In this document: piece after piece, positions 1-64,000 of the stretch | Position numbering within the stretch: position 1 is the stretch's first letter | Layout of the letters: each line of letters begins with the position of its first letter | Assembly: GCA_029775915.1 (NCBI GenBank) | Contig: JARVKA010000001.1 | Coordinates: forward strand, 286,594-350,593 | Source of the DNA: Nitrososphaeria archaeon | GTDB lineage: Archaea; Thermoproteota; Nitrososphaeria; Nitrososphaerales; JANXEG01 | Length of the DNA stretch: 64,000 nt | Direction: 5' to 3' | The notes under the pieces: model-generated | The model's input: the letters and a program-made list of their open reading frames with translations, nothing else | What the model was told of the DNA's origin: nothing | Database searches by the model: none | Translations under genes and position numbers: made by a program

Positions 1-270
1 CATGAGAAAGACAGGGTAAAATTGGTAAGCTCTTTAAAGTTTGTAGATGCAGCTATTTTGGGTAGTGAAAGTGATATTTTTGAAGTAGTCACTTTGGTTA
101 AACCAGATATAATTACCATAGGTTATGATCAAAAGCACGATGAGCGGTTTTTAATTGAAGAGTCACGTAAAAGGGGCGTTATTGTAAAAGTAGTTAGATT
201 AACCACACCAATCCCAAATATTAAAAGTTCTAAAATTAAAAAGGATATTGAGGTTATGAGGAGCTTTTAA
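1..270 (+). CDS. ribL: FAD synthetase, archaeal nucleotidyltransferase type (C-terminal part)
   Basis: The reading frame is open from the window edge, so the start and the N-terminal HxGH-type nucleotide-binding motif lie outside. What remains is the C-terminal half of a cytidylyltransferase-like fold: ITIGYDQKHDE matches the conserved GxDQ..DE segment of archaeal RibL, and NIKSSKIKKDI sits where the family has its serine-rich ISSTxIR motif. The enzyme would adenylate FMN to FAD in the cytoplasm. It ends tail to tail with ribK, overlapping it by 17 bases, so the two successive flavin-cofactor enzymes are neighbours. The family is well supported; the FAD synthetase specificity leans partly on this neighbour. 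Confidence 0.8.
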   Translation, partial: HEKDRVKLVSSLKFVDAAILGSESDIFEVVTLVKPDIITIGYDQKHDERFLIEESRKRGVIVKVVRLTTPIPNIKSSKIKKDIEVMRSF

Positions 271-961
271 ACCAATTAACACTTGTGGAATATACTTTAA
301 CCTTTATTAAATCACCATCTTTAAGATGGAGTTCCTTTCGAATTTGAATAGGTGCAATTATCTCAATTACTGAGTCATCGTAATGAGTCCTCTCTGAAAG
401 TATTACTACACACTTTAGTGAATCATTAATAATAGCTGGAAAGCATTTTGCACCACCATAAGTTCTATATTGATCCTCAAAACCATCTATAGTAATTCCT
501 GGATATCGATTTAACTCACGCTTCAATTCTCGATCAACACCAGGAATTAACCTTACGTTTAATGTGCCTGGATAAGGATCAAATCCTAATTTTTCAATAA
601 ATTGGCGCCGATAACCATTGAGTGAGATGTAATACGCTCCTTCACGAAAACCTGAAAATACATAACCTTTAAATTCAAAAACTTTAGGGACTGCTTCCAA
701 AATACTCTTCATTAATGAGTATATAGAGATAAGTGTTTCAACACCTTTATTAGTAAGCTTCACACTCCCCACTTTTCCATCTCTAATTCTTGTAATATAA
801 CCTTCTTTCTCTAACTCACAAAGATGTTTTGAGGCTGCTTGTTGAGACTTTCTTAATCTCTTAGCCAATTCAATAGTACTTAATTGAATCGCCCGATCTT
901 TCGCGCCCAATAAAAGCAATTCGAGAAGTGTTAAAAAGTGTGCTGGCTTAATCGATTTCAA
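254..961 (-). CDS. ribK: CTP-dependent riboflavin kinase with N-terminal winged helix
   Basis: This archaeal RibK of 235 residues would phosphorylate riboflavin to FMN with CTP. Residues 1 to about 90 form a MarR-like winged helix (QQAASKHLCELEKEGYITR is the recognition region). From about residue 100 comes the DUF120 kinase domain with GYVFSGFREGAYYIS and the PYPGTLNVRL stretch that lines the nucleotide and flavin site. The helix-turn-helix fusion is known in the family and suggests transcriptional autoregulation, which is inference. The start overlaps the end of the endonuclease V gene by 14 bases, so the two are probably cotranscribed. Its 3' end overlaps ribL on the other strand. Confidence 0.93.
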   Translation of the reverse strand: MKSIKPAHFLTLLELLLLGAKDRAIQLSTIELAKRLRKSQQAASKHLCELEKEGYITRIRDGKVGSVKLTNKGVETLISIYSLMKSILEAVPKVFEFKGYVFSGFREGAYYISLNGYRRQFIEKLGFDPYPGTLNVRLIPGVDRELKRELNRYPGITIDGFEDQYRTYGGAKCFPAIINDSLKCVVILSERTHYDDSVIEIIAPIQIRKELHLKDGDLIKVKVYSTSVNWFKSSS

Positions 962-1607
962 TTTTTCTCACACACTTCTTTGAAATTTTATGAGCTTCTT
1001 TAAGCACTATAGGGTATTCAATCCCTATATATTTTAAGATTTTTAAAATATCTCCAACCGCTACCTTATGACCCGGGCTTACATAATATGGTTTAGATCG
1101 ATTTGGTTTTACAACATAACCTACTTTTAAGCCATTTATCACTATAGGTGCAAAATTACCATTATACTCGCCTATTTTACCAATTAGAAGAGATTTTGCC
1201 ACACCGAGTGTAGGCTTATCCATTAATACACCAATAAAGACTGCAAGCCCAGCTTTTCTTGGATGGGCTAAACCATGACCATCTACCAATAAAAGATCTT
1301 GAGTATTCTTTAATTTATTCAAAGATTCGATCATTAAAGGTGCTTCACGCATAAATAAAAAACCGGGAATGTAAGGGAAGCTTGGTTGAGTAATATACGT
1401 TGATACTTCTAAAATTTCCTTCTTGCAATTATTCCAAATGACTGAAGCTGCGCAAGCCTTTCCATCGCTATACGCTACATCCAAACCACAAATATTCTCG
1501 ATGTTTTTAAGAGATAAAGGTGTAAGTTTAACACATTTTGCTATAATCTCTTGAATCTTAATGAGAAAGTTAAGTGTAGCTTTATCATAAAAAATTTTAT
1601 AACTCAT
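948..1607 (-). CDS. nfi: Endonuclease V (deaminated-base repair)
   Basis: The 219 residues match endonuclease V, which cuts the strand one base 3' of inosine (hypoxanthine) in DNA or RNA. Visible motifs are GLDVAY with Asp43 and Tyr46, PYIPGF at 78-82 followed by a catalytic-region Glu88, and DGHGLAHPRKAG around 109-120, with GVAKS further on. These give the metal-binding acidic residues and the PYIP wedge. Length is normal. It lies between a translin-like gene (2 bases upstream) and ribK (14-base overlap), so a three-gene minus-strand transcription unit is likely. In archaea, where DNA bases deaminate fast at high temperature, this enzyme is common. Confidence 0.95.
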   Translation of the reverse strand: MSYKIFYDKATLNFLIKIQEIIAKCVKLTPLSLKNIENICGLDVAYSDGKACAASVIWNNCKKEILEVSTYITQPSFPYIPGFLFMREAPLMIESLNKLKNTQDLLLVDGHGLAHPRKAGLAVFIGVLMDKPTLGVAKSLLIGKIGEYNGNFAPIVINGLKVGYVVKPNRSKPYYVSPGHKVAVGDILKILKYIGIEYPIVLKEAHKISKKCVRKIEID

Positions 1608-1609
1608 AG

Positions 1610-2248
1610 CTACTCACAATTACTTTCTTTAATCATTTGTGAAAATCGATCAATTGATTTGAGAATTTCGGAGCGCCTAATTTCTTCAGTTATCGCTGAT
1701 CGAGTCTCTTCAACAAGTATTCTCGCTACATCTAATTTTTTTCTTATTCCTCTTACCACATGCTCATATACTGCAAAAGGTGATAATAATGTATAAAGTT
1801 GCTCCATTATATTAAAAAACTCGAGTGCTTCATCACTTTTAGCCTCTCTAATTTTATCATAAATTAACCTCCTTAACTCACCTATCGTATCCAATAGGCC
1901 TAAAAGATATGATGCACCATTCACATTAAGAACTTTATGGGAAGGTATTGATTTTCTTAATACGATAGAGTATATAGTAAAAGCTTCAACATACTCACCT
2001 TCTGGAGGGATTAAATATTGAATGAAATTCCCTTTACCTATCTTTTTTAAATCCCTTAACTTCTCTTCCGCTAATTTAAGATTTTTCTCAGCCTCCTTTA
2101 AATTATGAGTATGTATATTGACTATAGCTTTGGATGATAAAGATATAGGCTCCCCTAACTCACGGATCAATTTATCTCTTATTCTCATCATTCTATCCAA
2201 TTGGCGTGAAATTATTCCTAATGATTTTTCAACATTCTTAAGATTCAT
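1610..2248 (-). CDS. Translin family protein
   Basis: An all-helical 212-residue protein. The stretch around residues 85-130 contains a GEYVEA segment and YLLGLLDTIGELRR, the most recognisable signature of the translin/TRAX family of single-stranded nucleic acid binding proteins. Archaeal members can form octameric shells with RNase activity; that is family knowledge and is not shown here. The gene is first in a minus-strand unit with endonuclease V and ribK. Upstream 2249-2427 is a divergent intergenic region serving the aminotransferase gene on the other strand. Substrate and role in this organism are unknown. Confidence 0.85.
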   Translation of the reverse strand: MNLKNVEKSLGIISRQLDRMMRIRDKLIRELGEPISLSSKAIVNIHTHNLKEAEKNLKLAEEKLRDLKKIGKGNFIQYLIPPEGEYVEAFTIYSIVLRKSIPSHKVLNVNGASYLLGLLDTIGELRRLIYDKIREAKSDEALEFFNIMEQLYTLLSPFAVYEHVVRGIRKKLDVARILVEETRSAITEEIRRSEILKSIDRFSQMIKESNCE

Positions 2249-2397
2249 TTAAGCAAATATTATGAAGTTGTATAAAATAAATCTTCTCAATTATCTTTAC
2301 AAAAATCATGTATTTACAACTTAATTGTTATGAGTATGAAAATGTCTTTAAAGGTTTGGGATAAAGATTCGTAATTAAAAGCAAATCGAACACAATA

Positions 2398-2405
2398 TTT
2401 ATTAA
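2398..2405 (+). promoter_or_regulatory. Candidate TATA box for the aminotransferase gene
   Basis: TTTATTAA lies about 27 bases upstream of the ATG at 2428, the distance expected for an archaeal box A driving a nearly leaderless transcript. No good Shine-Dalgarno sequence precedes that ATG, which fits a leaderless start. The background is AT-rich, so this is only a reasonable guess. Confidence 0.4.
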
Positions 2406-2427
2406 ATGGTTTATCTCTGGGAATGAA

Positions 2428-3735
2428 ATGTTGAGCAACATAGATGAGTTTATAAAAGAGTATAAAAAGTATGTGATAACAAGTTACAGTGAACCTTTTC
2501 CCTTAATCATTACTAAAGGGAATGGTGTTTATGTAACAGATATAGAGGGAAAAAAGTATCTCGATTTTTGGGCTGGTATAGCTACTGTTAATATTGGGCA
2601 TAACAATCCCATAGTTCAAGAAGCTGTGAGGAAGCAAATGAATGAATTGGTACATTGCTCATCTCAAAGTTATTACACAATTCCCGCATTAAATTTAGCT
2701 AAGAAGCTTGTTGCTATAGCACCATCTCAATCATGTAAAGTTACATTCCATACAAGTGGATCTGAGGCAATTGATGTGGCGATTAAAATGGTTAGAAGAT
2801 ATACGAAAAAGCATGAGATTCTTACATTGCAAGGTTGTTATCATGGACGGACTTATGGTGCACATTCAATCGGTACTCCAGTAGGTATTTATTCAAAGTC
2901 GTATGTTATGGGTCCATACGCTTCTGGTGCGATTCATGTACCAGCTCCTTATTGTTATCGTTGTAGCTTAGGGCACGAATATCCAAAATGTAATATTCAA
3001 TGCGCTAAAATAATTGAAGATATTGTAAACTTTGGCTCCTCAAGAGATATTGCTGCATTTATTGCTGAACCAATTCTCGGTGTTGGTGGTATTATAACCC
3101 CACCAAACGAGTATTTTCAAGAAGTAAAAAAGATTCTTAATAAGTTTGGTATACTTTTAATATTGGATGAAGTTCAAACTGGCTTTGGTAGAACTGGAAG
3201 GTTTTGGGCCTCTGAAGTTTACAATGTTAAGCCAGATTTAATAACAGTAGCGAAAGCTTTGGGGAATGGTTGGCCAATCTCTGCCGTTATGGCACGTGGA
3301 GATATAGGCGACTCTCTCGAGCCGGGCGATCATTTCTCAACTTGGGGAGCTAATCCAATAATGTGTGCTGCAGCTAGCGCTACTATTGATTATATTATAC
3401 AAAATAAACTTTGGGAGAATGCTGAGAGAATGGGTACATTATTGATAAAGAGGCTAAAGGAGATGGAGAGCAAATATGAAATCATTGGGGAAGCAAGGGG
3501 TAAAGGTTTAATGATTGGTGTTGAGATTGTGAAGGATAAAAAAACTAAGGAGCCTATGCATGATAAATGTAAGGAAATTCGTAAGCTATGCGCTGATTAT
3601 GGATTATTAGTAGGTATTGGAGGCTTTTGGTCTAATGTTATAAGAATTCAACCACCATTAACGATTAATGAGGAGCATATCGATAAAGCTATGGAAGCTT
3701 TTGAAAAAGCAGTAAATGAAGTAAAAAATACGTAA
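2428..3735 (+). CDS. Class III PLP-dependent aminotransferase (GabT-like)
   Basis: A 435-residue fold-type I aminotransferase of the ornithine/4-aminobutyrate group. The PLP site is clear: HTSGSEA near 108, Asp247 in LILDEVQTGFGRTG, and the Schiff-base lysine at about 276 in LITVAKALGNGW. A cysteine-rich insertion, PYCYRCSLGHEYPKCN near 174-189, is shared with the archaeal and AGXT2-like branch. Substrate cannot be read from sequence; 4-aminobutyrate, ornithine derivatives or alanine-glyoxylate are all possible. It is transcribed divergently from the translin-like gene and is followed by an MBL hydrolase after 88 bases. Confidence 0.88.
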   Translation: MLSNIDEFIKEYKKYVITSYSEPFPLIITKGNGVYVTDIEGKKYLDFWAGIATVNIGHNNPIVQEAVRKQMNELVHCSSQSYYTIPALNLAKKLVAIAPSQSCKVTFHTSGSEAIDVAIKMVRRYTKKHEILTLQGCYHGRTYGAHSIGTPVGIYSKSYVMGPYASGAIHVPAPYCYRCSLGHEYPKCNIQCAKIIEDIVNFGSSRDIAAFIAEPILGVGGIITPPNEYFQEVKKILNKFGILLILDEVQTGFGRTGRFWASEVYNVKPDLITVAKALGNGWPISAVMARGDIGDSLEPGDHFSTWGANPIMCAAASATIDYIIQNKLWENAERMGTLLIKRLKEMESKYEIIGEARGKGLMIGVEIVKDKKTKEPMHDKCKEIRKLCADYGLLVGIGGFWSNVIRIQPPLTINEEHIDKAMEAFEKAVNEVKNT

Positions 3736-3823
3736 AATATTAAATTCATAATATTCTAATCTTATATACGGCACATTCTTATAAGACTAAGCTTAATATA
3801 TCAGATAAAAGAGGGTATATAGT

Positions 3824-4432
3824 TTGATATTCTTTCAAATATTAAGTGAAACATTAAAAAATTTCACATATCTCATCGCTGATGAAAAGGAACGTACTGG
3901 GGTTGTGGTAGATCCATCTTACGAGTTGGATGAAGTTTTTAAGATAATTAATGAATACTCTTTAAAGATTAAATATATAATCAATACTCATTCACATGTA
4001 GATCATACAATAGGAAATGAAGAATTAAAAGCTAAAACTGGAGCGAGAATTGTAATGCATAAGAATGCACCATTAGATAAAGATGTGGAAGTTGATGATG
4101 GTGATATTATTATTGTGGGAGATATAAAGATAAAAATCATCCACACACCCGGTCATACGCCAGATTCTATCTGCCTTTTATTTAATAATAAGTTATTAAC
4201 AGGCGATACTTTATTTGTTGGTAATTGTGGTAGAGTCGATCTTCCCGGTGGTAATGCTAGTGAGCTTTATGATAGCTTATTCAATAAATTACTCAAACTT
4301 GATGATTCTATAGAGATATATCCAGGTCATAATTATGGATTTAAGCCTTTCTCAACCATAGGGTATGAACGAAGGTATAATTATGTTCTTAAACCTCGAA
4401 CGAAAAAAGAGTTTATAGAGTTTATGATGTGA
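3824..4432 (+). CDS. MBL-fold hydrolase, glyoxalase II-like
   Basis: This 202-residue metallo-beta-lactamase-fold hydrolase has the dinuclear metal motif THSHVDH (His56, His58, Asp60, His61), followed by HTPGHTPDS, GDTLF and a terminal YPGHNYG. That is the complete set of ligands of GloB-like thioester hydrolases. The start is a TTG at 3824, chosen because translation begins at the first beta strand (IFFQILSETLKNFTYLI). The physiological thioester is unknown; archaea usually lack glutathione, so a hydroxyacylglutathione role is unlikely. It converges on the Nif3-like gene with 8 bases between stop codons. Confidence 0.88.
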   Translation: MIFFQILSETLKNFTYLIADEKERTGVVVDPSYELDEVFKIINEYSLKIKYIINTHSHVDHTIGNEELKAKTGARIVMHKNAPLDKDVEVDDGDIIIVGDIKIKIIHTPGHTPDSICLLFNNKLLTGDTLFVGNCGRVDLPGGNASELYDSLFNKLLKLDDSIEIYPGHNYGFKPFSTIGYERRYNYVLKPRTKKEFIEFMM

Positions 4433-4440
4433 TTAATCAA

Positions 4441-5262
4441 TTATCTAATTACTTCGTATCCCAATATGCCTATTGGTAAAACCTCAATCCCTTTATTAAT
4501 TAACTCTCGAATGAATATATTAATACCTACAGAATCTGTTGCAATATGACCCATAATTATTAAATTCCCACTTAAACCCTCATCCTTCAATCTTTTCCAA
4601 TCATTGTAATCGATATGTGCATAAATAACTGTCCTAATCCCATGAGTAAAGTAAGCTTTTGTAATAGGGTATCCACCATTAGTCCCAGCTGCATGAACCA
4701 AAGCTATTCTTTCACATGGTGCATTCATTGAACCTAATATCAATTCTGGTTTTGTAGCACCACATTTAAACTCCTTAATTTCACTTATTATTTTTATAAC
4801 ATCTCTAACAATTTTTGGCTTACCGTTATTCAAACGCTCAAGGATTAATCTCCTACCCAATTCATCAAGTGGTACGTGTATATTTAATAAAGGTATGTTT
4901 AAATGTTGAGCTGCTGAGACGATGTATGAATAATTTGAATAATGGCCACGAAGCATAAGCCTTGATTTTAATTCTTCAGTAGCACTTCTTGCTATATTTA
5001 ATGGTATACCATTTTGAAGCATAAAGTCTACATGCCTATCTAAAACTTTGTAAAAATTCACAAGTGCATCGCCTAATGGATGATGCCCAATAACTGCATC
5101 ACAATTAAGTTCTTTCGCTAATAGTAGCTCAGAAATGCTTACATCAATACTAAACAATACTCGTTGAATATCTTTTCCATCAACATGTATTCCACTATCT
5201 GGAGGGAGTGTATCAAAGTTTGATAATCTTAATGCTAAATCTATAATTTCACTTGCCTTCAT
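4441..5262 (-). CDS. Nif3-like (DUF34) metal-binding protein
   Basis: The 273-residue protein carries DAVIGHHPLG near residue 57, with the tandem histidines that bind the dimetal centre of the NIF3/DUF34 family, and the HVPLDELGRR and VHAAGTNGG segments further on. The family is found in all domains of life. Some members were annotated as type 2 GTP cyclohydrolase I, but the function is not settled. No gene of folate or pterin synthesis is adjacent. It is a single gene between convergent and divergent neighbours. The ATG at 5262 is the only good start and precedes a typical amphipathic N-terminus (KASEIIDLALRLSNF). Confidence 0.85.
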   Translation of the reverse strand: MKASEIIDLALRLSNFDTLPPDSGIHVDGKDIQRVLFSIDVSISELLLAKELNCDAVIGHHPLGDALVNFYKVLDRHVDFMLQNGIPLNIARSATEELKSRLMLRGHYSNYSYIVSAAQHLNIPLLNIHVPLDELGRRLILERLNNGKPKIVRDVIKIISEIKEFKCGATKPELILGSMNAPCERIALVHAAGTNGGYPITKAYFTHGIRTVIYAHIDYNDWKRLKDEGLSGNLIIMGHIATDSVGINIFIRELINKGIEVLPIGILGYEVIR

Positions 5263-5402
5263 ATCCTTATCTTCAAATTAGGTAGTATAAAAACTTGATA
5301 GCCAAGGTTTGATACGATTAATTTTATGATTTTTTATGATTTAATATTTCTATATAAGTGTTGATACTAGAAAATATTATATATATCTAGAACCCTTTAA
5401 GT

Positions 5403-5408
5403 GGTGAT
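5403..5408 (+). promoter_or_regulatory. Ribosome binding site deciding the AbrB-PhoU start
   Basis: GGTGAT, complementary to the 3' end of archaeal 16S rRNA, is followed after four bases by ATG at 5413. This favours 5413 over the in-frame GTG codons at 5401 and 5404, which overlap the site itself. Confidence 0.6.
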
Positions 5409-5412
5409 TACA

Positions 5413-6513
5413 ATGGAAGTGCGTAGAGTTCAACGGGTTGGTTCTTCTACACTCACTATATCGATACCGAGAGATTGGGCAAAGGAAGTTGGTTTAAAAC
5501 GTGGTGATATTATTTCTATTAAACGTGAAGATGATGGTACCTTAAGACTTATACCCGGTATTTTAAAAGAACCTATTAAGGTTGTAAAGTGTGTTGTAGA
5601 TGCGGATAAATGTAATAGACCTGGAGAATTAACTCGTATACTCGTTGGACTTTATATTATAGGTTATGATACTATACAAATCGTTTCCAAGAGAGATTTG
5701 AGTAGTGAGCATCTTGAGGAAATTAGGAATGTGACTCAAAGGCTTACAGGATTGAGTGTAGTTGAACAAACTCTAAACCAAGTCTTAATGCAAAGCTTCT
5801 TAGATCCAACCCGCTTTTCTGTAGAGGGCTTATTAAAAAGAATTTATATAATAACCTCATCAATGCAAAAAGCTGCAATTCGAGCTTTTAAAGAAAGGAA
5901 GCTTGAATTAGCAAATGAAGTAATTTATATGGAGAATGAGGTGGATAAAATTTATTGGTTAGTAGTTAGGCAATTACTCCTTGTAGCAAAGAATAGGGAG
6001 ATAGGTAAGAAAATTGGTGTTGAAGGACCTTTATCGATTTTAGGAAATAGAGTGATTGCAAAAGTTTTAGAGAAGATTGGTGATTATTCAGAGGATTTAG
6101 CTAAAAATGTTTTAAGTGTTTTACGTAGCCCTAATATTATCGATAAAGATATTGTAGATATGATATATGAGTTTGCTACTTACGTTCAAAGTGTTTACGA
6201 TCGAGCGATGAATTCATTATTGGTCTCAGACATTAAATTAGCGAATCAAGTTATCGATATGGTTGAAGAAGCTACAATTAGGGAAAGGGAGTTGGTGAAT
6301 CGAATATTGGTGAAATATCAAATTCCTAAAAATAAAATGCCTTTGGTAGATGAAAAGATTTTAACAGATCGAGTTAATGCAACCATGGATTTACGAGCGA
6401 TAGTGTGGAGTTTAGGTCAAATCGCTCGACATTGTAGCACTATGGCTGAAATTGCATTAGATAATGCTTTAGAAAAGTCTATGGAGCCTTATAAAATTGA
6501 AATTCAAAAATAA
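5413..6513 (+). CDS. AbrB-PhoU domain protein, putative phosphate uptake regulator
   Basis: A 366-residue protein in two parts. Residues 1-50 form a SpoVT/AbrB DNA-binding swapped hairpin (VRRVQRVGSSTLTISIPRDW). From about residue 115 come two PhoU-type three-helix repeats, each with acidic metal-binding helices (ANEVIYMENEVDKIYWL and ANQVIDMVEEATIRERELV). Archaeal proteins of this build are thought to repress phosphate transport genes; that is inference from the domains. No pst transporter genes are in view. The region just upstream (5341-5400) is very AT-rich, with TATATAAG at 5351 and a second TATA stretch at 5378-5386. It is monocistronic as far as visible. Confidence 0.85.
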   Translation: MEVRRVQRVGSSTLTISIPRDWAKEVGLKRGDIISIKREDDGTLRLIPGILKEPIKVVKCVVDADKCNRPGELTRILVGLYIIGYDTIQIVSKRDLSSEHLEEIRNVTQRLTGLSVVEQTLNQVLMQSFLDPTRFSVEGLLKRIYIITSSMQKAAIRAFKERKLELANEVIYMENEVDKIYWLVVRQLLLVAKNREIGKKIGVEGPLSILGNRVIAKVLEKIGDYSEDLAKNVLSVLRSPNIIDKDIVDMIYEFATYVQSVYDRAMNSLLVSDIKLANQVIDMVEEATIRERELVNRILVKYQIPKNKMPLVDEKILTDRVNATMDLRAIVWSLGQIARHCSTMAEIALDNALEKSMEPYKIEIQK

Positions 6514-6692
6514 GGTTATTCTTCAAGCGAATAAAGAGTGGGATGATGAGAATTCTTCATATTAAACGATGTGATTCCTTTACTGATTTCTTGAAAAGCT
6601 AGAAGTGCCATTAGTAGCATCAAGGAGAAAGTTACTTTTTAGTGTTACAATACATATGTATACTTCCTTCGTGATTTATTCGTTCCCACTAA
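6514..6692 (+). other. Intergenic stretch with a weak C/D box-like motif
   Basis: No protein gene is supported here. An ATGATGA C-box-like element at 6543-6549, a GATGTGA C'-like element at 6568-6574 and CTGA at 6583-6586 are in the order and spacing of a C/D box guide RNA. There is no clear D' box or closing stem. In an AT-rich sequence this can occur by chance. Confidence 0.25.
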
Positions 6693-6896
6693 TTTTTAAT
6701 TGTATTTTTAATGCACATATCAAAAAATCTTCCCAAAGGCCTCTATATAACAGGAATAAAGATAACACTCCATACTTTAAGATCCGTCTTTGCAGATAGA
6801 CTAAGCTCGGCTAAGATTCCCGACGCTATATCGACACTTTTTTGCGGTCGTGTAGAAAAGACTGAATTAGCTAGGCATTATAGATTATACCTTTGA
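6693..6896 (+). pseudogene. Tyrosine integrase remnant (C-terminal catalytic part), archaeal virus/plasmid type
   Basis: The frame opens after a stop at 6690 and ends with TGA at 6894-6896. It encodes LHTLRSVFADRLSSAKIP, then CGRVEKTELARHYRLYL. This reads as the end of an archaeal tyrosine recombinase: the HxxR box (HTLR), a GRV segment where many SSV-type integrases replace GHS, and an ARHY motif carrying the nucleophilic tyrosine. The first catalytic arginine and the N-terminal domains are absent, and I could not find them in the other frames upstream. The remnant lies 139 bases from the 3' end of tRNA-Ser, the usual target of such integrases. Most likely a dead fossil of an integrated element. 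Confidence 0.6.
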
Positions 6897-6941
6897 AAAG
6901 TTCTTTATATAATATAGCAAAGCCTTTTCTCACGCTTGGCA

Positions 6942-6982
6942 TTAGAGAATAATCTAACGCTGTTAGAGAATTTTCTAACGGC
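6942..6982. repeat. Two tandem hairpin units
   Basis: TTAGAGAAT-AA-TCTAACG and TTAGAGAAT-TT-TCTAACG follow each other with a period of 21 bases. Each folds on itself. The second has a perfect-looking stem of ten pairs including G-T pairs (6959-6968 with 6973-6982) and an AATT loop. They lie between the integrase remnant and the 3' end of tRNA-Ser, so they could be a terminator for the tRNA or part of the old integration junction. Confidence 0.5.
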
Positions 6983-7035
6983 TTGATTTAATCTTTTATT
7001 GCTCTATTAACTGACTAAATAATCATTTCATAAAA

Positions 7036-7123
7036 TGGCGCTGGGGGCGGGATTCGAACCCGCGAGGCCTTATCGGCCACAGACTTAGCAGGCCTGCGCC
7101 CTACCAAGCTAGGCGACCCCAGC
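7036..7123 (-). tRNA. tRNA-Ser (GCU), no intron
   Basis: On the minus strand the acceptor stem GCTGGGG pairs with CCCCAGC, followed by discriminator G and an encoded CCA. The anticodon stem CAGGC/GTCTG (one G-T pair) carries loop CTGCTAA, giving anticodon GCU. A long variable arm GGCC-GATAA-GGCC marks a class II tRNA, and the T arm is GCGGG-TTCGAAT-CCCGC. No intron is needed. Its 3' end faces the integrase remnant, so it is the likely attachment site of the lost element. Confidence 0.95.
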
Positions 7124-7673
7124 TATTTTTTAAATGAGTTTAGCGCATTATAAATTTTATTCAAATTCTTAAATAACATTATCTCTTTTTTCTCACATAT
7201 AAAGTTGATTTTTAATGAGGATTTAATATTCTTAAATTAGCCACTTGTTATCATACTCATTGAGTATTATCTTTCTTTTTGATAAAATGGTTATGTAGAT
7301 CTTATATTTTTAAGGCTTTATTTGTCTATTTAACAAAAATAAAGGTTTAATTATTCAATTATGGGCACAATCATCTTCAATACTTGTTTTAAAGATTATT
7401 TCTTTCGGATTTTGAAGCTTATTTGCTATCCGAATTTATCCATCATTTAATACATATTTTGAAGGTAACGTATTAAAAGTTCAATTAAAGATAAATTTAA
7501 CGTATAAAATTATGTGTGATGATTTTTAATGTGTAAATCTAATATTTAAGGTATATTTTTCTCAATAAATAAAAAAGCTAAGCAATACTTCTCATTTATT
7601 GTTTTTTATTTTACAAATTGTAAAATTTTGTTAACCAATTTCCTAATTAATTCTTCTAACTAAAAAGTTAGTT
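7124..7673. other. Gene-free AT-rich spacer
   Basis: About 550 bases without a supported protein gene. It contains long A/T runs and just before the structured RNA a small perfect hairpin CTAACT-AAAA-AGTTAG (7657-7672), possibly part of its promoter or leader. TTTATTTTAC-like stretches near 7605-7615 could serve as box A for that RNA. I see no repeat of the tRNA-Ser 3' end here. Confidence 0.5.
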
Positions 7674-7907
7674 GCCGTCAGCTCGGGAGAGGGGCAGATT
7701 CGCTAACACTAAGGTAGCATTGAGGAAGGCCTCAATGCTTGGTACCAGTTAGCGAGCGGCTACATGGGTAGAGCGGAGGTAGATGGGGAAACCCGTCTAC
7801 ACCTTCCGAACCATGTAGCTGTGGGCAAACCTAGGCGGTGGTGAGAAGGTAAAAACCGCGTAACTACCGCCAAAGGAAAGCCACATTTGTCCCGAAAGGC
7901 TGGCGGC
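7674..7907 (+). ncRNA. Large structured RNA of unknown class, about 234 nt
   Basis: A GC-rich island in AT-rich surroundings, with a closed fold. P1 is GCCGTCAGC (7674-7682) with GCTGGCGGC (7899-7907). P2 is TCGGGA (7683-7688) with TCCCGA (7890-7895). Three inner arms follow: CGCTAAC (7701) with GTTAGCG (7748), capped by the perfect hairpin GCATTGAGG-AAGG-CCTCAATGC; GGCTACATGG (7758) with CCATGTAGCT (7811), ending in a GAAA tetraloop; and GTGG (7821) with CCAC (7881), enclosing GGCGGT (7834)/ACCGCC (7866). Unpaired segments are purine-rich and the GNRA loop is on this strand, so plus is the coding strand. It ends exactly at the stop codon of the converging gene. RNase P RNA was considered, but its CR-I and CR-V motifs are not in the right places. 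Confidence 0.75.
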
Positions 7908-8567
7908 TTATAAACTCTCTAAAAAAGAAGTAGTGCTCACTCTTTGAATGTAACTTTCTAAATCAATCTCATAAACATTACAATTATCAATATCGAGTAT
8001 GAATATAGAGTGAAGTTTAGCATTCCTTAATTGCTCAATCGTAATGGGAGGTTTTGTGTAATAAAGATCGCATAAATTCTTTAAACTCATAACCTCATCT
8101 TGAGTTCTATATCTCGGTGGCTTTTGAAAGATTGCAGATATGGGGAGTAAGTTATTTGGTGGCGTACCTAAGCTAAATTTGGCTGCATAAGCACTATACC
8201 TAGCTATTTTACTCACAATTCTAGCTTTATTGTAAATTAAAGGTTCTAAAGCATATTCAGGAGGTACGAAACCAGTTTCAATCTCTATGATTAATGCTCC
8301 ATCACCTTTTAATCCATATACATCACAAATAAGATCCTCTGATAATTTATGCTCCACATTAACTTTATAACCCATTTTGAGTAAGTTGTGAGCACAAAGG
8401 AGCTCGAGTGCTGAATGATTTATTTTTACAAGCCCCTTTGTATAAAGCTTAATGAGTTTCTCCTTAATTTTATCAAGCTCTTCACTATTTACCTTATACT
8501 TATTTTTTAGCCTTTCTAACAAAGTTGTGAGATCTCTCTTAAATTTCTTCACATCCAAAGGCTTCAT
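7908..8567 (-). CDS. Conserved protein with a PD-(D/E)XK nuclease-like core
   Basis: A 219-residue protein. Residues 1-60 are helical and rich in lysine and leucine, like a winged helix or coiled coil. The middle has LLKMGYKVNVEHKL, then DLICDVYG, then ALIIEIETGFVPPEYA. The spacing of a conserved Asp before an ExE on the next strand resembles the PD-(D/E)XK fold of restriction and Holliday-junction nucleases, though the lysine of the motif is missing or replaced. Activity is therefore uncertain. It sits alone between two large RNA genes: its stop touches the end of the structured RNA, and 144 bases separate its start from the SRP RNA. Confidence 0.6.
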   Translation of the reverse strand: MKPLDVKKFKRDLTTLLERLKNKYKVNSEELDKIKEKLIKLYTKGLVKINHSALELLCAHNLLKMGYKVNVEHKLSEDLICDVYGLKGDGALIIEIETGFVPPEYALEPLIYNKARIVSKIARYSAYAAKFSLGTPPNNLLPISAIFQKPPRYRTQDEVMSLKNLCDLYYTKPPITIEQLRNAKLHSIFILDIDNCNVYEIDLESYIQRVSTTSFLESL

Positions 8568-8711
8568 TATTAATAAGGATATGATTTAAATAATTAAATT
8601 AAGGTCTATTACTCTTTACAAAGTATGCTATATGGAATGATTTATTTTCTTGTTGGAATAATTTTCAATTAACAAAATTTTTCACATATATAATTCTATG
8701 TAAGATTAATT

Positions 8712-9026
8712 GGCGGCGGCTCCGTCGGGGTTCATGCCCCAATCAAGCCCCATTCCCAACCTTACATCGTCAACCACGTGGGCGTAGCAGCGTAGCCACC
8801 CTGCTTTACGGTTGCTCCCTCCCGGACCTGGCCGAGTTCAGCAGTTGGAGGTTTACCCTTCCCTTCGGAAGGGCTACCTCTTGTGACCACCCACTACGGC
8901 GCGGAATCATCCATGTAAGGTTGATGGGTATCTCAATTGAGGCACTTTAGCCGACGGTTACTGGCCCCTGCATATAGCCGTTTTCAGGTTGAGGAGACGG
9001 CTAGCCTCCAAGCCCTACCCGCCGCC
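8712..9026 (-). ncRNA. SRP (7S) RNA
   Basis: On the minus strand GGCGGC at the 5' end (9026) pairs with GCCGCC at the 3' end (8712), as in helix 1 of archaeal 7S RNA. The S domain is clear: GGCCAGGTCCGGGAGGGAG followed by CAACCGTA forms helix 8, with the asymmetric loop that binds SRP54. The tip CCCTTCCGAAGGGAAGGG belongs to helix 6, bound by SRP19. About 315 nt, normal for archaea. It has the same orientation as the tRNA-thiolation gene behind it. Confidence 0.95.
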
Positions 9027-9053
9027 AAAATTGATAATGCAATAAAGCTATAT

Positions 9054-9998
9054 TTACCTATTTCTTTTAATTAACTCAAGCATTTGGCAAACGGAGCAAA
9101 TTTGTGAAGATGATGGATATCCACAATTTATGCAACGCTTTATAGAATTTTTCTTATGTAAAACTCGAAATTGATGGCTTATATTCAAAGCCGATTTAAA
9201 GATAATGTATTTAATACCTGCATGCTCCTTTTCTAAATCATTTAAGAAATTTCTAATTTTAGATCTAATCCCCTCATCTCTATATGGACATCTCATTTCT
9301 TGAAATGGAATATCCTTTAAATACGCATAAAGCGCTATCTCTTGCTCATAAAGTTCAATTAATGGTTTAACCCTTCTTATAGTGAAGTTTGATTGGGGTT
9401 CATTATAAGGATCGAGCCAACCTAGCCTTTCCAAATCACCACTTAAAAGGTTAATAATAAAGGTTTGAATGTAATCATCGAGATTATGAGCAGTAGCTAT
9501 CACACTCGCCTTAACTCTTTCAGCAGCTATATCTAAAGCCCTTCTTCTTAATACGCCACAAAGTGCACATGCTGTTATATTTAAATTCTTTCTCCACCTT
9601 AAAGCCTCGTCCAATGTGAAGCCATAAAGCTCTCGATAAGATATGGTAAAATTGGGAATATTTAACTTATTGCTCATTTGATTTACATATTTTAAAGCTT
9701 CATCGCGATAACCCTCAATCCCCTCATCAACCGAAATAGCGTACAATTGTGATGCATGCTTTCTACATAATTTATCCAAAATGGTGAGTAAAGTTAAACT
9801 ATCCTTCCCTCCAGAAACAGCGATAGCTACTTTATCGCCATGCTCTAACATTTTAAAGCGTGAAATCGTTCTTTTTACCTTTTTCAAAATGGATAAAGTA
9901 AAGCACGAGGAGCAAAGTTGCTCACCTGAGTATATCCTTTTGTATACTGGTTTGTTAATACCACATTTCGTACATTTAATATTACTAAGCATATTCAA
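9054..9998 (-). CDS. tRNA 2-thiolation ATPase, TtuA/NcsA/Ctu1 family
   Basis: The 314-residue protein has an N-terminal zinc ribbon (Cys9, Cys12, Cys29, Cys32), the PP-loop SGGKDS at 62-67, a middle TACALCG pair of cysteines and a later MRCPY cysteine. Those three cysteines would hold the 4Fe-4S cluster of the TtuA group. A second C-terminal zinc ribbon is RCINCGYP..CSVCQ. It would adenylate a tRNA uridine and insert sulfur; whether at U34 or U54 cannot be told. The first codon overlaps the stop of the site-2 protease gene by four bases. A start at the second Met (9992) is also possible. Confidence 0.88.
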   Translation of the reverse strand: MNMLSNIKCTKCGINKPVYKRIYSGEQLCSSCFTLSILKKVKRTISRFKMLEHGDKVAIAVSGGKDSLTLLTILDKLCRKHASQLYAISVDEGIEGYRDEALKYVNQMSNKLNIPNFTISYRELYGFTLDEALRWRKNLNITACALCGVLRRRALDIAAERVKASVIATAHNLDDYIQTFIINLLSGDLERLGWLDPYNEPQSNFTIRRVKPLIELYEQEIALYAYLKDIPFQEMRCPYRDEGIRSKIRNFLNDLEKEHAGIKYIIFKSALNISHQFRVLHKKNSIKRCINCGYPSSSQICSVCQMLELIKRNR

Positions 9999-11182
9999 AT
10001 CGTTAATAAACCATAATTAATGATGCTAATAAGTAGATTAATTGCTAATAATAGCATAGTAAAAACGTTTATAATCACTCTTAATACTTTCCTATTTCTA
10101 TCTGAGAATTTCGAGCTTAAAATTGCATTAATAAACCCATCACCATCTAAAGGATAAATGGGGAGCATATTGAATAACCCAATGTTGAATGAAAGAAACC
10201 AAACCCAAAAAAGAAAGAGGGCTATAGGCATAGGCCAATAGATACCATTGGGGAATAATCGAGGTGGATAAAAAGTTATACCTCCAAAGCCTATTATTCC
10301 ACGTGATTTATTAATTTGGGACGGGATGGTCTCAACATTTAAAAGAATACTAGATCCACCTCTAAGAACTCTCAATTTGATTAATTGATTCGGTTCTAAA
10401 TTTAAATTAATGTAATCTTCCAAGGTCTTTATTTTTCGATCGTTAACCTCTATAATCACATCATTAACTTCTAATCCAGAATTTTCTGCTGGGCTATTTG
10501 GCAAAATTATCCTTACCAATAAGCCAGATGGCTCATTATAAAATATGGTTCTAACTTCATTAGGCAATGCTGGAGCAAATGTAGGAGTAAGTGTGAGAAA
10601 AATCAATATTATGAATGAGAAGATGATATTTGCAGATGAACCAGCTGCAAATACCTTTAGCTTTGATGAGTTACGAGCTTTTTTAAACTCCTCTTGATCA
10701 GGCTCAACAAATGCACCAATAAGCGTTACAAGGAGCAAAATTCCACCAGATTTAACCTTTATCTTCTCCAATCTTGCTATAATACCATGTGCACCTTCAT
10801 GAATGATGAGGATAAATGGTAAAGATAGGAAAAAGTTTGTTAATGCGGTGGGTGTTTGAATCGTAACACCAGGTAAAAGTAAAGCGACCTGAGCAAAACC
10901 CTCTGATTTTAAAAAGAGGTAATTGTAAAGATTCCGAAGGAGAAATGTTAAAGCAAAAATCATCGCAATTACACTAATAAAAATGCTCAATTTTGCAAAC
11001 ACATTCCAAAATTTTTTATGTGATGATAATCGATCGAGAAAATCATTAATTCGATTAGTTTTATACATTATAAAGAATGGTTTAACTTCTAAACCTTTTT
11101 GTTTTACTTTTTTCCAACGGCCTATAATGAACATAATCACCCAGAAAATAAGGATTGTTAATATAAGCTCAGTTTCAATCAA
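9995..11182 (-). CDS. Site-2 protease family membrane metalloprotease with PDZ domain
   Basis: A 395-residue M50-type intramembrane protease. There are transmembrane helices at residues 3-21, about 63-82 and 115-135, with the zinc motif HEGAH at 128-132, then more helices around a PDZ domain (about 210-290; LPNSPAENSGLEVNDVIIEVNDR). The third zinc ligand region is NMLPIYPLDGDGF near the C-terminus, before a last helix. The order matches archaeal S2P proteases, which cut membrane-anchored substrates such as regulators. The substrate is unknown. It is coupled to the thiolation gene downstream and separated from pelA by 35 bases. Confidence 0.92.
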   Translation of the reverse strand: MIETELILTILIFWVIMFIIGRWKKVKQKGLEVKPFFIMYKTNRINDFLDRLSSHKKFWNVFAKLSIFISVIAMIFALTFLLRNLYNYLFLKSEGFAQVALLLPGVTIQTPTALTNFFLSLPFILIIHEGAHGIIARLEKIKVKSGGILLLVTLIGAFVEPDQEEFKKARNSSKLKVFAAGSSANIIFSFIILIFLTLTPTFAPALPNEVRTIFYNEPSGLLVRIILPNSPAENSGLEVNDVIIEVNDRKIKTLEDYINLNLEPNQLIKLRVLRGGSSILLNVETIPSQINKSRGIIGFGGITFYPPRLFPNGIYWPMPIALFLFWVWFLSFNIGLFNMLPIYPLDGDGFINAILSSKFSDRNRKVLRVIINVFTMLLLAINLLISIINYGLLTI

Positions 11183-11217
11183 TCTTTATCACCTAATTCT
11201 CAATATAAATCAAAATC

Positions 11218-12273
11218 TCATCCTATTGGAAATCTTAATAAAGCTACAGCACCGCCAAGCTTTGATACTTGAATCCCTATATCCGTTGAATTATCGACTA
11301 AGTATGATTTTCCATTATAAGATTCAACCATATCCAACATTTTCATTAAATCTTCCTCATTCACACCAGTTTTAAGAATTTTACTAGAAACTATCAAAGC
11401 TTCTATAGCCCCGATTTTACTCGCATTATATGTATCATTGAATGTAAAACTAACTCTATTATCACCTATCTTTATCCTTCTCATAACCTCATCGAGTAAA
11501 TTCATAATACGAGCGATCTTCGTATTTTCAATAGCCTTGCGCAAATTTGGTGAATGTAAAGCTATGTAAATGCCATCTTCACCAGCCAAATCTATACCTT
11601 CAATCACTTTAACAACCTTCTTTAATTCACTATCTTTAATGTGATTGGCAAAAGCTTTTTTAATCATACCAGGACCTACAATGAATACTTTCTGCCCTTC
11701 ATTATAAATCGATTTTATAACTTCCTCAACTCGATTATAAAATTCATTAATATCGATAACTTCACCATATCGTTTTCCTCCACACCCAGATTTGATTGTA
11801 GCGTAAATTTGAAGATGCGTTCCCCGAACTACACCTATACCCGCTTCTCTACGATCCATAGCTACCACAATAAAGCGCGTATCTTTATTATGTAAAGTTT
11901 GAAGTAATTGAATCTCATTAATATTAAACTCTTCCTTCTTTAAAGAAAATCTTTGACCTTGTGTAATAGTTAATGTATGATGAGCACCCTTTGGGATAGC
12001 TTCATTAGATGCTTCAATTATAATCCCACTTATTCTTAATCGCTCCAATTCACCATTTAGTTTTAAGTCTTTAACCTTCAATACTATACTAACTTTAATT
12101 CGCTCACCCTTATTCGGACGGGCATATTGATTATCATTTTTTACCACTCTACTCGTTTCGGATGAGATTAAATCATCCACTTTAATAAAGCGGCGTAAAA
12201 ACCAAAGATCGTCTACATCTTCAGGTGTGAGTGCTATTAAACCACTTTTAGGATTAAAGTAATGTACAATCAT
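11218..12273 (-). CDS. pelA: mRNA surveillance protein Pelota
   Basis: The 351 residues match archaeal Pelota (aDom34) in length and layout: an Sm-like N-terminal domain (residues 1-130, EDVDDLWFLRRFI), an eRF1 domain 2-like centre (VVAMDRREAGIGVV) and an eRF1 domain 3-like end (EALIVSSKILKT). It lacks the GGQ motif, as Pelota should. With an EF1A-like GTPase and ABCE1 it rescues stalled ribosomes. It lies 7 bases downstream of dnaG, whose product in archaea belongs to the RNA exosome, so this operon links no-go rescue with RNA decay. Confidence 0.94.
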   Translation of the reverse strand: MIVHYFNPKSGLIALTPEDVDDLWFLRRFIKVDDLISSETSRVVKNDNQYARPNKGERIKVSIVLKVKDLKLNGELERLRISGIIIEASNEAIPKGAHHTLTITQGQRFSLKKEEFNINEIQLLQTLHNKDTRFIVVAMDRREAGIGVVRGTHLQIYATIKSGCGGKRYGEVIDINEFYNRVEEVIKSIYNEGQKVFIVGPGMIKKAFANHIKDSELKKVVKVIEGIDLAGEDGIYIALHSPNLRKAIENTKIARIMNLLDEVMRRIKIGDNRVSFTFNDTYNASKIGAIEALIVSSKILKTGVNEEDLMKMLDMVESYNGKSYLVDNSTDIGIQVSKLGGAVALLRFPIG

Positions 12274-12280
12274 TAGATTG

Positions 12281-13411
12281 CTACTCTAATTGTTGGAATG
12301 TGAGTAAAGTTAATCCTTGAGCTTTTCGAGTAAGCTCCCCAATTCTATGCCCCGCAATTAATTCTATACCAACTCTCTCACAAGCATCTACCAATCTTTG
12401 AGTAATTATCCCATCAAAGATTAAATACTTTGCACCTTGTATCGATTCGAGTTTTTGAATTAACTCATTTATAGCTACGCGTAATATTTCATTGAAGTTT
12501 TTATCGAGTATAATCGCTTCTAAAGTCCCATTAATTTTAGGGTAAAGCTCTTTTATCTTTTCCAATTGAATAGTGGTTAAAGGTGCTTTTATTTCTAAAG
12601 ATGGCGCTTCAATAGGCACCACATTCTTGATTAACTCTAAAATTTCCATAGGTGTAAGATCCTCAACCTCCTTACCCGGTGGAGCTCTAATCACTCCTTT
12701 AATTGGAATTGTTTGAGTAAGCTCCTTTAATATAAGATCACCACCCCTATCACCATCAAGAAAAGCGATTAATTTCTTCTCCTTTGATAATTTAATAATA
12801 GATTCGGGAATTTTAGCACCATTCAAAGCTATGACATTTTCAATACCAGCTCTCAAAAGATTAATCACATCAGCCCGACCTTCTACGAGAAAAATTGTAT
12901 CAGAGGTATATATGCCAGAACCAGCTGGCAATTCCTCTTTTCCATACGTAATTAAATTACCTCTCTTTATCGATTCTATTATACACTTTAAAGCTTCTTC
13001 ACTCTCACTCATAGTTTTTGATGCCCATTCCTTTACAATCGCTTTTGCTCTATCTATAATGGCTTTTTTCTTTGCAGCACGTACATCATCAATAGATACT
13101 AAATGAAAACGAGCTGGATATGGCCCAACTTTTTCTACACTCTCTATAGTTGCAGCTATAAGTGCTGCTGTGGAGATATCGGTAGATATAGGAATTAAAA
13201 CTTCTCCATGAGTCTTTCCATTCATAGATTTTAAATTGATCTCTATTCGTCCAACCTTCCATGTTTTTTGAAGCTCATTCAAATCCATTTCTGGGCCAAA
13301 TAACCCTTCAGTTTGTCCAAATATCGCGCCTATAATATCTGGTTTTTCAACTATACCATCTATTTCAAATTTCAACCTTACAAGATACTTTGTTATACTT
13401 TCTGGCAACAA
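12281..13411 (-). CDS. dnaG: DnaG-type primase, exosome-associated
   Basis: This 376-residue archaeal DnaG keeps the Toprim domain in the middle: DTIFLVEGRADVINLLRAG with the catalytic glutamate, then LIAFLDGDRGGDLI with the DxD-type acidic pair. Archaeal DnaG lacks the bacterial zinc-binding and helicase-binding domains and associates with the RNA exosome; both points are known for the family and fit the architecture here. The last 150 residues are the archaea-specific extension. The start is ATG at 13411. It precedes pelA in the same direction by 7 bases. Confidence 0.94.
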   Translation of the reverse strand: MLPESITKYLVRLKFEIDGIVEKPDIIGAIFGQTEGLFGPEMDLNELQKTWKVGRIEINLKSMNGKTHGEVLIPISTDISTAALIAATIESVEKVGPYPARFHLVSIDDVRAAKKKAIIDRAKAIVKEWASKTMSESEEALKCIIESIKRGNLITYGKEELPAGSGIYTSDTIFLVEGRADVINLLRAGIENVIALNGAKIPESIIKLSKEKKLIAFLDGDRGGDLILKELTQTIPIKGVIRAPPGKEVEDLTPMEILELIKNVVPIEAPSLEIKAPLTTIQLEKIKELYPKINGTLEAIILDKNFNEILRVAINELIQKLESIQGAKYLIFDGIITQRLVDACERVGIELIAGHRIGELTRKAQGLTLLTFQQLE

Positions 13412-13509
13412 TTATGCCTCCAAATATTTTAAGTTTTAAATTACTAACGCCCAAACCAATTAAATAGTTTAATTTCCTAAATATAAGTCCTTCTATACCC
13501 AATGATATT

Positions 13510-13923
13510 TCACTCTAACTTTAAATAGGGTTCAAAATATTCTTGAAATTTAATAAGTTCCTCAATTCTTTTAATCTTACCTTTTGTAGCTGATTGTAAC
13601 ATTCTTTTAAAGAACAAATCTACCACTCTTCTCTTCTCACCTAAAAGCATCGCTGCCTTCTTCGTTAATAATCGACCTTTCGCATCAAAATCTAATAAAA
13701 GAATCGTTTTTCGATACTTTTCTGAGATTTTAGCCAAATCTATCAATCTACCATTTTGACAAAGCATGAAAATATCACCATGGAAGCCTAATGAATTGAG
13801 AGCTATAACATCTTTTTGACCTTCAACAACTACTAATGCACCATTACTACATTCATCATTGAGTTTCTTAACGAATAATTGTAAATTACAAATCACTTCA
13901 TCGTCTAATTTATTATGCTTCAT
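13510..13923 (-). CDS. Small Toprim-domain protein (UPF0292-like)
   Basis: A stand-alone Toprim domain of about 137 residues: GALVVVEGQKDVIALNSLG holds the glutamate and KTILLLDFDAKGRLLTKK the DxD pair. It resembles the archaeal UPF0292 family, related in fold to ribonuclease M5 and primases. The ATG at 13923 is chosen because GGGGAGA precedes it by about ten bases; an in-frame TTG lies at 13938. It is upstream of dnaG in the same direction (98-base gap), so two Toprim proteins follow one another. Function is unknown, probably nucleic acid cleavage or 5' processing. Confidence 0.8.
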   Translation of the reverse strand: MKHNKLDDEVICNLQLFVKKLNDECSNGALVVVEGQKDVIALNSLGFHGDIFMLCQNGRLIDLAKISEKYRKTILLLDFDAKGRLLTKKAAMLLGEKRRVVDLFFKRMLQSATKGKIKRIEELIKFQEYFEPYLKLE

Positions 13924-14004
13924 CACTATTCTCCCCAATCTCTATTTTTCAATCCTACACCTAATTTAATTTTATATAAAATTGGTAAGCATCTTATATT
14001 TATT

Positions 14005-14159
14005 TGTTCCCCGTCTCTGACCCACAACAGATCATCGATAGCCAATTCTCTCACTGTGCTTTTTTTAACGGGGAGGCTTTCGTCTGTAGCGTGTCTGGGT
14101 AAACGAGGTTCTCATCATTATTCGAACACTCGCCGTCAACACGCAATTTGACGAAAGCC
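14005..14159 (-). ncRNA. Candidate two-hairpin H/ACA-like guide RNA
   Basis: Read on the minus strand, hairpin I has a ten-pair base stem GGCTTTCGTC/GACGAAAGCC (14159-14150 with 14084-14075). Above it come an internal loop, a GCGTGT/ACACGC stem and a terminal loop GAATAATGATGA resembling the K-loop bound by L7Ae. Hairpin II is closed by CCCCGT/ACGGGG (14073-14068 with 14014-14009) and contains GTGAGAG opposite GATGATC, also K-turn-like. An ACA follows one base after the last stem (14007-14005). These are features of archaeal H/ACA pseudouridylation guides. No H box is seen between the hairpins, and the target is not identified. Confidence 0.5.
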
Positions 14160-14287
14160 AATATAAAATTAATATCTCATCACTTTTATACTTTCCTTTA
14201 ATAATTGAGATTTCATAAAATTTATTATGGTGTATAAATTATCAATGGCACAAATAATTAGTAACATTTAATATAATAATATCTTGA

Positions 14288-15937
14288 TTAATTGAGAAGA
14301 TCTAAATTCAACTCAAAGGCAACAACTGGTACTCGAAGATTGAAGTTATTAAGCACTTGGGGATGAATTTCACCCAACCATCCAAGCTTTTTACCATTAA
14401 CATAGACTTCAGCAACCCTTCCAAGTGTGAACATATAATGATTTGTTGGTTTTGTTTTTATTTGCTTATTAAAAGCTTGTTGTATAAATGCTGTGAGAAG
14501 TGATTTTGCTTCGGAATAATTAGCCTCTGCATGTGCAATTAATACTGCAACATGGTATTCTTCTCTAACTCTAGATGATTTCCTATTATCAAGTATGCAA
14601 ACTTTTGCTACTTCAAAAATGCGTTGTGGATATTCTTCATGTAAATTTCTTGAAGCTACAAATAAAAGTGAAGGGAGGAGTTGATCTCTTAAAACTTCAT
14701 GCTCTTTTGTTTTCGGACTCTCCACTTGTAAAACTCTTCTCTCTTTCCTTCTCACCTTATCATATAAAATTTCTCTACTTACTAAGTTGAAATTCATAAC
14801 TTCAATTAATCCTAAGCCAATTAAAACCTCTCTAACTCTATCTAACTTCATTAAATTCTCATTAAATCTCCCTAACATACTTCCACGAGGGATCGTAGGT
14901 TTAAGATTAGCTAAACCATAACCAATAACAACCTCTTCAACCAAATCTACTGGATGCATAATATCCACTCTATATCGAGGAATTACCGCTATCATACTTT
15001 CATCTTTATCTATTACGCTAATTCGCGATTTTTCTAAACACTCTTTAACTTCAAATTTGGAAAGATTTAAACCTAGAAGTTTACGTGTGAGATTAAGATC
15101 AATAGGTATATGATTAGGCTTCATATTTGGTGTGATCATCACTTTATCTTCATAATTTATCTCTACCGATACCAATTTACCTCCAGCATCTTGAAAAGCA
15201 GCAGCGAGTATAGCAAGGCTATTTTCCATAGCTTCCAAATCAGTTCCAGTAATATCTATGAAAAGATTCTTAGTTAATGATGTAACTCGTGTGAGCTCTC
15301 CATTAATTATAGGTGGGAAGGATAAAACTCCACCCTTCGAATCGATAATTATAGGGTATCGATTAAAACCTCTTACTATATAGCCATACTCTCTCCCAAC
15401 ATCTATATCACGTAAAATCTCCTCCATACTCATAGGTTTTGTATAATTCAATGGTATGAATCTATAATTGGGTGGTACAGTAGTGTATGTGAAAGGGGGA
15501 TAAATAACATCTAAATTATGAATGCCTATTGAAACCTTTCTTCTCTTTCTACCAATACCTGCATGAAGATCCTCTTGCATCGTTATAATTTGCCTAATAG
15601 TCTCATCATCCAATTTCAATCCTTTTACTACAAGTGAAACTATGTATGGCCTTATACTTTTTACTGAAGAATCTACAAATACCTTGATATCACCACGTTC
15701 AACAAAATAATTAGGTGCACCTTTCTCAAAACCTAAAAGTCCATTTAAAGCACGTGCAATACCGTAATCTGTTGAGAAGTCAGGTCTATTTGGATTATAC
15801 TCCACTCTTACATAATCATCACTTTTTTCCTCTAAATCTAAGCCTAAATATGGTAAAGTTTCAATTATTTGCTCAATCGATACACTTTGTTTGAGAAGCT
15901 TACGAATTCTATCATAATATATCGTAACTATAGGCAT
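14288..15937 (-). CDS. pheT: Phenylalanyl-tRNA synthetase beta subunit
   Basis: 549 residues, the length of the archaeal/eukaryotic type beta chain. It lacks the bacterial EMAP and anticodon-binding C-terminal domains. B3/B4 tRNA-editing region signatures are seen in the first 270 residues (PNRPDFSTDYGIARALNGLLG). The B5 domain (about 280-350) and the catalytic-core-like domain follow (MHPVDLVEEVVIGYGLANLKPTIP, GLGLIEVMNFNL). It forms the heterotetramer with PheS. Its start overlaps the end of pheS by ten bases, so the two chains are translated in a coupled way. The 14160-14287 spacer separates it from the H/ACA-like RNA. Confidence 0.96.
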   Translation of the reverse strand: MPIVTIYYDRIRKLLKQSVSIEQIIETLPYLGLDLEEKSDDYVRVEYNPNRPDFSTDYGIARALNGLLGFEKGAPNYFVERGDIKVFVDSSVKSIRPYIVSLVVKGLKLDDETIRQIITMQEDLHAGIGRKRRKVSIGIHNLDVIYPPFTYTTVPPNYRFIPLNYTKPMSMEEILRDIDVGREYGYIVRGFNRYPIIIDSKGGVLSFPPIINGELTRVTSLTKNLFIDITGTDLEAMENSLAILAAAFQDAGGKLVSVEINYEDKVMITPNMKPNHIPIDLNLTRKLLGLNLSKFEVKECLEKSRISVIDKDESMIAVIPRYRVDIMHPVDLVEEVVIGYGLANLKPTIPRGSMLGRFNENLMKLDRVREVLIGLGLIEVMNFNLVSREILYDKVRRKERRVLQVESPKTKEHEVLRDQLLPSLLFVASRNLHEEYPQRIFEVAKVCILDNRKSSRVREEYHVAVLIAHAEANYSEAKSLLTAFIQQAFNKQIKTKPTNHYMFTLGRVAEVYVNGKKLGWLGEIHPQVLNNFNLRVPVVAFELNLDLLN

Positions 15938-17448
15938 ATGGGCAACCCCCTTAACCAGCTTAAATTATTCTCATAAAGCTTTCTTACATCATCAACTCCA
16001 TATCTAAGCATTACCAACCTTTCTAAACCTCCACCCCAAGCTAAAACGGGATTTTTTACACCTAATGGTAAAGTCACCTCAGGGCGAAAGATACCCATAC
16101 CACATAACTCTACCCATTTACCCAACCGATCAATATATACTACAGATTGTAATGAAGGTTCCGTATAAGGAAAGTATGAGGGCCAAAACTTTACTTTTTT
16201 CAAACCTAATCGAGAATAAAAGCAACTCAATAAGCCCATTAAATCCCTTAAAGTCACACGCTTTCCTACCACGATACCTTCAATTTGATGGAATTCAGCT
16301 AAATGCTTAAAAGTTGTTTTTTCATTCCTAAAGACTCTACCTACAGAGAATACTCTTGCCTCACTCGGTTTGAAATCAGCTAAATATTTTACAGTAACAG
16401 CTGTTGTGTGAGTTCTAAGTACAAGCCCTTCAGCTAACTCACGATTCCATTGATAACCCCAACCTTTTGAGCCAGTATTACCACCATTTAAGTGAACTTT
16501 AGCTACATTCTCCACTATTTTATCGCTCCCAATACTCTTCGCTTTTATTTTAGAGAGGTAAAATGTATCCTGCATCTCTCTAGCTGGATGGTCTTGAGGA
16601 GTGAATAAAGCATCGAAATTCCAAAAGCAAGGTTGAATTAAAGGACCGTCAATTTCTTCAAATCCTAAAGAAATAAAGATTTCACGCACTTCATCGATAA
16701 ATCTTTGAACAGGATGTTTCTTACCAGGGTAAATTGGGGGTGTTGGAGATACTACATCTATAGGTCTTAAAACGTATTCTCTCCATTTACCACTAATTAT
16801 AAGCTCTGGTGTGAGAGTATCAATTTCACGCTTCTTTTTCAAACTTTTAACCGTTTGCTCACCGAGTTGGGTGAGTTTTAATTGAATCGTTTTAATAGAT
16901 TTTTGAGTAATGTAATTCGGCCTTTTAATCAATACTTTTAAAGTTTTAAGATCCTCTTGTGAGAGTTCGTCCAAAAATACATCTCCTTTTGATAATCTTT
17001 CCAATAAAACTTCTTCAGTAGTAATTGTTGGCTCAGATACTATCTCAATAAATGTTTTTCCTTCTATTGATGAAAATCTTATCCATCCTTTTTCTTTTGC
17101 ATAACCTAACGCAGCATTAAATTCTTGTCCATCGATTGGAAATGCATTCTTCAATTCTTGAAAATTCGCTCTTCCACCTATTTGTAATAGAGTTTTAATA
17201 AGGCGTTTTTCTGGCAAACCATTTATTAAAACCTTCTTCCCATTTTCGCCAAGTGAAATTTTTTCTCGTGAAATTGATTTAATCTCAATAAGCCCTTTTG
17301 ATTTAAGCCATTCTATAGCTCTTCTCACTTGATCAATATTTAAGTTTGAATTTGAGGTTAATTTCTCTAAATTAGTCTCACCAAGCTCAGCTAAAGTTTG
17401 TAAAAGGATTCTTTCAAGGCGGTGTAATATTAATGGCAAGCCTCTCAC
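15928..17448 (-). CDS. pheS: Phenylalanyl-tRNA synthetase alpha subunit
   Basis: 506 residues of the archaeal/eukaryotic type: about 200 residues of tandem winged helices (TNLEKLTSNSNLNIDQVRRAIEWLKSKG) precede the class II catalytic core. Motif 2 region is RVFSVGRVFRNEKTTFKHLAEFHQIEG and motif 3 is NPVLAWGGGLERLVMLRYG. It would charge tRNA-Phe together with PheT. It lies 47 bases downstream of trpS in the same direction, so a synthetase operon trpS-pheS-pheT is likely. The first codon at 17448 reads MRGLPLILHRLERILLQTL, which matches the usual N-terminal helix. Confidence 0.96.
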   Translation of the reverse strand: MRGLPLILHRLERILLQTLAELGETNLEKLTSNSNLNIDQVRRAIEWLKSKGLIEIKSISREKISLGENGKKVLINGLPEKRLIKTLLQIGGRANFQELKNAFPIDGQEFNAALGYAKEKGWIRFSSIEGKTFIEIVSEPTITTEEVLLERLSKGDVFLDELSQEDLKTLKVLIKRPNYITQKSIKTIQLKLTQLGEQTVKSLKKKREIDTLTPELIISGKWREYVLRPIDVVSPTPPIYPGKKHPVQRFIDEVREIFISLGFEEIDGPLIQPCFWNFDALFTPQDHPAREMQDTFYLSKIKAKSIGSDKIVENVAKVHLNGGNTGSKGWGYQWNRELAEGLVLRTHTTAVTVKYLADFKPSEARVFSVGRVFRNEKTTFKHLAEFHQIEGIVVGKRVTLRDLMGLLSCFYSRLGLKKVKFWPSYFPYTEPSLQSVVYIDRLGKWVELCGMGIFRPEVTLPLGVKNPVLAWGGGLERLVMLRYGVDDVRKLYENNLSWLRGLPICL

Positions 17449-17495
17449 TATCTTGTTAAGCTAGTAAAATATGATTTATAGACTTTTCAGTTATA

Positions 17496-18626
17496 TCAAT
17501 CCCGAAGCATAACTTTATCAAGAATTTTCTCAGCCGCTTTTCTCTTTCTTTGATGTTCAATAAGGAATTCTTTCACTCTAATTGCTAACCTTGCTTTATC
17601 TTCGCCACACAGAAGTTGACCAGATTTACATGCCATGTAAATATCCATTAATTTTTTATCATCAGGTTCGAATAAAAAGTAGTAATATTGGTATATTGGG
17701 CAAATATCTGGATCTCCACCTTTAGATCTTTGCTCTTCTATTGTAGCTCTACCACCTGTAAAAGCATTCATAATCTTTCTCTCAACAACTTCAGGAGGGT
17801 CTGTGGTAAAGATTGCAGTCTCTGGTTCACTCGCACTCATCTTTCCACCTTTACCCAAACCTGGTAAGAATTTTGAGTGAATTTGAGCAGGCTTATAATA
17901 ACCAAGTTTTGGTGCTACAAATCTTGCAATTCCCCTCCAATAAGGATCTTGATCGATCGCTGCTGGTATTAAGCATGGTATATTCTTACCTTTTAAAATA
18001 CAAGGTAAGAAGCAAGGTGCAGCTTGCATAGATGGAAAGAAAATCATGCCAATATTCGTATTATTTTCAAATCCGAAAACGGCTTTTACAGTTGAAAAAG
18101 TTACATGCTTCGCAATTTCTAATGAAATTCGATATAAAGTTTTAGCAAATTCAATATTGGAAAAGATAAAGGTTTTTGATGGTGATAAGCCACATGCTAA
18201 AACATCCAAAGCATTTTCATAAGTGTATTTTAAAGATTCTTCTAACTTCATATCAGGATTGTGTAAAAACTTTTCATCATCAGTCATTTGAAAGTATAAT
18301 TCAACATCAAACTTTTCTTGAAGGTGTTGAGTAAATATCCATGGTATTAAGTGGCCTAAATGAGTATGGCCTGATGGCCCTCTACCAGTATATAAAAAGA
18401 ACTTTTCACCACTCTCATATTTATCGAGAATCCAATCTAAATCCCTATGACTAAAGAAGATCTTTCTCCTTAAAAGATAATGAAGTTCTCCAGTATGCTT
18501 CTCAATCCTCTTTAATAACTCATTAGTAATCAATTCAGTCCCAAATTCTTTAATTAATTTATTGTAATCAATCTCGCCTCTAACTTCCCAAGGTGTAACA
18601 ACAAACTCTTGTTCATTAGCTACCAT
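17496..18626 (-). CDS. trpS: Tryptophanyl-tRNA synthetase
   Basis: A class I synthetase of 376 residues with the HIGH-type motif GPSGHTHLGHLIP and the KMSKS-type motif GGKMSASEPE. It is of the archaeal/eukaryotic form, with a long N-terminal extension (FVVTPWEVRGEIDYNKLIKEFGT is characteristic). The ATG at 18626 is preferred to the GTG nine bases earlier, because GAGGTG at 18633-18638 then sits at a normal ribosome binding distance. It follows coaD by about 30 bases and leads the synthetase group pheS-pheT. Confidence 0.96.
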   Translation of the reverse strand: MVANEQEFVVTPWEVRGEIDYNKLIKEFGTELITNELLKRIEKHTGELHYLLRRKIFFSHRDLDWILDKYESGEKFFLYTGRGPSGHTHLGHLIPWIFTQHLQEKFDVELYFQMTDDEKFLHNPDMKLEESLKYTYENALDVLACGLSPSKTFIFSNIEFAKTLYRISLEIAKHVTFSTVKAVFGFENNTNIGMIFFPSMQAAPCFLPCILKGKNIPCLIPAAIDQDPYWRGIARFVAPKLGYYKPAQIHSKFLPGLGKGGKMSASEPETAIFTTDPPEVVERKIMNAFTGGRATIEEQRSKGGDPDICPIYQYYYFLFEPDDKKLMDIYMACKSGQLLCGEDKARLAIRVKEFLIEHQRKRKAAEKILDKVMLRD

Positions 18627-18658
18627 GCATAACACCTCTAATATATTCCATCAAATCT

Positions 18659-19159
18659 TTACACATCTATAAAAGTATTAGATCGATTGGAAATAACCCT
18701 TCCTTCTTCATCGATTTCACCACACTTTATACGAGTAGTAGATATCGGCTTACCATTTTCAGCCAAAACCATTTTTACAATAACAACCTCTAAAGGCTTT
18801 AAACCCATCTTTCTTCTTAATTCATTAGCTATCTTAACTCTACCCGCTGTTTCTTCACTAACGACTATTCCTTCAACATCTTTAGTAAATATTTCAGGGC
18901 CAAAATAATCATTTAATTGGGATATTTTATAGCATCTATTCGGAAAAGATTCATTTAAGAACTTTTCAAGATTCATTAACCTTTCTTCATAATTATGTTC
19001 AAGCTTTTTACCCTCAACATTAATAGCAAAGTTATCTGATGCGAGACCTATCAAAACAAATTCACCAACTTCAAAAGCTTTTGTAAGTAAAGCCTTATGA
19101 CCTTTATGAATACGATCAAAAACCCCTCCTACAGCAACGATTTTGAACCGATTGTTCAT
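18659..19159 (-). CDS. coaD: Phosphopantetheine adenylyltransferase, archaeal type
   Basis: 166 residues of the archaeal/eukaryotic CoaD group. The nucleotidyltransferase HxGH motif is in GGVFDRIHKGHKALL, and the second motif ISTTRIK is near the C-terminus. It would join 4'-phosphopantetheine and ATP to dephospho-CoA in coenzyme A synthesis. It is the first gene of a minus-strand run with trpS, pheS and pheT. The divergent gene on the other side is methionine aminopeptidase, with 104 AT-rich bases between them that must hold both promoters. Confidence 0.93.
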   Translation of the reverse strand: MNNRFKIVAVGGVFDRIHKGHKALLTKAFEVGEFVLIGLASDNFAINVEGKKLEHNYEERLMNLEKFLNESFPNRCYKISQLNDYFGPEIFTKDVEGIVVSEETAGRVKIANELRRKMGLKPLEVVIVKMVLAENGKPISTTRIKCGEIDEEGRVISNRSNTFIDV

Positions 19160-19263
19160 TTATACTATTTTAATTATTTAATTAGATAATAATAAATCAT
19201 TTTTAACTTAAATGTATTGATAAATGCTATTTAATCCCTTTTACATTATTCGGTTAGAGAGTT

Positions 19264-20157
19264 ATGCTGTTAATTGAGGAGCAAATTAAAGCTGGTAAAA
19301 TTACATCGGAAGTGAGAAATGAAGTAATCAAAAAGGTATCTGTTGGAATGAGACTTTTAGATTTATGTGAATTTGTGGAAAGAATGATTGAGGAGAAGGG
19401 TGGTGAGCCAGCCTTTCCTTGCAATGTGTGTTTAAATCACATAGCTGCTCATTATACACCTTCCATTGATGATGAAAGTGTTATTCATGATGGGGATGTT
19501 GTGAAGATCGATATTGGTGTGCATATTAAAGGTTATATTGCAGATACAGCTATCACAATATCCTTTAATCCGAAGTTTGATAGCATGGTTCAAGCGGTTA
19601 ATGAAGTTTTAAAAGAGGTTATAAAAGTGGTAAAAGCTGGCACTCGAGTTGGCGAGTTAGGAAGAATCGTTGAAGAAGGTGCTCGTAAAAGAGGTTTTAA
19701 GCCTATATCAAATCTTAGTGGCCATTCGATTGAACCATATAAAATTCATGGGGGTTTATCAATACCCAATGTATGGGTACCTAGCACTTCAGAATTAAAA
19801 GCTGGTTCAATATATGCAATTGAGCCTTTTCTTACCACCATAGATGGTGCTGGTTTAGTAATTAATGGGAATATTACTAATATTTACAGCCTTATAACGA
19901 GAAAGAGAACTCAAGATAAAGATTTGGATGAGTTTATAAATATTATATGGTCTAAATGGAAAACATTACCATTCACACCTCGCTATTTTAAAGATGTGAT
20001 TAAGAAAAAGAGTTTAGATATGATGTTAAATAAGCTTGTGAAATTAAAGATTTTAAGAGCTTATCCTATACTCGTTGAAGCTAATGGTAAGTGTGTAGTT
20101 CAAGCTGAACATACAATTATGCCTACAGATAATGGAGTAATTATCCTCACTCAGTAA
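19264..20157 (+). CDS. map: Methionine aminopeptidase, type II
   Basis: 297 residues with all five metal ligands of the pita-bread fold: two aspartates in VKIDIGVHIKGYIADTA, the histidine in LSGHSIEPYKIH, the glutamate in YAIEPFLTT and the last glutamate in VQAEHTIM. The insert between about 190 and 260 (helical, RKRTQDKDLDEF) is the type II subdomain, normal for archaea. It removes initiator methionine from new proteins. The stop codon overlaps the end of the zinc-ribbon gene on the other strand by eleven bases. Confidence 0.95.
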   Translation: MLLIEEQIKAGKITSEVRNEVIKKVSVGMRLLDLCEFVERMIEEKGGEPAFPCNVCLNHIAAHYTPSIDDESVIHDGDVVKIDIGVHIKGYIADTAITISFNPKFDSMVQAVNEVLKEVIKVVKAGTRVGELGRIVEEGARKRGFKPISNLSGHSIEPYKIHGGLSIPNVWVPSTSELKAGSIYAIEPFLTTIDGAGLVINGNITNIYSLITRKRTQDKDLDEFINIIWSKWKTLPFTPRYFKDVIKKKSLDMMLNKLVKLKILRAYPILVEANGKCVVQAEHTIMPTDNGVIILTQ

Positions 20158-20338
20158 TTGGCTTTTCTGTATAGATATAAGTAATAATCATAGTGCCATT
20201 ACACTTACCACACTTACCCGATCGCCTATATACATAATCTCCATCTTGAAAAAATCTTTTACTCTTTAAGCCGCATTGAGTACACTCTTCAATTGTATAA
20301 ACTGGTGCTTTTACTTCTTTATTGTATGAGCGCTTCAA
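20147..20338 (-). CDS. Small zinc-ribbon protein
   Basis: 63 residues with two CxxC knuckles: CTQCG and CGKCNG, a rubredoxin-like zinc ribbon common among small archaeal proteins. The protein is basic at the N-terminus. The start is a TTG at 20338, supported by a strong GGAGGT ribosome binding site six bases upstream. It is translated after DUF1512: the binding site lies immediately next to the DUF1512 stop codon. No function can be assigned; RNA or protein binding is usual for such ribbons. Confidence 0.75.
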   Translation of the reverse strand: MKRSYNKEVKAPVYTIEECTQCGLKSKRFFQDGDYVYRRSGKCGKCNGTMIITYIYTEKPITE

Positions 20339-20344
20339 ATATTT

Positions 20345-20350
20345 ACCTCC
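20345..20350 (-). promoter_or_regulatory. Strong ribosome binding site of the zinc-ribbon gene
   Basis: GGAGGT on the minus strand, six bases before the TTG start at 20338 and directly after the DUF1512 stop codon. It decides the TTG start and indicates coupled translation. Confidence 0.7.
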
Positions 20351-21481
20351 TTATTGACCGATTCCTAATGTGTTCCCTACACCAATTATGAATACCTTAT
20401 CTCCAACACTCGTTTTTTCATCTAAAATTCGCTTTATTATCCCAATTACTTTATCAGTAGCTTCAGCAATTTCTCTCCTCATAACGGTGATAGCATCAAT
20501 TATCGATTCTTTAATTACAATTGCATATAATGGTATGCGATGCTTCGTTGCAACTTCTTCAATCTTAAATCTATCTACACCAATACCACCTATAGCTGCA
20601 CCAATACCCTCTGCAATATCACCAGTCTTTTCACCCTCTAACTTTAAAGCTGCATCTATCATCACTATAGCATTCGGTTTCAAACCCATTTCTTCAATTA
20701 ACTTTTCTACAACAGTTCCTATTTGACCAACATTACCAGCAGGCCCTTCAGCTTTAATTAAATATAAAGATCTACCATTAAATTCAGACTCACTCATTAC
20801 CGTATCTTTCCCTATTATTTTTTTCTCACAATTAATCATTAATTTACCAGCTACCATAGCACCAATACCATCACCTATTGGTTGGGCCAATTTGAATGCA
20901 TCAATCGCTTTCATTAAAGCATCAGCTTCTTGAAGAATGATTGGCATAACCATTTGTAATTGTATAAGTACGTATAAACTCATAGTTCTCTTACCAAGAA
21001 GGTAATAATGCCTTACAATTTTGTAAATATAGTTAAGTGCAGTCGTTGCCTCTAAAATATTCTCAGCAGCACTCATTTTAACTGGATCGGTTATAGTTAT
21101 CATTTTTCTAACTTCACTTCTCAATCTATCATCTCTTAAAGTTATAATATGCTCAATCTTCTTCATAATCCCTGAAGGATCGGTATCAACAGGTAAGATT
21201 GTGAAGTATTCTAAGAATTGATCTATACGCTCAGTAGGATCACTTGATGTTTTGCATACATTAGCAAAGTAGTCTATAGCCTCCTTTCTCGACTTATCCT
21301 TCATCATCTTCAATTTATTTAAAGAGCGGCCTATTTCATTCAAAACCATCCATGTTTGAAACTTTTGCCCATAAAGAATGAAAAGAATGAAGGGTGCGTA
21401 AAAGAGTAAAAAGTATAATGTAGGATTATCACTAAAAATATTCTCTCCAGGCCAAGTTAATAGGGGGAGTAATTCTAACAT
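20351..21481 (-). CDS. DUF1512 family protein with N-terminal membrane helix
   Basis: 376 residues matching the archaeal DUF1512 family. A hydrophobic helix (about 22-42, LYFLLFYAPFILFILYG) anchors the N-terminus. A helical central region follows, then a soluble C-terminal domain containing GRSLYLIKAEGPAGNVGQIG and a glycine-rich GDIAEGIGAAIGGIGVDR segment. The end, KVFIIGVGNTLGIGQ, is conserved. The function is not known. The gene is the first of a pair with the zinc-ribbon gene and is separated from 5S rRNA by about 150 bases. It is restricted to archaea as far as I know. Confidence 0.85.
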   Translation of the reverse strand: MLELLPLLTWPGENIFSDNPTLYFLLFYAPFILFILYGQKFQTWMVLNEIGRSLNKLKMMKDKSRKEAIDYFANVCKTSSDPTERIDQFLEYFTILPVDTDPSGIMKKIEHIITLRDDRLRSEVRKMITITDPVKMSAAENILEATTALNYIYKIVRHYYLLGKRTMSLYVLIQLQMVMPIILQEADALMKAIDAFKLAQPIGDGIGAMVAGKLMINCEKKIIGKDTVMSESEFNGRSLYLIKAEGPAGNVGQIGTVVEKLIEEMGLKPNAIVMIDAALKLEGEKTGDIAEGIGAAIGGIGVDRFKIEEVATKHRIPLYAIVIKESIIDAITVMRREIAEATDKVIGIIKRILDEKTSVGDKVFIIGVGNTLGIGQ

Positions 21482-21635
21482 TCCACTTGCGCACCAATAA
21501 ATTAGCTTTTTATTAACGCACGTTGTATTAATGGTTAACGCTCCTTTAAAAGTATTTTAACCATTCTTTTCAACTAAAATCATCATTAAAATTGTAAAGT
21601 TTCACAATGAGCTTAAGGATAAAAATAAGTAGAGG

Positions 21636-21750
21636 GCGCCGGCACTACTGCTTCGCAAGGGCTTCCGCACCTTACTAACACAGTAGCGACGCACGGTTTG
21701 ACTTCCGGGTTCGGAATGAGTCCGGGTCGGACCCGTGCGCTATGGCCGGC
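21636..21750 (-). rRNA. rrf: 5S ribosomal RNA
   Basis: On the minus strand the terminal helix GCCGGC pairs with GCCGGC. Inside are the loop B/C signatures CCGGACTCATTCCGAACCCGGAAG and the 3' arm GGTGCGGAAGC. Length about 115, typical. It is not next to 16S or 23S genes in this window, so the rRNA genes are unlinked here, a state seen in many archaea. A TATA-like stretch (ACTATAATG) about 20 bases upstream could be its promoter. Confidence 0.95.
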
Positions 21751-21789
21751 TGATTATTACTTTCATTATAGTAAAAAATAAGCTTTTCC

Positions 21790-22320
21790 TTAACGTGAAA
21801 CATACTTATTACCTTTAATATAAAATCTTAATAGCGAATCCTTAGCTTTCGTTACCCCTATCCTTTTACTACACTCTATTGATTGAGGTTTCCAACCATC
21901 ATCCACTATTGTAATATCTGAATTTATAACATTCTTACCATCATCTTCAATTCTCGTAATCCCAAGTGCAGCACAAAGCTTACCGGGACCATTTGTTGGC
22001 TTATTTATATTGCATAATGGTTCTGCAGCCCTTATAAGTACAGCTTCACCTTTTTTAGTCACGATATTCATACAACTTTGGCGATGTATTGTATAAACAT
22101 AAAGAGTTCCAGGACCTTTAAACATAGATTGATTCCTCTTAGTTTGACCTTTATAGGAGTGTGATGCTGGATCTCCAATAAGATAAGCTTCGGTCTCAAC
22201 GATACGGCAAGCTTTAGCTTTATCATACTTTTTACATATTATAATCTTTCCTAACAATTCTTTTGCTACCGTGATTGTATTACGATTATAAAATTCATTA
22301 CTCAATTGTTTGAGATTCAT
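21790..22320 (-). CDS. 3-methyladenine DNA glycosylase, AAG/MPG family
   Basis: About 176 residues of the AAG fold: EFYNRNTITVAKELLGK at the start, VETEAYLIGDPASHSYKGQT with the catalytic glutamate of the IVETEAY motif, GTLYVYTIHRQSCMNIV, and VLIRAAEPL. It removes alkylated and deaminated purines from DNA. The ATG at 22320 overlaps the last base of the uracil-DNA glycosylase stop codon (TGATG), so translation is coupled; a TTG three bases earlier is less likely. With the UDG it forms a two-gene base excision repair unit. Confidence 0.93.
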   Translation of the reverse strand: MNLKQLSNEFYNRNTITVAKELLGKIIICKKYDKAKACRIVETEAYLIGDPASHSYKGQTKRNQSMFKGPGTLYVYTIHRQSCMNIVTKKGEAVLIRAAEPLCNINKPTNGPGKLCAALGITRIEDDGKNVINSDITIVDDGWKPQSIECSKRIGVTKAKDSLLRFYIKGNKYVSR

Positions 22321-22895
22321 CAAGTTCCATCCCTTGAGTATTTCAATCTCTCTAATTCCATTTTAATATTCACGATATCTTCTTGAATTATACTTTTTAA
22401 TTTTGGATTATAAATAGCTGCAGCTGGATGGTATGTTGAGATAAAATTAAAACCATTCTTCTCAATCAATCTTTTATGAACACTTGATACCGATTTTTTG
22501 CCCAATAAAGTTTGTACCGCAGTATTGCCTAATAAGCAAATAATTTTAGGTTTAATGAGTCTCAATTGCCTCTCTAAATATGGCTTACACAAATCTCTTT
22601 CTTTATCAGTTGGTGGTCGATTTCTAGGCGGTCTGCACTTTACAACATTTGTAATAAATACATGCGCTCTTTGAATACCAGCATTCTTTAAAAATTCATT
22701 TAAAAGCTTTCCCGCTGCACCAACGAATGGTTTACCTTGCCGATCTTCTTCAGCACCCGGTCCTTCTCCTATAAAAACAATTTCAGCATCTTCTGGCCCC
22801 TCTCCCGGAACTGGATTTATTCTCGATTTTGAAAGTTCACACAATTTACAATTTTTAATCTCTTCAGCGATTTTCGCAAGGCTATCTAAATACAT
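22320..22895 (-). CDS. Uracil-DNA glycosylase, type IV with iron-sulfur cluster
   Basis: 191 residues. Motif A is [17 protein letters not shown] (43-59) and motif B is STYHPAA near residue 155. Four cysteines in the pattern of the 4Fe-4S cluster are at 16, 19, 87 and 103 ([20 protein letters not shown]). These assign it to family 4, common in thermophilic archaea and bacteria, which removes uracil from single- and double-stranded DNA. The gene lies upstream of, and coupled to, the alkylpurine glycosylase. It probably shares a promoter near 22900-22930. Confidence 0.95.
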
Positions 22896-23061
22896 CTAAA
22901 TAAAATAAAAAGTTTAATAATATTTAAAAAGCTTGGGATTTTCTTTAATTTCTCTTTGGAGAAATGAAAAGAATATTGGAGATTTAGAAAAAGCTTAATT
23001 TCATAGTATTTATAATGGGATATGGGAATCTAAGCTTTATTGATAATAAAATAAGTTTGTT

Positions 23062-23769
23062 TTACTTTCTTTTTCTCATTCTAACTATAGCTGTGATTAT
23101 AATCATGATTAAAATTATCGGTATGATCGTTGTTAAATTTAACCAACCAATTCCCGGTATTGATATTGGCACTTCAATAGGAGTAGTTGTTGGTTTTGTT
23201 GGAGAAGTTGTTGGTGTTACTTCTGGTACTACTTGAATCGATTCGATGCGTTGCCTTAACTCCTCAAATATTGGTAATGTTTCATTAAGCGTGATTAAAG
23301 TCATCGCAGCTTCTTGTTGAGCCCAGAAGAGCTTTCTATCAATTACAAAAGCTACCTTCCAATCACCACGTTTTTGAGTTAATAATGCTGCCATTTCTCT
23401 ATCGATTTTAATTGCTTTACCAGTTGCTTTAGGTACGATATTCGCTTCTATATCAAAGAAAGCGATTGCAAGATTCTTCCCCTTAATCTCTTTTATCTTT
23501 AAATTGTTTATTTTGTATGAAGTCATTGGATACTCAATTAAAGCAGCTTCAACAAAGTTTTTATATTCTTCAAGATTTGCAATATTCTCATTAATATACT
23601 CCAAATCTACAGTATTCAAATAGGCTTTTATACTACCTTGCTTACATGCATCATAATAATCTATTAATGCTTGATTTGGAGTTTGTGCTGCGTAAACATT
23701 TAACATTGGTATTGAAATAATTATAAGTGTTATAATGATTAAAATTGATTTAATATTCATCATCTTCAC
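23062..23769 (-). CDS. Secreted/membrane-anchored protein of unknown function
   Basis: 235 residues. A signal peptide occupies residues 5-27 (SILIIITLIIISIPMLNVYA). A compact domain of about 130 residues, beginning ALIDYYDACKQGSIKAYLNTV, resembles NTF2-like or DUF4878 folds. A Thr/Pro-rich linker (about 180-200) and a C-terminal transmembrane helix (WLNLTTIIPIILIMIIITAI) ending in RMRKRK follow. So the domain faces outside and is tied to the membrane. It overlaps the large gene before it by four bases (ATGA). No function assigned; the three-gene context suggests an envelope assembly. Confidence 0.65.
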   Translation of the reverse strand: MKMMNIKSILIIITLIIISIPMLNVYAAQTPNQALIDYYDACKQGSIKAYLNTVDLEYINENIANLEEYKNFVEAALIEYPMTSYKINNLKIKEIKGKNLAIAFFDIEANIVPKATGKAIKIDREMAALLTQKRGDWKVAFVIDRKLFWAQQEAAMTLITLNETLPIFEELRQRIESIQVVPEVTPTTSPTKPTTTPIEVPISIPGIGWLNLTTIIPIILIMIIITAIVRMRKRK

Positions 23770-25988
23770 ACCCAGAAGTATACTATTAAATAGATTTTGT
23801 AATTATTAACCTCAAATCCCGTATTATCTGTTGCAGTTACCGTTATCACAATTGGTATGAACCTTTCCTCTGCTCGATTTATCTTCTCAACCTTAGATAG
23901 GTATTCAAGATTTCCTTTCCAGATATTCGTTGCTGCATTAAAAGTTAGGCTTAAGCCTGCTGTTACTTGACCGATTACTGGGAGTTTATCAGTAACTAAT
24001 GTTACAGCGCCTACAGCGGTTTGGGCTAGAGTTATCCCAAATACACCCCACTCAGCAACCTTCTCCAAAGTAGTCTTCCCCCCTTTCCGAGTGACTTGCA
24101 AGTAACCCTTTGGGAGGTCTTCAGCTGCAGTAGAATAAGCCCCACTTACGCCATCATAAAATGTATATCCGCTCCAAACTTTAGATACTCTCTCCCAATT
24201 CTTTAAAGCTCTTTGAACTGCTAACACATTCGCATACGCTTCACCTACATCTCCTTCACCTAGCAACCTCTTTATTCTAAAAATGGCTTGAGAGCCACTC
24301 TCTGCTTTTTTAAGAGCTTCGATCTTCTTTTCAAGTCCGAAACTAATAGTATCCATTACCAATGATTTTAAAGTAGCACTTTTTTGTATTGACCACATCG
24401 ATAAACCTTCAATCTCTCCAACCAAGTCAAAGTTGCCTATATTATCAGGCGCTTTATAGCCTATCTTAACCTCCTCTTCAGGCTTAAGTGTTAAGTAAAT
24501 GGTATATGCCCAATCTTTATTAGCCTCTCTAATAAGTCCAGTTTTTACGCTTAAAACTACTCTTATCGGTTTATCTTTATTGTCTGGATCAATTACTTTT
24601 AATTTAAATACTCTCTCAGTACCCTCTTGAACTTGCTCAGCATCGCCCGGTATAATTATTATAATTGGTGCAGCATCCAACAAGTTAGCTGTGAAGATAA
24701 CTTTATCACCAATAGGCCTTCCTGTAGTTGCATTAACCAATTGGAATTCAATCTTTTGAGTTGAGTTAAACTTTAAGCCTTTATTTGGCCCCATCGCTCC
24801 TTTAGTCATTACATGAAAACTAGCTAAGCCAGAGCTCGGTTTGGCTCTAATTGATGATACGAGGGTTGAAGAACCTTCTATGTGAAAGCCTATAGGAGCG
24901 TTATCCCCTTCAACTATTCTACCAACCACATAAACCAATTGATATGGATCTATATTTGGATCTCCGCCTTCAGCCTTAACATTGGCTAATATGAGAAAGT
25001 TTGAATCTCTTGGTGTGCCAGTATTGAATATACCATTATTATAAACAGTTATACTCGTTTTCGATAGGGAGAGTGTATATTTAAGAGGTTTTGTCTCATT
25101 CTTCTTTGGTGTTGGTGTTGGAGTTGGTGTTTGTTTAGCAAACTTTCCATACTCTTTTTCATTAATTACAATCTCTGTTGAGCCGAGCTTTACTTCAACT
25201 TGTTTCGGCTTAAACTTAAAGCTCTTTAAAATATCCTTAGCTTCAGCCCATGCTTTATCAATAGCCTCTTTAGCTAACTTCTTACACTCAGATTGAACTG
25301 AAGGAAGTTTTTCCTTTTCTTCACCTTCATATACTCTAAATCTTGGTTGAGGATTATTAACAATATAATTATAAGATAGAGATAAATATTTACCATTAAC
25401 AAAAGCTTCTAAAAAGAGGCGAATCTCCCCTTTAGGATAATATTCATTATACCACTTCTTAACATTGTTATCATATCCCCTCTCATATGTGACGGCTTCC
25501 AATTTTTCTATCACAAGCTTTTTTCCATAAGTTAAGCCAAAGTAGCTAAGAATATCAGAATCTGCCATTGATGTAGTAACTGAAATCTTTTGCCAAGGTG
25601 AGTCTGACGCCTTATAATCTTTAAGCTTATAAGCAATCTCTTCATCAACTTTGCTTTGACCCCAAGAACTTGGATAAAAAATCCGGAATTTAATTGTCTC
25701 ATCATTTGTTGGTGGTTTATTCCACCATAATTCAAACACACCTTTCCAAGGATTCTCAACTTTAAGATCTACAATTTTCCAATCTGGTCGAGATGGAAGT
25801 TTATACTCAAATTCTACTGGAATTACGGTAAATGTTCTTTTAGCCCATGCAAGTTCATATTTAAATTTATTATCGTTAGGGTCGAACCATTGAAATCTCA
25901 TAACAATACCAATTGCATCAGGTTTATCAACGAAAGGATATCCATAAGAGAGAGTAAAGATGATTTTATCTGAACCATCATATTTCAA
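23766..25988 (-). CDS. Large extracellular beta-rich protein, main part of a frameshifted gene
   Basis: 740 codons from a TTG. The first 250 residues are beta-rich (WKIVDLKVENPWKGVFELWW). A short helical segment is followed by a TPTPTPTP linker near 285, then Ig-like or CARDB-like strands (KLKVIDPDNKDKPIRVVLSV) and a helical, alanine/glycine-rich region (GVFGITLAQTAVGAVTLV) towards the end. There is no signal peptide of its own. The upstream 106-codon frame has one and stops in the middle of a predicted strand. Adding one T after base 25988 would join the two frames into about 847 residues. I do not recognise the family. The stop overlaps the start of the 235-residue gene. Confidence 0.55.
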   Translation of the reverse strand: MKYDGSDKIIFTLSYGYPFVDKPDAIGIVMRFQWFDPNDNKFKYELAWAKRTFTVIPVEFEYKLPSRPDWKIVDLKVENPWKGVFELWWNKPPTNDETIKFRIFYPSSWGQSKVDEEIAYKLKDYKASDSPWQKISVTTSMADSDILSYFGLTYGKKLVIEKLEAVTYERGYDNNVKKWYNEYYPKGEIRLFLEAFVNGKYLSLSYNYIVNNPQPRFRVYEGEEKEKLPSVQSECKKLAKEAIDKAWAEAKDILKSFKFKPKQVEVKLGSTEIVINEKEYGKFAKQTPTPTPTPKKNETKPLKYTLSLSKTSITVYNNGIFNTGTPRDSNFLILANVKAEGGDPNIDPYQLVYVVGRIVEGDNAPIGFHIEGSSTLVSSIRAKPSSGLASFHVMTKGAMGPNKGLKFNSTQKIEFQLVNATTGRPIGDKVIFTANLLDAAPIIIIIPGDAEQVQEGTERVFKLKVIDPDNKDKPIRVVLSVKTGLIREANKDWAYTIYLTLKPEEEVKIGYKAPDNIGNFDLVGEIEGLSMWSIQKSATLKSLVMDTISFGLEKKIEALKKAESGSQAIFRIKRLLGEGDVGEAYANVLAVQRALKNWERVSKVWSGYTFYDGVSGAYSTAAEDLPKGYLQVTRKGGKTTLEKVAEWGVFGITLAQTAVGAVTLVTDKLPVIGQVTAGLSLTFNAATNIWKGNLEYLSKVEKINRAEERFIPIVITVTATDNTGFEVNNYKIYLIVYFWV

Positions 25989-26305
25989 TAAATAATTACA
26001 GGATCTTTGAGTTTTGCACCACTAATTTCTACAGCTCCCAATTTCGTATACCAACCAGTTGTAGAATCTAATACAATTGTGTTTGTGAATTGCTTGATTA
26101 CTGGATCATTTATGGTTACTTCAATTTTAAAAGGTTTACCGAAGTGAGTAGAATCGGGTGCTTGAACATCTATTGGTCGTTGCGCTGAAAAGGCTAAAAA
26201 TATTGGAGAGAAAGCTACTAAGCCGATTGAAAGTAGTAAGATTGGAACAAATAATAATGATATTAATCTGCACCTATTGAACTTTTTCTTAATAATACCG
26301 CTCAT
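25985..26305 (-). CDS. N-terminal piece of the frameshifted secreted protein
   Basis: 106 codons. Residues 13-40 form a signal peptide (LISLLFVPILLLSIGLVAF, ending near SAQ). The remaining 65 residues look like the first strands of an Ig-like domain (FGKPFKIEVTINDPV). The frame stops at KDPVIIY followed by TGA. With one more base the same strand continues as LKYDGSDKIIFTL in the next frame. It is better read as the start of the 740-codon gene than as a separate protein. A translationally coupled separate gene (TTGA overlap) is the alternative. Confidence 0.5.
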   Translation of the reverse strand: MSGIIKKKFNRCRLISLLFVPILLLSIGLVAFSPIFLAFSAQRPIDVQAPDSTHFGKPFKIEVTINDPVIKQFTNTIVLDSTTGWYTKLGAVEISGAKLKDPVIIY

Positions 26306-26417
26306 TGCATAACTGCAAAGTAAAGCACTATTTAAATTTTATTAAAGCATATTTAAATGGCTTTGTAAATTAAATAAAAATCAATCATAATTTAACAATT
26401 TTATCAAAAGTTTATTT

Positions 26418-26576
26418 TGGTCCCGCGGGCAGGATTTGAACCTGCGACACTCCGGTATCTGTACGCTTGGTAGGCTGGTGAGGTTAGCATTCAGCTAACC
26501 TCTACAGCATCTCCCCCTTATGAGGGTCGGAAGCTTTTGGTAGTTACAAACTTCTACCAAGCTGAGCTACCGCGGG
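26418..26576 (-). tRNA. tRNA-Tyr (GUA) with three introns
   Basis: Acceptor CCCGCGG pairs with CCGCGGG, then discriminator A and an encoded CCA. C1-G72 is the archaeal tRNA-Tyr identity pair. T arm is GCAGG-TTCAAAT-CCTGC. A normal cloverleaf appears only after removing three segments: 26535-26552 (18 nt, in the D stem), 26509-26527 (19 nt, between positions 30 and 31) and 26457-26501 (45 nt, canonical site 37/38). The mature form then has D stem GCTC/GAGC, anticodon stem TCCGG/CCGGA and loop CTGTAGA, total 77 nt with CCA. Each intron contains its own hairpin. Exact splice points may shift by a base or two. Confidence 0.85.
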
Positions 26577-26750
26577 CTCCATATTATTCTTTTTAATAAT
26601 GCAAATAAATATGTTTTGTTAAAGGAATATTACGTTAAACTTTAAGCTAGAGGAGTTAACTTCATAGACCTTAAAAGGATTAAAGCTTATAAATAACTGC
26701 AAATACCATCAGTAAAGCGCTGAAAGTGACTATTGCTAATACATCTAACT

Positions 26751-27179
26751 CTAAGACTTATCCTTTTTTACTAAATCTACCGTCACTCTTTTAATCGAGC
26801 CTTCCACCCATTGAAAAGCTCCATAATTGCCAGATGGCTTTGCCATAATTAACCACACAATTGGATTCACTTTCATAAACTCTAAATCCCTAATTGAAGG
26901 TTGAGGTGGAGCTGGATGGGAATGAAAAACTCCAATCACATTTAAACCATCTTTTTCAGCATTTAAGTACACTTGAAGCAAATCTTCTGGTCTTATACTA
27001 AAAGTAACTTGAGAGTTATCAGCATTCTTCACGATCACTACCTTATGAACTACAGCTACATCATCATGAACCTTTCCTACAACGAGTGCACAAGCTTCTA
27101 TAGGCCAAGCTTTATCAGCTTCAAACTTTAAAGCTTCAAAGTCCTTCACATCGATCTTTAACTTATTAATCTTATTCAT
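26751..27179 (-). CDS. JAMM/MPN-domain metalloprotease, deubiquitinase/desampylase-like
   Basis: 142 residues forming a single MPN domain. The JAMM zinc site is complete: Glu28 (PIEACALVVG), His86 and His88 in FHSHP, Ser95 and Asp98 in PSIRDLE. Archaeal proteins of this size (for example HvJAMM1) remove ubiquitin-like SAMP modifiers from proteins and release sulfur carriers. A link to the TtuA-type tRNA thiolation protein at 9054 is possible but not adjacent. The gene is alone, between tRNA-Tyr and eL13, transcribed away from the latter. Activity is inferred from the intact ligands. Confidence 0.9.
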   Translation of the reverse strand: MNKINKLKIDVKDFEALKFEADKAWPIEACALVVGKVHDDVAVVHKVVIVKNADNSQVTFSIRPEDLLQVYLNAEKDGLNVIGVFHSHPAPPQPSIRDLEFMKVNPIVWLIMAKPSGNYGAFQWVEGSIKRVTVDLVKKDKS

Positions 27180-27339
27180 TATTGACCTTGTAAATTAATA
27201 TAAACTCTTGAATATAAGCATCATGAGTATTAATAGGGTTCTTTACTGGAAGAAAGTATTCATTAATTTGATTTCCTAATAAAAACTTTTATAATGAGTT
27301 GAGTATTCACTTTTTGAATCTATCTATAGGTGCTTTATT

Positions 27340-27684
27340 ATGAGTGAAAATAGTGAAGAAGCTGGGCTGGAATCGATTAAAAATGCAGAAAAGAGGGTTG
27401 TTAAAAAAACAAATGAGCTTATGAGCTTGCCTCCATTACCCAAAGTGATTTGTAAAAATTCACACAGTATTAAATTTAGATTAGGTCGAGGCTTCTCACT
27501 TTTAGAACTTAAAGAAGCAGGCTTATCGATAAAAGATGCACGAAGACTCAATTTACGAGTCGATCCTAGAAGGAAAACTGCGCATAAAGAAAATATAGAG
27601 TTGATTAAAAATTGGCTTTATTCTCAATCAAAAGTAAAAAATGAAAGAGTTAGCGAATCTAAAAATGAGCGTATGAATTCTTAA
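27340..27684 (+). CDS. rpl13e: Large ribosomal subunit protein eL13
   Basis: 114 residues containing the L13e signature: GRGFSLLELKEAGLSIKDARRLNLRVDPRRKTAHKENIE, interrupted here only for quotation. The GRGFSxxELKxAGL opening and the VDxRRKT segment are typical. Among archaea this protein is found in Thermoproteota and related lineages, not in most Euryarchaeota, which helps place the organism. Its N-terminus (about 35 residues) and C-terminal tail are charged and variable. It is followed after 33 bases by hisC, possibly cotranscribed. Confidence 0.9.
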   Translation: MSENSEEAGLESIKNAEKRVVKKTNELMSLPPLPKVICKNSHSIKFRLGRGFSLLELKEAGLSIKDARRLNLRVDPRRKTAHKENIELIKNWLYSQSKVKNERVSESKNERMNS

Positions 27685-27717
27685 ACGTTTATTAGATAAT
27701 AAATTTAATGAAAGGCT

Positions 27718-28800
27718 ATGAGTAGTTATGTAAGAAGAGTAATAAGAGAGAATTTGAAGAAGTATGTTGGAGGGGAGCAAAGAATCCCAAAAGGGGCTAT
27801 AAAACTCAATCAAAATGAAAATGAATATCCAACATCACCACATGTGATTTCCACTTTGATTAATTATTTAAAAAATAACGATCTTCGGCGCTATCCTGAG
27901 CAAGATAGTGAGACTTTAAAGGATAAATTAGCAAGATGTTATAATTTAAAGTCTGAACAAATAACGATTGGTAATGGATCTGATGAAGTAATTGCTAATG
28001 TGTTTAAAACTATAGTGGATAAAGGAGATTTGGTAACTTCCACAAATCCAACTTATGGTATGTTTAAAATTTACGCTATTGAGGCTGGTGCGAATTATTA
28101 TGAGGTGGATTTAAATGATGATTATACCATACCAATAGATAAATTAATCAATGTGAGAGGAAAACTCACGGCAGTTACAAATCCAAATAGCCCTACAGGT
28201 GTATTTACAAAGATATCTGAGTTAGAAAAACTTGCTAAAGGTTTGCAAGGTTATGGTGTTTTATTAATCGATGAGACATACGTTGATTTTACTAGAGATA
28301 ATGCATTAAGACTCATTAATAAATATGATAATGTGATCATTGCGAGAACATTTTCAAAATCCTTTTCATTAGCTGGGATTAGGCTCGGTTTTGGTATCGG
28401 TAATGAAGATTTGATTGAATGGATAGAAGTGGTTAGAAATCCCTATAATATAGGGACTTTAAATCAAATAGCTGCAATCGCAGCTTTAGAAGATTATACA
28501 TATGTGAAAAAAAATATTGAGCGAATAATTGAAGAGAGGGAGTTTCTTAAAAAGAAATTAAGAGAGCTTGGATTTTATGTATACCCATCTGAGGGTAACT
28601 TTCTCTTCATTAAATGTAAAACAGTTGAAGATGCGAAAAATATTGTGAATTTTCTTAAGAGTAAAAATATTTACGTGAGATACTTTGGTGATAATCCAAA
28701 GATAGCAGACTCCATTAGAATAACTGTAGGTACTCATGAGATTAATATTAAGGTTTTACAAGCATTAGAGGAATATTTGCAAAATTATCGTATTAAATAA
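27718..28800 (+). CDS. hisC: Histidinol-phosphate aminotransferase
   Basis: 360 residues of PLP fold type I, subgroup I-beta. ITIGNGSDEVI binds the cofactor phosphate, NPNSPTG is the conserved Asn-Pro segment, Asp185 is in LLIDETYVDF, and the PLP lysine is Lys214 in TFSKSFSLAGIRLGFG. This is the usual HisC signature and length. It would make histidinol phosphate from imidazole acetol phosphate. No other his gene is in the window, so an aromatic aminotransferase role cannot be excluded. It lies just downstream of eL13 and converges on the ogg gene. Confidence 0.87.
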   Translation: MSSYVRRVIRENLKKYVGGEQRIPKGAIKLNQNENEYPTSPHVISTLINYLKNNDLRRYPEQDSETLKDKLARCYNLKSEQITIGNGSDEVIANVFKTIVDKGDLVTSTNPTYGMFKIYAIEAGANYYEVDLNDDYTIPIDKLINVRGKLTAVTNPNSPTGVFTKISELEKLAKGLQGYGVLLIDETYVDFTRDNALRLINKYDNVIIARTFSKSFSLAGIRLGFGIGNEDLIEWIEVVRNPYNIGTLNQIAAIAALEDYTYVKKNIERIIEEREFLKKKLRELGFYVYPSEGNFLFIKCKTVEDAKNIVNFLKSKNIYVRYFGDNPKIADSIRITVGTHEINIKVLQALEEYLQNYRIK

Positions 28801-28833
28801 GCTTCATTTTGTTAATAAGCCAATCATTCCATA

Positions 28834-29754
28834 TTAAAAAGATTTGTGGCGAATGTAATAATATAAATACTCTTGTGCATAACCTGCAAAATCACCAAAG
28901 TATGCTCTCATTCTTTCTGCAATTTTGTTATAAATCCAATCGTTTAAGCGCTTTTCTTTAATATGAGTAATAAAATCTTTATCAAAAAGGTGGTTATAAA
29001 AATTGATAATAACGCGTAAAATCCATACATCAATCGGGAATGAATTTAATTTATTTAATGAGAAGAGTAGTACACAATCTGCAACCTTCAATCCTACTCC
29101 AAGTAATAATTTACGATTCATGTGCTTTGTTAATAAATTCTCTCTAGCAGTATAATAATCGAGATGAATGAGTTTATTTAAGTCTAACTCTTGAGAAGCG
29201 ACCAATTTAGCCGCATTTATCACAAACTTAGCTCTATAACCCAATCCATAACTCTTAAGTTTATCCAAATTAGCATAAGCAAGGCTTTGAGGCTTAGGGA
29301 ATGTATAAAAAACCTTTCCCTCAAACTTTAACTTATTACCATACCCTTCTGAAAGTCTTTTTATCATACGTTGGATATTTGGTATTTTATTATTCGTGGC
29401 GCAAATGAATGAGATTAAACATTCCCAAGGGTCTTGCCTTATAAGGCGTAAACCGTAATATCGATTTATAGCATCATTAATAATGGGATCCTTGTTAATA
29501 CTATTAAGTATTGATGGTAAATTATCGTCCAACCTAAAGTAATTATAAATAAACTCAATGCCTCTATCTGGATGAATTGTAAAGAATAATTTATTACCCA
29601 TTTGCTTCATTTTCAAAATGCTATCATTAACCACGCCATACCACCATCCATCCATTTTCTCCCATTTGAATACTTGGCCAGAATTCAAAGTATAATCTAA
29701 ATTGAATGGTGTTTTTGATAAATCCAATACCCTTTCCAAAAAATCCCCTTCCAT
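28834..29754 (-). CDS. ogg1: 8-oxoguanine DNA glycosylase/AP lyase, OGG1 type
   Basis: 306 residues with the OGG1 arrangement: an N-terminal beta domain (LNSGQVFKWEKMDGWWYGVV), WECLISFICATNNKIPNIQRMI, and a helix-hairpin-helix region LLGVGLKVADCVLLFSL. The catalytic lysine is at about 223 and the aspartate at 242 in FPIDVW. This is the eukaryote-like OGG1 family, found in some archaea and bacteria, rather than the AGOG or OGG2 families. It removes 8-oxoguanine and cleaves the backbone. The gene stands alone, convergent with hisC. Confidence 0.94.
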   Translation of the reverse strand: MEGDFLERVLDLSKTPFNLDYTLNSGQVFKWEKMDGWWYGVVNDSILKMKQMGNKLFFTIHPDRGIEFIYNYFRLDDNLPSILNSINKDPIINDAINRYYGLRLIRQDPWECLISFICATNNKIPNIQRMIKRLSEGYGNKLKFEGKVFYTFPKPQSLAYANLDKLKSYGLGYRAKFVINAAKLVASQELDLNKLIHLDYYTARENLLTKHMNRKLLLGVGLKVADCVLLFSLNKLNSFPIDVWILRVIINFYNHLFDKDFITHIKEKRLNDWIYNKIAERMRAYFGDFAGYAQEYLYYYIRHKSF

Positions 29755-30022
29755 TTTTAATTCTTAATAATTTGAGTAAAAATTTACGAATCCTATATTT
29801 ATATGAATATGGTTGTGAATAATGCTTAGTGAATTCAAAATCCTTGTTAATAATATTAATAGATTTGAGATAAGAGGCTCATATAAATCATCACATTAAA
29901 ATTAAAATCCCAACAAACCTTCAATCTTTAGCATTACTCAAGCAATCAACAATATAATTTCAAAAAGGGAGTTGCTAATACAAGCGGAAAGTATTTGAAG
30001 ATTAAAAATTATACTTTATGTG

Positions 30023-30412
30023 ATGGTGGAGATCGAATTATTATTTAATGGATTAAAAATTGATGGAGAATTGAATGAGCATAAAAATCCCATTACAATG
30101 AAATCTATTTTGAATGCTTTACCAATTGAGAGTAAAGTGAATCGATGGGGTGATGAAATTTACTTCTCTACTCCCGTAAATGTGAGTGAAGAGAATGCTC
30201 AAGTTGATGTTCAAATCGGTGATATCGCCTACTGGCCTCCAGGTAAAGCCCTTTGTATATTTTTTGGTCCAACACCAATAAGTAAAGGTAATGAGCCAAG
30301 AGCAGCAAGCCCGGTAAATGTGATAGGTAAAGTTAAAGGAGATTTAACCCTATTAAAAAAGGTGAAAAGAGGATCTAAGGTAATAGTGCGAGTAAAAGAA
30401 AAAATCGCATAA
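30023..30412 (+). CDS. Cyclophilin-like fold protein (TM1367-like)
   Basis: About 129 residues. VEIELLFNGLKIDGEL, then GDEIYFSTPVN and IGDIAYWPPGKALCIFFGPTP, match the small cyclophilin-like family of archaea and Thermotoga (PF04126 type). These proteins share the cyclophilin barrel but lack proven isomerase activity. ATG at 30023 is preferred to the overlapping GTG at 30020. It is followed after 37 bases by two radical SAM genes in the same direction, so the three may form an operon. Confidence 0.8.
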   Translation: MVEIELLFNGLKIDGELNEHKNPITMKSILNALPIESKVNRWGDEIYFSTPVNVSEENAQVDVQIGDIAYWPPGKALCIFFGPTPISKGNEPRAASPVNVIGKVKGDLTLLKKVKRGSKVIVRVKEKIA

Positions 30413-30449
30413 AGGATGGAGATATAAGTAACTAAAAAGCTTTGATTTA

Positions 30450-31565
30450 ATGATGTTTATTAGACTTGATGCTTTAAGCGTTTGGAGGAATAAAGAGGTT
30501 AAAGAGAGGCTCAATTGGTATTATCAAGTGATGTGTAATATAAAACCAGCAAAATTCTTGATTTGTAAGCGATTACCATCCACTATAGACTTAAAAAATT
30601 CGAGTGAAGATGAGTTATGGAGAGAGCATGAAATATTATCGAAGAATTTCCAAGAAGTTTACAATAAGATTAATTCAAATGAACTTAAGCTTGATGAAAT
30701 GGAAAAGCCTTCACAAAACTTTCTCGATTTAAAAGCTGAGTTGTTAAAAAGAATTATTACACATTGCCATCTTTGTGAATGGAGATGTGGTGTGAATAGA
30801 ATAGAGGGTAAGAGGAAAGGTGCTTGCAAGCTTAATTCTTTAACCAGAGTATCTACATGGTTTCATCATTATGGTGAAGAGCCACCTCTCGTAGGTATTG
30901 GTGGCTCAGGTACAATATTCTTTACTGGGTGTACTTTTCGATGTTGCTTTTGCCAAAATTGGGATATCTCACAAGATCCATTAAATGGGGCTGAAGTTGA
31001 TAGTAAAAAGTTAGCTATTATTATGAAAAATTTGAGGGAAGAGGGTGCTCATAATATTAATTTTGTTGGTGGTGAGCCTACAATGCATCTCCACACTATA
31101 TTGGATGGTATGAAAATCTTAAATGTAAATGTACCTATGCTGTGGAATAGCAATATGTATTGTAGTTTAGAAGCGATGAAGATACTTATTGATGTTATAG
31201 ATATATGGCTCCCAGATTTTAAATATGGGAATGATTCTTGTGCAATTCGATTATCAAAAGTACCAAAGTATTTCTCTGTAGTATCTCGGAATCATGCTAT
31301 AGCTCAAGCACAGGGGGATATGATTATTAGACATCTCGTTTTACCAAATCATGTTGAATGTTGTACGAAACCAGTTTTAGAATGGATATCAAAGAATTGT
31401 AAAAGGGCTTTGGTGAATATTATGGCTCAATACCATCCCGATCACTTAGTTTTATCACAACCATCCAAGTATCCAGAGATTTGTCGTAGACCAAGTAATG
31501 AGGAGATGAGAGAAGCTTACAAATATGCGGAAGAGCTTGGTTTGATTTATGAGCCAGTATCATAA
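30450..31565 (+). CDS. Radical SAM protein, PflA-like (first of a tandem pair)
   Basis: 371 residues. The radical SAM cluster motif is FFTGCTFRCCFCQN (Cys161, Cys165, Cys168), followed by GGEPTMH, which helps bind SAM. About 60 residues before it lies a second cysteine group (HCHLCEWRCG, with GACKL later) that could hold zinc or another cluster. The arrangement is like the archaeal pyruvate formate lyase-activating enzyme relatives (COG1313). No glycyl radical enzyme is in the window, so the substrate is unknown. The next gene, 16 bases on, is a related protein. Confidence 0.87.
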   Translation: MMFIRLDALSVWRNKEVKERLNWYYQVMCNIKPAKFLICKRLPSTIDLKNSSEDELWREHEILSKNFQEVYNKINSNELKLDEMEKPSQNFLDLKAELLKRIITHCHLCEWRCGVNRIEGKRKGACKLNSLTRVSTWFHHYGEEPPLVGIGGSGTIFFTGCTFRCCFCQNWDISQDPLNGAEVDSKKLAIIMKNLREEGAHNINFVGGEPTMHLHTILDGMKILNVNVPMLWNSNMYCSLEAMKILIDVIDIWLPDFKYGNDSCAIRLSKVPKYFSVVSRNHAIAQAQGDMIIRHLVLPNHVECCTKPVLEWISKNCKRALVNIMAQYHPDHLVLSQPSKYPEICRRPSNEEMREAYKYAEELGLIYEPVS

Positions 31566-31581
31566 AATTCAGAGGTGAATA

Positions 31582-32727
31582 ATGTTAAATAAAAAATCAA
31601 TGGCATGTCGCATTTGTGGCAAATCAATGGTGATTTCAAAAGCAATAGGGGTATGTGTATCTTGTATTCGTAAAGGTGATGGTAAAGCATTAATTTATGA
31701 AGCTCATTTAAGGGTAAGAAAAGTATTTGGACTCCCTCTTGAACCTCCTAAAGACCATAAAGGAATACCTTGTAATGTATGTAGTAATAAATGCGTAATC
31801 GGCGAAGGTCAAAGTGGGTATTGTGGGCTTAAATTGAATAATTTTGGGAGATTATATTCTCTTACCAGCTCGGATAAAGCTATTTATTATGCTTACCTTG
31901 ATCCACATGTCACAAATTGTTGTGCAGCATGGTTCTGCCCAGCTGGTACAGGTATTGGTTACCCAAAGTATGCTTGTAAAAATGGACCTGAATATGGTTA
32001 TTACAATCTTGCTATCTTCTTTTATGGATGTAACTTTAATTGCTTATTTTGCCAAAATTCTTCACATAAAAATATTCATTCAGAACCTCAACGCTCTATA
32101 AATGATTTAATTAATTATACAATTAATAATAATCGAATCACTTGTTGGTGCTTTTTTGGTGGTTCACCAGAACCCCAATTACCATTCGCAATAAATGCAT
32201 CAAAGAAGCTTTTAGAAATGATCGATCAAAATAGAGTGATGAGAATTTGCTTTGAGTGGAATGGTTGTGGAAATCATTACCTTGTTAAAAGAGCTGCAGA
32301 AATATCTTACATAACTGGCGGTAATATTAAGTTTGATTTAAAGTGTTGGGATGAGAATTTAAGTTATGCTTTATGTGGTGTTTCAAATAGAGATGCATAC
32401 AAAAATTTTGAGATGATTGCAAATGAGTTTAAAATGAATGATAATCACCCTCCAGTATTATGTGCCACTACATTACTTGTGCCAAGTTATGTAGATGAGA
32501 TAGAGATTGAGAGTATATCAAAATTTATAAGTGAATTGAATCCAAAAATCCCTTATAGCCTCCTTATTTTCCATCCAGACTTTATGATGAATGATTTACC
32601 AATAACACCCCTTGAACAAGTCGTTAAATGTTACAAAGTGGCGAAAAAGTATCTTCAAAATGTTCATATAGGCAATCTTCATCTATTAGGTTTTCGAAAT
32701 ATGGATGATTTTTTATTATCGATTTAA
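31582..32727 (+). CDS. Radical SAM protein (second of a tandem pair)
   Basis: 381 residues. The radical SAM motif FFYGCNFNCLFCQN gives Cys150, Cys154 and Cys157. Upstream are many cysteines in pairs: CRICGK, CVSC, CNVCSNKC, CGL, CCAAWFCPAG. The extra cysteines suggest zinc ribbons or further clusters. The start at 31582 has a good ribosome binding site (GAGGTGA). It resembles the preceding gene in the core but has a different N-terminal part, so the pair may be diverged duplicates. Substrate unknown. Its stop touches that of the primase-like gene on the other strand. Confidence 0.85.
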   Translation: MLNKKSMACRICGKSMVISKAIGVCVSCIRKGDGKALIYEAHLRVRKVFGLPLEPPKDHKGIPCNVCSNKCVIGEGQSGYCGLKLNNFGRLYSLTSSDKAIYYAYLDPHVTNCCAAWFCPAGTGIGYPKYACKNGPEYGYYNLAIFFYGCNFNCLFCQNSSHKNIHSEPQRSINDLINYTINNNRITCWCFFGGSPEPQLPFAINASKKLLEMIDQNRVMRICFEWNGCGNHYLVKRAAEISYITGGNIKFDLKCWDENLSYALCGVSNRDAYKNFEMIANEFKMNDNHPPVLCATTLLVPSYVDEIEIESISKFISELNPKIPYSLLIFHPDFMMNDLPITPLEQVVKCYKVAKKYLQNVHIGNLHLLGFRNMDDFLLSI

Positions 32728-33621
32728 TTAAGAATATAACGTTTTAATATTATTTTTTTCAATCCATCTCATAATTTGCTTATCGAGTGGTTGGTGCTTT
32801 TTGCGCTTAAGTCTTCTTTGCAATAGACATGGCCCAATAACTTCATAAGCCTTTCTTGCAAGTTTATCTGCCTCACCTAACTTGAATCTCTCCCAATCTT
32901 GATAATGTTTAAAACCTCTTAATTTTATCCACTCAAGTGTAAAATTTGATAATGAGTTTGGTGGTATGCAAATACAAACTACATTTAACCTTCGATGAAG
33001 GCTGAGTGGGCATGTAAATAACCTTTGTGAGTCAATATTATTCTCAACTTTTAAATTTACAGCCTTATATTTTAATGCTATATCTGTTATAAGGCTTTGA
33101 AGCTTTATTTTTACATATTCAACAATAGAATAAGCGAGATCAAGAGGATGTATTGAGTTTAATGATAAAGCATTTTGATGGAGATGTACATGACATCCTT
33201 CTCCCGACCATTTCACAATAATCGAATCCTCAACCCCTTCACTTCTTAAAAATGATATTATCTCTTTTACAACTTCAATCGTAGCTTCCCACTTATCCAA
33301 TGTATTATCAATATCCCAAGTTGGTGTACATGATGTAATATTTGAGAGATCCAAAATATCCTCATAATTTGTGAGTCGTTTGTAAATGTTGGCTGTGGCA
33401 TAAATTGTACGAGGGATAAATGATGCATACTCATTAAATATCTTTAATAAATCATTTTGATTCTCAATCTTTAAAGGCCTTTTATCTCTCGTATATCTAA
33501 TTAATATTGGTTTTTTATCAAATGAGCAATAAACACCAACCCATCGATTCTTTGCATAGCGAGTTATTTCATTTTGAACCAAATTGAATGAATAATGCTC
33601 CTTTATCTCATTAAAATTCAC
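32728..33621 (-). CDS. Archaeo-eukaryotic primase (AEP) superfamily protein, PriS-like
   Basis: 297 residues with the three AEP motifs: TWDID (Asp103 and Asp105, metal binding), KWSGEGCHVHLH near 137-148, and a third region DSQRLFTCPLSLHRR resembling the LIRxPGSLH segment of PriS. No zinc motif is obvious. It is shorter than normal PriS (around 330-350). The chromosomal primase gene is probably elsewhere, since PriL is not here. It starts with GTG overlapping the stop of a KaiC-like ATPase gene (GTGA), so the two are coupled. Function could be repair synthesis or priming; not known. Confidence 0.75.
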   Translation of the reverse strand: MNFNEIKEHYSFNLVQNEITRYAKNRWVGVYCSFDKKPILIRYTRDKRPLKIENQNDLLKIFNEYASFIPRTIYATANIYKRLTNYEDILDLSNITSCTPTWDIDNTLDKWEATIEVVKEIISFLRSEGVEDSIIVKWSGEGCHVHLHQNALSLNSIHPLDLAYSIVEYVKIKLQSLITDIALKYKAVNLKVENNIDSQRLFTCPLSLHRRLNVVCICIPPNSLSNFTLEWIKLRGFKHYQDWERFKLGEADKLARKAYEVIGPCLLQRRLKRKKHQPLDKQIMRWIEKNNIKTLYS

Positions 33622-34415
33622 TCAATTTCTGCCTCCTTCATCTCCTTTGCTTTTTTAATCTTTTCAATAACTTCTTTAGGTAAAGCGATATCTTCTTTTC
33701 TCTCTTCTAAAGAGCCCAAAATTACAAGCCCTTTACCATCCACGATAGCGATTTCAAACATATTCAAGCTATGAGGAGTTTGCCTCATCTTCTCAACTAA
33801 CAAATACCTTTTTAACACTCCACTTTTAACCGATCTTCTAAATCTAATTATACCATCAGCGATATGCTCCACACCCCAACCAAAAGCTTCTGAAGTGCTA
33901 ATCGCATATTGAGAAGTAGCAAGAACGGTTAAGTCCCATTTAAAGAAGACTTTCTTCACAAAGTATGAGTATCTTCTTGCCATAGCTGGTTTATCGAGCC
34001 AAAAGGCAGATAAAGAATCTACTACTAATCTTGCCCTCCCATAACCTAAAGCTTTTTTAGCCTCAACTACTTTATTCACCAATTCCTCAACATCTAAACT
34101 CTTCAAAGACCATTGCTCATCTTTACCCATTAATGCATCGATTAAAATTAATTTCTTCTCTTCAATCGCTTTCTTAAAATCAAAATTGAATTGAGAAGCT
34201 TGTCTTATAATCGAATCTGCACTTTCTTCAGTAGATACATAAATGCATCGATCGTTACACCTTATACCTTCATTTATAAAAGTTATACAACAAATGGTCT
34301 TTCCAGTTCCCGGCTCACCTGTAATAGCAATGAAGAAACCTCTTGGTATACCTCCACTTAAAATTCGATCTAACTCACTTATGCCTGTAGAAAGCCTCTC
34401 TATCTCTTCTACCAT
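33618..34415 (-). CDS. KaiC/RAD55-like RecA-fold ATPase, single domain
   Basis: 265 residues. STGISELDRILSGGIPRG is the usual N-terminal KaiC signature, GEPGTGKT (33-40) is Walker A, and ARLVVDSLSAF is Walker B. The C-terminal tail is lysine- and glutamate-rich. It is a single-domain archaeal KaiC relative of the RAD55 type, which often act as recombination or signalling ATPases. The downstream gene, coupled by a four-base overlap, encodes a primase-like protein, which suggests a DNA metabolism role for this pair. The divergent neighbour is tfb. Confidence 0.88.
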   Translation of the reverse strand: MVEEIERLSTGISELDRILSGGIPRGFFIAITGEPGTGKTICCITFINEGIRCNDRCIYVSTEESADSIIRQASQFNFDFKKAIEEKKLILIDALMGKDEQWSLKSLDVEELVNKVVEAKKALGYGRARLVVDSLSAFWLDKPAMARRYSYFVKKVFFKWDLTVLATSQYAISTSEAFGWGVEHIADGIIRFRRSVKSGVLKRYLLVEKMRQTPHSLNMFEIAIVDGKGLVILGSLEERKEDIALPKEVIEKIKKAKEMKEAEIE

Positions 34416-34511
34416 TCTAAATTAATTATTCAATAAATAGCTTTAAACTCTACTATAACAATTTTGATAATTTAAGAAAACCATTATCTTTCGATAAGAG
34501 CTTTAGTAAAG

Positions 34512-34520
34512 TTTTTATAA
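34512..34520 (+). promoter_or_regulatory. Candidate BRE/TATA promoter of tfb
   Basis: TTTTTATAA is centred about 35 bases before the ATG at 34552, preceded by purine-rich GTAAAG as a possible BRE. A transcript starting near 34542 would have a very short leader or none. Confidence 0.45.
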
Positions 34521-34551
34521 CTGCGTTTTAATAGATATAACTGTGTTATAA

Positions 34552-35478
34552 ATGACAGAATTAAAAGCTAAGATTATGGAACTACCTATGGTTAATCAAC
34601 GTTGCCCGATTTGTGGAAAAGGGCCAATAATAGTTGATATTAATGAAGGAGAAGTTTTATGTAGTAATTGTGGATCTATATTGAAAGAGAATTTTGCGAA
34701 TCCGAGCTTTGATCGAAGAATCTTTACAATTGAAGATTGGAAGAATAAAGCAAGGGTAGGTTTACCAACATCCTTAACGATGCATGATTTAGGGCTCGCA
34801 ACTACGATGAGTAGTAGCAATAAAGACGCTTTAGGTAAACCTTTTGGTTTAAAAATGAGGAGTAAAATTGAGCGTATGAGAATATGGAATAGGAGGAGCC
34901 AAGTTCATGAATCTATAGATAGAAATCTTAGAGAGGCATTCACTGAGCTTCGAAGAATGGCAGATCAATTAAATTTGAATGAAGTAGTTATGGAAAGGGC
35001 TGCATATATTTATAGAAAAGCATTGAAGCATGGCCTTTTAAAAGGACGCTCCATTATTGAAATTATAACTGCATCATTGTATGCAGCTTGTAGAGAGTTA
35101 GGAATAACACGAACTTTAAAGGATGTAGCAAAGGTAAGCTTTTTAAAAAGAAAAGATGTTGCTAGGTGTTATAGACTTCTCCTAAAAGAAATGGATTTGA
35201 AGATGCCATTATCAAACCCAGTTGCAAATATTTCTAAAATAGCTAATGAGGTACAAATCTCTGAAGGAACGAGAAGAAGAGCTATTGAGATCATTAGGAG
35301 AGCTAAGGAAGCTGGTGCTATTGTAGGTAAAGATCCAAATAGTATAGCAGCTGCAGCACTTTATTTAGCTTGTAAACTTGAAAATGAACCAAAGACTCAA
35401 GAGGTTATAGCGAAGGCAGCTGGAGTTACTGAGGTAACGATTCGAAATCGATACAAAGCTTTAAAGAAATTTGCTTGA
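34552..35478 (+). CDS. tfb: Transcription initiation factor IIB
   Basis: 308 residues. The N-terminal zinc ribbon uses Cys18, Cys21, Cys37 and Cys40 (CPICGKG, CSNCG). The B-finger/linker contains DWKNKARVGLPTSLTMHDLGL. Two cyclin repeats follow: AFTELRRMADQLNL near 124 and IANEVQISEGTRRRAIEI near 226, each ending in the AAALYLACK type motif. It recruits RNA polymerase to TBP-bound promoters. Transcribed divergently from the KaiC-like gene. Length and motifs are those of a full, active TFB. Confidence 0.96.
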   Translation: MTELKAKIMELPMVNQRCPICGKGPIIVDINEGEVLCSNCGSILKENFANPSFDRRIFTIEDWKNKARVGLPTSLTMHDLGLATTMSSSNKDALGKPFGLKMRSKIERMRIWNRRSQVHESIDRNLREAFTELRRMADQLNLNEVVMERAAYIYRKALKHGLLKGRSIIEIITASLYAACRELGITRTLKDVAKVSFLKRKDVARCYRLLLKEMDLKMPLSNPVANISKIANEVQISEGTRRRAIEIIRRAKEAGAIVGKDPNSIAAAALYLACKLENEPKTQEVIAKAAGVTEVTIRNRYKALKKFA

Positions 35479-35611
35479 TACTGTATCATAATAATATTTT
35501 TGCTCATCGCTTACAAATTCTTCAAATTGAGATTCATAAAAATACCTTCTTATTTCGATTTTTATTTTTCTCGCCAATCCATTAATATTATACTCATATT
35601 CATCAAAAAGC

Positions 35612-35620
35612 TATTTAAAT
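35612..35620 (+). promoter_or_regulatory. Candidate box A of tRNA-Val
   Basis: TATTTAAAT centred 26 bases upstream of the tRNA 5' end, preceded by AAAAGC as a BRE-like element. This is the textbook archaeal spacing. Confidence 0.5.
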
Positions 35621-35641
35621 AAAGGAATTATACTTAATAAT

Positions 35642-35733
35642 GGGCCAGTCGTCTAGCGGTTAGGACAACAACTAATGGTTGTTAAGCCCTTACACGGCGT
35701 AGGTCCCAGGTTCGAATCCTGGCTGGCCCACCA
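35642..35733 (+). tRNA. tRNA-Val (UAC) with a 16-nt intron in the anticodon stem
   Basis: Acceptor GGGCCAG pairs with CTGGCCC, then A and encoded CCA. T arm CCAGG-TTCGAAT-CCTGG. The anticodon loop CTTACAC gives UAC, but the 5' anticodon strand is interrupted. Removing 35670-35685 (16 nt, between positions 28 and 29) yields ACGCC/GGCGT and a 76-nt tRNA. The segment forms a hairpin AACAAC/GTTGTT with flanking exon bases. Splice points could move by a base or two. Confidence 0.88.
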
Positions 35734-35844
35734 TATTTTAATCGAATTGAGTCGCTTTGTTATAAAGGAGTAAGATGTGGTTAACAAACATTTACAGGTT
35801 TTTAAAGAGCAAGGCTTTTATCTCAATAACAAACTTTCAATCCT

Positions 35845-36695
35845 TTAATCATTCATGTAGAATTTTTTAATAAGCCTTTCAGCAAATTCTTTATCTTCAA
35901 AAGCTTTTAACCTCTTTATCGTTGCATCATAAGCATCGATAACTTCCTCTTCTAAATTTTTTGTATAATTTGCTTTTGGATCTATCTCATTAAGCATTTG
36001 AATTAAAATTTGCTTTTCTTCTTTAGGCATTATCCTAGGATCGGTCATCGCTGCAGCTCTAGCGTAAATCCCTTCATCCAAAAGGTATTTTAAAGCTTTA
36101 AAAGGGAGTTTATAAAATTCTCCAATTGCACCGGTTCTTTGGGTAAAGCCTTTTGGGTTGCAGCTTTAAAAGAGACTCTAACATAAATCTTATCCTTGAA
36201 TTCTGCAAGCCTTTTTACATAATCTTTATCACTCCCTAATATTATACCATTCGTTTCAAGAATAAAAAGAGGATACTTTGAATTTTCAACAAATTCGAGA
36301 ATGGCTAATAAATGCTCCTTTCCTATAGTAGGTTCACATCCAGATAAACGGAGTTTATTAACTTTAGTGATAAGCTTTCTCCAATAATTGGAATAAATGA
36401 TTCCTTCTTCAGCAGCTTTGAATAAATTTTGAGCGACTTGCTTGGGTGAGTAAAAATTTCCGAATTTTTCTGGAAAATCTCTTGACCAATCGCTCCAACA
36501 ATATATGCATCTTAAACAACAACCAACCGCATAACCAGTAGCGATACCTCTATAAACTGGAACGGAATAAAAGTTGGTATACTTTCTTTCCAACCCTTCT
36601 TCACCCTTCTTAGTTACAATCTTTTCAGTTTCTTTGGCTAATTCCAAAGGGTTGAAAGGCTTAAAGCCTTGAGTTAAAAACCTTTGATACTCCAT
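35845..36695 (-). pseudogene. Radical SAM protein broken by a one-base frameshift
   Basis: The upstream frame (36695-36090, 201 codons) has the motif YAVGCCLRCIYCWSDW and ends with an unrelated tail after FKAATQK. In another frame the protein continues as GFTQRTGAIGEFYKLPFKAL and runs into the frame that ends at 35845 (LDEGIYARAAAMTDPRIMP). Inserting one base in the T run 36151-36154 (A run in the coding strand) restores a single protein of about 283 residues. It belongs to the radical SAM group seen in archaea and bacteria that is annotated only as molybdenum-cofactor-like. Either a sequencing or assembly slip at a homopolymer or a recent inactivation. Confidence 0.8.
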
Positions 36696-36785
36696 TATTC
36701 AATATTTATTAACAAAAAGTAAGGTAAAAGTATGACTCTTATACACAATACTTAAACGATTTTAATGCTAATATTTTTTAGAAGA

Positions 36786-37568
36786 ATGTCAAAGGTTGTG
36801 ATCATTAAGGGAGAAGATCCGCATATTATGATTGAAAAAGCCTTAAAGTATTTTACCAAACCTTTTAATAAAAGAATTATTCTAAAGCCAAACTTAATCA
36901 ACACTGAACCACCTCCTACAACAACACCTTGTGAGACTATTGAAGCTTTAGTTGAGTATTATTTGAAATTTGGATTTGAATTAGTAATTGCTGAAGGCTC
37001 AGGTTGGTGCAATACTCATGAAGCTTATCGAAAGCTTGGTTACTTAAAGCTTAAAGAGAAGTATGGGGTTAAACTCGTTGATATTAATAATGATGATTTT
37101 GGGATTGTGAAAAATCCAAACGCATTATTCTTAAAGGAGTTTGAGTTCCCATTAACACTTAAAGATGCATATATAATTTCTGTACCAGTTTTAAAGGAGC
37201 ACTCAATAACTAAGGTAACACTCTCCCTAAAGAATATGCTTGGTGCAACCATAGGTGAGAAAGCTAGAGTTGCTAAAAAAGGTAGATTTCATAAGATGCT
37301 TAATGAGAGTATAATTGATATTAACCTTTACCTTAAGCCAAGATTAGCAATTATAGATGGAAGAGTTGCTGGGTTGGGAGGTGAACTTAAAGCAAAGCCA
37401 AAAAAGTTAAATGTTATGATTTTCTCTGAAGATTTGGTCGCTGCAGATTCAGTTGGAGCAAGTTATTTTGGCAAAGCACCATTAGAAATATCACATCTTA
37501 AACTTGCTCAAAAAGTTGGTTTGGGAATTGCAGATTTAAATAAGATAGAAGTTATTAACATTAAGTGA
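36786..37568 (+). CDS. DUF362 family protein
   Basis: About 260 residues from the ATG at 36786; an in-frame ATG at 36765 would add seven residues. Signature segments are RIILKPNLINTEPPPTTTP, VIAEGSGWCNTHEAY, YIISVPVLKEHSITKVTLSLKNMLG and LAIIDGRVAGLGGE, all typical of DUF362. Larger members also carry a ferredoxin domain; this one does not. Function is unknown. Divergent from the frameshifted radical SAM gene and followed by a thioesterase after 106 bases. Confidence 0.82.
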   Translation: MSKVVIIKGEDPHIMIEKALKYFTKPFNKRIILKPNLINTEPPPTTTPCETIEALVEYYLKFGFELVIAEGSGWCNTHEAYRKLGYLKLKEKYGVKLVDINNDDFGIVKNPNALFLKEFEFPLTLKDAYIISVPVLKEHSITKVTLSLKNMLGATIGEKARVAKKGRFHKMLNESIIDINLYLKPRLAIIDGRVAGLGGELKAKPKKLNVMIFSEDLVAADSVGASYFGKAPLEISHLKLAQKVGLGIADLNKIEVINIK

Positions 37569-37674
37569 TAAGTAATAGCACTAAGAGATTTTAGCTTTAT
37601 AGTTATACTTCAATTACCATACGGATTCTTTGAGATTTAACCTTAATATCAAAGCTTTATTCTTTTAATATACT

Positions 37675-38106
37675 ATGAGTAAATGTGAAGTAACGATTAG
37701 AGTTACATGGTTTGATGTGGGCGGGACTAAAGTCGCCACATTCCCCTCATACTTCAAATGGTTTTATCAAGGTTTTGTTGAATATCTCAGAAATATTGGT
37801 ATAAGAATTTTAGATAATACAGAATTATTAATTGATGGTGAGAGGACTAACGTAGGTTTTAGAGTGATTGAAGCTTATTGCCGTTATAAAGGAAGTGCTA
37901 AACTTGATGAACTTATAATCGTTACACCAATTATTGAAAAGCTTGATGAAAAATCTTTGAATATCAACTTCACAATTCATGAAAAAGAGAGTAAAAAGTT
38001 GTTAGCTGAGGGGTATTTGATACTCATTACCGTTGATCCTTTAACCGTTAAACCTATTAATATTCCACAACCTATAGTTGAGAGATTGAGAAAAACTATG
38101 TTGTGA
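37675..38106 (+). CDS. Hotdog-fold acyl-CoA thioesterase, YbgC/4HBT type
   Basis: 143 residues. The N-terminal VTWFDVGGTKVATFPSYFKWF corresponds to the RxxDxDxxGHVxxxxYFxWF signature of 4-hydroxybenzoyl-CoA-type thioesterases, with the catalytic Asp in FDV. The rest is the hotdog helix and sheet, with no second domain. Substrate unknown. A TATA-like stretch is close to the ATG, so the mRNA is probably leaderless. It converges on the SplB-like gene. Confidence 0.78.
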   Translation: MSKCEVTIRVTWFDVGGTKVATFPSYFKWFYQGFVEYLRNIGIRILDNTELLIDGERTNVGFRVIEAYCRYKGSAKLDELIIVTPIIEKLDEKSLNINFTIHEKESKKLLAEGYLILITVDPLTVKPINIPQPIVERLRKTML

Positions 38107-38162
38107 AACCTTCAATATTGAGCAAAATTTAATAAAAATAAATAATGATGTTTGAATTTAAA

Positions 38163-39107
38163 TCAAGGGAGATTCAATATTTCCTCACTCCCATCACACA
38201 CTTCACTCTTTAAAGATTCTATTTGATCCATGCAAGTTGAGAATCCGATTCGATACTTTATACATGCTTCATAAACTGGCATTAAAAGCTCGATCTTTAC
38301 TTTATCATTTAATACCCAAACGGAAGGGCTTTCCCTATAACCATATCGCTCATAATAAGGTTTTAATGAATTGTAAAATTCTGGGTAAATCTTTTTAATA
38401 CCTGAAGAGAGGCGTAAACATTTTGCAACAATATGCTTAACACCAACCTCGCATAATTCACTTATAAGTGAATTGATTTCATCTTTAGATTGTCCTTTAA
38501 CACCTTTATAAGTTGGAATTAAAGGATCGACTCTAACTACCGTTTTAAATCCCAATTTTGATAAATCTCTTACAGCTCGAATCCTCTCTTTAGGATGAGG
38601 CGCGAATGGTTCGAATCGATTATTCATAAAAGGTATCGTTACTTGTATTATCACTTTCAAGTTATTTAATACATTTAAATAAGGATTTTCGAGAAGTTTT
38701 GATGGAAATTTTGTCATAATTATTGTTGGAAAATCAAATTCTTTTAATCGTTGTAAAGCATATAATGTGTGAGCAAACTTATCTTCTAAAAGTGGATGAA
38801 AAGCTTCACAATTTGATGAAACATAAACTGGAAGCTTTGGGAGATTATTCTTAACATACTTTTCAATATCTTCATTTATTCTCTCAATAAATTCTTTCTT
38901 GCTTTTAGGATTGTTAATATATATAATGGGTGTGTAAGAGTAAGTATAGCAATACATACACCAATTCGGACAACCAACGTAAGTATTTATAACGAGCCTT
39001 AATCTACACTTATAACGTGAGTTGAATGGATTATGAATCGTTAAAATCCGCCCCTTTGTTACCCTCTCTATTCTTTTTAATAGAGATTTGTTAATGAACG
39101 TATCCAT
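38163..39107 (-). CDS. Radical SAM protein, SplB-like (COG1533)
   Basis: 314 residues. The SAM motif VGCPNWCMYCYTYSYTP has the CxxxCxxC spacing. The order of conserved segments, VYVSSNCEAFHPLLED, FPTIIMTKFPSKLLENP, then RAVRDLSKLGFKTVVRVDPLIP, is that of the spore photoproduct lyase-like family. True DNA lyase function is not implied: the archaeal members are uncharacterised. The gene lies between a thioesterase (convergent) and adk (divergent, 56 bases apart). Confidence 0.85.
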   Translation of the reverse strand: MDTFINKSLLKRIERVTKGRILTIHNPFNSRYKCRLRLVINTYVGCPNWCMYCYTYSYTPIIYINNPKSKKEFIERINEDIEKYVKNNLPKLPVYVSSNCEAFHPLLEDKFAHTLYALQRLKEFDFPTIIMTKFPSKLLENPYLNVLNNLKVIIQVTIPFMNNRFEPFAPHPKERIRAVRDLSKLGFKTVVRVDPLIPTYKGVKGQSKDEINSLISELCEVGVKHIVAKCLRLSSGIKKIYPEFYNSLKPYYERYGYRESPSVWVLNDKVKIELLMPVYEACIKYRIGFSTCMDQIESLKSEVCDGSEEILNLP

Positions 39108-39163
39108 TTTTCATTTTTATCATTGTTAAAATTTAATATGTAAATTATGCTAAATAAAGAGTT

Positions 39164-39820
39164 ATGCGCCTCATTATCTTCGGCCCGCCAGGTTCAGGCA
39201 AGGGTACTTATTCACATATGATATCCAAGATTTATGGCATCCCTCATATTTCTACAGGTGATATATTAAGGGAGCATATATTAAAAAAGACTGAGTTAGG
39301 TTTAAAGGCTAGTGTATATGTTGAAAAAGGGATTTATGTTCCAGATGAAATTATTAATGAAATCATTAATGAAAGGCTCAAACAGAATGATTGTAATAAA
39401 GGCTTCGTACTGGATGGATATCCACGTACAATTGGTCAATTAAATTTTCTTGAAAAGATATTAAGGAATTCAAATAAATCTTTAAATCTTGTTATTAATA
39501 TTCATGTATCTGAAAATGAGATAATTAAACGGCTCTCTTTTCGAAGAGTTTGTTCAAATTGCAATGCAATATACAATTTAATTAATAAACCACCTAAGAT
39601 AGATGAAATTTGTGATATATGTGGTAGTAAATTAATCCAAAGAGATGATGATAAGCCTGAAGTTATTAAGAATAGGTTGAGAGTTTACATGGATGAAACA
39701 AAACCACTTCTCGATCATTACTTAAAACAAGGTAAAGTTGTTGAGATTGATGGAGAAGGGTCGATTGAGGAAGTTTTTAAAAGGATTAAAGAGGCGATTA
39801 ATAAGTTTAATCCAACTTAA
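39164..39820 (+). CDS. adk: Adenylate kinase, zinc-lid type
   Basis: 218 residues. P-loop GPPGSGKGT at 7-15, GIPHISTGDILRE, DGYPRTIGQLNFLE, and a lid with four cysteines (VCSNCNAIYN, CDICGSK) that binds zinc. Length and layout are those of the bacterial-type long Adk rather than the short archaeal trimeric kinase. It converts AMP and ATP to ADP. It is followed by a palindromic repeat and then by the convergent DUF2088 gene. Confidence 0.94.
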   Translation: MRLIIFGPPGSGKGTYSHMISKIYGIPHISTGDILREHILKKTELGLKASVYVEKGIYVPDEIINEIINERLKQNDCNKGFVLDGYPRTIGQLNFLEKILRNSNKSLNLVINIHVSENEIIKRLSFRRVCSNCNAIYNLINKPPKIDEICDICGSKLIQRDDDKPEVIKNRLRVYMDETKPLLDHYLKQGKVVEIDGEGSIEEVFKRIKEAINKFNPT

Positions 39821-39846
39821 CTAAGGTTTCATTAAGATGTAGATTT

Positions 39847-39892
39847 GGTGTTAGCGAACAGAAAAAATAATTTTTTAAAAATCTAACACTAA
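39847..39892. repeat. Palindromic intergenic repeat, copy A
   Basis: GTGTTAG (39848-39854) and CTAACAC (39883-39889) are inverted and enclose AAAAAATAATTTTTT, itself nearly palindromic. A related element occurs at 58000-58052 with the same order of blocks. Here it lies between convergent genes, where it could act as a bidirectional terminator. It could also be a small dispersed element. Confidence 0.55.
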
Positions 39893-39944
39893 CTCTATTT
39901 TAAGATGTAAAGGTGAATTTCATCAAATAAATTTGATGATCCCC

Positions 39945-41204
39945 TTAGCGTATAAGCCCTCCGAGAAGGTCGAATTGTAATTCTTCAGGCTCTCCAATAA
40001 TTTCAAGATTTGGATTCGCTTTAGCTTCTTCAATCATCGCCTCAGATATATAAAATCTTTCCAACTCTAATGTATTTTTAATTCTAACAACTCGAGCTTT
40101 TTCAGGATTTATCGGTCCACAAGTCTTTAATGCCATTTGAATCGCATCTCTATCTGTAGGTAGGAATACAGGTATCTTACCAGTCTCAGGAAAGTTTTGG
40201 GTTAAAACATTCATAAATGTGTCATAAAAGTTTATTTTATCAAAAACTCTCTTCGTAATTATATCTGCTAAACCTATACCAATCGCATTACCATAAGTCT
40301 CTGGGGTTAAATCAAGAACAACAATCCTCTTAATCTTTGGCATATCTGGTGTAGCTTCACCAGGTATCCAAAATCTACCTGTAACATTCGTATCCATTCC
40401 AGTACCACTAATATTCTTACCCATTTCCTCTACAATTAATACATCAATCTCTTTAAATGGTATTCTTGCGATTAAACTTTTAGCGATTTGAAGAAGCTTC
40501 TTCTCTTCCTCCTCAATCTTTTCAGGAGGAATTCCTTTTATTATCGCAATCTCATGATACGCATTTTCTACAATCGCTAAACCGAGCATTATTGGGGCTT
40601 TTTTCATAATCATCCTTGCCATCTCCACGATATTCTTATGATAACCCTCAGCCAAGTATAAATGAACACTCTCAGCACCTTTTTGCTTACCCAATCCTAT
40701 TGCCATCATTTTCATTAATCCACTTTCAATCACATCTTTAAAGTCAGTATGAGGTCTAACACGATTCACTACGATAATGCCATCAGCCTCTAAAGCATTT
40801 TTATCCACATATACCGGTGCACCATTATCAAGCCTACCAATCTCAACTACTTGGAGTGAAGATATAATTGGTGCACCAACAGTTTCACTAGTTATTCCCA
40901 ATGATTTAAGAATCTTTAATTGACCTTCAGGTGTAGCACCACCATGGCTACCCATCGCTGGGATAAGAAATGGCTCTCCACCAGCTTTTTTCACCTCATC
41001 AACTATTGTAGCGAGAATTTCAGGGATATGGCTAATCCCTCTACTACCAGCTGTAATGGCTATTTTCATCCCTTTCTTCACTTTAGAATGAAGACCTGCT
41101 GCAGCTAACTCCTTTCTCACTTCATTCATATAATCTTCAACTTTAGGAGCTGGTATTTTTTGCCTTACCTCAACCATTTTTGGAAATTTGAAACTCATCA
41201 TCAC
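39945..41204 (-). CDS. LarA-like / DUF2088 protein
   Basis: 419 residues. IAITAGSRGISHIPEILATIVDEVKKAGGEPFLIPAMGSHGGATPEGQ is the start of the DUF2088 (lactate racemase N-terminal) domain; quoted in pieces, the key are GSRG and GSHGGAT. VNRVRPHTDF and GIGKQKG-like segments follow. Real LarA binds a nickel pincer cofactor made by LarB, C and E; none of these genes is nearby, so racemase activity is doubtful. Several ATG codons at the start (MMMSF) leave the exact start open by two codons. Upstream lies a candidate H/ACA-like RNA. Confidence 0.82.
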   Translation of the reverse strand: MMMSFKFPKMVEVRQKIPAPKVEDYMNEVRKELAAAGLHSKVKKGMKIAITAGSRGISHIPEILATIVDEVKKAGGEPFLIPAMGSHGGATPEGQLKILKSLGITSETVGAPIISSLQVVEIGRLDNGAPVYVDKNALEADGIIVVNRVRPHTDFKDVIESGLMKMMAIGLGKQKGAESVHLYLAEGYHKNIVEMARMIMKKAPIMLGLAIVENAYHEIAIIKGIPPEKIEEEEKKLLQIAKSLIARIPFKEIDVLIVEEMGKNISGTGMDTNVTGRFWIPGEATPDMPKIKRIVVLDLTPETYGNAIGIGLADIITKRVFDKINFYDTFMNVLTQNFPETGKIPVFLPTDRDAIQMALKTCGPINPEKARVVRIKNTLELERFYISEAMIEEAKANPNLEIIGEPEELQFDLLGGLIR

Positions 41205-41281
41205 ATTTTTCTTAATAACTTACCATTATACCTTTCGCTAAATATTCATCAAGGTAATAAATTAATCTTACATATTTAATT

Positions 41282-41353
41282 TGTTAATGCGAGCTCGGAA
41301 CTCAAGATCTCGCTCATATTAAATCGCAAGGGCTAGACTCTTCACCGCTCGCA
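41282..41353 (-). ncRNA. Candidate single-hairpin H/ACA-like RNA
   Basis: On the minus strand TGCGAGC (41353-41347) pairs with GCTCGCA (41294-41288). The inner stem CTTGC/GCGAG closes a loop GATTTAATATGA, similar in form to the K-loop of archaeal H/ACA RNAs and to the loop in the candidate at 14005-14159. ACA follows three bases after the last stem (41284-41282). The internal loops between the two stems would be the guide pocket. The stem is symmetric, so the plus strand is possible. It lies between divergent genes. Confidence 0.4.
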
Positions 41354-41411
41354 CTTAAGCATAAGTGTTAAAGCGTAAATAAAACTTTATGTATAATATT
41401 ATAGAAGGAGA

Positions 41412-41855
41412 ATGGTTTACATAGATACAACAGCATCATTGGAGAGTTTTCGTAAATTCCTCATTAATAGTACTTGTTTATCATTCATTCCAGAGAGTTA
41501 TTTAAGAGATCCTGAAGTCTTTCCCGAAAAAGAGGGGGAAGCCGGATCGATTTATATAGAAGCTGGAGATAAAGTTACCTTAAAAAAGATTCGTGATATC
41601 ACATTCATTAATGCAAGAGATGTTTTAGGTATAATTTACATATCAAAAAGTGGTAACTCACGTTTAAAGTGGAGGCAAATTAGGGGCAAGATAGGCAAGG
41701 TTACAGGAGAAGCATCTGCAAACTCTCTTGTAAATCTCATTACTGCTGGTGTAATTACAAAAGATTATGCAAAGAAGTTAATCAATATAAAATCTAAGGA
41801 TGAGGGGATTAAATTGGAGGGAGTTGAGCCCTTTGCTGATGAGGGGAAAGTTTAA
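41412..41855 (+). CDS. Protein of unknown function
   Basis: 147 residues, not recognised. The sequence is well-formed with mixed charge: SGNSRLKWRQIRGKIGKVTGEASANSLVNLITAGVITK looks like a helix-turn-helix or four-helix segment near 80-120. The first 80 residues have predicted strands (SIYIEAGDKVTLKKI). No signal peptide or membrane segment. The last 47 bases overlap the end of the MBL-fold gene on the opposite strand. AGGAG precedes the ATG at 41412, a good ribosome binding site, which supports it as real. Confidence 0.6.
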   Translation: MVYIDTTASLESFRKFLINSTCLSFIPESYLRDPEVFPEKEGEAGSIYIEAGDKVTLKKIRDITFINARDVLGIIYISKSGNSRLKWRQIRGKIGKVTGEASANSLVNLITAGVITKDYAKKLINIKSKDEGIKLEGVEPFADEGKV

Positions 41856-42768
41856 GCCATTTTTGGAAATCTTTATCTGGTGGATTCTCTTCATATAATT
41901 TATCACGTTTAGCTTCTAATAAATTATTTTTCAAACCTAAGTGTTCAGCAAAGGTTTTCACTCTTTTTCTATCAAACTTATTAATCTCTTTTAATCCTTC
42001 TTCGCTTCTCAAAATATGATGATCAATAAGTGTATAAGGAGTTTGTTGAGTAATAATGGATAAATTTTTCAAACCTATTTCAATCGCTTTAGAATCAACT
42101 TTATAATCCTTCAAGTAAATAGGTGGGCCACTAATCACTAAAACTTTAGGATTTATCTTCAAAATGTATTGTAAAGTAAGATTTGAAATAGGGCCTTGTA
42201 CATCAGAGCAATAAAGAAGATTATCTTCACCATGACGTATATTGAGAAGTAATACATATCCAAGTGATGTTCCATCTTCACCATGTGGGAATGGTTGGCT
42301 GAAGATAATGTTAGTCTCTCCTAAAGTAAAATTGATTAAGTCTGCAAATATTACTTTTTTCGCAAAATTTGTGATAATTTTATGAAAAATATATCCTCTC
42401 TTTCTTTGAGTTGCATTAATTGAATCTTTGTAATCTTTCGCGAGTATAATTTTATCTTTATAAATTATCTTTGCCTCATCGATACTACTCCAACTCCACT
42501 TAGCTTCAATATTAGGCCATGCTGCTGTGTAATGATCAAAATGGTAATGGGATATTGTGATAATATCAGCTTTTTCAGCATAATTTCTAAGAAGATTGCG
42601 CACCTTTTTTAATGCGTGATATTCTAATGGATGTGGGAGTAATCCAAATCTCGGTCCTAATGAAACGCCAGCATCGATTAATATACGAGCATCTGGTGTT
42701 TCTACAAATAATGATAATGAGCGAACTCCTATAGATTCAGAAGCAATCGGAGTGTAATAGATGGGCAA
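41809..42768 (-). CDS. UPF0282-like metallo-beta-lactamase fold hydrolase
   Basis: 319 residues. ILIDAGVSLGPRFGLLPHPLEYHAL, then ITISHYHFDHYT (HxHxDH motif), QPFPHGEDGTSLGYVLL and LYCSDVQGP form an MBL metal site in the arrangement of the archaeal UPF0282 family. The end (DHHILRSEEGLKEI) supplies the last histidines. The substrate is unknown; RNA or nucleotide hydrolysis is common in the superfamily. Overlap of 47 bases with the gene on the other strand at its 3' end. Confidence 0.86.
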   Translation of the reverse strand: MPIYYTPIASESIGVRSLSLFVETPDARILIDAGVSLGPRFGLLPHPLEYHALKKVRNLLRNYAEKADIITISHYHFDHYTAAWPNIEAKWSWSSIDEAKIIYKDKIILAKDYKDSINATQRKRGYIFHKIITNFAKKVIFADLINFTLGETNIIFSQPFPHGEDGTSLGYVLLLNIRHGEDNLLYCSDVQGPISNLTLQYILKINPKVLVISGPPIYLKDYKVDSKAIEIGLKNLSIITQQTPYTLIDHHILRSEEGLKEINKFDRKRVKTFAEHLGLKNNLLEAKRDKLYEENPPDKDFQKWLKLSPHQQRAQLPPI

Positions 42769-42921
42769 ATTGATAACAAATTGTAGCGATAAGAATTATA
42801 AAAGGATATATGTGATGATTTCTATAATCCCTAAATAAATAGGAGATTAATTTTATAATCTTAAAATTAAGCCTTTACAAACGAAAGATTATTAATTAGT
42901 TTGTTAGTATTTTAAAAATGT

Positions 42922-43012
42922 GCGGGATTGGTCTAGTGGTTAGGATACCAGACAGCAATGGGTGAACCCCCCAAGCTGGTGGTCGCGGGTTCAAATCCCG
43001 CATCCCGCACCA
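42922..43012 (+). tRNA. tRNA-Gly (probable CCC) with a 15-nt intron
   Basis: Acceptor GCGGGAT pairs with ATCCCGC, discriminator A, encoded CCA, T arm GCGGG-TTCAAAT-CCCGC, D arm GTCT/GGAT. The anticodon stem CCAG-C/GCTGG is complete only if 42952-42966 (15 nt) is removed between positions 30 and 31. That gives a 76-nt tRNA with loop CCCCCAA and anticodon CCC. Position 33 would then be C, not the nearly universal U, so the exact splice or the reading may be off. The G1-C72 and GCG start fit glycine. Confidence 0.7.
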
Positions 43013-43369
43013 TAAAAATGGGATGTTTTGTTGTTTAAACTGTTTGTGATACCTTATTGTGTTTTTTACTAGTAATCTTTTCAAATATGGGTACAGCTAA
43101 TCCATTTATAAGTTGAGGGGTTAAAATCCTACCTGTAATAATGCTTTAGCATATTCATTTAAACACTCTCAAAACGTAAAGATTAAAAAATTATTAATAC
43201 TACTATTTTATTGCGCTCTTTAAAATATTATAATTCATTAGCTTAATCTAATTGGCTTCTTAATATAAAAGCGAATAGGTACCTTTAAATGAAGAATAAC
43301 ACCATATTAAGTATGTTAATGTTGTGAATGAGTGATTGGTATATGAAGTGTTAAGATTTATCAGTAAAT
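43013..43369. other. Gene-free AT-rich spacer between two tRNA genes
   Basis: About 357 bases with no supported gene. It is AT-rich and holds only the short T-rich stretch after tRNA-Gly (43025-43070), which could terminate transcription. No repeat or stable fold stands out. Confidence 0.5.
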
Positions 43370-43509
43370 TGGTGCGGGGGGTGGGATTTGAACCCACGAA
43401 CGCCTCAGCGAGCAGATCTTGAGTTTAGGCTATTTCTGCCCCCTTTTGTCGCCTAACTCAAGCTTTGACCTAGCTCGGGTTGGGGATGGTTTAAACCATT
43501 AACCCCCGC
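43370..43509 (-). tRNA. tRNA-Leu (CAA) with three inferred introns
   Basis: Acceptor GCGGGGG pairs with CCCCCGC, A, encoded CCA; T arm GTGGG-TTCAAAT-CCCAC; variable arm CGC-TGAG-GCG (class II). The anticodon arm reads GCAGA-CTCAAGA-TCTGC, anticodon CAA, only after removing 43424-43434 (11 nt). The D arm and position 8-9 also require removal of 43481-43501 (21 nt) and 43444-43462 (19 nt). The result is an 89-nt tRNA. Intron 2 (CTTGAGTTAGGC) pairs almost fully with the intron 3/anticodon segment GCCTAAACTCAAG. Splice points are approximate. Confidence 0.75.
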
Positions 43510-43610
43510 ATTTAAACCCCCGCTATCCAAATTTCTACTTATGCTTATATCTTTAAAAAATCTTTTTATTTAAAGCCGTTGTAATAATGATGAATTTATA
43601 AGTGAAGATT

Positions 43611-45008
43611 ATGAGTGTTGAGGTTTTTGATGTGGTTGTAATTGGTGGCGGTCCAGCTGGATATTCCGCAGCTGCTAGAGCGGGAAGATTGGGTGGTAAA
43701 GTAGCGTTAATTGAGAAAAGGGAACTTGGCGGAGTATGTTTGAATGAAGGTTGCATACCAACAAAGTTTCTCATAAATGTGTGTGATATTCTTTCAATGA
43801 AACAAAAAGTTGTAAGAATGGGTATAAAAATTGGTGATGTGAAATTTGATCTTCAAGAAGTTATGAAAAGTAAAGATTTGATTGTTAAAAGATTAAGAAA
43901 AGGTATAGAGTTAATGATGGAAGCGAATCATGTTACCGTATTAAAAGGCATAGCTACATTAATTGATAAAGGAGAAGTATTAGTTTCACAACCTAATGGT
44001 GAAAAGCGAGCAATAAGAACGAAGAATATAATTATCGCTACAGGATCGAATCCTCTCAAACTTCCAATACCCGGAATTAATAGTAGTAATGTGATTACCA
44101 ATGAAGAAGCTTTATCCTTGCAAAAGATTCCTAGCAAAGTTGTAATAATTGGTGGGGGGCCTATGGGTGTAGAATTTGCAACGATTTTAAGAAATTTTGG
44201 TGCTCAAGTATCGATTGTTGAGATGCTACCACGTATATTACCACTTGAGGATTTTGAAATCTCTATGGAACTTCATAAGAATTTAACACGAATGGGAATA
44301 TCCATTTATACAAATGCAAGGGTTGTTGAGATTAAGGATGAGAATGCAGAGAAAGTAGTGAGATATGCTTCTAATGGTAGTGGGGGTGAAGTTAAAGGTG
44401 ATTTGGTTTTACTCGCTTCTGGAAGAAGGCCGAATTTAGAGGTTTTAGGTTTAGAGAGAGTGGGCATTAATTATTCAAAGAATGGTATAATTGTGAATGA
44501 ACACATGGAGACGAATATAAAAGGGATTTATGCTGCTGGAGACGTGGTTGGTAAATATCTTCTAGCATATACTGCTTATGAAGAGGGTATAACAGCTGCT
44601 GAAAATGCAATGGGGAATAATCTCTCTATAGATTACTCAGCTATTCCCAGATGTATATTTAGCAGACCAGAGGTAGGTGCGGTAGGCCTTACTGAGGAAG
44701 AAGCGAAAATAGAAGGTTATGATATCGCTGTGGGAAAGTTTCCGTTTCGAGCGTGTGGTAGAGCGGTAGTTGAAGGTGAAATTGAAGGTTTTGTGAAGAT
44801 TATCGCAGATAAAAAGAGTGATCGAATTTTAGGCGTGCATATTATTGGTCATGGTGCTACTGAGTTAATTCATGAGGCTGCATTGGCCTTGAAGATGAAT
44901 ACTACTATTAAACAACTTTCATCAACTTATCATGCTCATCCAACATTCTCTGAAGCTATAAAGGAGGCTGCACTTGATGTATATGGTAAAGCTATTCACA
45001 AAGTATAA
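43611..45008 (+). CDS. lpdA: Dihydrolipoyl dehydrogenase-like flavoprotein
   Basis: 465 residues. FAD-binding GGGPAGYSAA, the redox-active disulfide GGVCLNEGCIPTK, NAD-binding GGGPMGVEFA, the second FAD motif GIYAAGDVVG and the C-terminal HAHPTFSEA with the His-Glu pair. All active-site features of the E3 family are present. It would reoxidise dihydrolipoamide, but no lipoate-bearing 2-oxo acid dehydrogenase or GcvH gene is in view. The ATG at 43611 is preferred to the GTG at 43602, which would serve as part of its ribosome binding site (GTGAAG). Confidence 0.9.
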   Translation: MSVEVFDVVVIGGGPAGYSAAARAGRLGGKVALIEKRELGGVCLNEGCIPTKFLINVCDILSMKQKVVRMGIKIGDVKFDLQEVMKSKDLIVKRLRKGIELMMEANHVTVLKGIATLIDKGEVLVSQPNGEKRAIRTKNIIIATGSNPLKLPIPGINSSNVITNEEALSLQKIPSKVVIIGGGPMGVEFATILRNFGAQVSIVEMLPRILPLEDFEISMELHKNLTRMGISIYTNARVVEIKDENAEKVVRYASNGSGGEVKGDLVLLASGRRPNLEVLGLERVGINYSKNGIIVNEHMETNIKGIYAAGDVVGKYLLAYTAYEEGITAAENAMGNNLSIDYSAIPRCIFSRPEVGAVGLTEEEAKIEGYDIAVGKFPFRACGRAVVEGEIEGFVKIIADKKSDRILGVHIIGHGATELIHEAALALKMNTTIKQLSSTYHAHPTFSEAIKEAALDVYGKAIHKV

Positions 45009-45084
45009 AAAAATTCTCAATTATGAAATCAAGATTAAACTCTATTTATCTATATCTTTATCTATCCCATAGTTTAAAGATTAG

Positions 45085-45094
45085 TTAAAATATA
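45085..45094 (+). promoter_or_regulatory. Candidate box A of the pur operon
   Basis: TTAAAATATA lies about 35-40 bases upstream of the purS ATG, after the purine-rich AAAGATTAG. It is the best box A candidate for the first purine transcription unit, but the background is AT-rich. Confidence 0.35.
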
Positions 45095-45127
45095 TCCAAT
45101 TTGCGCTTAAATGTTGGAAAATATTAA

Positions 45128-45397
45128 ATGAAAGAAAAATTCCTCGTTTATGTAACGATTGAAGGTAAGCCAATGGCTAGAGACCCTGAAGGTGAAACTA
45201 TACATCGAGTATTATTAGCGAAAAGTCGTTACAATATGGTAAAATCGGTTCGAGTGGCAAAATTATTAAAAATGATTGTAGAGGCTGAAAGTGAAGATGA
45301 AGCTGAGAGAATCGTTACTGAACTTTGTGATAACCTTAGGCTTTACAATCCAGCTGCACATAAATGCTCAATAAAGGTTAATGGTAGAATTAAATGA
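45128..45397 (+). CDS. purS: Phosphoribosylformylglycinamidine synthase subunit PurS
   Basis: 89 residues, the small subunit of the three-part FGAM synthase. VYVTIEGKPMARDPEGETIHRVL and VRVAKLLKMIVEAESEDEAERIV are typical. It bridges PurQ and PurL and is needed for ammonia transfer. It opens the purine cluster and its stop overlaps the start of purQ by four bases (ATGA). Confidence 0.94.
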   Translation: MKEKFLVYVTIEGKPMARDPEGETIHRVLLAKSRYNMVKSVRVAKLLKMIVEAESEDEAERIVTELCDNLRLYNPAAHKCSIKVNGRIK

Positions 45398-46107
45398 GAA
45401 TAGCGGTAATACGCTTTCCAGGTAGTAATTGTGATCTTGATACAATTGAGGCTTTATCAAAGATTCCAAATGTTGAACCACATTTAATTTGGCATGAGGA
45501 TAATGAGCTTCACAAATATGATGCCATCATTTTACCAGGTGGCTTTAGCTATGGAGATTATTTGAGAGCTGGTATTATTGCTGCACACAGTCCAATTATG
45601 AAGCAGGTTAAAAATTTAGCTGAGAAAGGTATGCCTATACTTGGTATTTGTAATGGTTTTCAAATCTTAATAGAAGCGAATTTACTTCCCGGTGCACTTT
45701 TAAGGAATAATTCTTTGAAATTCATATGTAAATGGGTAAGAGTAAGAGTGGAGACGAATAGAACACCATTTACTTATACATTAAATAAAGGGAGTTTTCT
45801 TCGAATCCCAATCGCTCATAACGAAGGTAGATATTTTATACCTAAAAGTGAGTTAAAGGATTTGTATAAATACGATCAAATAGTTTTTCGTTATGTTGAT
45901 GAGTTGGGAAAGCCAAGTAATAAGGCAAACCCAAATGGTTCTATTGATAATATCGCTGGTATTTGTAATCGTGAGGGGAATGTTGTCGGTATGATGCCCC
46001 ATCCTGAAAGAGCATCCCAAAGTATTTTAAGCCCTTACTATACTGAAGATGGTAAAAAAATCTTTGAATCTTTAATCAATTATATGAGGATGGTATCTTT
46101 ATGTTAA
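45394..46107 (+). CDS. purQ: FGAM synthase glutaminase subunit PurQ
   Basis: 237 residues of class I glutamine amidotransferase. GGFSYGDYLRAG, the nucleophile in ILGICNGFQILIEANLLPG and the catalytic His/Glu pair in MMPHPERAS are all present. It feeds ammonia to PurL. Overlaps purS and purL by a few bases, so the three subunits are translated together. Confidence 0.96.
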   Translation: MRIAVIRFPGSNCDLDTIEALSKIPNVEPHLIWHEDNELHKYDAIILPGGFSYGDYLRAGIIAAHSPIMKQVKNLAEKGMPILGICNGFQILIEANLLPGALLRNNSLKFICKWVRVRVETNRTPFTYTLNKGSFLRIPIAHNEGRYFIPKSELKDLYKYDQIVFRYVDELGKPSNKANPNGSIDNIAGICNREGNVVGMMPHPERASQSILSPYYTEDGKKIFESLINYMRMVSLC

Positions 46108-48311
46108 AAGATATCCAATTAAGTTTAACAAATAATGAGATAAGATTAGTTAGAAAAATGCTAGGTAGAGAGCCAAATCAATTGGAATGGGCAATGATCG
46201 ATACTGAGTGGTCTGAGCATACAAGTTATAAATCATCAAAAAAAGTTTTAAAATTACTCCCTACAAAAGGGAGGTATGTAGTAATTGGTCCTGGTTATGA
46301 TTCGGGTGTAATTGATGTTGGTAATGATTATATTATAACACTTCATATCGAAAGTCATAATCATCCTTCAGCTATCGATCCTTATGGTGGTGCTGCAACG
46401 GGTATAGGAGGAGTTTTAAGAGATATTATATGCATGGGCACTAAACCAATAGCTTTAATCGATCCATTAAGATTTGGAATGATTAATAAAAGTGACCACT
46501 CAAAATGGCTATTTATAAATGTAGTGAGGGGTATTGCAGATTATGGTAATTGTGTTGGCGTTCCAACTGTAGCTGGTGAGGTAGAATTTGATGAATCTTT
46601 TGAAAGAAATTGTTTAGTCGATGTTGCTTGCATAGGTATAGGGTTAAAGAAGCATTTAATTTTAGCTGAAGCTCGATATCCTAATGATCTTTTAATTTTA
46701 GCTGGAGGTAGTACTGGTCGTGATGGTATACATGGTGTAACATTTGCATCAAAAGTTTTGAGTGAAAAGTCTGATGAGGAAAGATCTGCAGTTCAAGTAC
46801 CAGACCCATTTATGAAAAAATTGATTATAGATGCAACATTAGAGATTGTTGAAACTGGGTATGTGAGAGGTTTGAAGGATTTAGGTGGTGGAGGTTTAAC
46901 ATGTAGTTTATCTGAGATTGCGGCAAAAGGTGGTTGTGGTGTGGAGATTCATTTAGAGAAAGTGAATTTACGTGAGCCGGATATGAGTCCTATTGAAATA
47001 ATGCTTTCAGAATCTCAAGAGAGAATGCTATTTGTTGTTAAGAAAGAGGGTTTAGAAAAGATTAGTAAGATTTTTGAGAAGTATGATATACCATATTCAA
47101 TCATTGGTAAGGTAACTGATGATGGATATTTAACTGTGAAGATGAGGGGGGAAGTTTTAGCTCGACTCCCAGCTAAAATGGTTGCTAATGCACCTATTAT
47201 GCATAAAAAAAGTAGAAAACCTGAGTATATTGAGTTATATAAAAATATTAAACCACCAGAAGAGCCGAAAAATTTAGATGAAGTTTTTTTAAAACTTTTA
47301 TCATCACCAAATTTATGTAGTAGAGAGTGGATTTATCGCCAATATGATCATGAAGTTGGCATTAGAACGATTATTAAACCTGGTCAAGCAGATGCTGCGG
47401 TTCTCAAAATCCCGAATGAAAAATTTTTAGCTGTAACTAGTGATGGTAATAGTAAGCATTGTTATCTTGATCCTTACTATGGTGCAGCTGGATGTATGGC
47501 TGAGGCTTGTAGAAATATAATTGCAGTTGGAGGGAAGCCTATAGCTATGGTTGATCATTGCCAATTTGGTGATCCTAATAAAGTTGATGTTTATTGGACT
47601 TTTGTTGAGGCTGTACGTGGTATGGCTGATTATTGCAAAGCTCTTCACATACCATGTGTGGGAGGAAAGGTTAGCTTTTATAATGAAGATACAGTAACAA
47701 ATTCTGCAATCAAACCTTCGCCTGTTGTAATGGTTGTTGGATTGATTAATAATGCAAAGTATATTACAGATATGAGTTTAAAAATGGTTAATGATGCTAT
47801 AATGATGATAGGTTTGACCAAGCCAGAAATGGGCGGCTCTGAATATTATGAATATATTCATAACTTAATTGGTGGTATTGTTCCAAAGGTTGATTTTCAA
47901 TTTGAAAAGAGACTTCATAAATTAATGGATAAAATCATTAAAAAAAGGTTAGCTAAAGCTATACACGATTGCTCTAAAGGTGGTTTTGCTATAGGATTGG
48001 TTGAGATGTGCTTCCCAAATAATTTAGGTGTAGAGGTAGATTGCTCAAAGATACCCTCAATTAACTGTAGACTTGATGAATTATTATTCTCTGAAACTCA
48101 TGGTAGATTTATAATAGAGGTAAGTAAGGATAATGTAGAAGATATTATGGAATTAGCTTCAAAGATGAATATAGAGTGTAATGTTATAGGTAGAGTTTGT
48201 GGAAATAGATTTAAATTAAAGATGAATGACCATGATATATTTAATTTCTCAATTAAGGAATTGAAAAATATTTGGTCTCAAGCTTTACCTAAATATCTAG
48301 GTGAAATTTAA
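46101..48311 (+). CDS. purL: FGAM synthase large subunit PurL
   Basis: 736 residues, the small-type PurL that works with separate PurS and PurQ. WSEHTSYKSSKKVLK, ESHNHPSAIDPYGGAATGIGG and the second half DCSKGGFAIGLVEMCF match. It makes formylglycinamidine ribotide from formylglycinamide ribotide with ATP and ammonia. It starts within the last seven bases of purQ and shares one base with the purF start (TAATG). Confidence 0.96.
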   Translation: MLKDIQLSLTNNEIRLVRKMLGREPNQLEWAMIDTEWSEHTSYKSSKKVLKLLPTKGRYVVIGPGYDSGVIDVGNDYIITLHIESHNHPSAIDPYGGAATGIGGVLRDIICMGTKPIALIDPLRFGMINKSDHSKWLFINVVRGIADYGNCVGVPTVAGEVEFDESFERNCLVDVACIGIGLKKHLILAEARYPNDLLILAGGSTGRDGIHGVTFASKVLSEKSDEERSAVQVPDPFMKKLIIDATLEIVETGYVRGLKDLGGGGLTCSLSEIAAKGGCGVEIHLEKVNLREPDMSPIEIMLSESQERMLFVVKKEGLEKISKIFEKYDIPYSIIGKVTDDGYLTVKMRGEVLARLPAKMVANAPIMHKKSRKPEYIELYKNIKPPEEPKNLDEVFLKLLSSPNLCSREWIYRQYDHEVGIRTIIKPGQADAAVLKIPNEKFLAVTSDGNSKHCYLDPYYGAAGCMAEACRNIIAVGGKPIAMVDHCQFGDPNKVDVYWTFVEAVRGMADYCKALHIPCVGGKVSFYNEDTVTNSAIKPSPVVMVVGLINNAKYITDMSLKMVNDAIMMIGLTKPEMGGSEYYEYIHNLIGGIVPKVDFQFEKRLHKLMDKIIKKRLAKAIHDCSKGGFAIGLVEMCFPNNLGVEVDCSKIPSINCRLDELLFSETHGRFIIEVSKDNVEDIMELASKMNIECNVIGRVCGNRFKLKMNDHDIFNFSIKELKNIWSQALPKYLGEI

Positions 48312-49732
48312 TGAGAGAGAAATGTGGAATAGTAGGCTTTTATTCATTGTCTGGAGCGAATGTCACACCTTTAATCCTTTCTAGTTTAGAAGCGTTACAA
48401 CATCGTGGACAAGAATCATGGGGTATCGCTATTGAAGGGCATAAACCTTATCGGAAGTTAGGATTGGTACCTGATGTTCTTACAACCAAAAGGAGAATTG
48501 TTGGTAAGGTTGGGATCGGTCATGTTCGATACTCCACTATAGGGCGTACAACTTTAGAAAATGCTCAACCTATTCAAATCGGTAATAAATTCTCTATCGC
48601 TCAAAATGGCACTATCGTGAATTTCGATACTTTACAAAATATATTGAAAACAAACTTTGCTATCAAAAGTTACGAGAGTGATACAAAGTTAATTGGCTTA
48701 AGACTTTATCAACTTTTAAAGGAGAGTGAATGGTTAGAAGCTTTTACTCAAATAGGGAAAGAGTTGTTAGGTTCTTATTGTTTAACTATTTTGAATAATC
48801 GTTGTGAAGTGTATGGAATTAGAGATCCAAGAGGTTTTAGACCTTTATGTATTGGTTGGCATGAACCTTCATCATCATATTTGATAGCTTCAGAGAGTTG
48901 CGTATTAATAGCTATTGGTGCAGAGTTTATACGTGATGTAGAGCCTGGAGAAGTTGTAAAATTGAGTAAAGATGGTTTTCAATCATTTAGATTCGCAGAG
49001 CGTGTTAGACATTACCATTGTGCTTTTGAATACACATACTTTGCTCATCCATCATCATGTATTGATGGTGTTTGTGTATATAAAGTGAGAAAGAATATTG
49101 GTCGTATTTTAGCGAAAAAATACAGTGGTTGGGGTGATATAGTGATTCCAGTACCTGATTCAGCTCGACCAGCTGCTTTAGGTTATTCAGAAGTTAGTGG
49201 CATAACTTTTGAGGAAGGATTGATGAAAGATCGCTATAGAAAAAGAGGTATGATGAGAAGTTTTATTGAACCTACTCAAACGAGTAGAGAAGAGATTGTG
49301 AAGAAGATTATTCCTATTACCCATAATGTAGAGGGTAAAGATATCGTTATGGTAGATGATAGTATTGTGCGTGGAACGAGTTCTAAAATAATCGTTAAAT
49401 TATTGAAGCGAGCTGGTGCACGAAGGATAAGAATGGTTGTTACATTCCCACCAATTCGCTATCCTTGCTATATGGGAATCGATTTTCCCACCCAAGATGA
49501 GTTATTAGCGTATAAATTATGTGGAGAAGAGAGTGATATTAATAAGATAAATGAGATTGTAGGTGCTGAAATTGGTGTTGATCAATTAGGATACAATGAT
49601 ATAGAAGGTTTGGTAGAGGGAATTGGTTTACCCAAAGATGAGTTATGTTTAGCATGTGTTACTGGTGATTATAGTTGTATAGGTGGTAAGCCTAAGTTTC
49701 GAAGTAGAGAAGAGTTGAAAGATAAATGGTAA
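48311..49732 (+). CDS. purF: Amidophosphoribosyltransferase (active copy)
   Basis: 473 residues. The glutaminase nucleophile is Cys5 after a short MREK propeptide (CGIVGF). Also present are GHVRYSTIG, AQNGTIVNFD, and the PRPP motif DIVMVDDSIVRGTSS. Near the C-terminus LCLACVTGDYSC has the cysteines usual in Fe-S type PurF. It performs the first step, PRPP plus glutamine to phosphoribosylamine. A second, altered PurF is encoded 1.6 kb downstream. Overlaps purN by seven bases. Confidence 0.95.
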   Translation: MREKCGIVGFYSLSGANVTPLILSSLEALQHRGQESWGIAIEGHKPYRKLGLVPDVLTTKRRIVGKVGIGHVRYSTIGRTTLENAQPIQIGNKFSIAQNGTIVNFDTLQNILKTNFAIKSYESDTKLIGLRLYQLLKESEWLEAFTQIGKELLGSYCLTILNNRCEVYGIRDPRGFRPLCIGWHEPSSSYLIASESCVLIAIGAEFIRDVEPGEVVKLSKDGFQSFRFAERVRHYHCAFEYTYFAHPSSCIDGVCVYKVRKNIGRILAKKYSGWGDIVIPVPDSARPAALGYSEVSGITFEEGLMKDRYRKRGMMRSFIEPTQTSREEIVKKIIPITHNVEGKDIVMVDDSIVRGTSSKIIVKLLKRAGARRIRMVVTFPPIRYPCYMGIDFPTQDELLAYKLCGEESDINKINEIVGAEIGVDQLGYNDIEGLVEGIGLPKDELCLACVTGDYSCIGGKPKFRSREELKDKW

Positions 49733-50349
49733 TTAATATTGGTATTTTAGTCTCGGGAAGAGGCTCAAATATGGAAGCAATATTAAAGGCTATAAGGGAT
49801 GGTAAGATTAAGAATTGTGAAGTAAAAGTTGTTATTAGTAGTAAAAAGGATGCTCGAGCACTTGAAGTTGCAAAAACTTATGGTGTAAAAGCTATAGCTA
49901 TAGAGGAGGTTGGTTTTAAAGATAGAGTAGAGTATGATAATGAGATTATGAAGTGCCTTATTGAGCATGGTGTAACTCCTGATAATGGCTTAGTACTTTT
50001 AGCTGGTTATATGAAGATATTGAGTCCAGAATTTGTTAATAAATTCAAATGGAGAATTATGAATATTCATCCATCTTTACTCCCTTCATTCCCAGGTTTA
50101 CATGCACAAAAGCAAGCTTTAGAGTATGGTGTAAAGGTAACTGGTTGCACAGTACACTTTGTTGATGAAAGTTTAGATATGGGTCCAATCATTTTACAAG
50201 CACCAGTTCCAGTAGAAGAGGATGATACTGTGGAAAGTTTATCAAATAGAATTTTAGAATGGGAGCATAAAATATACCCTGAAGCGGTAAGGTTATTTAT
50301 TGAAGGTAAATTGAAGATTGAGGGTAGAAGAGTTAGGATTCTAAAATGA
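49726..50349 (+). CDS. purN: Phosphoribosylglycinamide formyltransferase PurN
   Basis: 207 residues. VSGRGSNMEAIL near the N-terminus, MNIHPSLLPSFPGLHAQ with the catalytic Asn-His and VTGCTVHFVDESLDMGPII with the aspartate. It uses 10-formyltetrahydrofolate to formylate GAR, in contrast to the formate-using PurT found in many archaea. Overlaps purF and folD (ATGA) and so is in the same unit. Confidence 0.95.
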   Translation: MVINIGILVSGRGSNMEAILKAIRDGKIKNCEVKVVISSKKDARALEVAKTYGVKAIAIEEVGFKDRVEYDNEIMKCLIEHGVTPDNGLVLLAGYMKILSPEFVNKFKWRIMNIHPSLLPSFPGLHAQKQALEYGVKVTGCTVHFVDESLDMGPIILQAPVPVEEDDTVESLSNRILEWEHKIYPEAVRLFIEGKLKIEGRRVRILK

Positions 50350-51224
50350 CTGGAATAATTATGGATGGTAAAGCATTGGCTGAAGAGGTTAAAGCGAGAG
50401 TTAGGATTGAGGTTAATAAATTAATTAAGAGTGGTATTAAACCAACCCTTGCAACTATACTTGTTGGTGATGATCCAGCTTCAGTATCTTATGTGAGAGC
50501 AAAGCATAAAAATTGTGAAGATGTCGGTATAAATTCTCAAAATTATCAACTTCCTAAGGAGAGTAATGAGAATGATGTTTTAAAACTTATAGAACGTTTG
50601 AATAATAAGAAAGATGTTAATGGTATATTGGTTCAATTACCTTTACCTTCACATATCGATTCATACAAAGTTATTGAGAGAATTAATCCAATAAAGGATG
50701 TTGATGGATTACATCCAGAGAACTTAGGCAAAATCTTTCATAAAAAGGCTGATTTAATCCCTTGTACACCTAAAGGCATAATGGCTTTGATTGAAAAATA
50801 TGGTATAACTGTAAAGGGTAGGAATGTGGTTATTGTGAATAGAAGTAATTTAGTGGGAAAGCCTTTATACCATCTCCTTTTAAATAATGATGCTACCGTT
50901 ACTATATGCCATACAAAAACACGAAATATTGTAGATCATATGAGAAATGCAGATATTTTAATAACCGCTGTAGGTCATAGACCTGAGTTTGTAGTTACTA
51001 GCGATATGGTAAAGGAAGGTGCTGTTGTGATTGATGTAGGAATGAATCGTATAGAGGGTAAATTGTGTGGCGATGTAGATTTTAATTCTGTTATTGAAAA
51101 AGCTTCATACATTACCCCAGTTCCCGGAGGAGTAGGGCCGATGACGGTTGCTATGCTTCTTGAGAACACATTAATCGCCACAAACTTACAAATTAAGGGA
51201 GTTAGCACGTATAAAAGTTATTAA
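50346..51224 (+). CDS. folD: Methylenetetrahydrofolate dehydrogenase/cyclohydrolase FolD
   Basis: 292 residues. VGDDPASVSYVRAKHKNCEDVGI holds the catalytic lysine and tyrosine, NGILVQLPLP follows, and the NADP site is NVVIVNRSNLVGKPLYHLL with PGGVGPMTVAMLLENT at the end. It supplies 10-formyl-THF for PurN and PurH, which explains its place in the purine cluster. ATG overlaps the purN stop by four bases. Confidence 0.95.
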   Translation: MTGIIMDGKALAEEVKARVRIEVNKLIKSGIKPTLATILVGDDPASVSYVRAKHKNCEDVGINSQNYQLPKESNENDVLKLIERLNNKKDVNGILVQLPLPSHIDSYKVIERINPIKDVDGLHPENLGKIFHKKADLIPCTPKGIMALIEKYGITVKGRNVVIVNRSNLVGKPLYHLLLNNDATVTICHTKTRNIVDHMRNADILITAVGHRPEFVVTSDMVKEGAVVIDVGMNRIEGKLCGDVDFNSVIEKASYITPVPGGVGPMTVAMLLENTLIATNLQIKGVSTYKSY

Positions 51225-51267
51225 GATTTTTTAACTGTAGATTGGCATTATCTCTTCTATAGAGATG

Positions 51268-51275
51268 TTTATAAG
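51268..51275 (+). promoter_or_regulatory. Candidate TATA box of the second purine transcription unit
   Basis: TTTATAAG lies about 28 bases before the ATG at 51300, in the 75-base gap after folD. This gap is the only one of its kind inside the pur cluster, so purF2 likely starts a second transcript, leaderless from the ATG. Confidence 0.5.
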
Positions 51276-51299
51276 TACATTCCAATTTTTGAAGACTTG

Positions 51300-52601
51300 A
51301 TGCCAGGTATAATAGGCTTTTATCCATTCGGTGAAGGTAGGGAGAATTGGAATGCATGTCGCTTTCTTTACTATGGATTAAATGCATTACAAGGTCGTGG
51401 GCAAGAATCTACAGGATTATCATTCTTTACTAAGGATAGATTATTAAATACCGTTAATAGTAATATGATGGTTGAAGATTTCTTTAAAGAAAAAGCTGAG
51501 TCTTTAAAAGAGGGTTACATCGCCATTGGTCAAACATCACCTATTAAAAATGATGGTGTAATTCATATAAAAGAGCCTGTAGAACTTGTTTGTGTAGGTG
51601 ATGGTAAGCCAAATCTTCACTCAGATAAGATTATCGCTTTCAAAATCTTCTCTGAAAAACTTTCACAAAAAATCTATGAATTAGGAGATGCATTAAAAGC
51701 TACAAAGAGTATTGTAAATGAAGTTTCTGGAGGTTACTCATTTATAGCTCTTACAAAGAATGAAGAAATGATTTGTGGTAGAGATACTCATGGAGTTAAG
51801 CCTTTAGAGATTGGTGCTATAGGTTTTGATATAGGTATAGTTGCTTCTGAAACTGCTGCTCTTGATGTAATGGGTGCTGAATATACTGGTAGTGTGAATC
51901 CTGGCGAGATTGTGGTATTTGATCCCTTAAGTATAAGGAGAGAGATATGTGATAAATCGAATAAAAAGTATTGTAGTTTTGAGTATATTTATCTAGCTCG
52001 ATTGGACTCTTATTTAAATGGTATATCAGTATCTAAAGTAAGAGAGAATGTAGGAAGAGCTTTAGCAAGGGAAAAACCTGTTAAAGCTGATGTTGTAATA
52101 GGCATACCAGAAACTGCATTAGCTTTCGCGACATCGTATTCAGAAGAGAGTGGAATACCTATGAAGATAGGATTTATTAGAACTGGTAGATATACTCGAA
52201 GTGCGATTAAACCAACTCAATTGGAGAGGCTTACAGGTGTTCAATTGAAGTTAAATCCTGTTCGATATTCAGTAGATAACAAAGATGTTGTGTTAATCGA
52301 TGATAGTGTTGTAAGAGGTAATACATTAAAGAGTACTGTGTTAGATTTAAAGAGAAAAGGTGCGAAAAGAATACATGTGAGAATTGGGAGTCCAGCTTTA
52401 GTAGCACCATGCCCTTACGGTACTGAAGTCCCTCCTCGTGATGAGTTGATAGGTGGTAATTTAAGTGAAGAAGAGATTTCTTATGTGATAGGTGCAGATA
52501 GCTTCTCTTTTCTCCCTATCACTAAATTGATAGAATGTATTGGTTTAAAAAAGAGTGAATTATGTATGAAGTGTTTTGGTATAGATTGGGAGGTTGAGTA
52601 A
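51300..52601 (+). CDS. PurF paralogue with a degenerate glutaminase domain
   Basis: 433 residues, whole-length similar to PurF. The C-terminal PRTase domain is intact: RSAIKPTQLERLTGVQLKLNP and the PRPP motif VVLIDDSVVRGNTLKS. The N-terminal domain begins MPGIIGFYPFGEG: proline replaces the catalytic cysteine, GQTSPIK replaces GHVRYST, and VGDGKP replaces the QNGT oxyanion segment. Glutaminase activity is therefore not expected. It may be an ammonia-using or regulatory partner of PurF. The TATA box and ATG at 51300 support this start, so the missing cysteine is not a start-site error. purD follows directly. Confidence 0.88.
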   Translation: MPGIIGFYPFGEGRENWNACRFLYYGLNALQGRGQESTGLSFFTKDRLLNTVNSNMMVEDFFKEKAESLKEGYIAIGQTSPIKNDGVIHIKEPVELVCVGDGKPNLHSDKIIAFKIFSEKLSQKIYELGDALKATKSIVNEVSGGYSFIALTKNEEMICGRDTHGVKPLEIGAIGFDIGIVASETAALDVMGAEYTGSVNPGEIVVFDPLSIRREICDKSNKKYCSFEYIYLARLDSYLNGISVSKVRENVGRALAREKPVKADVVIGIPETALAFATSYSEESGIPMKIGFIRTGRYTRSAIKPTQLERLTGVQLKLNPVRYSVDNKDVVLIDDSVVRGNTLKSTVLDLKRKGAKRIHVRIGSPALVAPCPYGTEVPPRDELIGGNLSEEEISYVIGADSFSFLPITKLIECIGLKKSELCMKCFGIDWEVE

Positions 52602-54119
52602 ATGAAGGTAATGGGTGTGGGTAATGGTGCAAGAGAGCATATAATAGCCAAAAAGTTAGCTGAAAGTAAATACAAACCTAAAGTATATTGGGTAGGTGAA
52701 CTTCGAAACCCTGGTATAGTAAAGATATGTAAGGAAAGTGGTGGTGAATATGAAATTTGCAAAACTACCGATTCTGAAAAGGTTGTTAAACATGCTTTAA
52801 AATGGGGCGTAGATTTTGTATTTGTAGGTCCAGAAGAGCCGAATTTTTATGGTGTACCAGATAAGTGTGTGAAGAATGGTATCCCATGTATAGGTGCGAG
52901 TAGTAAACTTGCAAAAATAGAGATGTCAAAAGCTGAGTTAAGAAGATTGCAATGGAAGTATGATTTAAAAGGTAAGCTTTTATTCAAAACCTTTCAAACA
53001 GCTGAAGAAGCATCAAAATATTTAGAAAAGTATTCTGAAACTTTAACTTGGTTACAAAATGTTGCTTTAAAGCCAGCACGCCAAGCTGGTGGTAAAGGTG
53101 TAAAGGTTGTGGATGATAGGCATATTTATCTACATGATGAGAAAGATAGGTTTAAGAAACAACATGCAAGTTGGTTAGAGGGTTATATGAAATCTTATTC
53201 AGGAATTGAAGATAAAATTTTGATTGAAGAAAAGGTTTGGGGGCCTGAATATACATTACAATGCTTTACTGATGGTAAGGTTGTGAAAGGTATGCCTTTG
53301 GTACAAGATAATAAAAATGCACATGAATTTGATATAGGTACTGAGACTGGTGGTATGGGCTCGATTAGTGGGCCTGGTATTATTCTCCCATTTATTACTC
53401 AAGATGAATATGATGAATCTTTAAAGATTGTAGATTCGATTGTGAAAGCTATTCAAAATGAAGTTGGTGAGCGTTATTGTGGTATTGTAGCTGGGCAAAT
53501 GATGATTACTGAAATTGAAGGGCCTACGATTATTGAAATGTATTCAAGACTCGGTGATCCAGAAGCTTTAAACGTTTTATCCACATTAAAAACAGATTTA
53601 ATAGATATTTGTTATAGCATTATCGATGGCAAATTAAGTAACATGAATATTGAGTTTGAGGATTGTGTAACTGTTGTAAAAGCTATAGCACCAAAAGGTT
53701 ATCCTGATTTTCGAGATTTAGCTAAAAATCATCCTATAATAGTGGATGAAGAGAAAATTTTTAATGAAGGTTGTGAATTTTACTGGGGATCAGCAGATTT
53801 GAGAGATGATGGTAGTATAATTACTGGAGGTTCTAGGATATGTGAAATTTTATGCAAATCAAATCGATTTGAAGAAGCGAGTGAGCGAATAGAAAAATGC
53901 ATACCTTACGTTAAGCTTGGTGATGGTTGGGGTGTATTCCACAGGAGCGATATTGGTTCATCACAATTATTAGCAAGAAGGATGGATGTAGCAGAGCGTG
54001 TAAGAAGGCTTTACCATTATAGATTAGAGAAAGGTATTTTAGGTAAGAGATTCGATTGGTTACCGGGTTTTGGTATAGTAGATCCAGTAGCTATTTTAAA
54101 GAAAAGTTTATGGGGTTAG
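52602..54119 (+). CDS. purD: Phosphoribosylamine-glycine ligase PurD
   Basis: 505 residues, longer than the 430 of bacterial PurD. VGNGAREHIIAKKL opens the ATP-grasp fold. WLQNVALKPARQAGGKGVKV is the nucleotide-binding loop region and GIVAGQMMITEIEGPTIIEMYSRLGDPEA the metal site. The extra length is in the central ATP-grasp region and the C-terminal extension (EKGILGKRFDWLPGFG). The ATG follows the purF2 stop directly, and purE follows the stop directly. Confidence 0.92.
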   Translation: MKVMGVGNGAREHIIAKKLAESKYKPKVYWVGELRNPGIVKICKESGGEYEICKTTDSEKVVKHALKWGVDFVFVGPEEPNFYGVPDKCVKNGIPCIGASSKLAKIEMSKAELRRLQWKYDLKGKLLFKTFQTAEEASKYLEKYSETLTWLQNVALKPARQAGGKGVKVVDDRHIYLHDEKDRFKKQHASWLEGYMKSYSGIEDKILIEEKVWGPEYTLQCFTDGKVVKGMPLVQDNKNAHEFDIGTETGGMGSISGPGIILPFITQDEYDESLKIVDSIVKAIQNEVGERYCGIVAGQMMITEIEGPTIIEMYSRLGDPEALNVLSTLKTDLIDICYSIIDGKLSNMNIEFEDCVTVVKAIAPKGYPDFRDLAKNHPIIVDEEKIFNEGCEFYWGSADLRDDGSIITGGSRICEILCKSNRFEEASERIEKCIPYVKLGDGWGVFHRSDIGSSQLLARRMDVAERVRRLYHYRLEKGILGKRFDWLPGFGIVDPVAILKKSLWG

Positions 54120-54557
54120 ATGAGAAGAATGAAGGTTGCTGTGATTTCAGGTAGTAAATCTGATCAAAATATTGTAGATGAAGTAATACAAACTTTAAAA
54201 GAATTTAATGTAGAATATGATGCTAAAATTCTCTCAGCACATAGGAATCATGATGAATTAGAGAAGTATGTGAAGAGTTCTGATGCAGATGTATTTATCG
54301 CTATAGCTGGACTCTCAGCTGCTTTACCAGGCTTTATAGCTTCTCTAACTACAAAGCCTGTTATAGGCGTTCCTGTTTCAGCAAAGTTAAGTGGTTTAGA
54401 CTCTTTATTATCCATAGTTCAAATGCCACCACGTGTACCAGTAGCTTGCGTAGGTATAGATAATGGTAAAAATGCAGCTTTATTAGCTATTCAAATACTC
54501 GCAATAAATAATAAAAAGTTACAAGAAGAATTAGAGCTTTATAGAAGGAAGGGTTGA
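54120..54557 (+). CDS. purE: PurE, AIR carboxylase or N5-CAIR mutase
   Basis: 145 residues. [30 protein letters not shown] and [25 protein letters not shown] match PurE. No purK is present in the cluster, so either it carboxylates AIR directly or a PurK lies elsewhere. Start could be the ATG at 54120 or the third codon later (MKVAVISG). Followed by purC after a four-base gap. Confidence 0.93.
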
Positions 54558-54561
54558 TAAA

Positions 54562-55407
54562 ATGGAGTTTAAAGGTAAATTAATTCGGAAGGGTAAAGTA
54601 AAGGATATTTATGAGTTTAGTGATGATGAACTTTTATTCGTTTTCACCGATAGGGTATCTGCATTCGATGTAATTTTACCATCCACTATACCAAGAAAGG
54701 GTGAAGTATTGTGTAAGTTTGCAGAGTATTGGTTTAAGAATTTGGGTGTAAAGAATCATATGGTAAAGGTAATAGGTAGAAATATGATGGTAGTAAAGAA
54801 GTTAAAAATGATTCCTATTGAATGTATAGTGAGAGGTTATTTATATGGTAGTTTATATGAAAGGGTAAAAGAAGGTTTAGTACACTTAACTATTGAGCCG
54901 ATTTTAGCCGCTAAATTACCTCAACCTATATTCGATCCTACTACAAAGTATGAAGAGAAGGATCTTCCAATAACTAAGGAGGAAATATTAAAGAGAGGAT
55001 GGTTGAATGAAAATGAATATAACGAGGTGGTTGAGAAAAGTATGATGATTTATTCAAAAATAGCAGAGAGAGCTGATAAAGCTGGCTTTATAATAGCTGA
55101 TTTAAAATTAGAGTTTGGTAAAAAAGATGGGGAGATTCTTTTAGCAGACTCAATAGGTCCAGATGAATTCAGACTTTGGCCAAAAGATCGATATGAAGTT
55201 GGTAAAGCGCAAGAGAGTTATGATAAGCAACCAATTCGAGATTGGTTAATAAAAATTGGTTATAAAACTAAGCTTGATGAAGCTGTAAAGAATAAATTGC
55301 CAATACCCCCACCTCCCAAACTTCCTGAGGATTTAATCCAATTAACTATAGAGAGATACATTACCGCTTACGAGCGCTTAACTGGTTTACCATTTAACAC
55401 TCAATGA
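54562..55407 (+). CDS. purC: SAICAR synthetase PurC
   Basis: 281 residues. GKVKDIYEFSDDELLFVFTDRVSAFDVILPSTIP, here split after DIYEF for reading, is the conserved start. ECIVRGYLYGSLYERVKEG and LADSIGPDEFRLWPKDRYEVG follow. It joins aspartate to CAIR. Overlaps the purM start by four bases (ATGA). Confidence 0.95.
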   Translation: MEFKGKLIRKGKVKDIYEFSDDELLFVFTDRVSAFDVILPSTIPRKGEVLCKFAEYWFKNLGVKNHMVKVIGRNMMVVKKLKMIPIECIVRGYLYGSLYERVKEGLVHLTIEPILAAKLPQPIFDPTTKYEEKDLPITKEEILKRGWLNENEYNEVVEKSMMIYSKIAERADKAGFIIADLKLEFGKKDGEILLADSIGPDEFRLWPKDRYEVGKAQESYDKQPIRDWLIKIGYKTKLDEAVKNKLPIPPPPKLPEDLIQLTIERYITAYERLTGLPFNTQ

Positions 55408-56462
55408 ATATGTCAAGTTTTACATATGCTGATGCAGGTGTGGATTTATCAAAGGTTAAGAATATTCATTCATTATTAGCGAATAAACTTAGTGAAACCT
55501 TTAAGTTTAGAGAGGGTAAATTTGGCAATGTTCTTTTTGAAATAGGCCATTATGCAGGTTTAGTAGATATAGGGAATGGGAGAGTATTAGCTCTTCATGT
55601 GGATGGTGTAGGAACAAAGGTTTTAATCGCTCAATTAATGGAAAAGTTTGACACTATAGGTATTGATTGTGTAGCGATGTGTGTGAATGATTTAATTTGC
55701 ATGGGTGCTGAACCATTTGCATTAATTGATTATATCGCTTTAGAGAGGGCTGATGATAAATTGGTGTATGAATTAACCTTGGGTTTAATAAAGGGTGCTG
55801 AGAAAGCTTCCATAGCTATTGTAGGTGGTGAGACTGCAATTATGCCTGATGTAATTAAAGGTGTAAATGGTAAAGGTTTTGATCTTGCTGCTATGTGTTG
55901 TGGTATTGTTGAGAAGGATAAAGTCATTACGGGTAAAGAGTTGAAAGAAGGAGATGTGGTATTAGGTGTGAAAAGCTCTGGAATACATTCGAATGGATTA
56001 TCACTTGCACGCAAAGTATTATTAAGCAAGTATAAGGTAAGTGATTACATTAATGAATTAGGTAGAAGTTTGGGTGAAGAGTTATTAGAACCAACATACA
56101 TTTACGTAAAGCCTACTTTAAAGGCTTTAAAAGAGTGTGAGATACATGGTTTAGCACATATCACTGGTGGTGCTTTCTCAAAACTTCAAAGATTGATAAA
56201 AAATTCAAAATTGGGCTTTAATTTGGATAATATACCAAAACCACCAGCAATATTCTCTTTAATTCAAAAAGAGGGTAAGATAAGTGATCGAGAGATGTTT
56301 AGAACATTCAATATGGGTATTGGTTTTTGTATTTGTGCACCAATTAAAGAAATAGATTCTATTTCAAGTATTTATGAACATGAAGGTTTTTCAATTGAGA
56401 AAATAGGTAAGGTTGAAAGGATAAATGGTGTATTTGTTAAAGGAATAAGAGTGGATGATTAA
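55404..56462 (+). CDS. purM: AIR synthetase PurM
   Basis: 352 residues. FTYADAGVDLSKVKNI at the N-terminus, LALHVDGVGTKVLIA, and GIHSNGLSLARKVL with HITGGAFSKLQR near the C-terminus. It closes the imidazole ring from FGAM. Its stop overlaps the purB stop on the other strand by four bases, so the two gene groups meet tail to tail. Confidence 0.95.
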   Translation: MNMSSFTYADAGVDLSKVKNIHSLLANKLSETFKFREGKFGNVLFEIGHYAGLVDIGNGRVLALHVDGVGTKVLIAQLMEKFDTIGIDCVAMCVNDLICMGAEPFALIDYIALERADDKLVYELTLGLIKGAEKASIAIVGGETAIMPDVIKGVNGKGFDLAAMCCGIVEKDKVITGKELKEGDVVLGVKSSGIHSNGLSLARKVLLSKYKVSDYINELGRSLGEELLEPTYIYVKPTLKALKECEIHGLAHITGGAFSKLQRLIKNSKLGFNLDNIPKPPAIFSLIQKEGKISDREMFRTFNMGIGFCICAPIKEIDSISSIYEHEGFSIEKIGKVERINGVFVKGIRVDD

Positions 56463-57919
56463 AAACTAGGCTCTTCATACTTTTCTATCACTCTATCTTT
56501 ATAACGTATAAGTATTGGCTCTAAAACATTTTTTACAAAAATATCACATCTTTCAATCACATCACCAATATGCATTGAGGGATTAAGTAAATCATTAATT
56601 TCCTTCTCAGAGAGTTTAGATGAAATGATATTATCACTCTTTAATAAATCAGCCAAAGGATTTTTCTCACCTTTCATAACTCTTTCCCATGCTATAAAAG
56701 AATACCTTCTAATCCTATCATGCATCTCTTGCCTATTCTCACCCCTTTCAACAAGCTTCATTAAAATAGCTTCAGTACCAGCGAATGGTCCATACTTCTC
56801 TAAATTCTTTTTTATCATAAATGGATAAACTCTAAGATCAGATATGATTTTATTGTAAATAATTAGGCATTCATCTATAGCTAAGAATGCTTCAGGAATG
56901 ATTATTCTCCTATTCGCAGAATCATCCAAAGTTCTCTCAAAAAGTGTATTCGCTGCATTTGTAAAAGCGATTAATGGGAGTGCACTAACATATCTTGCTA
57001 ATGAGCACATACGTTCCGCTCTAACAGGGTTTCTTTTAAAAGGCATCGCTGAAGAACCTACTTGAGCTTCTTTAATCGGTTCTGATAATTCACCAAAATT
57101 TGGCGATTGTAATAATCTTAAATCAAAAGCAAATTTATGTACACTTTGTGCAATACTCGCTAATGTAGATAAAATGAGGTAATCAAGCTTTCTTGGATAA
57201 GTTTGAGTAGTTATAAAGAAAGCTTCTAAGCCTAATTTATTCATTACATCATTCTCCATATCAATAGGCTTACCAATACCCTCTAACAATCTCTTAAAGC
57301 TAGCTGATGTACCTACTGCTCCTTTAATTCCTTTACCTTTTACGAAATTTGTGAGTAAAAATTCTGTTAATTGAATATCCATTACGATATCTTGAGCATA
57401 ATTTGCTAATCTATAACCTAATGTTGTAGGTTCAGCTGGTTGTAAATGTGTCCAACCAATACAAATTAAATCCTTATACTCTAAAATCTTCTTTGAATAA
57501 GAATTAAGGCAATTCACCAATCTCGTTAAAATAATATTCAATGCATCTTTAATTCTCAAAATATCAGCATTATCCTCAATATCCATAGATGTAGCTCCAA
57601 GATGAATCTTACCACCACCTTTTGGGCATTGTTCTGCATAAGTTTTAATCTCAGCCATTAAATCATGACCGATTTCTTTCTCAATTTCATGGGATCTTTT
57701 TAAATTTATATACTTCTCATCAGCTTTACTCTTTAAATCATTCAATTCTTCTTGTGAAACCAATCCATACTTTGATTGAGCTTCAGCTAACAATACCCAA
57801 ATTCTTCTCCACAAAGCTCTATACCTTAACTCAGAGAAAACTCTTCTCATCTCTTTACTTCCATATCTCCAAGTAAATACCGAAAGAAAATCATCAAAAC
57901 CGAAGTTATCGATGCTCAT
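56459..57919 (-). CDS. purB: Adenylosuccinate lyase PurB
   Basis: About 486 residues, on the strand opposite to the rest of the cluster. HLGATSMDIEDNADILR, CIGWTHLQPAEPTTLGYRL and the signature SSAMPFKRNPVRAERMCSLARY with the catalytic serine loop are present. It resembles the longer, eukaryote-like ADSL form rather than the 430-residue bacterial one. ATG at 57919 (MSIDNFGF) preferred; a TTG three codons earlier is also open. Works in SAICAR and adenylosuccinate cleavage. Confidence 0.93.
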   Translation of the reverse strand: MSIDNFGFDDFLSVFTWRYGSKEMRRVFSELRYRALWRRIWVLLAEAQSKYGLVSQEELNDLKSKADEKYINLKRSHEIEKEIGHDLMAEIKTYAEQCPKGGGKIHLGATSMDIEDNADILRIKDALNIILTRLVNCLNSYSKKILEYKDLICIGWTHLQPAEPTTLGYRLANYAQDIVMDIQLTEFLLTNFVKGKGIKGAVGTSASFKRLLEGIGKPIDMENDVMNKLGLEAFFITTQTYPRKLDYLILSTLASIAQSVHKFAFDLRLLQSPNFGELSEPIKEAQVGSSAMPFKRNPVRAERMCSLARYVSALPLIAFTNAANTLFERTLDDSANRRIIIPEAFLAIDECLIIYNKIISDLRVYPFMIKKNLEKYGPFAGTEAILMKLVERGENRQEMHDRIRRYSFIAWERVMKGEKNPLADLLKSDNIISSKLSEKEINDLLNPSMHIGDVIERCDIFVKNVLEPILIRYKDRVIEKYEEPSF

Positions 57920-57999
57920 ATCTAACAAGCTTTGGAAATACTAAAACTTAAATTTTCGTATAAATTTAAATTTATTTGATTTTCAATGGCAATTCGTTC

Positions 58000-58052
58000 A
58001 GTGTAAGTGCGCAAGGAAAAAATTATTTTTTCTCAAAAAATCCGACACTAAA
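58000..58052. repeat. Palindromic intergenic repeat, copy B
   Basis: GTGT (58001) and ACAC (58045-58048) enclose GGAAAAAATTATTTTTTC, followed by AAAAAATCCGACACTAA. The order of blocks is as in copy A (39847-39892). It lies in the divergent promoter region of purB and purH, so an effect on transcription of either is possible. Confidence 0.5.
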
Positions 58053-58181
58053 TTTAACACAATACCACTAACGCTATTTTTACAACATTCGCTTAGTAAA
58101 CATTTTTAAAAATTAAATTCTGTTTTCATAATATACCGAAATGTTTAATCGTTTATATTATTATAGTGAACTTGAAGCGGT

Positions 58182-59786
58182 ATGGATAATGGAATTAAAC
58201 CTCAAATAGCATTAATTAGTGTAGCTGATAAAACTGGGTTGATACCATTCGCTCAAATTTTACATAAACATAATATTAAAATCTTAGCAACATTAGGCAC
58301 ATACAAAACTTTGAAAGAGTCAAATATACCTTGTGAAAAGATTGAAGAGCGATTGAGATATCCAGAGATGTTAAATGGTAGAGTGAAGACACTTCAAGCA
58401 GAGATTTTCTCAGCTATACTTGCAAAAAGAGAAAAAAGCCATTTACAACAACTTGAAGCATACAATATACAACCTATAGATATGGTAGTTTGTAACTTTT
58501 ATCCATTCGAAAAAACAGCATCATTACCAAATGTTAGTATTGAGAAACTTATTGAAAATATTGATATTGGTGGACCATCTTTAGTAAGAGCAGCTGCGAA
58601 GAATTATCAATACGTTGTAGTTGTGCCAGATCCAAAGTATTATAATCAAGTGGCTGAAGAATTGGAGAATACTGGTTTTATATCTCTATCTACCCGACAA
58701 AAACTCGCATATTCAGCTTTTAGTATAGTGGCTGCTTATGATATAGCTATACATAGAGAGCTTAAGAAATATCTCAATCCACATGAGTTATTCCCTGAGA
58801 AATTCTTTATCTCAGCAACTAAATTTGAAGATGCAAAGTATGGTGAGAATCCAAATCAAAGAGCAGCAGTTTATAAATTGGATGGTTATAAAACCATGGC
58901 TGAATGGGAGCAATTATTTGGTGAACAAAGATCATTTAATAATTATTTGGACATAGGAAAAGCTTATGAGATTTTAAAAGGTTTTGAATATACACCAGCA
59001 GCAGCTACTGTAAAGCATGGTAATATTAGTGGTTTTGCATTCGCACCAACGTTAGCAGAAGCATATACATTAGCACATGAATGTGATCCAGAGGCTGATT
59101 ATGGTTGTGCAACTGTAGTAAATAGAAAGGTTGATGTGGAATCAGCTAAGCTTATAGGTAAGAATCCAGGTGTTGAGGATAAATCTGTTTACACAGAGAT
59201 ACTTATCGCCCCGGATTACGATCTTGAAGCATTAGAGATATTAAAAGCTAAGCAAAAGAAAAAGATTAGGATTATTAAGTATCATGAACCTAGTAATTAT
59301 CCATACGATATTCGAATATTAGAAGGTGTATTATTAGTTCAAGAACCAACAGATTATAATAAAAAACTCGATCGATCAAAACTTACTTATCCAACTGAAG
59401 AAAAGCCCGATCCACAAACTTTAGAGAAGCTTTTAGCAGCTTGGGAATTAGTGAGAAAAGTACCATCAAATGGCATAGTTATAGCTGATGGTAAGGTTGA
59501 GAATGGTAAACTCACATACTTTTGGACTTATGGTGTAGCATCATTCAGAAAAAGAAATGGTGCGGTAAAAATCGCTTTAGATAATGCAGGTAAGCGAGCT
59601 AAAGGAGCAGTAGCAGCATCCGATGGTTTCTTCCCATTTCGTGATAGTATTGACTTACTTGGAGAAGCTGGTATTAAAGCGGTGATTCAACCTGGTGGCT
59701 CTATCAATGATGAAAAGATAATTGAGGCTGCAAATGAATACAATATAGCTATGGTATTCACTCATGAAAGGGCTTTTAAGCATTAA
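58182..59786 (+). CDS. purH: Bifunctional AICAR transformylase/IMP cyclohydrolase PurH
   Basis: 534 residues. N-terminal MGS-like IMP cyclohydrolase domain: ISVADKTGLIPFAQIL, LNGRVKTLQAEI and IDIGGPSLVRAAAKNY. The transformylase domain starts around 200 with KYGENPNQRAA and has the catalytic lysine and histidine in TVKHGNISG. A segment usually reading GxGAGQxSR is instead TYGVASFRKRNGAVKIA, a local divergence. It completes IMP formation. Starts 262 bases from purB in a divergent arrangement. Confidence 0.93.
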   Translation: MDNGIKPQIALISVADKTGLIPFAQILHKHNIKILATLGTYKTLKESNIPCEKIEERLRYPEMLNGRVKTLQAEIFSAILAKREKSHLQQLEAYNIQPIDMVVCNFYPFEKTASLPNVSIEKLIENIDIGGPSLVRAAAKNYQYVVVVPDPKYYNQVAEELENTGFISLSTRQKLAYSAFSIVAAYDIAIHRELKKYLNPHELFPEKFFISATKFEDAKYGENPNQRAAVYKLDGYKTMAEWEQLFGEQRSFNNYLDIGKAYEILKGFEYTPAAATVKHGNISGFAFAPTLAEAYTLAHECDPEADYGCATVVNRKVDVESAKLIGKNPGVEDKSVYTEILIAPDYDLEALEILKAKQKKKIRIIKYHEPSNYPYDIRILEGVLLVQEPTDYNKKLDRSKLTYPTEEKPDPQTLEKLLAAWELVRKVPSNGIVIADGKVENGKLTYFWTYGVASFRKRNGAVKIALDNAGKRAKGAVAASDGFFPFRDSIDLLGEAGIKAVIQPGGSINDEKIIEAANEYNIAMVFTHERAFKH

Positions 59787-59797
59787 TCAAAATATTT

Positions 59798-60184
59798 TTA
59801 AATTCGCAATAATGATAAAATACCCCCAATTATCCCAAAGACCATACCTATAAAGAAACCCCCTCCTACAATTATACTCAAAATTGAGAATATTAACGTA
59901 AATATGCCACCTAGCATTATCTTACCTTTATAAGTTAAGTAAGATGCCAAAATGATAACAATACCACAAACAATCCCTACAATAGCTAAACTTAAGATAA
60001 ATAATGAGGGCGGCTCAAAAGGAAATCGAATTCTTCCATAATGAATTATATCAAAAGTTATAATAAATGTATGAATAACACTTGCAAAAATTACAAGAAT
60101 AATCGCATTAATGAAAATTAAAATGCCTGAAATTAATGAGAGTACAAATCCAACTATCGGCTTTTTAATCCCAGATAGATGCAT
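59798..60184 (-). CDS. Small membrane protein, four helices
   Basis: 128 residues, nearly all hydrophobic. Four transmembrane helices: about 10-38, 56-80, 84-105 and 106-126. The loop between the first two is basic and aromatic (HYGRIRFPFEPP). It resembles DUF4064-like small integral membrane proteins in general outline only. Not otherwise recognised. It converges on purH with eleven bases between the stops. Confidence 0.65.
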   Translation of the reverse strand: MHLSGIKKPIVGFVLSLISGILIFINAIILVIFASVIHTFIITFDIIHYGRIRFPFEPPSLFILSLAIVGIVCGIVIILASYLTYKGKIMLGGIFTLIFSILSIIVGGGFFIGMVFGIIGGILSLLRI

Positions 60185-60268
60185 GGATAATACTTTACAT
60201 TAAACTTTTATATATTTTAATTTCTAGGAGATAGCTAAAGAAATCTTTGGCTAAGTGTGATATGAAAG

Positions 60269-61438
60269 ATGGAGATTGATTGTGATGTATTGATAATAGG
60301 TGGTGGTCTTACAGGGCTTATTACAGCTAAGGAGGTAGCCAAAAAAGGCTTTACCGTGAAGGTTTTGGAAGAAGATATGGAGATTGGCATTCCAGAAAAA
60401 TGTGCTGGTTTAGTGAGTATGAAAGCATTATCTCAACTTGGTATCATTCCTAAAGCAAAGATCGTTCAAAATAGGATTGAGAGAGCTATTTTACACTCAC
60501 CCAGTGGGTTAAGTTTAGATATAGATGCAAGAAAACAAAGAGTAGTAGTTTTAGATCGTAGCGAGTTTGATAAAGAGCTTGCTTATCGAGCTATTAATGT
60601 TGGTGCAGATATTATATTAAAAACAAGGTTTTCACAATTTAATGAATTTGAGAATTTTGTAAAAGTGAAGGCTAATGGTAAAGATTATACATGTCGAATT
60701 TTAGTTGATGCAAAAGGTTATCCAATTAAAAGCAAGGGGTTATTAAATGCAGCTCAATTTGAAGTTTATAGCCAATCATTCCAAAGAGATATAGTTGAGA
60801 TATTTTTTGATCAAAGATTATCACCAGGCTTCTTCACATGGATTATACCTTATGATAATCATTTAGCAAAAGTTGGGGTTGCGGGTATAGGAATAGATCC
60901 ATTTAAATCGATAGAGTTATTTCTAAAAAATAAAAAATGTGTAATTTTGAAAAAAATTGCATCACCTTTATTTGTGTATGGCCCTTTGAATCATTTCGTT
61001 TCTCAAAGAGTTGTTACCGTTGGTGATGCAGCTGGTCAAAGTAAACCAACTACCGCTGGAGGAATTTATACAGGCGGCATGGGTGGGATATTTGCTGGTC
61101 GTGCTTTAATTGAAGCTCTCAATAAGAATGATATTAATTGCTTAAAAATGTATGAAGAAGCGTGGTTTAAAATGTTTGGAAAAGAATTTAAGGTAATGTT
61201 ATTAGCAAGAAGAATCTTTGAAAGACTTTCTAATAACCAAATAGATCAAATCTTTAAAATCCTTAGCCCATCACTTATAAATGAGATTTGTGAAAAATGT
61301 GATTTTGATTATCATTCATCAATTTTAATACAAGCTTTAAGCGTGAAAGAAATTGTGAAAATATTGGGTGTAATCACTATAGAAGAATTCAAGAATCTCG
61401 CTTCATTATTGGGTATTTATAAAGCTGAAAATAATTAA
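60269..61438 (+). CDS. Geranylgeranyl reductase family flavoprotein
   Basis: 389 residues. DVLIIGGGLTGLITAKEVAKKGF is the FAD Rossmann motif and EIGIPEKCAGLVS the conserved second motif of the family. The VTVGDAAGQSKPTTAGGIYTGGMGG segment is the C-terminal FAD motif of digeranylgeranylglycerophospholipid reductases. It would saturate archaeal isoprenoid lipids or menaquinone side chains. The reductant and exact substrate are not fixed by sequence. No lipid genes adjoin. Confidence 0.85.
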   Translation: MEIDCDVLIIGGGLTGLITAKEVAKKGFTVKVLEEDMEIGIPEKCAGLVSMKALSQLGIIPKAKIVQNRIERAILHSPSGLSLDIDARKQRVVVLDRSEFDKELAYRAINVGADIILKTRFSQFNEFENFVKVKANGKDYTCRILVDAKGYPIKSKGLLNAAQFEVYSQSFQRDIVEIFFDQRLSPGFFTWIIPYDNHLAKVGVAGIGIDPFKSIELFLKNKKCVILKKIASPLFVYGPLNHFVSQRVVTVGDAAGQSKPTTAGGIYTGGMGGIFAGRALIEALNKNDINCLKMYEEAWFKMFGKEFKVMLLARRIFERLSNNQIDQIFKILSPSLINEICEKCDFDYHSSILIQALSVKEIVKILGVITIEEFKNLASLLGIYKAENN

Positions 61439-61507
61439 AAATTGAAGATGGATTTTATATCCAAAAAGTATATAATTGGATAGTTTAAATCGATAAAATG
61501 ATCAATA

Positions 61508-61690
61508 TTGTCTAAAGAGCGCTTACAATTACCCATATGTACTTCTTGTAATAGACCTACTTTGCCAAAGGAGAATGTGGTAAAGTTTTATTGCCCAGAA
61601 TGTGGTAAAGTTTTAATTTGGCGTTGTGAGAAGTGTCGCTTACTCTCCAGACCCTATAAATGTGTGAATTGTGGATTTGAAGGTCCATAA
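61508..61690 (+). CDS. Zinc-ribbon RNA-binding protein partner of aEF1B (DUF1610)
   Basis: 60 residues. Four CxxC-type knuckles: CTSC, CPEC, CEKC and CVNCG, making two zinc ribbons. A TTG start (61508) is required, since no ATG is near. Small proteins of this type commonly precede the archaeal elongation factor 1-beta gene, as here. Function is not established; RNA binding is likely from the ribbons. Confidence 0.8.
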   Translation: MSKERLQLPICTSCNRPTLPKENVVKFYCPECGKVLIWRCEKCRLLSRPYKCVNCGFEGP

Positions 61691-61702
61691 CGGTGATTGT
61701 AT

Positions 61703-61984
61703 TTGAAATTTCTTATCGTTAAATTAAAAGTATTTCCTGTGGATGTAGGAATAAATTTAAATGAAATGGCAGAATCGATTCAAAAAAATCTCCCTAAAGG
61801 TATGGAGATTGTATCTAAGTATGAGGAGCCTATAGCTTTCGGCTTATCAGCTTTGATCCTAAATATAAAATTAGAGGAGAAGGAAGGAGTTATGGAAGCA
61901 TTAGAAAAAGCGGTTAAATCTTCCAAGTATGTTAGTGAAATACAAGTTATTGGTGTTAGCACATATTCTACCCATCTTACTTAA
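61703..61984 (+). CDS. ef1b: Elongation factor 1-beta (aEF1B)
   Basis: 93 residues. KFLIVKLKVFPVDVGINLNEMAESI at the start and EPIAFGLSALILNIKLEEKEG in the middle match aEF1B, the nucleotide exchange factor of aEF1A. GGTGAT at 61692-61697 is five bases upstream of the TTG at 61703, which is preferred to the TTG at 61697 that overlaps it. The pair with the zinc ribbon gene is conserved in archaea. Confidence 0.93.
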   Translation: MKFLIVKLKVFPVDVGINLNEMAESIQKNLPKGMEIVSKYEEPIAFGLSALILNIKLEEKEGVMEALEKAVKSSKYVSEIQVIGVSTYSTHLT

Positions 61985-62046
61985 AATCTTTATCAGAATA
62001 AATTTTAATTGGTTAATGCTATATTAATAGAAAAATAGGTGGGGCT

Positions 62047-64000
62047 TTGGCTAAGAGTAAAGCTACAGCTGTTCAATTAAGAGTGGCTGAAGCTAAGCAA
62101 AGAGATGTAGGAAAGGCTAGAGCTAGAATGCCTCCTGAAGCCCTTGATATATTGGGCGTTAAAGTAGGTGATGCAGTACAACTTATTGGGAAAAAATCTA
62201 CAGTAGTCACAGCTTGGCCTTTCGATCCTGAAGACCATTCTCAAGGCATTATTAGAATTGATGGGCAAACGAGAAAGAATGCTGGTGTCTCCTTAAACGA
62301 GTATGTTATCGTTAAAAGGGTAGATGTTAAAATAGCGAGAAGTGTTACCTTAGCACCTGTGAATAATAAATTGAATGTAGATAGAGATTTTGCTGAATTT
62401 ATAAAGAATAGATTGAAAGGTTATTACGTTACTGAAGGCGATGAAATTTCTATAGTTATTTTAGGTAGCCCTATTGTATTACACGTAAGTAAGGTTAGCC
62501 CAAGACCATCTGCAAAAATAGGAAATTCTACACGAGTGAATATTTTGAGTGAATCTATTGTTGAAGTTGTAGTAAGACCTAGGGTAACTTATGAGGAGAT
62601 TGGTGGATTAAAAGAAGAGATTAAAAGATTGAGAGAAATTGTTGAATTACCTCTTCGCCACCCAGAAATCTTTCAAAGGCTTGGTATAGAACCTCCTAAT
62701 GGTGTTTTACTTTACGGTCCACCAGGTTGTGGTAAGACATTAATTGCAAAAGCTCTCGCTAATGAATCTGAAGCTTACTTTATCTCAATTAGTGGTCCTG
62801 AAATTATGAGTAAGTATTATGGTGAGAGTGAAGCTAGGCTTAGAAAAATCTTTCAAGAAGCGAAAGAAAATGCGCCAAGTATTATCTTTATAGATGAAAT
62901 TGATGCTATAGCTCCAAAAAGGGAAGAAGTTATTGGTGATGTAGAGAAGAGAGTTGTAGCTCAATTATTAGCTTTAATGGATGGACTTTCTGAAAGGAGT
63001 GGTGTAATTGTGATTGGAGCAACGAATAGGCCTGAAAGTGTGGACCCAGCTTTACGAAGACCTGGTCGATTCGATAGAGAAGTTGAGATTGGTGTGCCAA
63101 ATGTAGAGAGTAGGTTAGAAATCTTACAAATTCATACAAGAGGGATGCCTTTAGCTGATGATGTAGATTTGAAAGAGTTAGCTAAAGAGTTACATGGTTA
63201 TACTGGTGCTGATTTGAAAGCTTTATGTCGTGAAGCTGCTTTAAAGGCTTTAGAAAGATATTTGCCAGAAGTCGATCCTAGGAGTGAGAGAATTCCACCT
63301 GAGATTTTAGAAAAAATGGTTGTAACTCAAAGAGATTTTCGTGAGGCTTGTAAAGAAGTTATTCCCACAGCTATGAGAGAATTTTATGTAGAGATACCAA
63401 AGGTGAGATTGAATGATATTGGTGGATTGGATTCTGCTAAACAAATTTTAGAAGAAAATATAATCTGGGCAATTAAGAATCCAGAAAAATTTCAAAAAAT
63501 TGGTGTTAAACCAATTAGAGGTGCTCTTTTGTATGGCCCGCCAGGTTGTGGTAAAACTCTTTTAGCTCGAGCTATAGCGATGGAAAGTGGTGCTAATTTT
63601 ATTACTGTAAAAGGGCCAGAGATCATGTCAAAATGGGTTGGCGAGTCTGAGAAAGCGGTTAGGGAAATCTTTCGAAAAGCTAGAGCATCAGCCCCATGTA
63701 TCGTCTTTTTGGATGAGATTGACTCATTAGCACGAATAAGAGGAAGCACTTTTGAAGATTCAAATGTAAGTGAGAGAGTACTTAGTCAATTGTTAACAGA
63801 AATTGATAGCATATACAATGTGATGGGGGTTTATGTTATAGGCGCTACCAATAGGCCAGATTTAATCGACCCATCGCTCTTAAGGCCTGGAAGATTGGAT
63901 CTTTTAGTTTACGTTCCCCCACCAGATACAAAAGGCAGGTTAGAAATTCTTAAGGTTATTACGCGAAAGATGTCTCTATCCGACGATATCTCATTGGAAG
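62047..64000 (+). CDS. AAA ATPase of the Cdc48/VAT family, 3' end beyond window
   Basis: At least 651 codons, open to the edge. The N-terminal double-psi barrel starts [21 protein letters not shown]1 has Walker A GPPGCGKT near 224 and Walker B IIFIDEID near 279. D2 has Walker A GPPGCGKT near 497 and IVFLDEID later. RRPGRFD and RPGRLD carry the second-region-of-homology arginines. A TTG at 62047 is the start, preceded by GGTGGGG. It unfolds proteins and works with the proteasome. The missing part would hold the last 80 to 100 residues. Confidence 0.95.

Follow-up and report, generated by a model that had tools for sequence, protein, structure and literature searches.

A previously undescribed structured RNA family in archaea with an uncharacterised protein as partner candidate

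What is the large, closed RNA fold that lies in an AT-rich spacer of a Nitrososphaeria archaeon genome (assembly GCA_029775915.1, contig JARVKA010000001.1), and is it a divergent form of a known RNA or something new? The initial annotation of the 64,000-nucleotide stretch analysed here (hereafter the window) described a structured RNA at 7674-7907 with two consecutive closing helices, three arms and a GNRA tetraloop. It left the class unassigned and named an aberrant RNase P RNA as the main alternative. To answer this question, we examined the fold, its conservation in related genomes, its genomic setting and its relation to known RNA families.

Fold, conservation and distribution of the RNA

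The observation holds. The segment at 7674-7907 (+) folds into two stacked closing helices and three arms, with a minimum free energy of –129 kcal/mol for 271 nt against a shuffled mean of –81 (z = –8.9), and none of 200 shuffles was as good. The outer helix P1 has 10 pairs (7674-7683 with 7898-7907) and P2 up to 9 pairs (7691-7699 with 7885-7893), whereas nine and six had been counted in the initial annotation. P1 and P2 are separated by a 7x4 purine-rich internal loop, in which J1/2 (7684-7690, CGGGAGA) faces GAAA at 7894-7897. The RNA has a GC content of 56%, whereas the upstream spacer has only 21%. No ORF of 60 aa or more overlaps the RNA, which speaks against a coding sequence, and it ends within a few bases of the stop codon of the convergent gene at 7908-8567 (–), hereafter c0. 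No DNA match to a phage or plasmid was found, and such an origin was rejected.

Arm 1 (7700-7755) consists of a lower stem (7700-7707/7748-7755) and an upper stem (7716-7725/7730-7739), with a conserved tip of GG-N-AAG-CC type that finds the RNA by pattern in other genomes. Arm 2 (7756-7822) is of variable length and carries the GAAA tetraloop at 7788-7791. Arm 3 (7823-7884; 7824-7882 in the fold) has a near-invariant core of GGGCAAACC (7823-7831) and GGAAAGCCAC (7875-7884), in which the pairs G-C, G-C and C-G are kept unchanged in 52-55 of 56 sequences. The AU that follows (7885-7886) belongs to P2.

Compensatory base changes in related genomes had been proposed in advance as the test of this fold, and they were found. 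A DNA search revealed a 90% identical copy in the one other genome of the genus and distant copies in the order Nitrososphaerales. A MAFFT alignment of 11 copies, not fitted to structure, yields 57 pairs with 95.7% of cells paired and 32 pairs with double changes, and 0 of 500 shuffles scored as high. In a larger alignment of 56 copies, 93.2% of cells are paired and 52 of 57 pairs change on both sides. Here the covariation score is 0.754, compared with 0.263 for shuffled alignments, none of which reached this value, and about 0.1 when slid. As this alignment is model-fitted, the MAFFT result is the less biased of the two. In the 56 copies, 9 of 9 modelled pairs of P1 change on both sides with 96% of cells paired, as do 8 of 8 modelled pairs of P2, 7 of 7 in the lower stem and 8 of 10 in the upper stem of arm 1.

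A first covariance model found matches in 50 of 400 genomes of the order across nine families, nearly all full-length. A second model, built from 32 diverse copies, found matches in 59 of 300 genomes of the class, as well as two outside it: genome G440 at 112 bits and genome G528 at 46 bits. These counts are lower bounds, since only a few candidates per genome were scored. In the window copy, the two models match over 1-225 and 1-226, respectively. The families with copies include f2 (Nitrosocaldus) and f10 (a Thaumarchaeota group), and further copies lie in the Caldarchaeales-type genomes Terraquivivens and Calditenuaceae. Three genomes with copies, G055, G082 and G085, look like Nitrososphaera gargensis, N. 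viennensis and N. evergladensis. Some soil-type genomes hold several copies. One of them, G175, carries six diverged copies on separate contigs with different neighbours, which may be true multicopy or mixed strains. In another metagenome-assembled genome (G066), two contigs give the same RNA score and the same neighbour genes, probably an assembly duplication.

The interpretation of the initial annotation, a conserved functional RNA of unassigned class, is supported. An Rfam match, in particular to the archaeal RNase P model RF00373, had been named as a result that would overturn it, yet cmscan found no family at the gathering threshold and only chance lines at E up to 10. Moreover, 14 homologue loci gave no Rfam hit at E up to 1. 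A full-length canonical archaeal RNase P RNA (221 bits, 1-288 of 288) lies elsewhere in the same genome, at G000:C2:56394-56680, and Nitrososphaera sp. UBA217 likewise carries both RNase P RNA and the RNA described here. The SRP RNA of the window is also separate (8714-9024, –), about 150 bases beyond c0, and the order tRNA, RNA, c0, SRP RNA is kept in the sister genome. The tRNA-Ser gene near the RNA (7036-7123) is longer in that genome (locus L004, 1115-1214), as if it carried an intron that the window copy lacks. Elsewhere in the window, ARAGORN calls tRNA-Ile(aat) at 35642-35733 and tRNA-Ala(agc) at 42922-43012, whose anticodons are unusual for archaea and which are possibly intron-containing tRNAs misread.

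Genomic setting and the neighbouring protein c0

Across 54 copies, TATA-like 8-mers peak at –32 to –28 from the 5' end of P1, with 33 hits in this interval against about 1-2 per position elsewhere. In the window itself, TAATTAAT at 7644-7651 (+), about 23-30 bases upstream of the RNA, is only a candidate TATA-box-like site. Copies in family f9 share a conserved upstream element (GATATAC..GATCTATATTGAT...TTTTTAT) although some flanking genes differ, an unusual conserved promoter. A TTTT run lies within 25 nt of the 3' end in 31 of 54 copies, compared with 12% of random positions in the same loci. The downstream gene and its strand vary by clade, which together with these signals argues for a stand-alone, trans-acting RNA and against a leader.

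The recurring neighbour is c0, which encodes a 219-aa uncharacterised protein and lies within 2 kb of the RNA in many families. It is convergent and adjacent in the window's own genus, f8, Terraquivivens, Calditenuaceae and outside the class (f30, G528), directly upstream in tandem in Nitrosocaldaceae and f3, one gene downstream, also in tandem, in f10, and about 1.3 kb away in some Nitrososphaera. Thus, orientation has changed while adjacency stayed. In f9, f13, G400, G440 and most Nitrososphaeraceae, however, the two are apart. A phosphoribosyltransferase-like gene is a second recurrent neighbour (10 loci), so part of the linkage may be ancestral gene order.

Searches with c0 against Pfam, NCBIfam, PADLOC and PDB sequences returned no family, although the protein is conserved, usually as a single-copy gene, across Nitrososphaeria, Bathyarchaeota and Brockarchaeota records. 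We utilised AlphaFold2 to predict its structure (pLDDT 90.5). The model has the alpha-beta-beta-beta-alpha-beta core of PD-(D/E)XK nucleases, and Foldseek matched it to CdiA-CT, XisH, NucS/EndoMS, Hjc, Bax1 and Can2, albeit with modest E-values of 2e-3 to 0.1. This is a fold-level inference, and nuclease activity was not assayed. Invariant residues include E55, D82 and E95-x-E97. The last motif has E-x-E in place of E-x-K, as in BamHI, so that the residues observed leave catalysis uncertain.

To determine if the RNA and c0 occur together, we searched 39 Nitrososphaeraceae genomes of at least 90% completeness. The RNA search found 15 genomes and the protein search 14, and the single genome with c0 only, G073, proved to hold a weaker but full-length RNA match (30.7 bits) near its c0. 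In total, 14 genomes have both, 2 the RNA only, none c0 only and 23 neither, so that presence and absence agree in 37 of 39 genomes and in 10 of 10 genera. Fisher tests gave p values of 8e-9 for genomes and 0.005 for genera, but these ignore relatedness. The agreement is seen although the two are mostly unlinked in this family (in G082, c0 lies at 137 kb and the RNA at 1.61 Mb). An RpoB tree places the RNA-bearing genomes on one side of a weak branch (82/64), and with outgroups the genera that lack both fall in an unresolved fork, so one to three joint losses are possible. Genome G012 (family f12) lacks c0 and shows no RNA, a possible further case. By contrast, f4, f14 and most f9 genomes keep c0 without a detected RNA, which may be divergence or absence. 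The RNA was found without c0 in G017, G094 and G206, which are incomplete or fragmented MAGs, and a search beside Bathyarchaeal c0 genes found no adjacent RNA.

Possible functions of the RNA

That this RNA family is real and new is near certain, whereas its function is not shown. The computations themselves establish the conserved P1-P2-closed multi-junction with three arms and its compensatory changes, the promoter-like and terminator-like signals, the lack of an Rfam relative, the recurrent adjacency to c0 and the matching presence and absence in one well-sampled family. What we infer from these data is a function. We hypothesise that the RNA is the scaffold or specificity subunit of a ribonucleoprotein with c0, a predicted PD-(D/E)XK nuclease-fold protein. 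In this view, P1/P2, the near-invariant arm-3 core and the arm-1 tip would form the protein-binding platform, and the RNA would position or restrain the nuclease on its nucleic-acid substrate. We tentatively assign this reading a probability of about 0.42. There is no direct evidence of binding or expression, the joint absence in Nitrososphaeraceae may reflect as few as one event, and ancestral adjacency could let one deletion remove both genes. A bolder version, which the data allow but which we consider somewhat less likely, is an ancient archaeal ribonucleoprotein of two components not described before, acting as an RNA-scaffolded or RNA-directed nuclease in the information processing of Nitrososphaeria.

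The strongest rival, only somewhat less likely than our main reading, is a trans-acting regulator or housekeeping RNP with no functional tie to c0, in which the adjacency is inherited gene order and the joint absence is one deletion. This would fit the unlinked copies (f9, f13, G400, G440 and most of f7), the c0 genes without a detected RNA in f4 and f14 and beside no RNA in Bathyarchaeia, and the recurrent phosphoribosyltransferase gene. However, adjacency with changed orientation is kept across family and class borders, and presence and absence agree where the genes are mostly unlinked.

It is unlikely that the RNA is an antitoxin-like inhibitor or decoy of a toxic c0 nuclease, as the nuclease-fold neighbour and the linked loss might suggest. 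c0 is a single-copy, near-universal chromosomal gene (35 of 40 genomes), is often unlinked from the RNA and has no PADLOC match. The tandem pseudoknot repeats upstream of the toxin gene that characterise type III systems are absent, the RNA being a single unit in variable orientation to c0.

Similarly unlikely is an RNA-modification or rRNA-processing guide of H/ACA-like or U3-like type, for which the multi-arm layout, the archaeal setting and an ACA directly after the arm-3 closing stem (GCC-ACA) could speak. No Rfam guide family matches, the arms are enclosed by P1/P2, and the ACA lies only a few bases from the internal loop instead of about 14-16. A kink-turn was looked for by eye in J1/2 and arm 3 without a canonical one being seen; with the ACA present but pocket spacing and k-turn not matched by inspection, the H/ACA hairpin criterion is left undecided, and rRNA targets were not searched.

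A riboswitch-like leader is less likely still. In f10 the RNA does lie 43-48 nt upstream of a phosphoribosyltransferase gene on the same strand, and its core faintly recalls that of GEMM-I, but the downstream gene and its orientation differ between clades, convergent genes follow it in the window, f8, Terraquivivens and Calditenuaceae, the RNA has its own TATA and U-tract, and no Rfam riboswitch matches. Finally, an aberrant RNase P RNA or an RNase MRP-like paralogue is very unlikely despite the size, the closed multi-arm layout and a GGAAAG that recalls CR-I, since it is contradicted as the genome's RNase P, 14 homologue loci lack any such match at E up to 1, and no P4-like pairing of a CR-I/CR-V core is seen in the consensus, although pseudoknots were not modelled.

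Relation to known RNAs

Large, deeply conserved structured RNAs with no known family are rare, and few are known in archaea beyond rRNA, RNase P, SRP and guide RNAs. The present RNA is widespread among ammonia-oxidising archaea, which are among the most abundant cells on Earth, appears to include cultured Nitrososphaera species among its hosts, and comes with a specific protein partner candidate, so that its function is open to direct testing. If the pair is an RNP nuclease, it would be a new RNA-protein machine. No family model describes the RNA, nor did any paper found in searches of the open literature, and we regard it as categorically new as an RNA family, a view that would weaken if it proved to be a diverged form of a known RNA.

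The nearest in kind is Tan1 of marine group II Euryarchaeota (PMC5069720), an unassigned, abundant archaeal ncRNA of 229 nt with a complex fold that is reported only from Thalassoarchaea; homology of sequence and structure to Tan1 was not examined here. Archaeal H/ACA guide RNAs share several arms and an ACA after a stem, but in the present RNA the arms are enclosed by P1/P2, no k-turn was recognised and no Rfam match was obtained. The GEMM-I c-di-GMP riboswitch (RF01051) has a core resembling GGCAAACC...AAAGCC, a lead only, whereas the position of our RNA is trans-acting, its overall architecture is different and the family model does not match. With archaeal RNase P RNA (RF00373), it shares a size of about 230-290 nt, a closed multi-helix architecture and a stand-alone archaeal gene, but there is no sequence or structure match, and the canonical RNase P RNA is a separate gene of the same genome.
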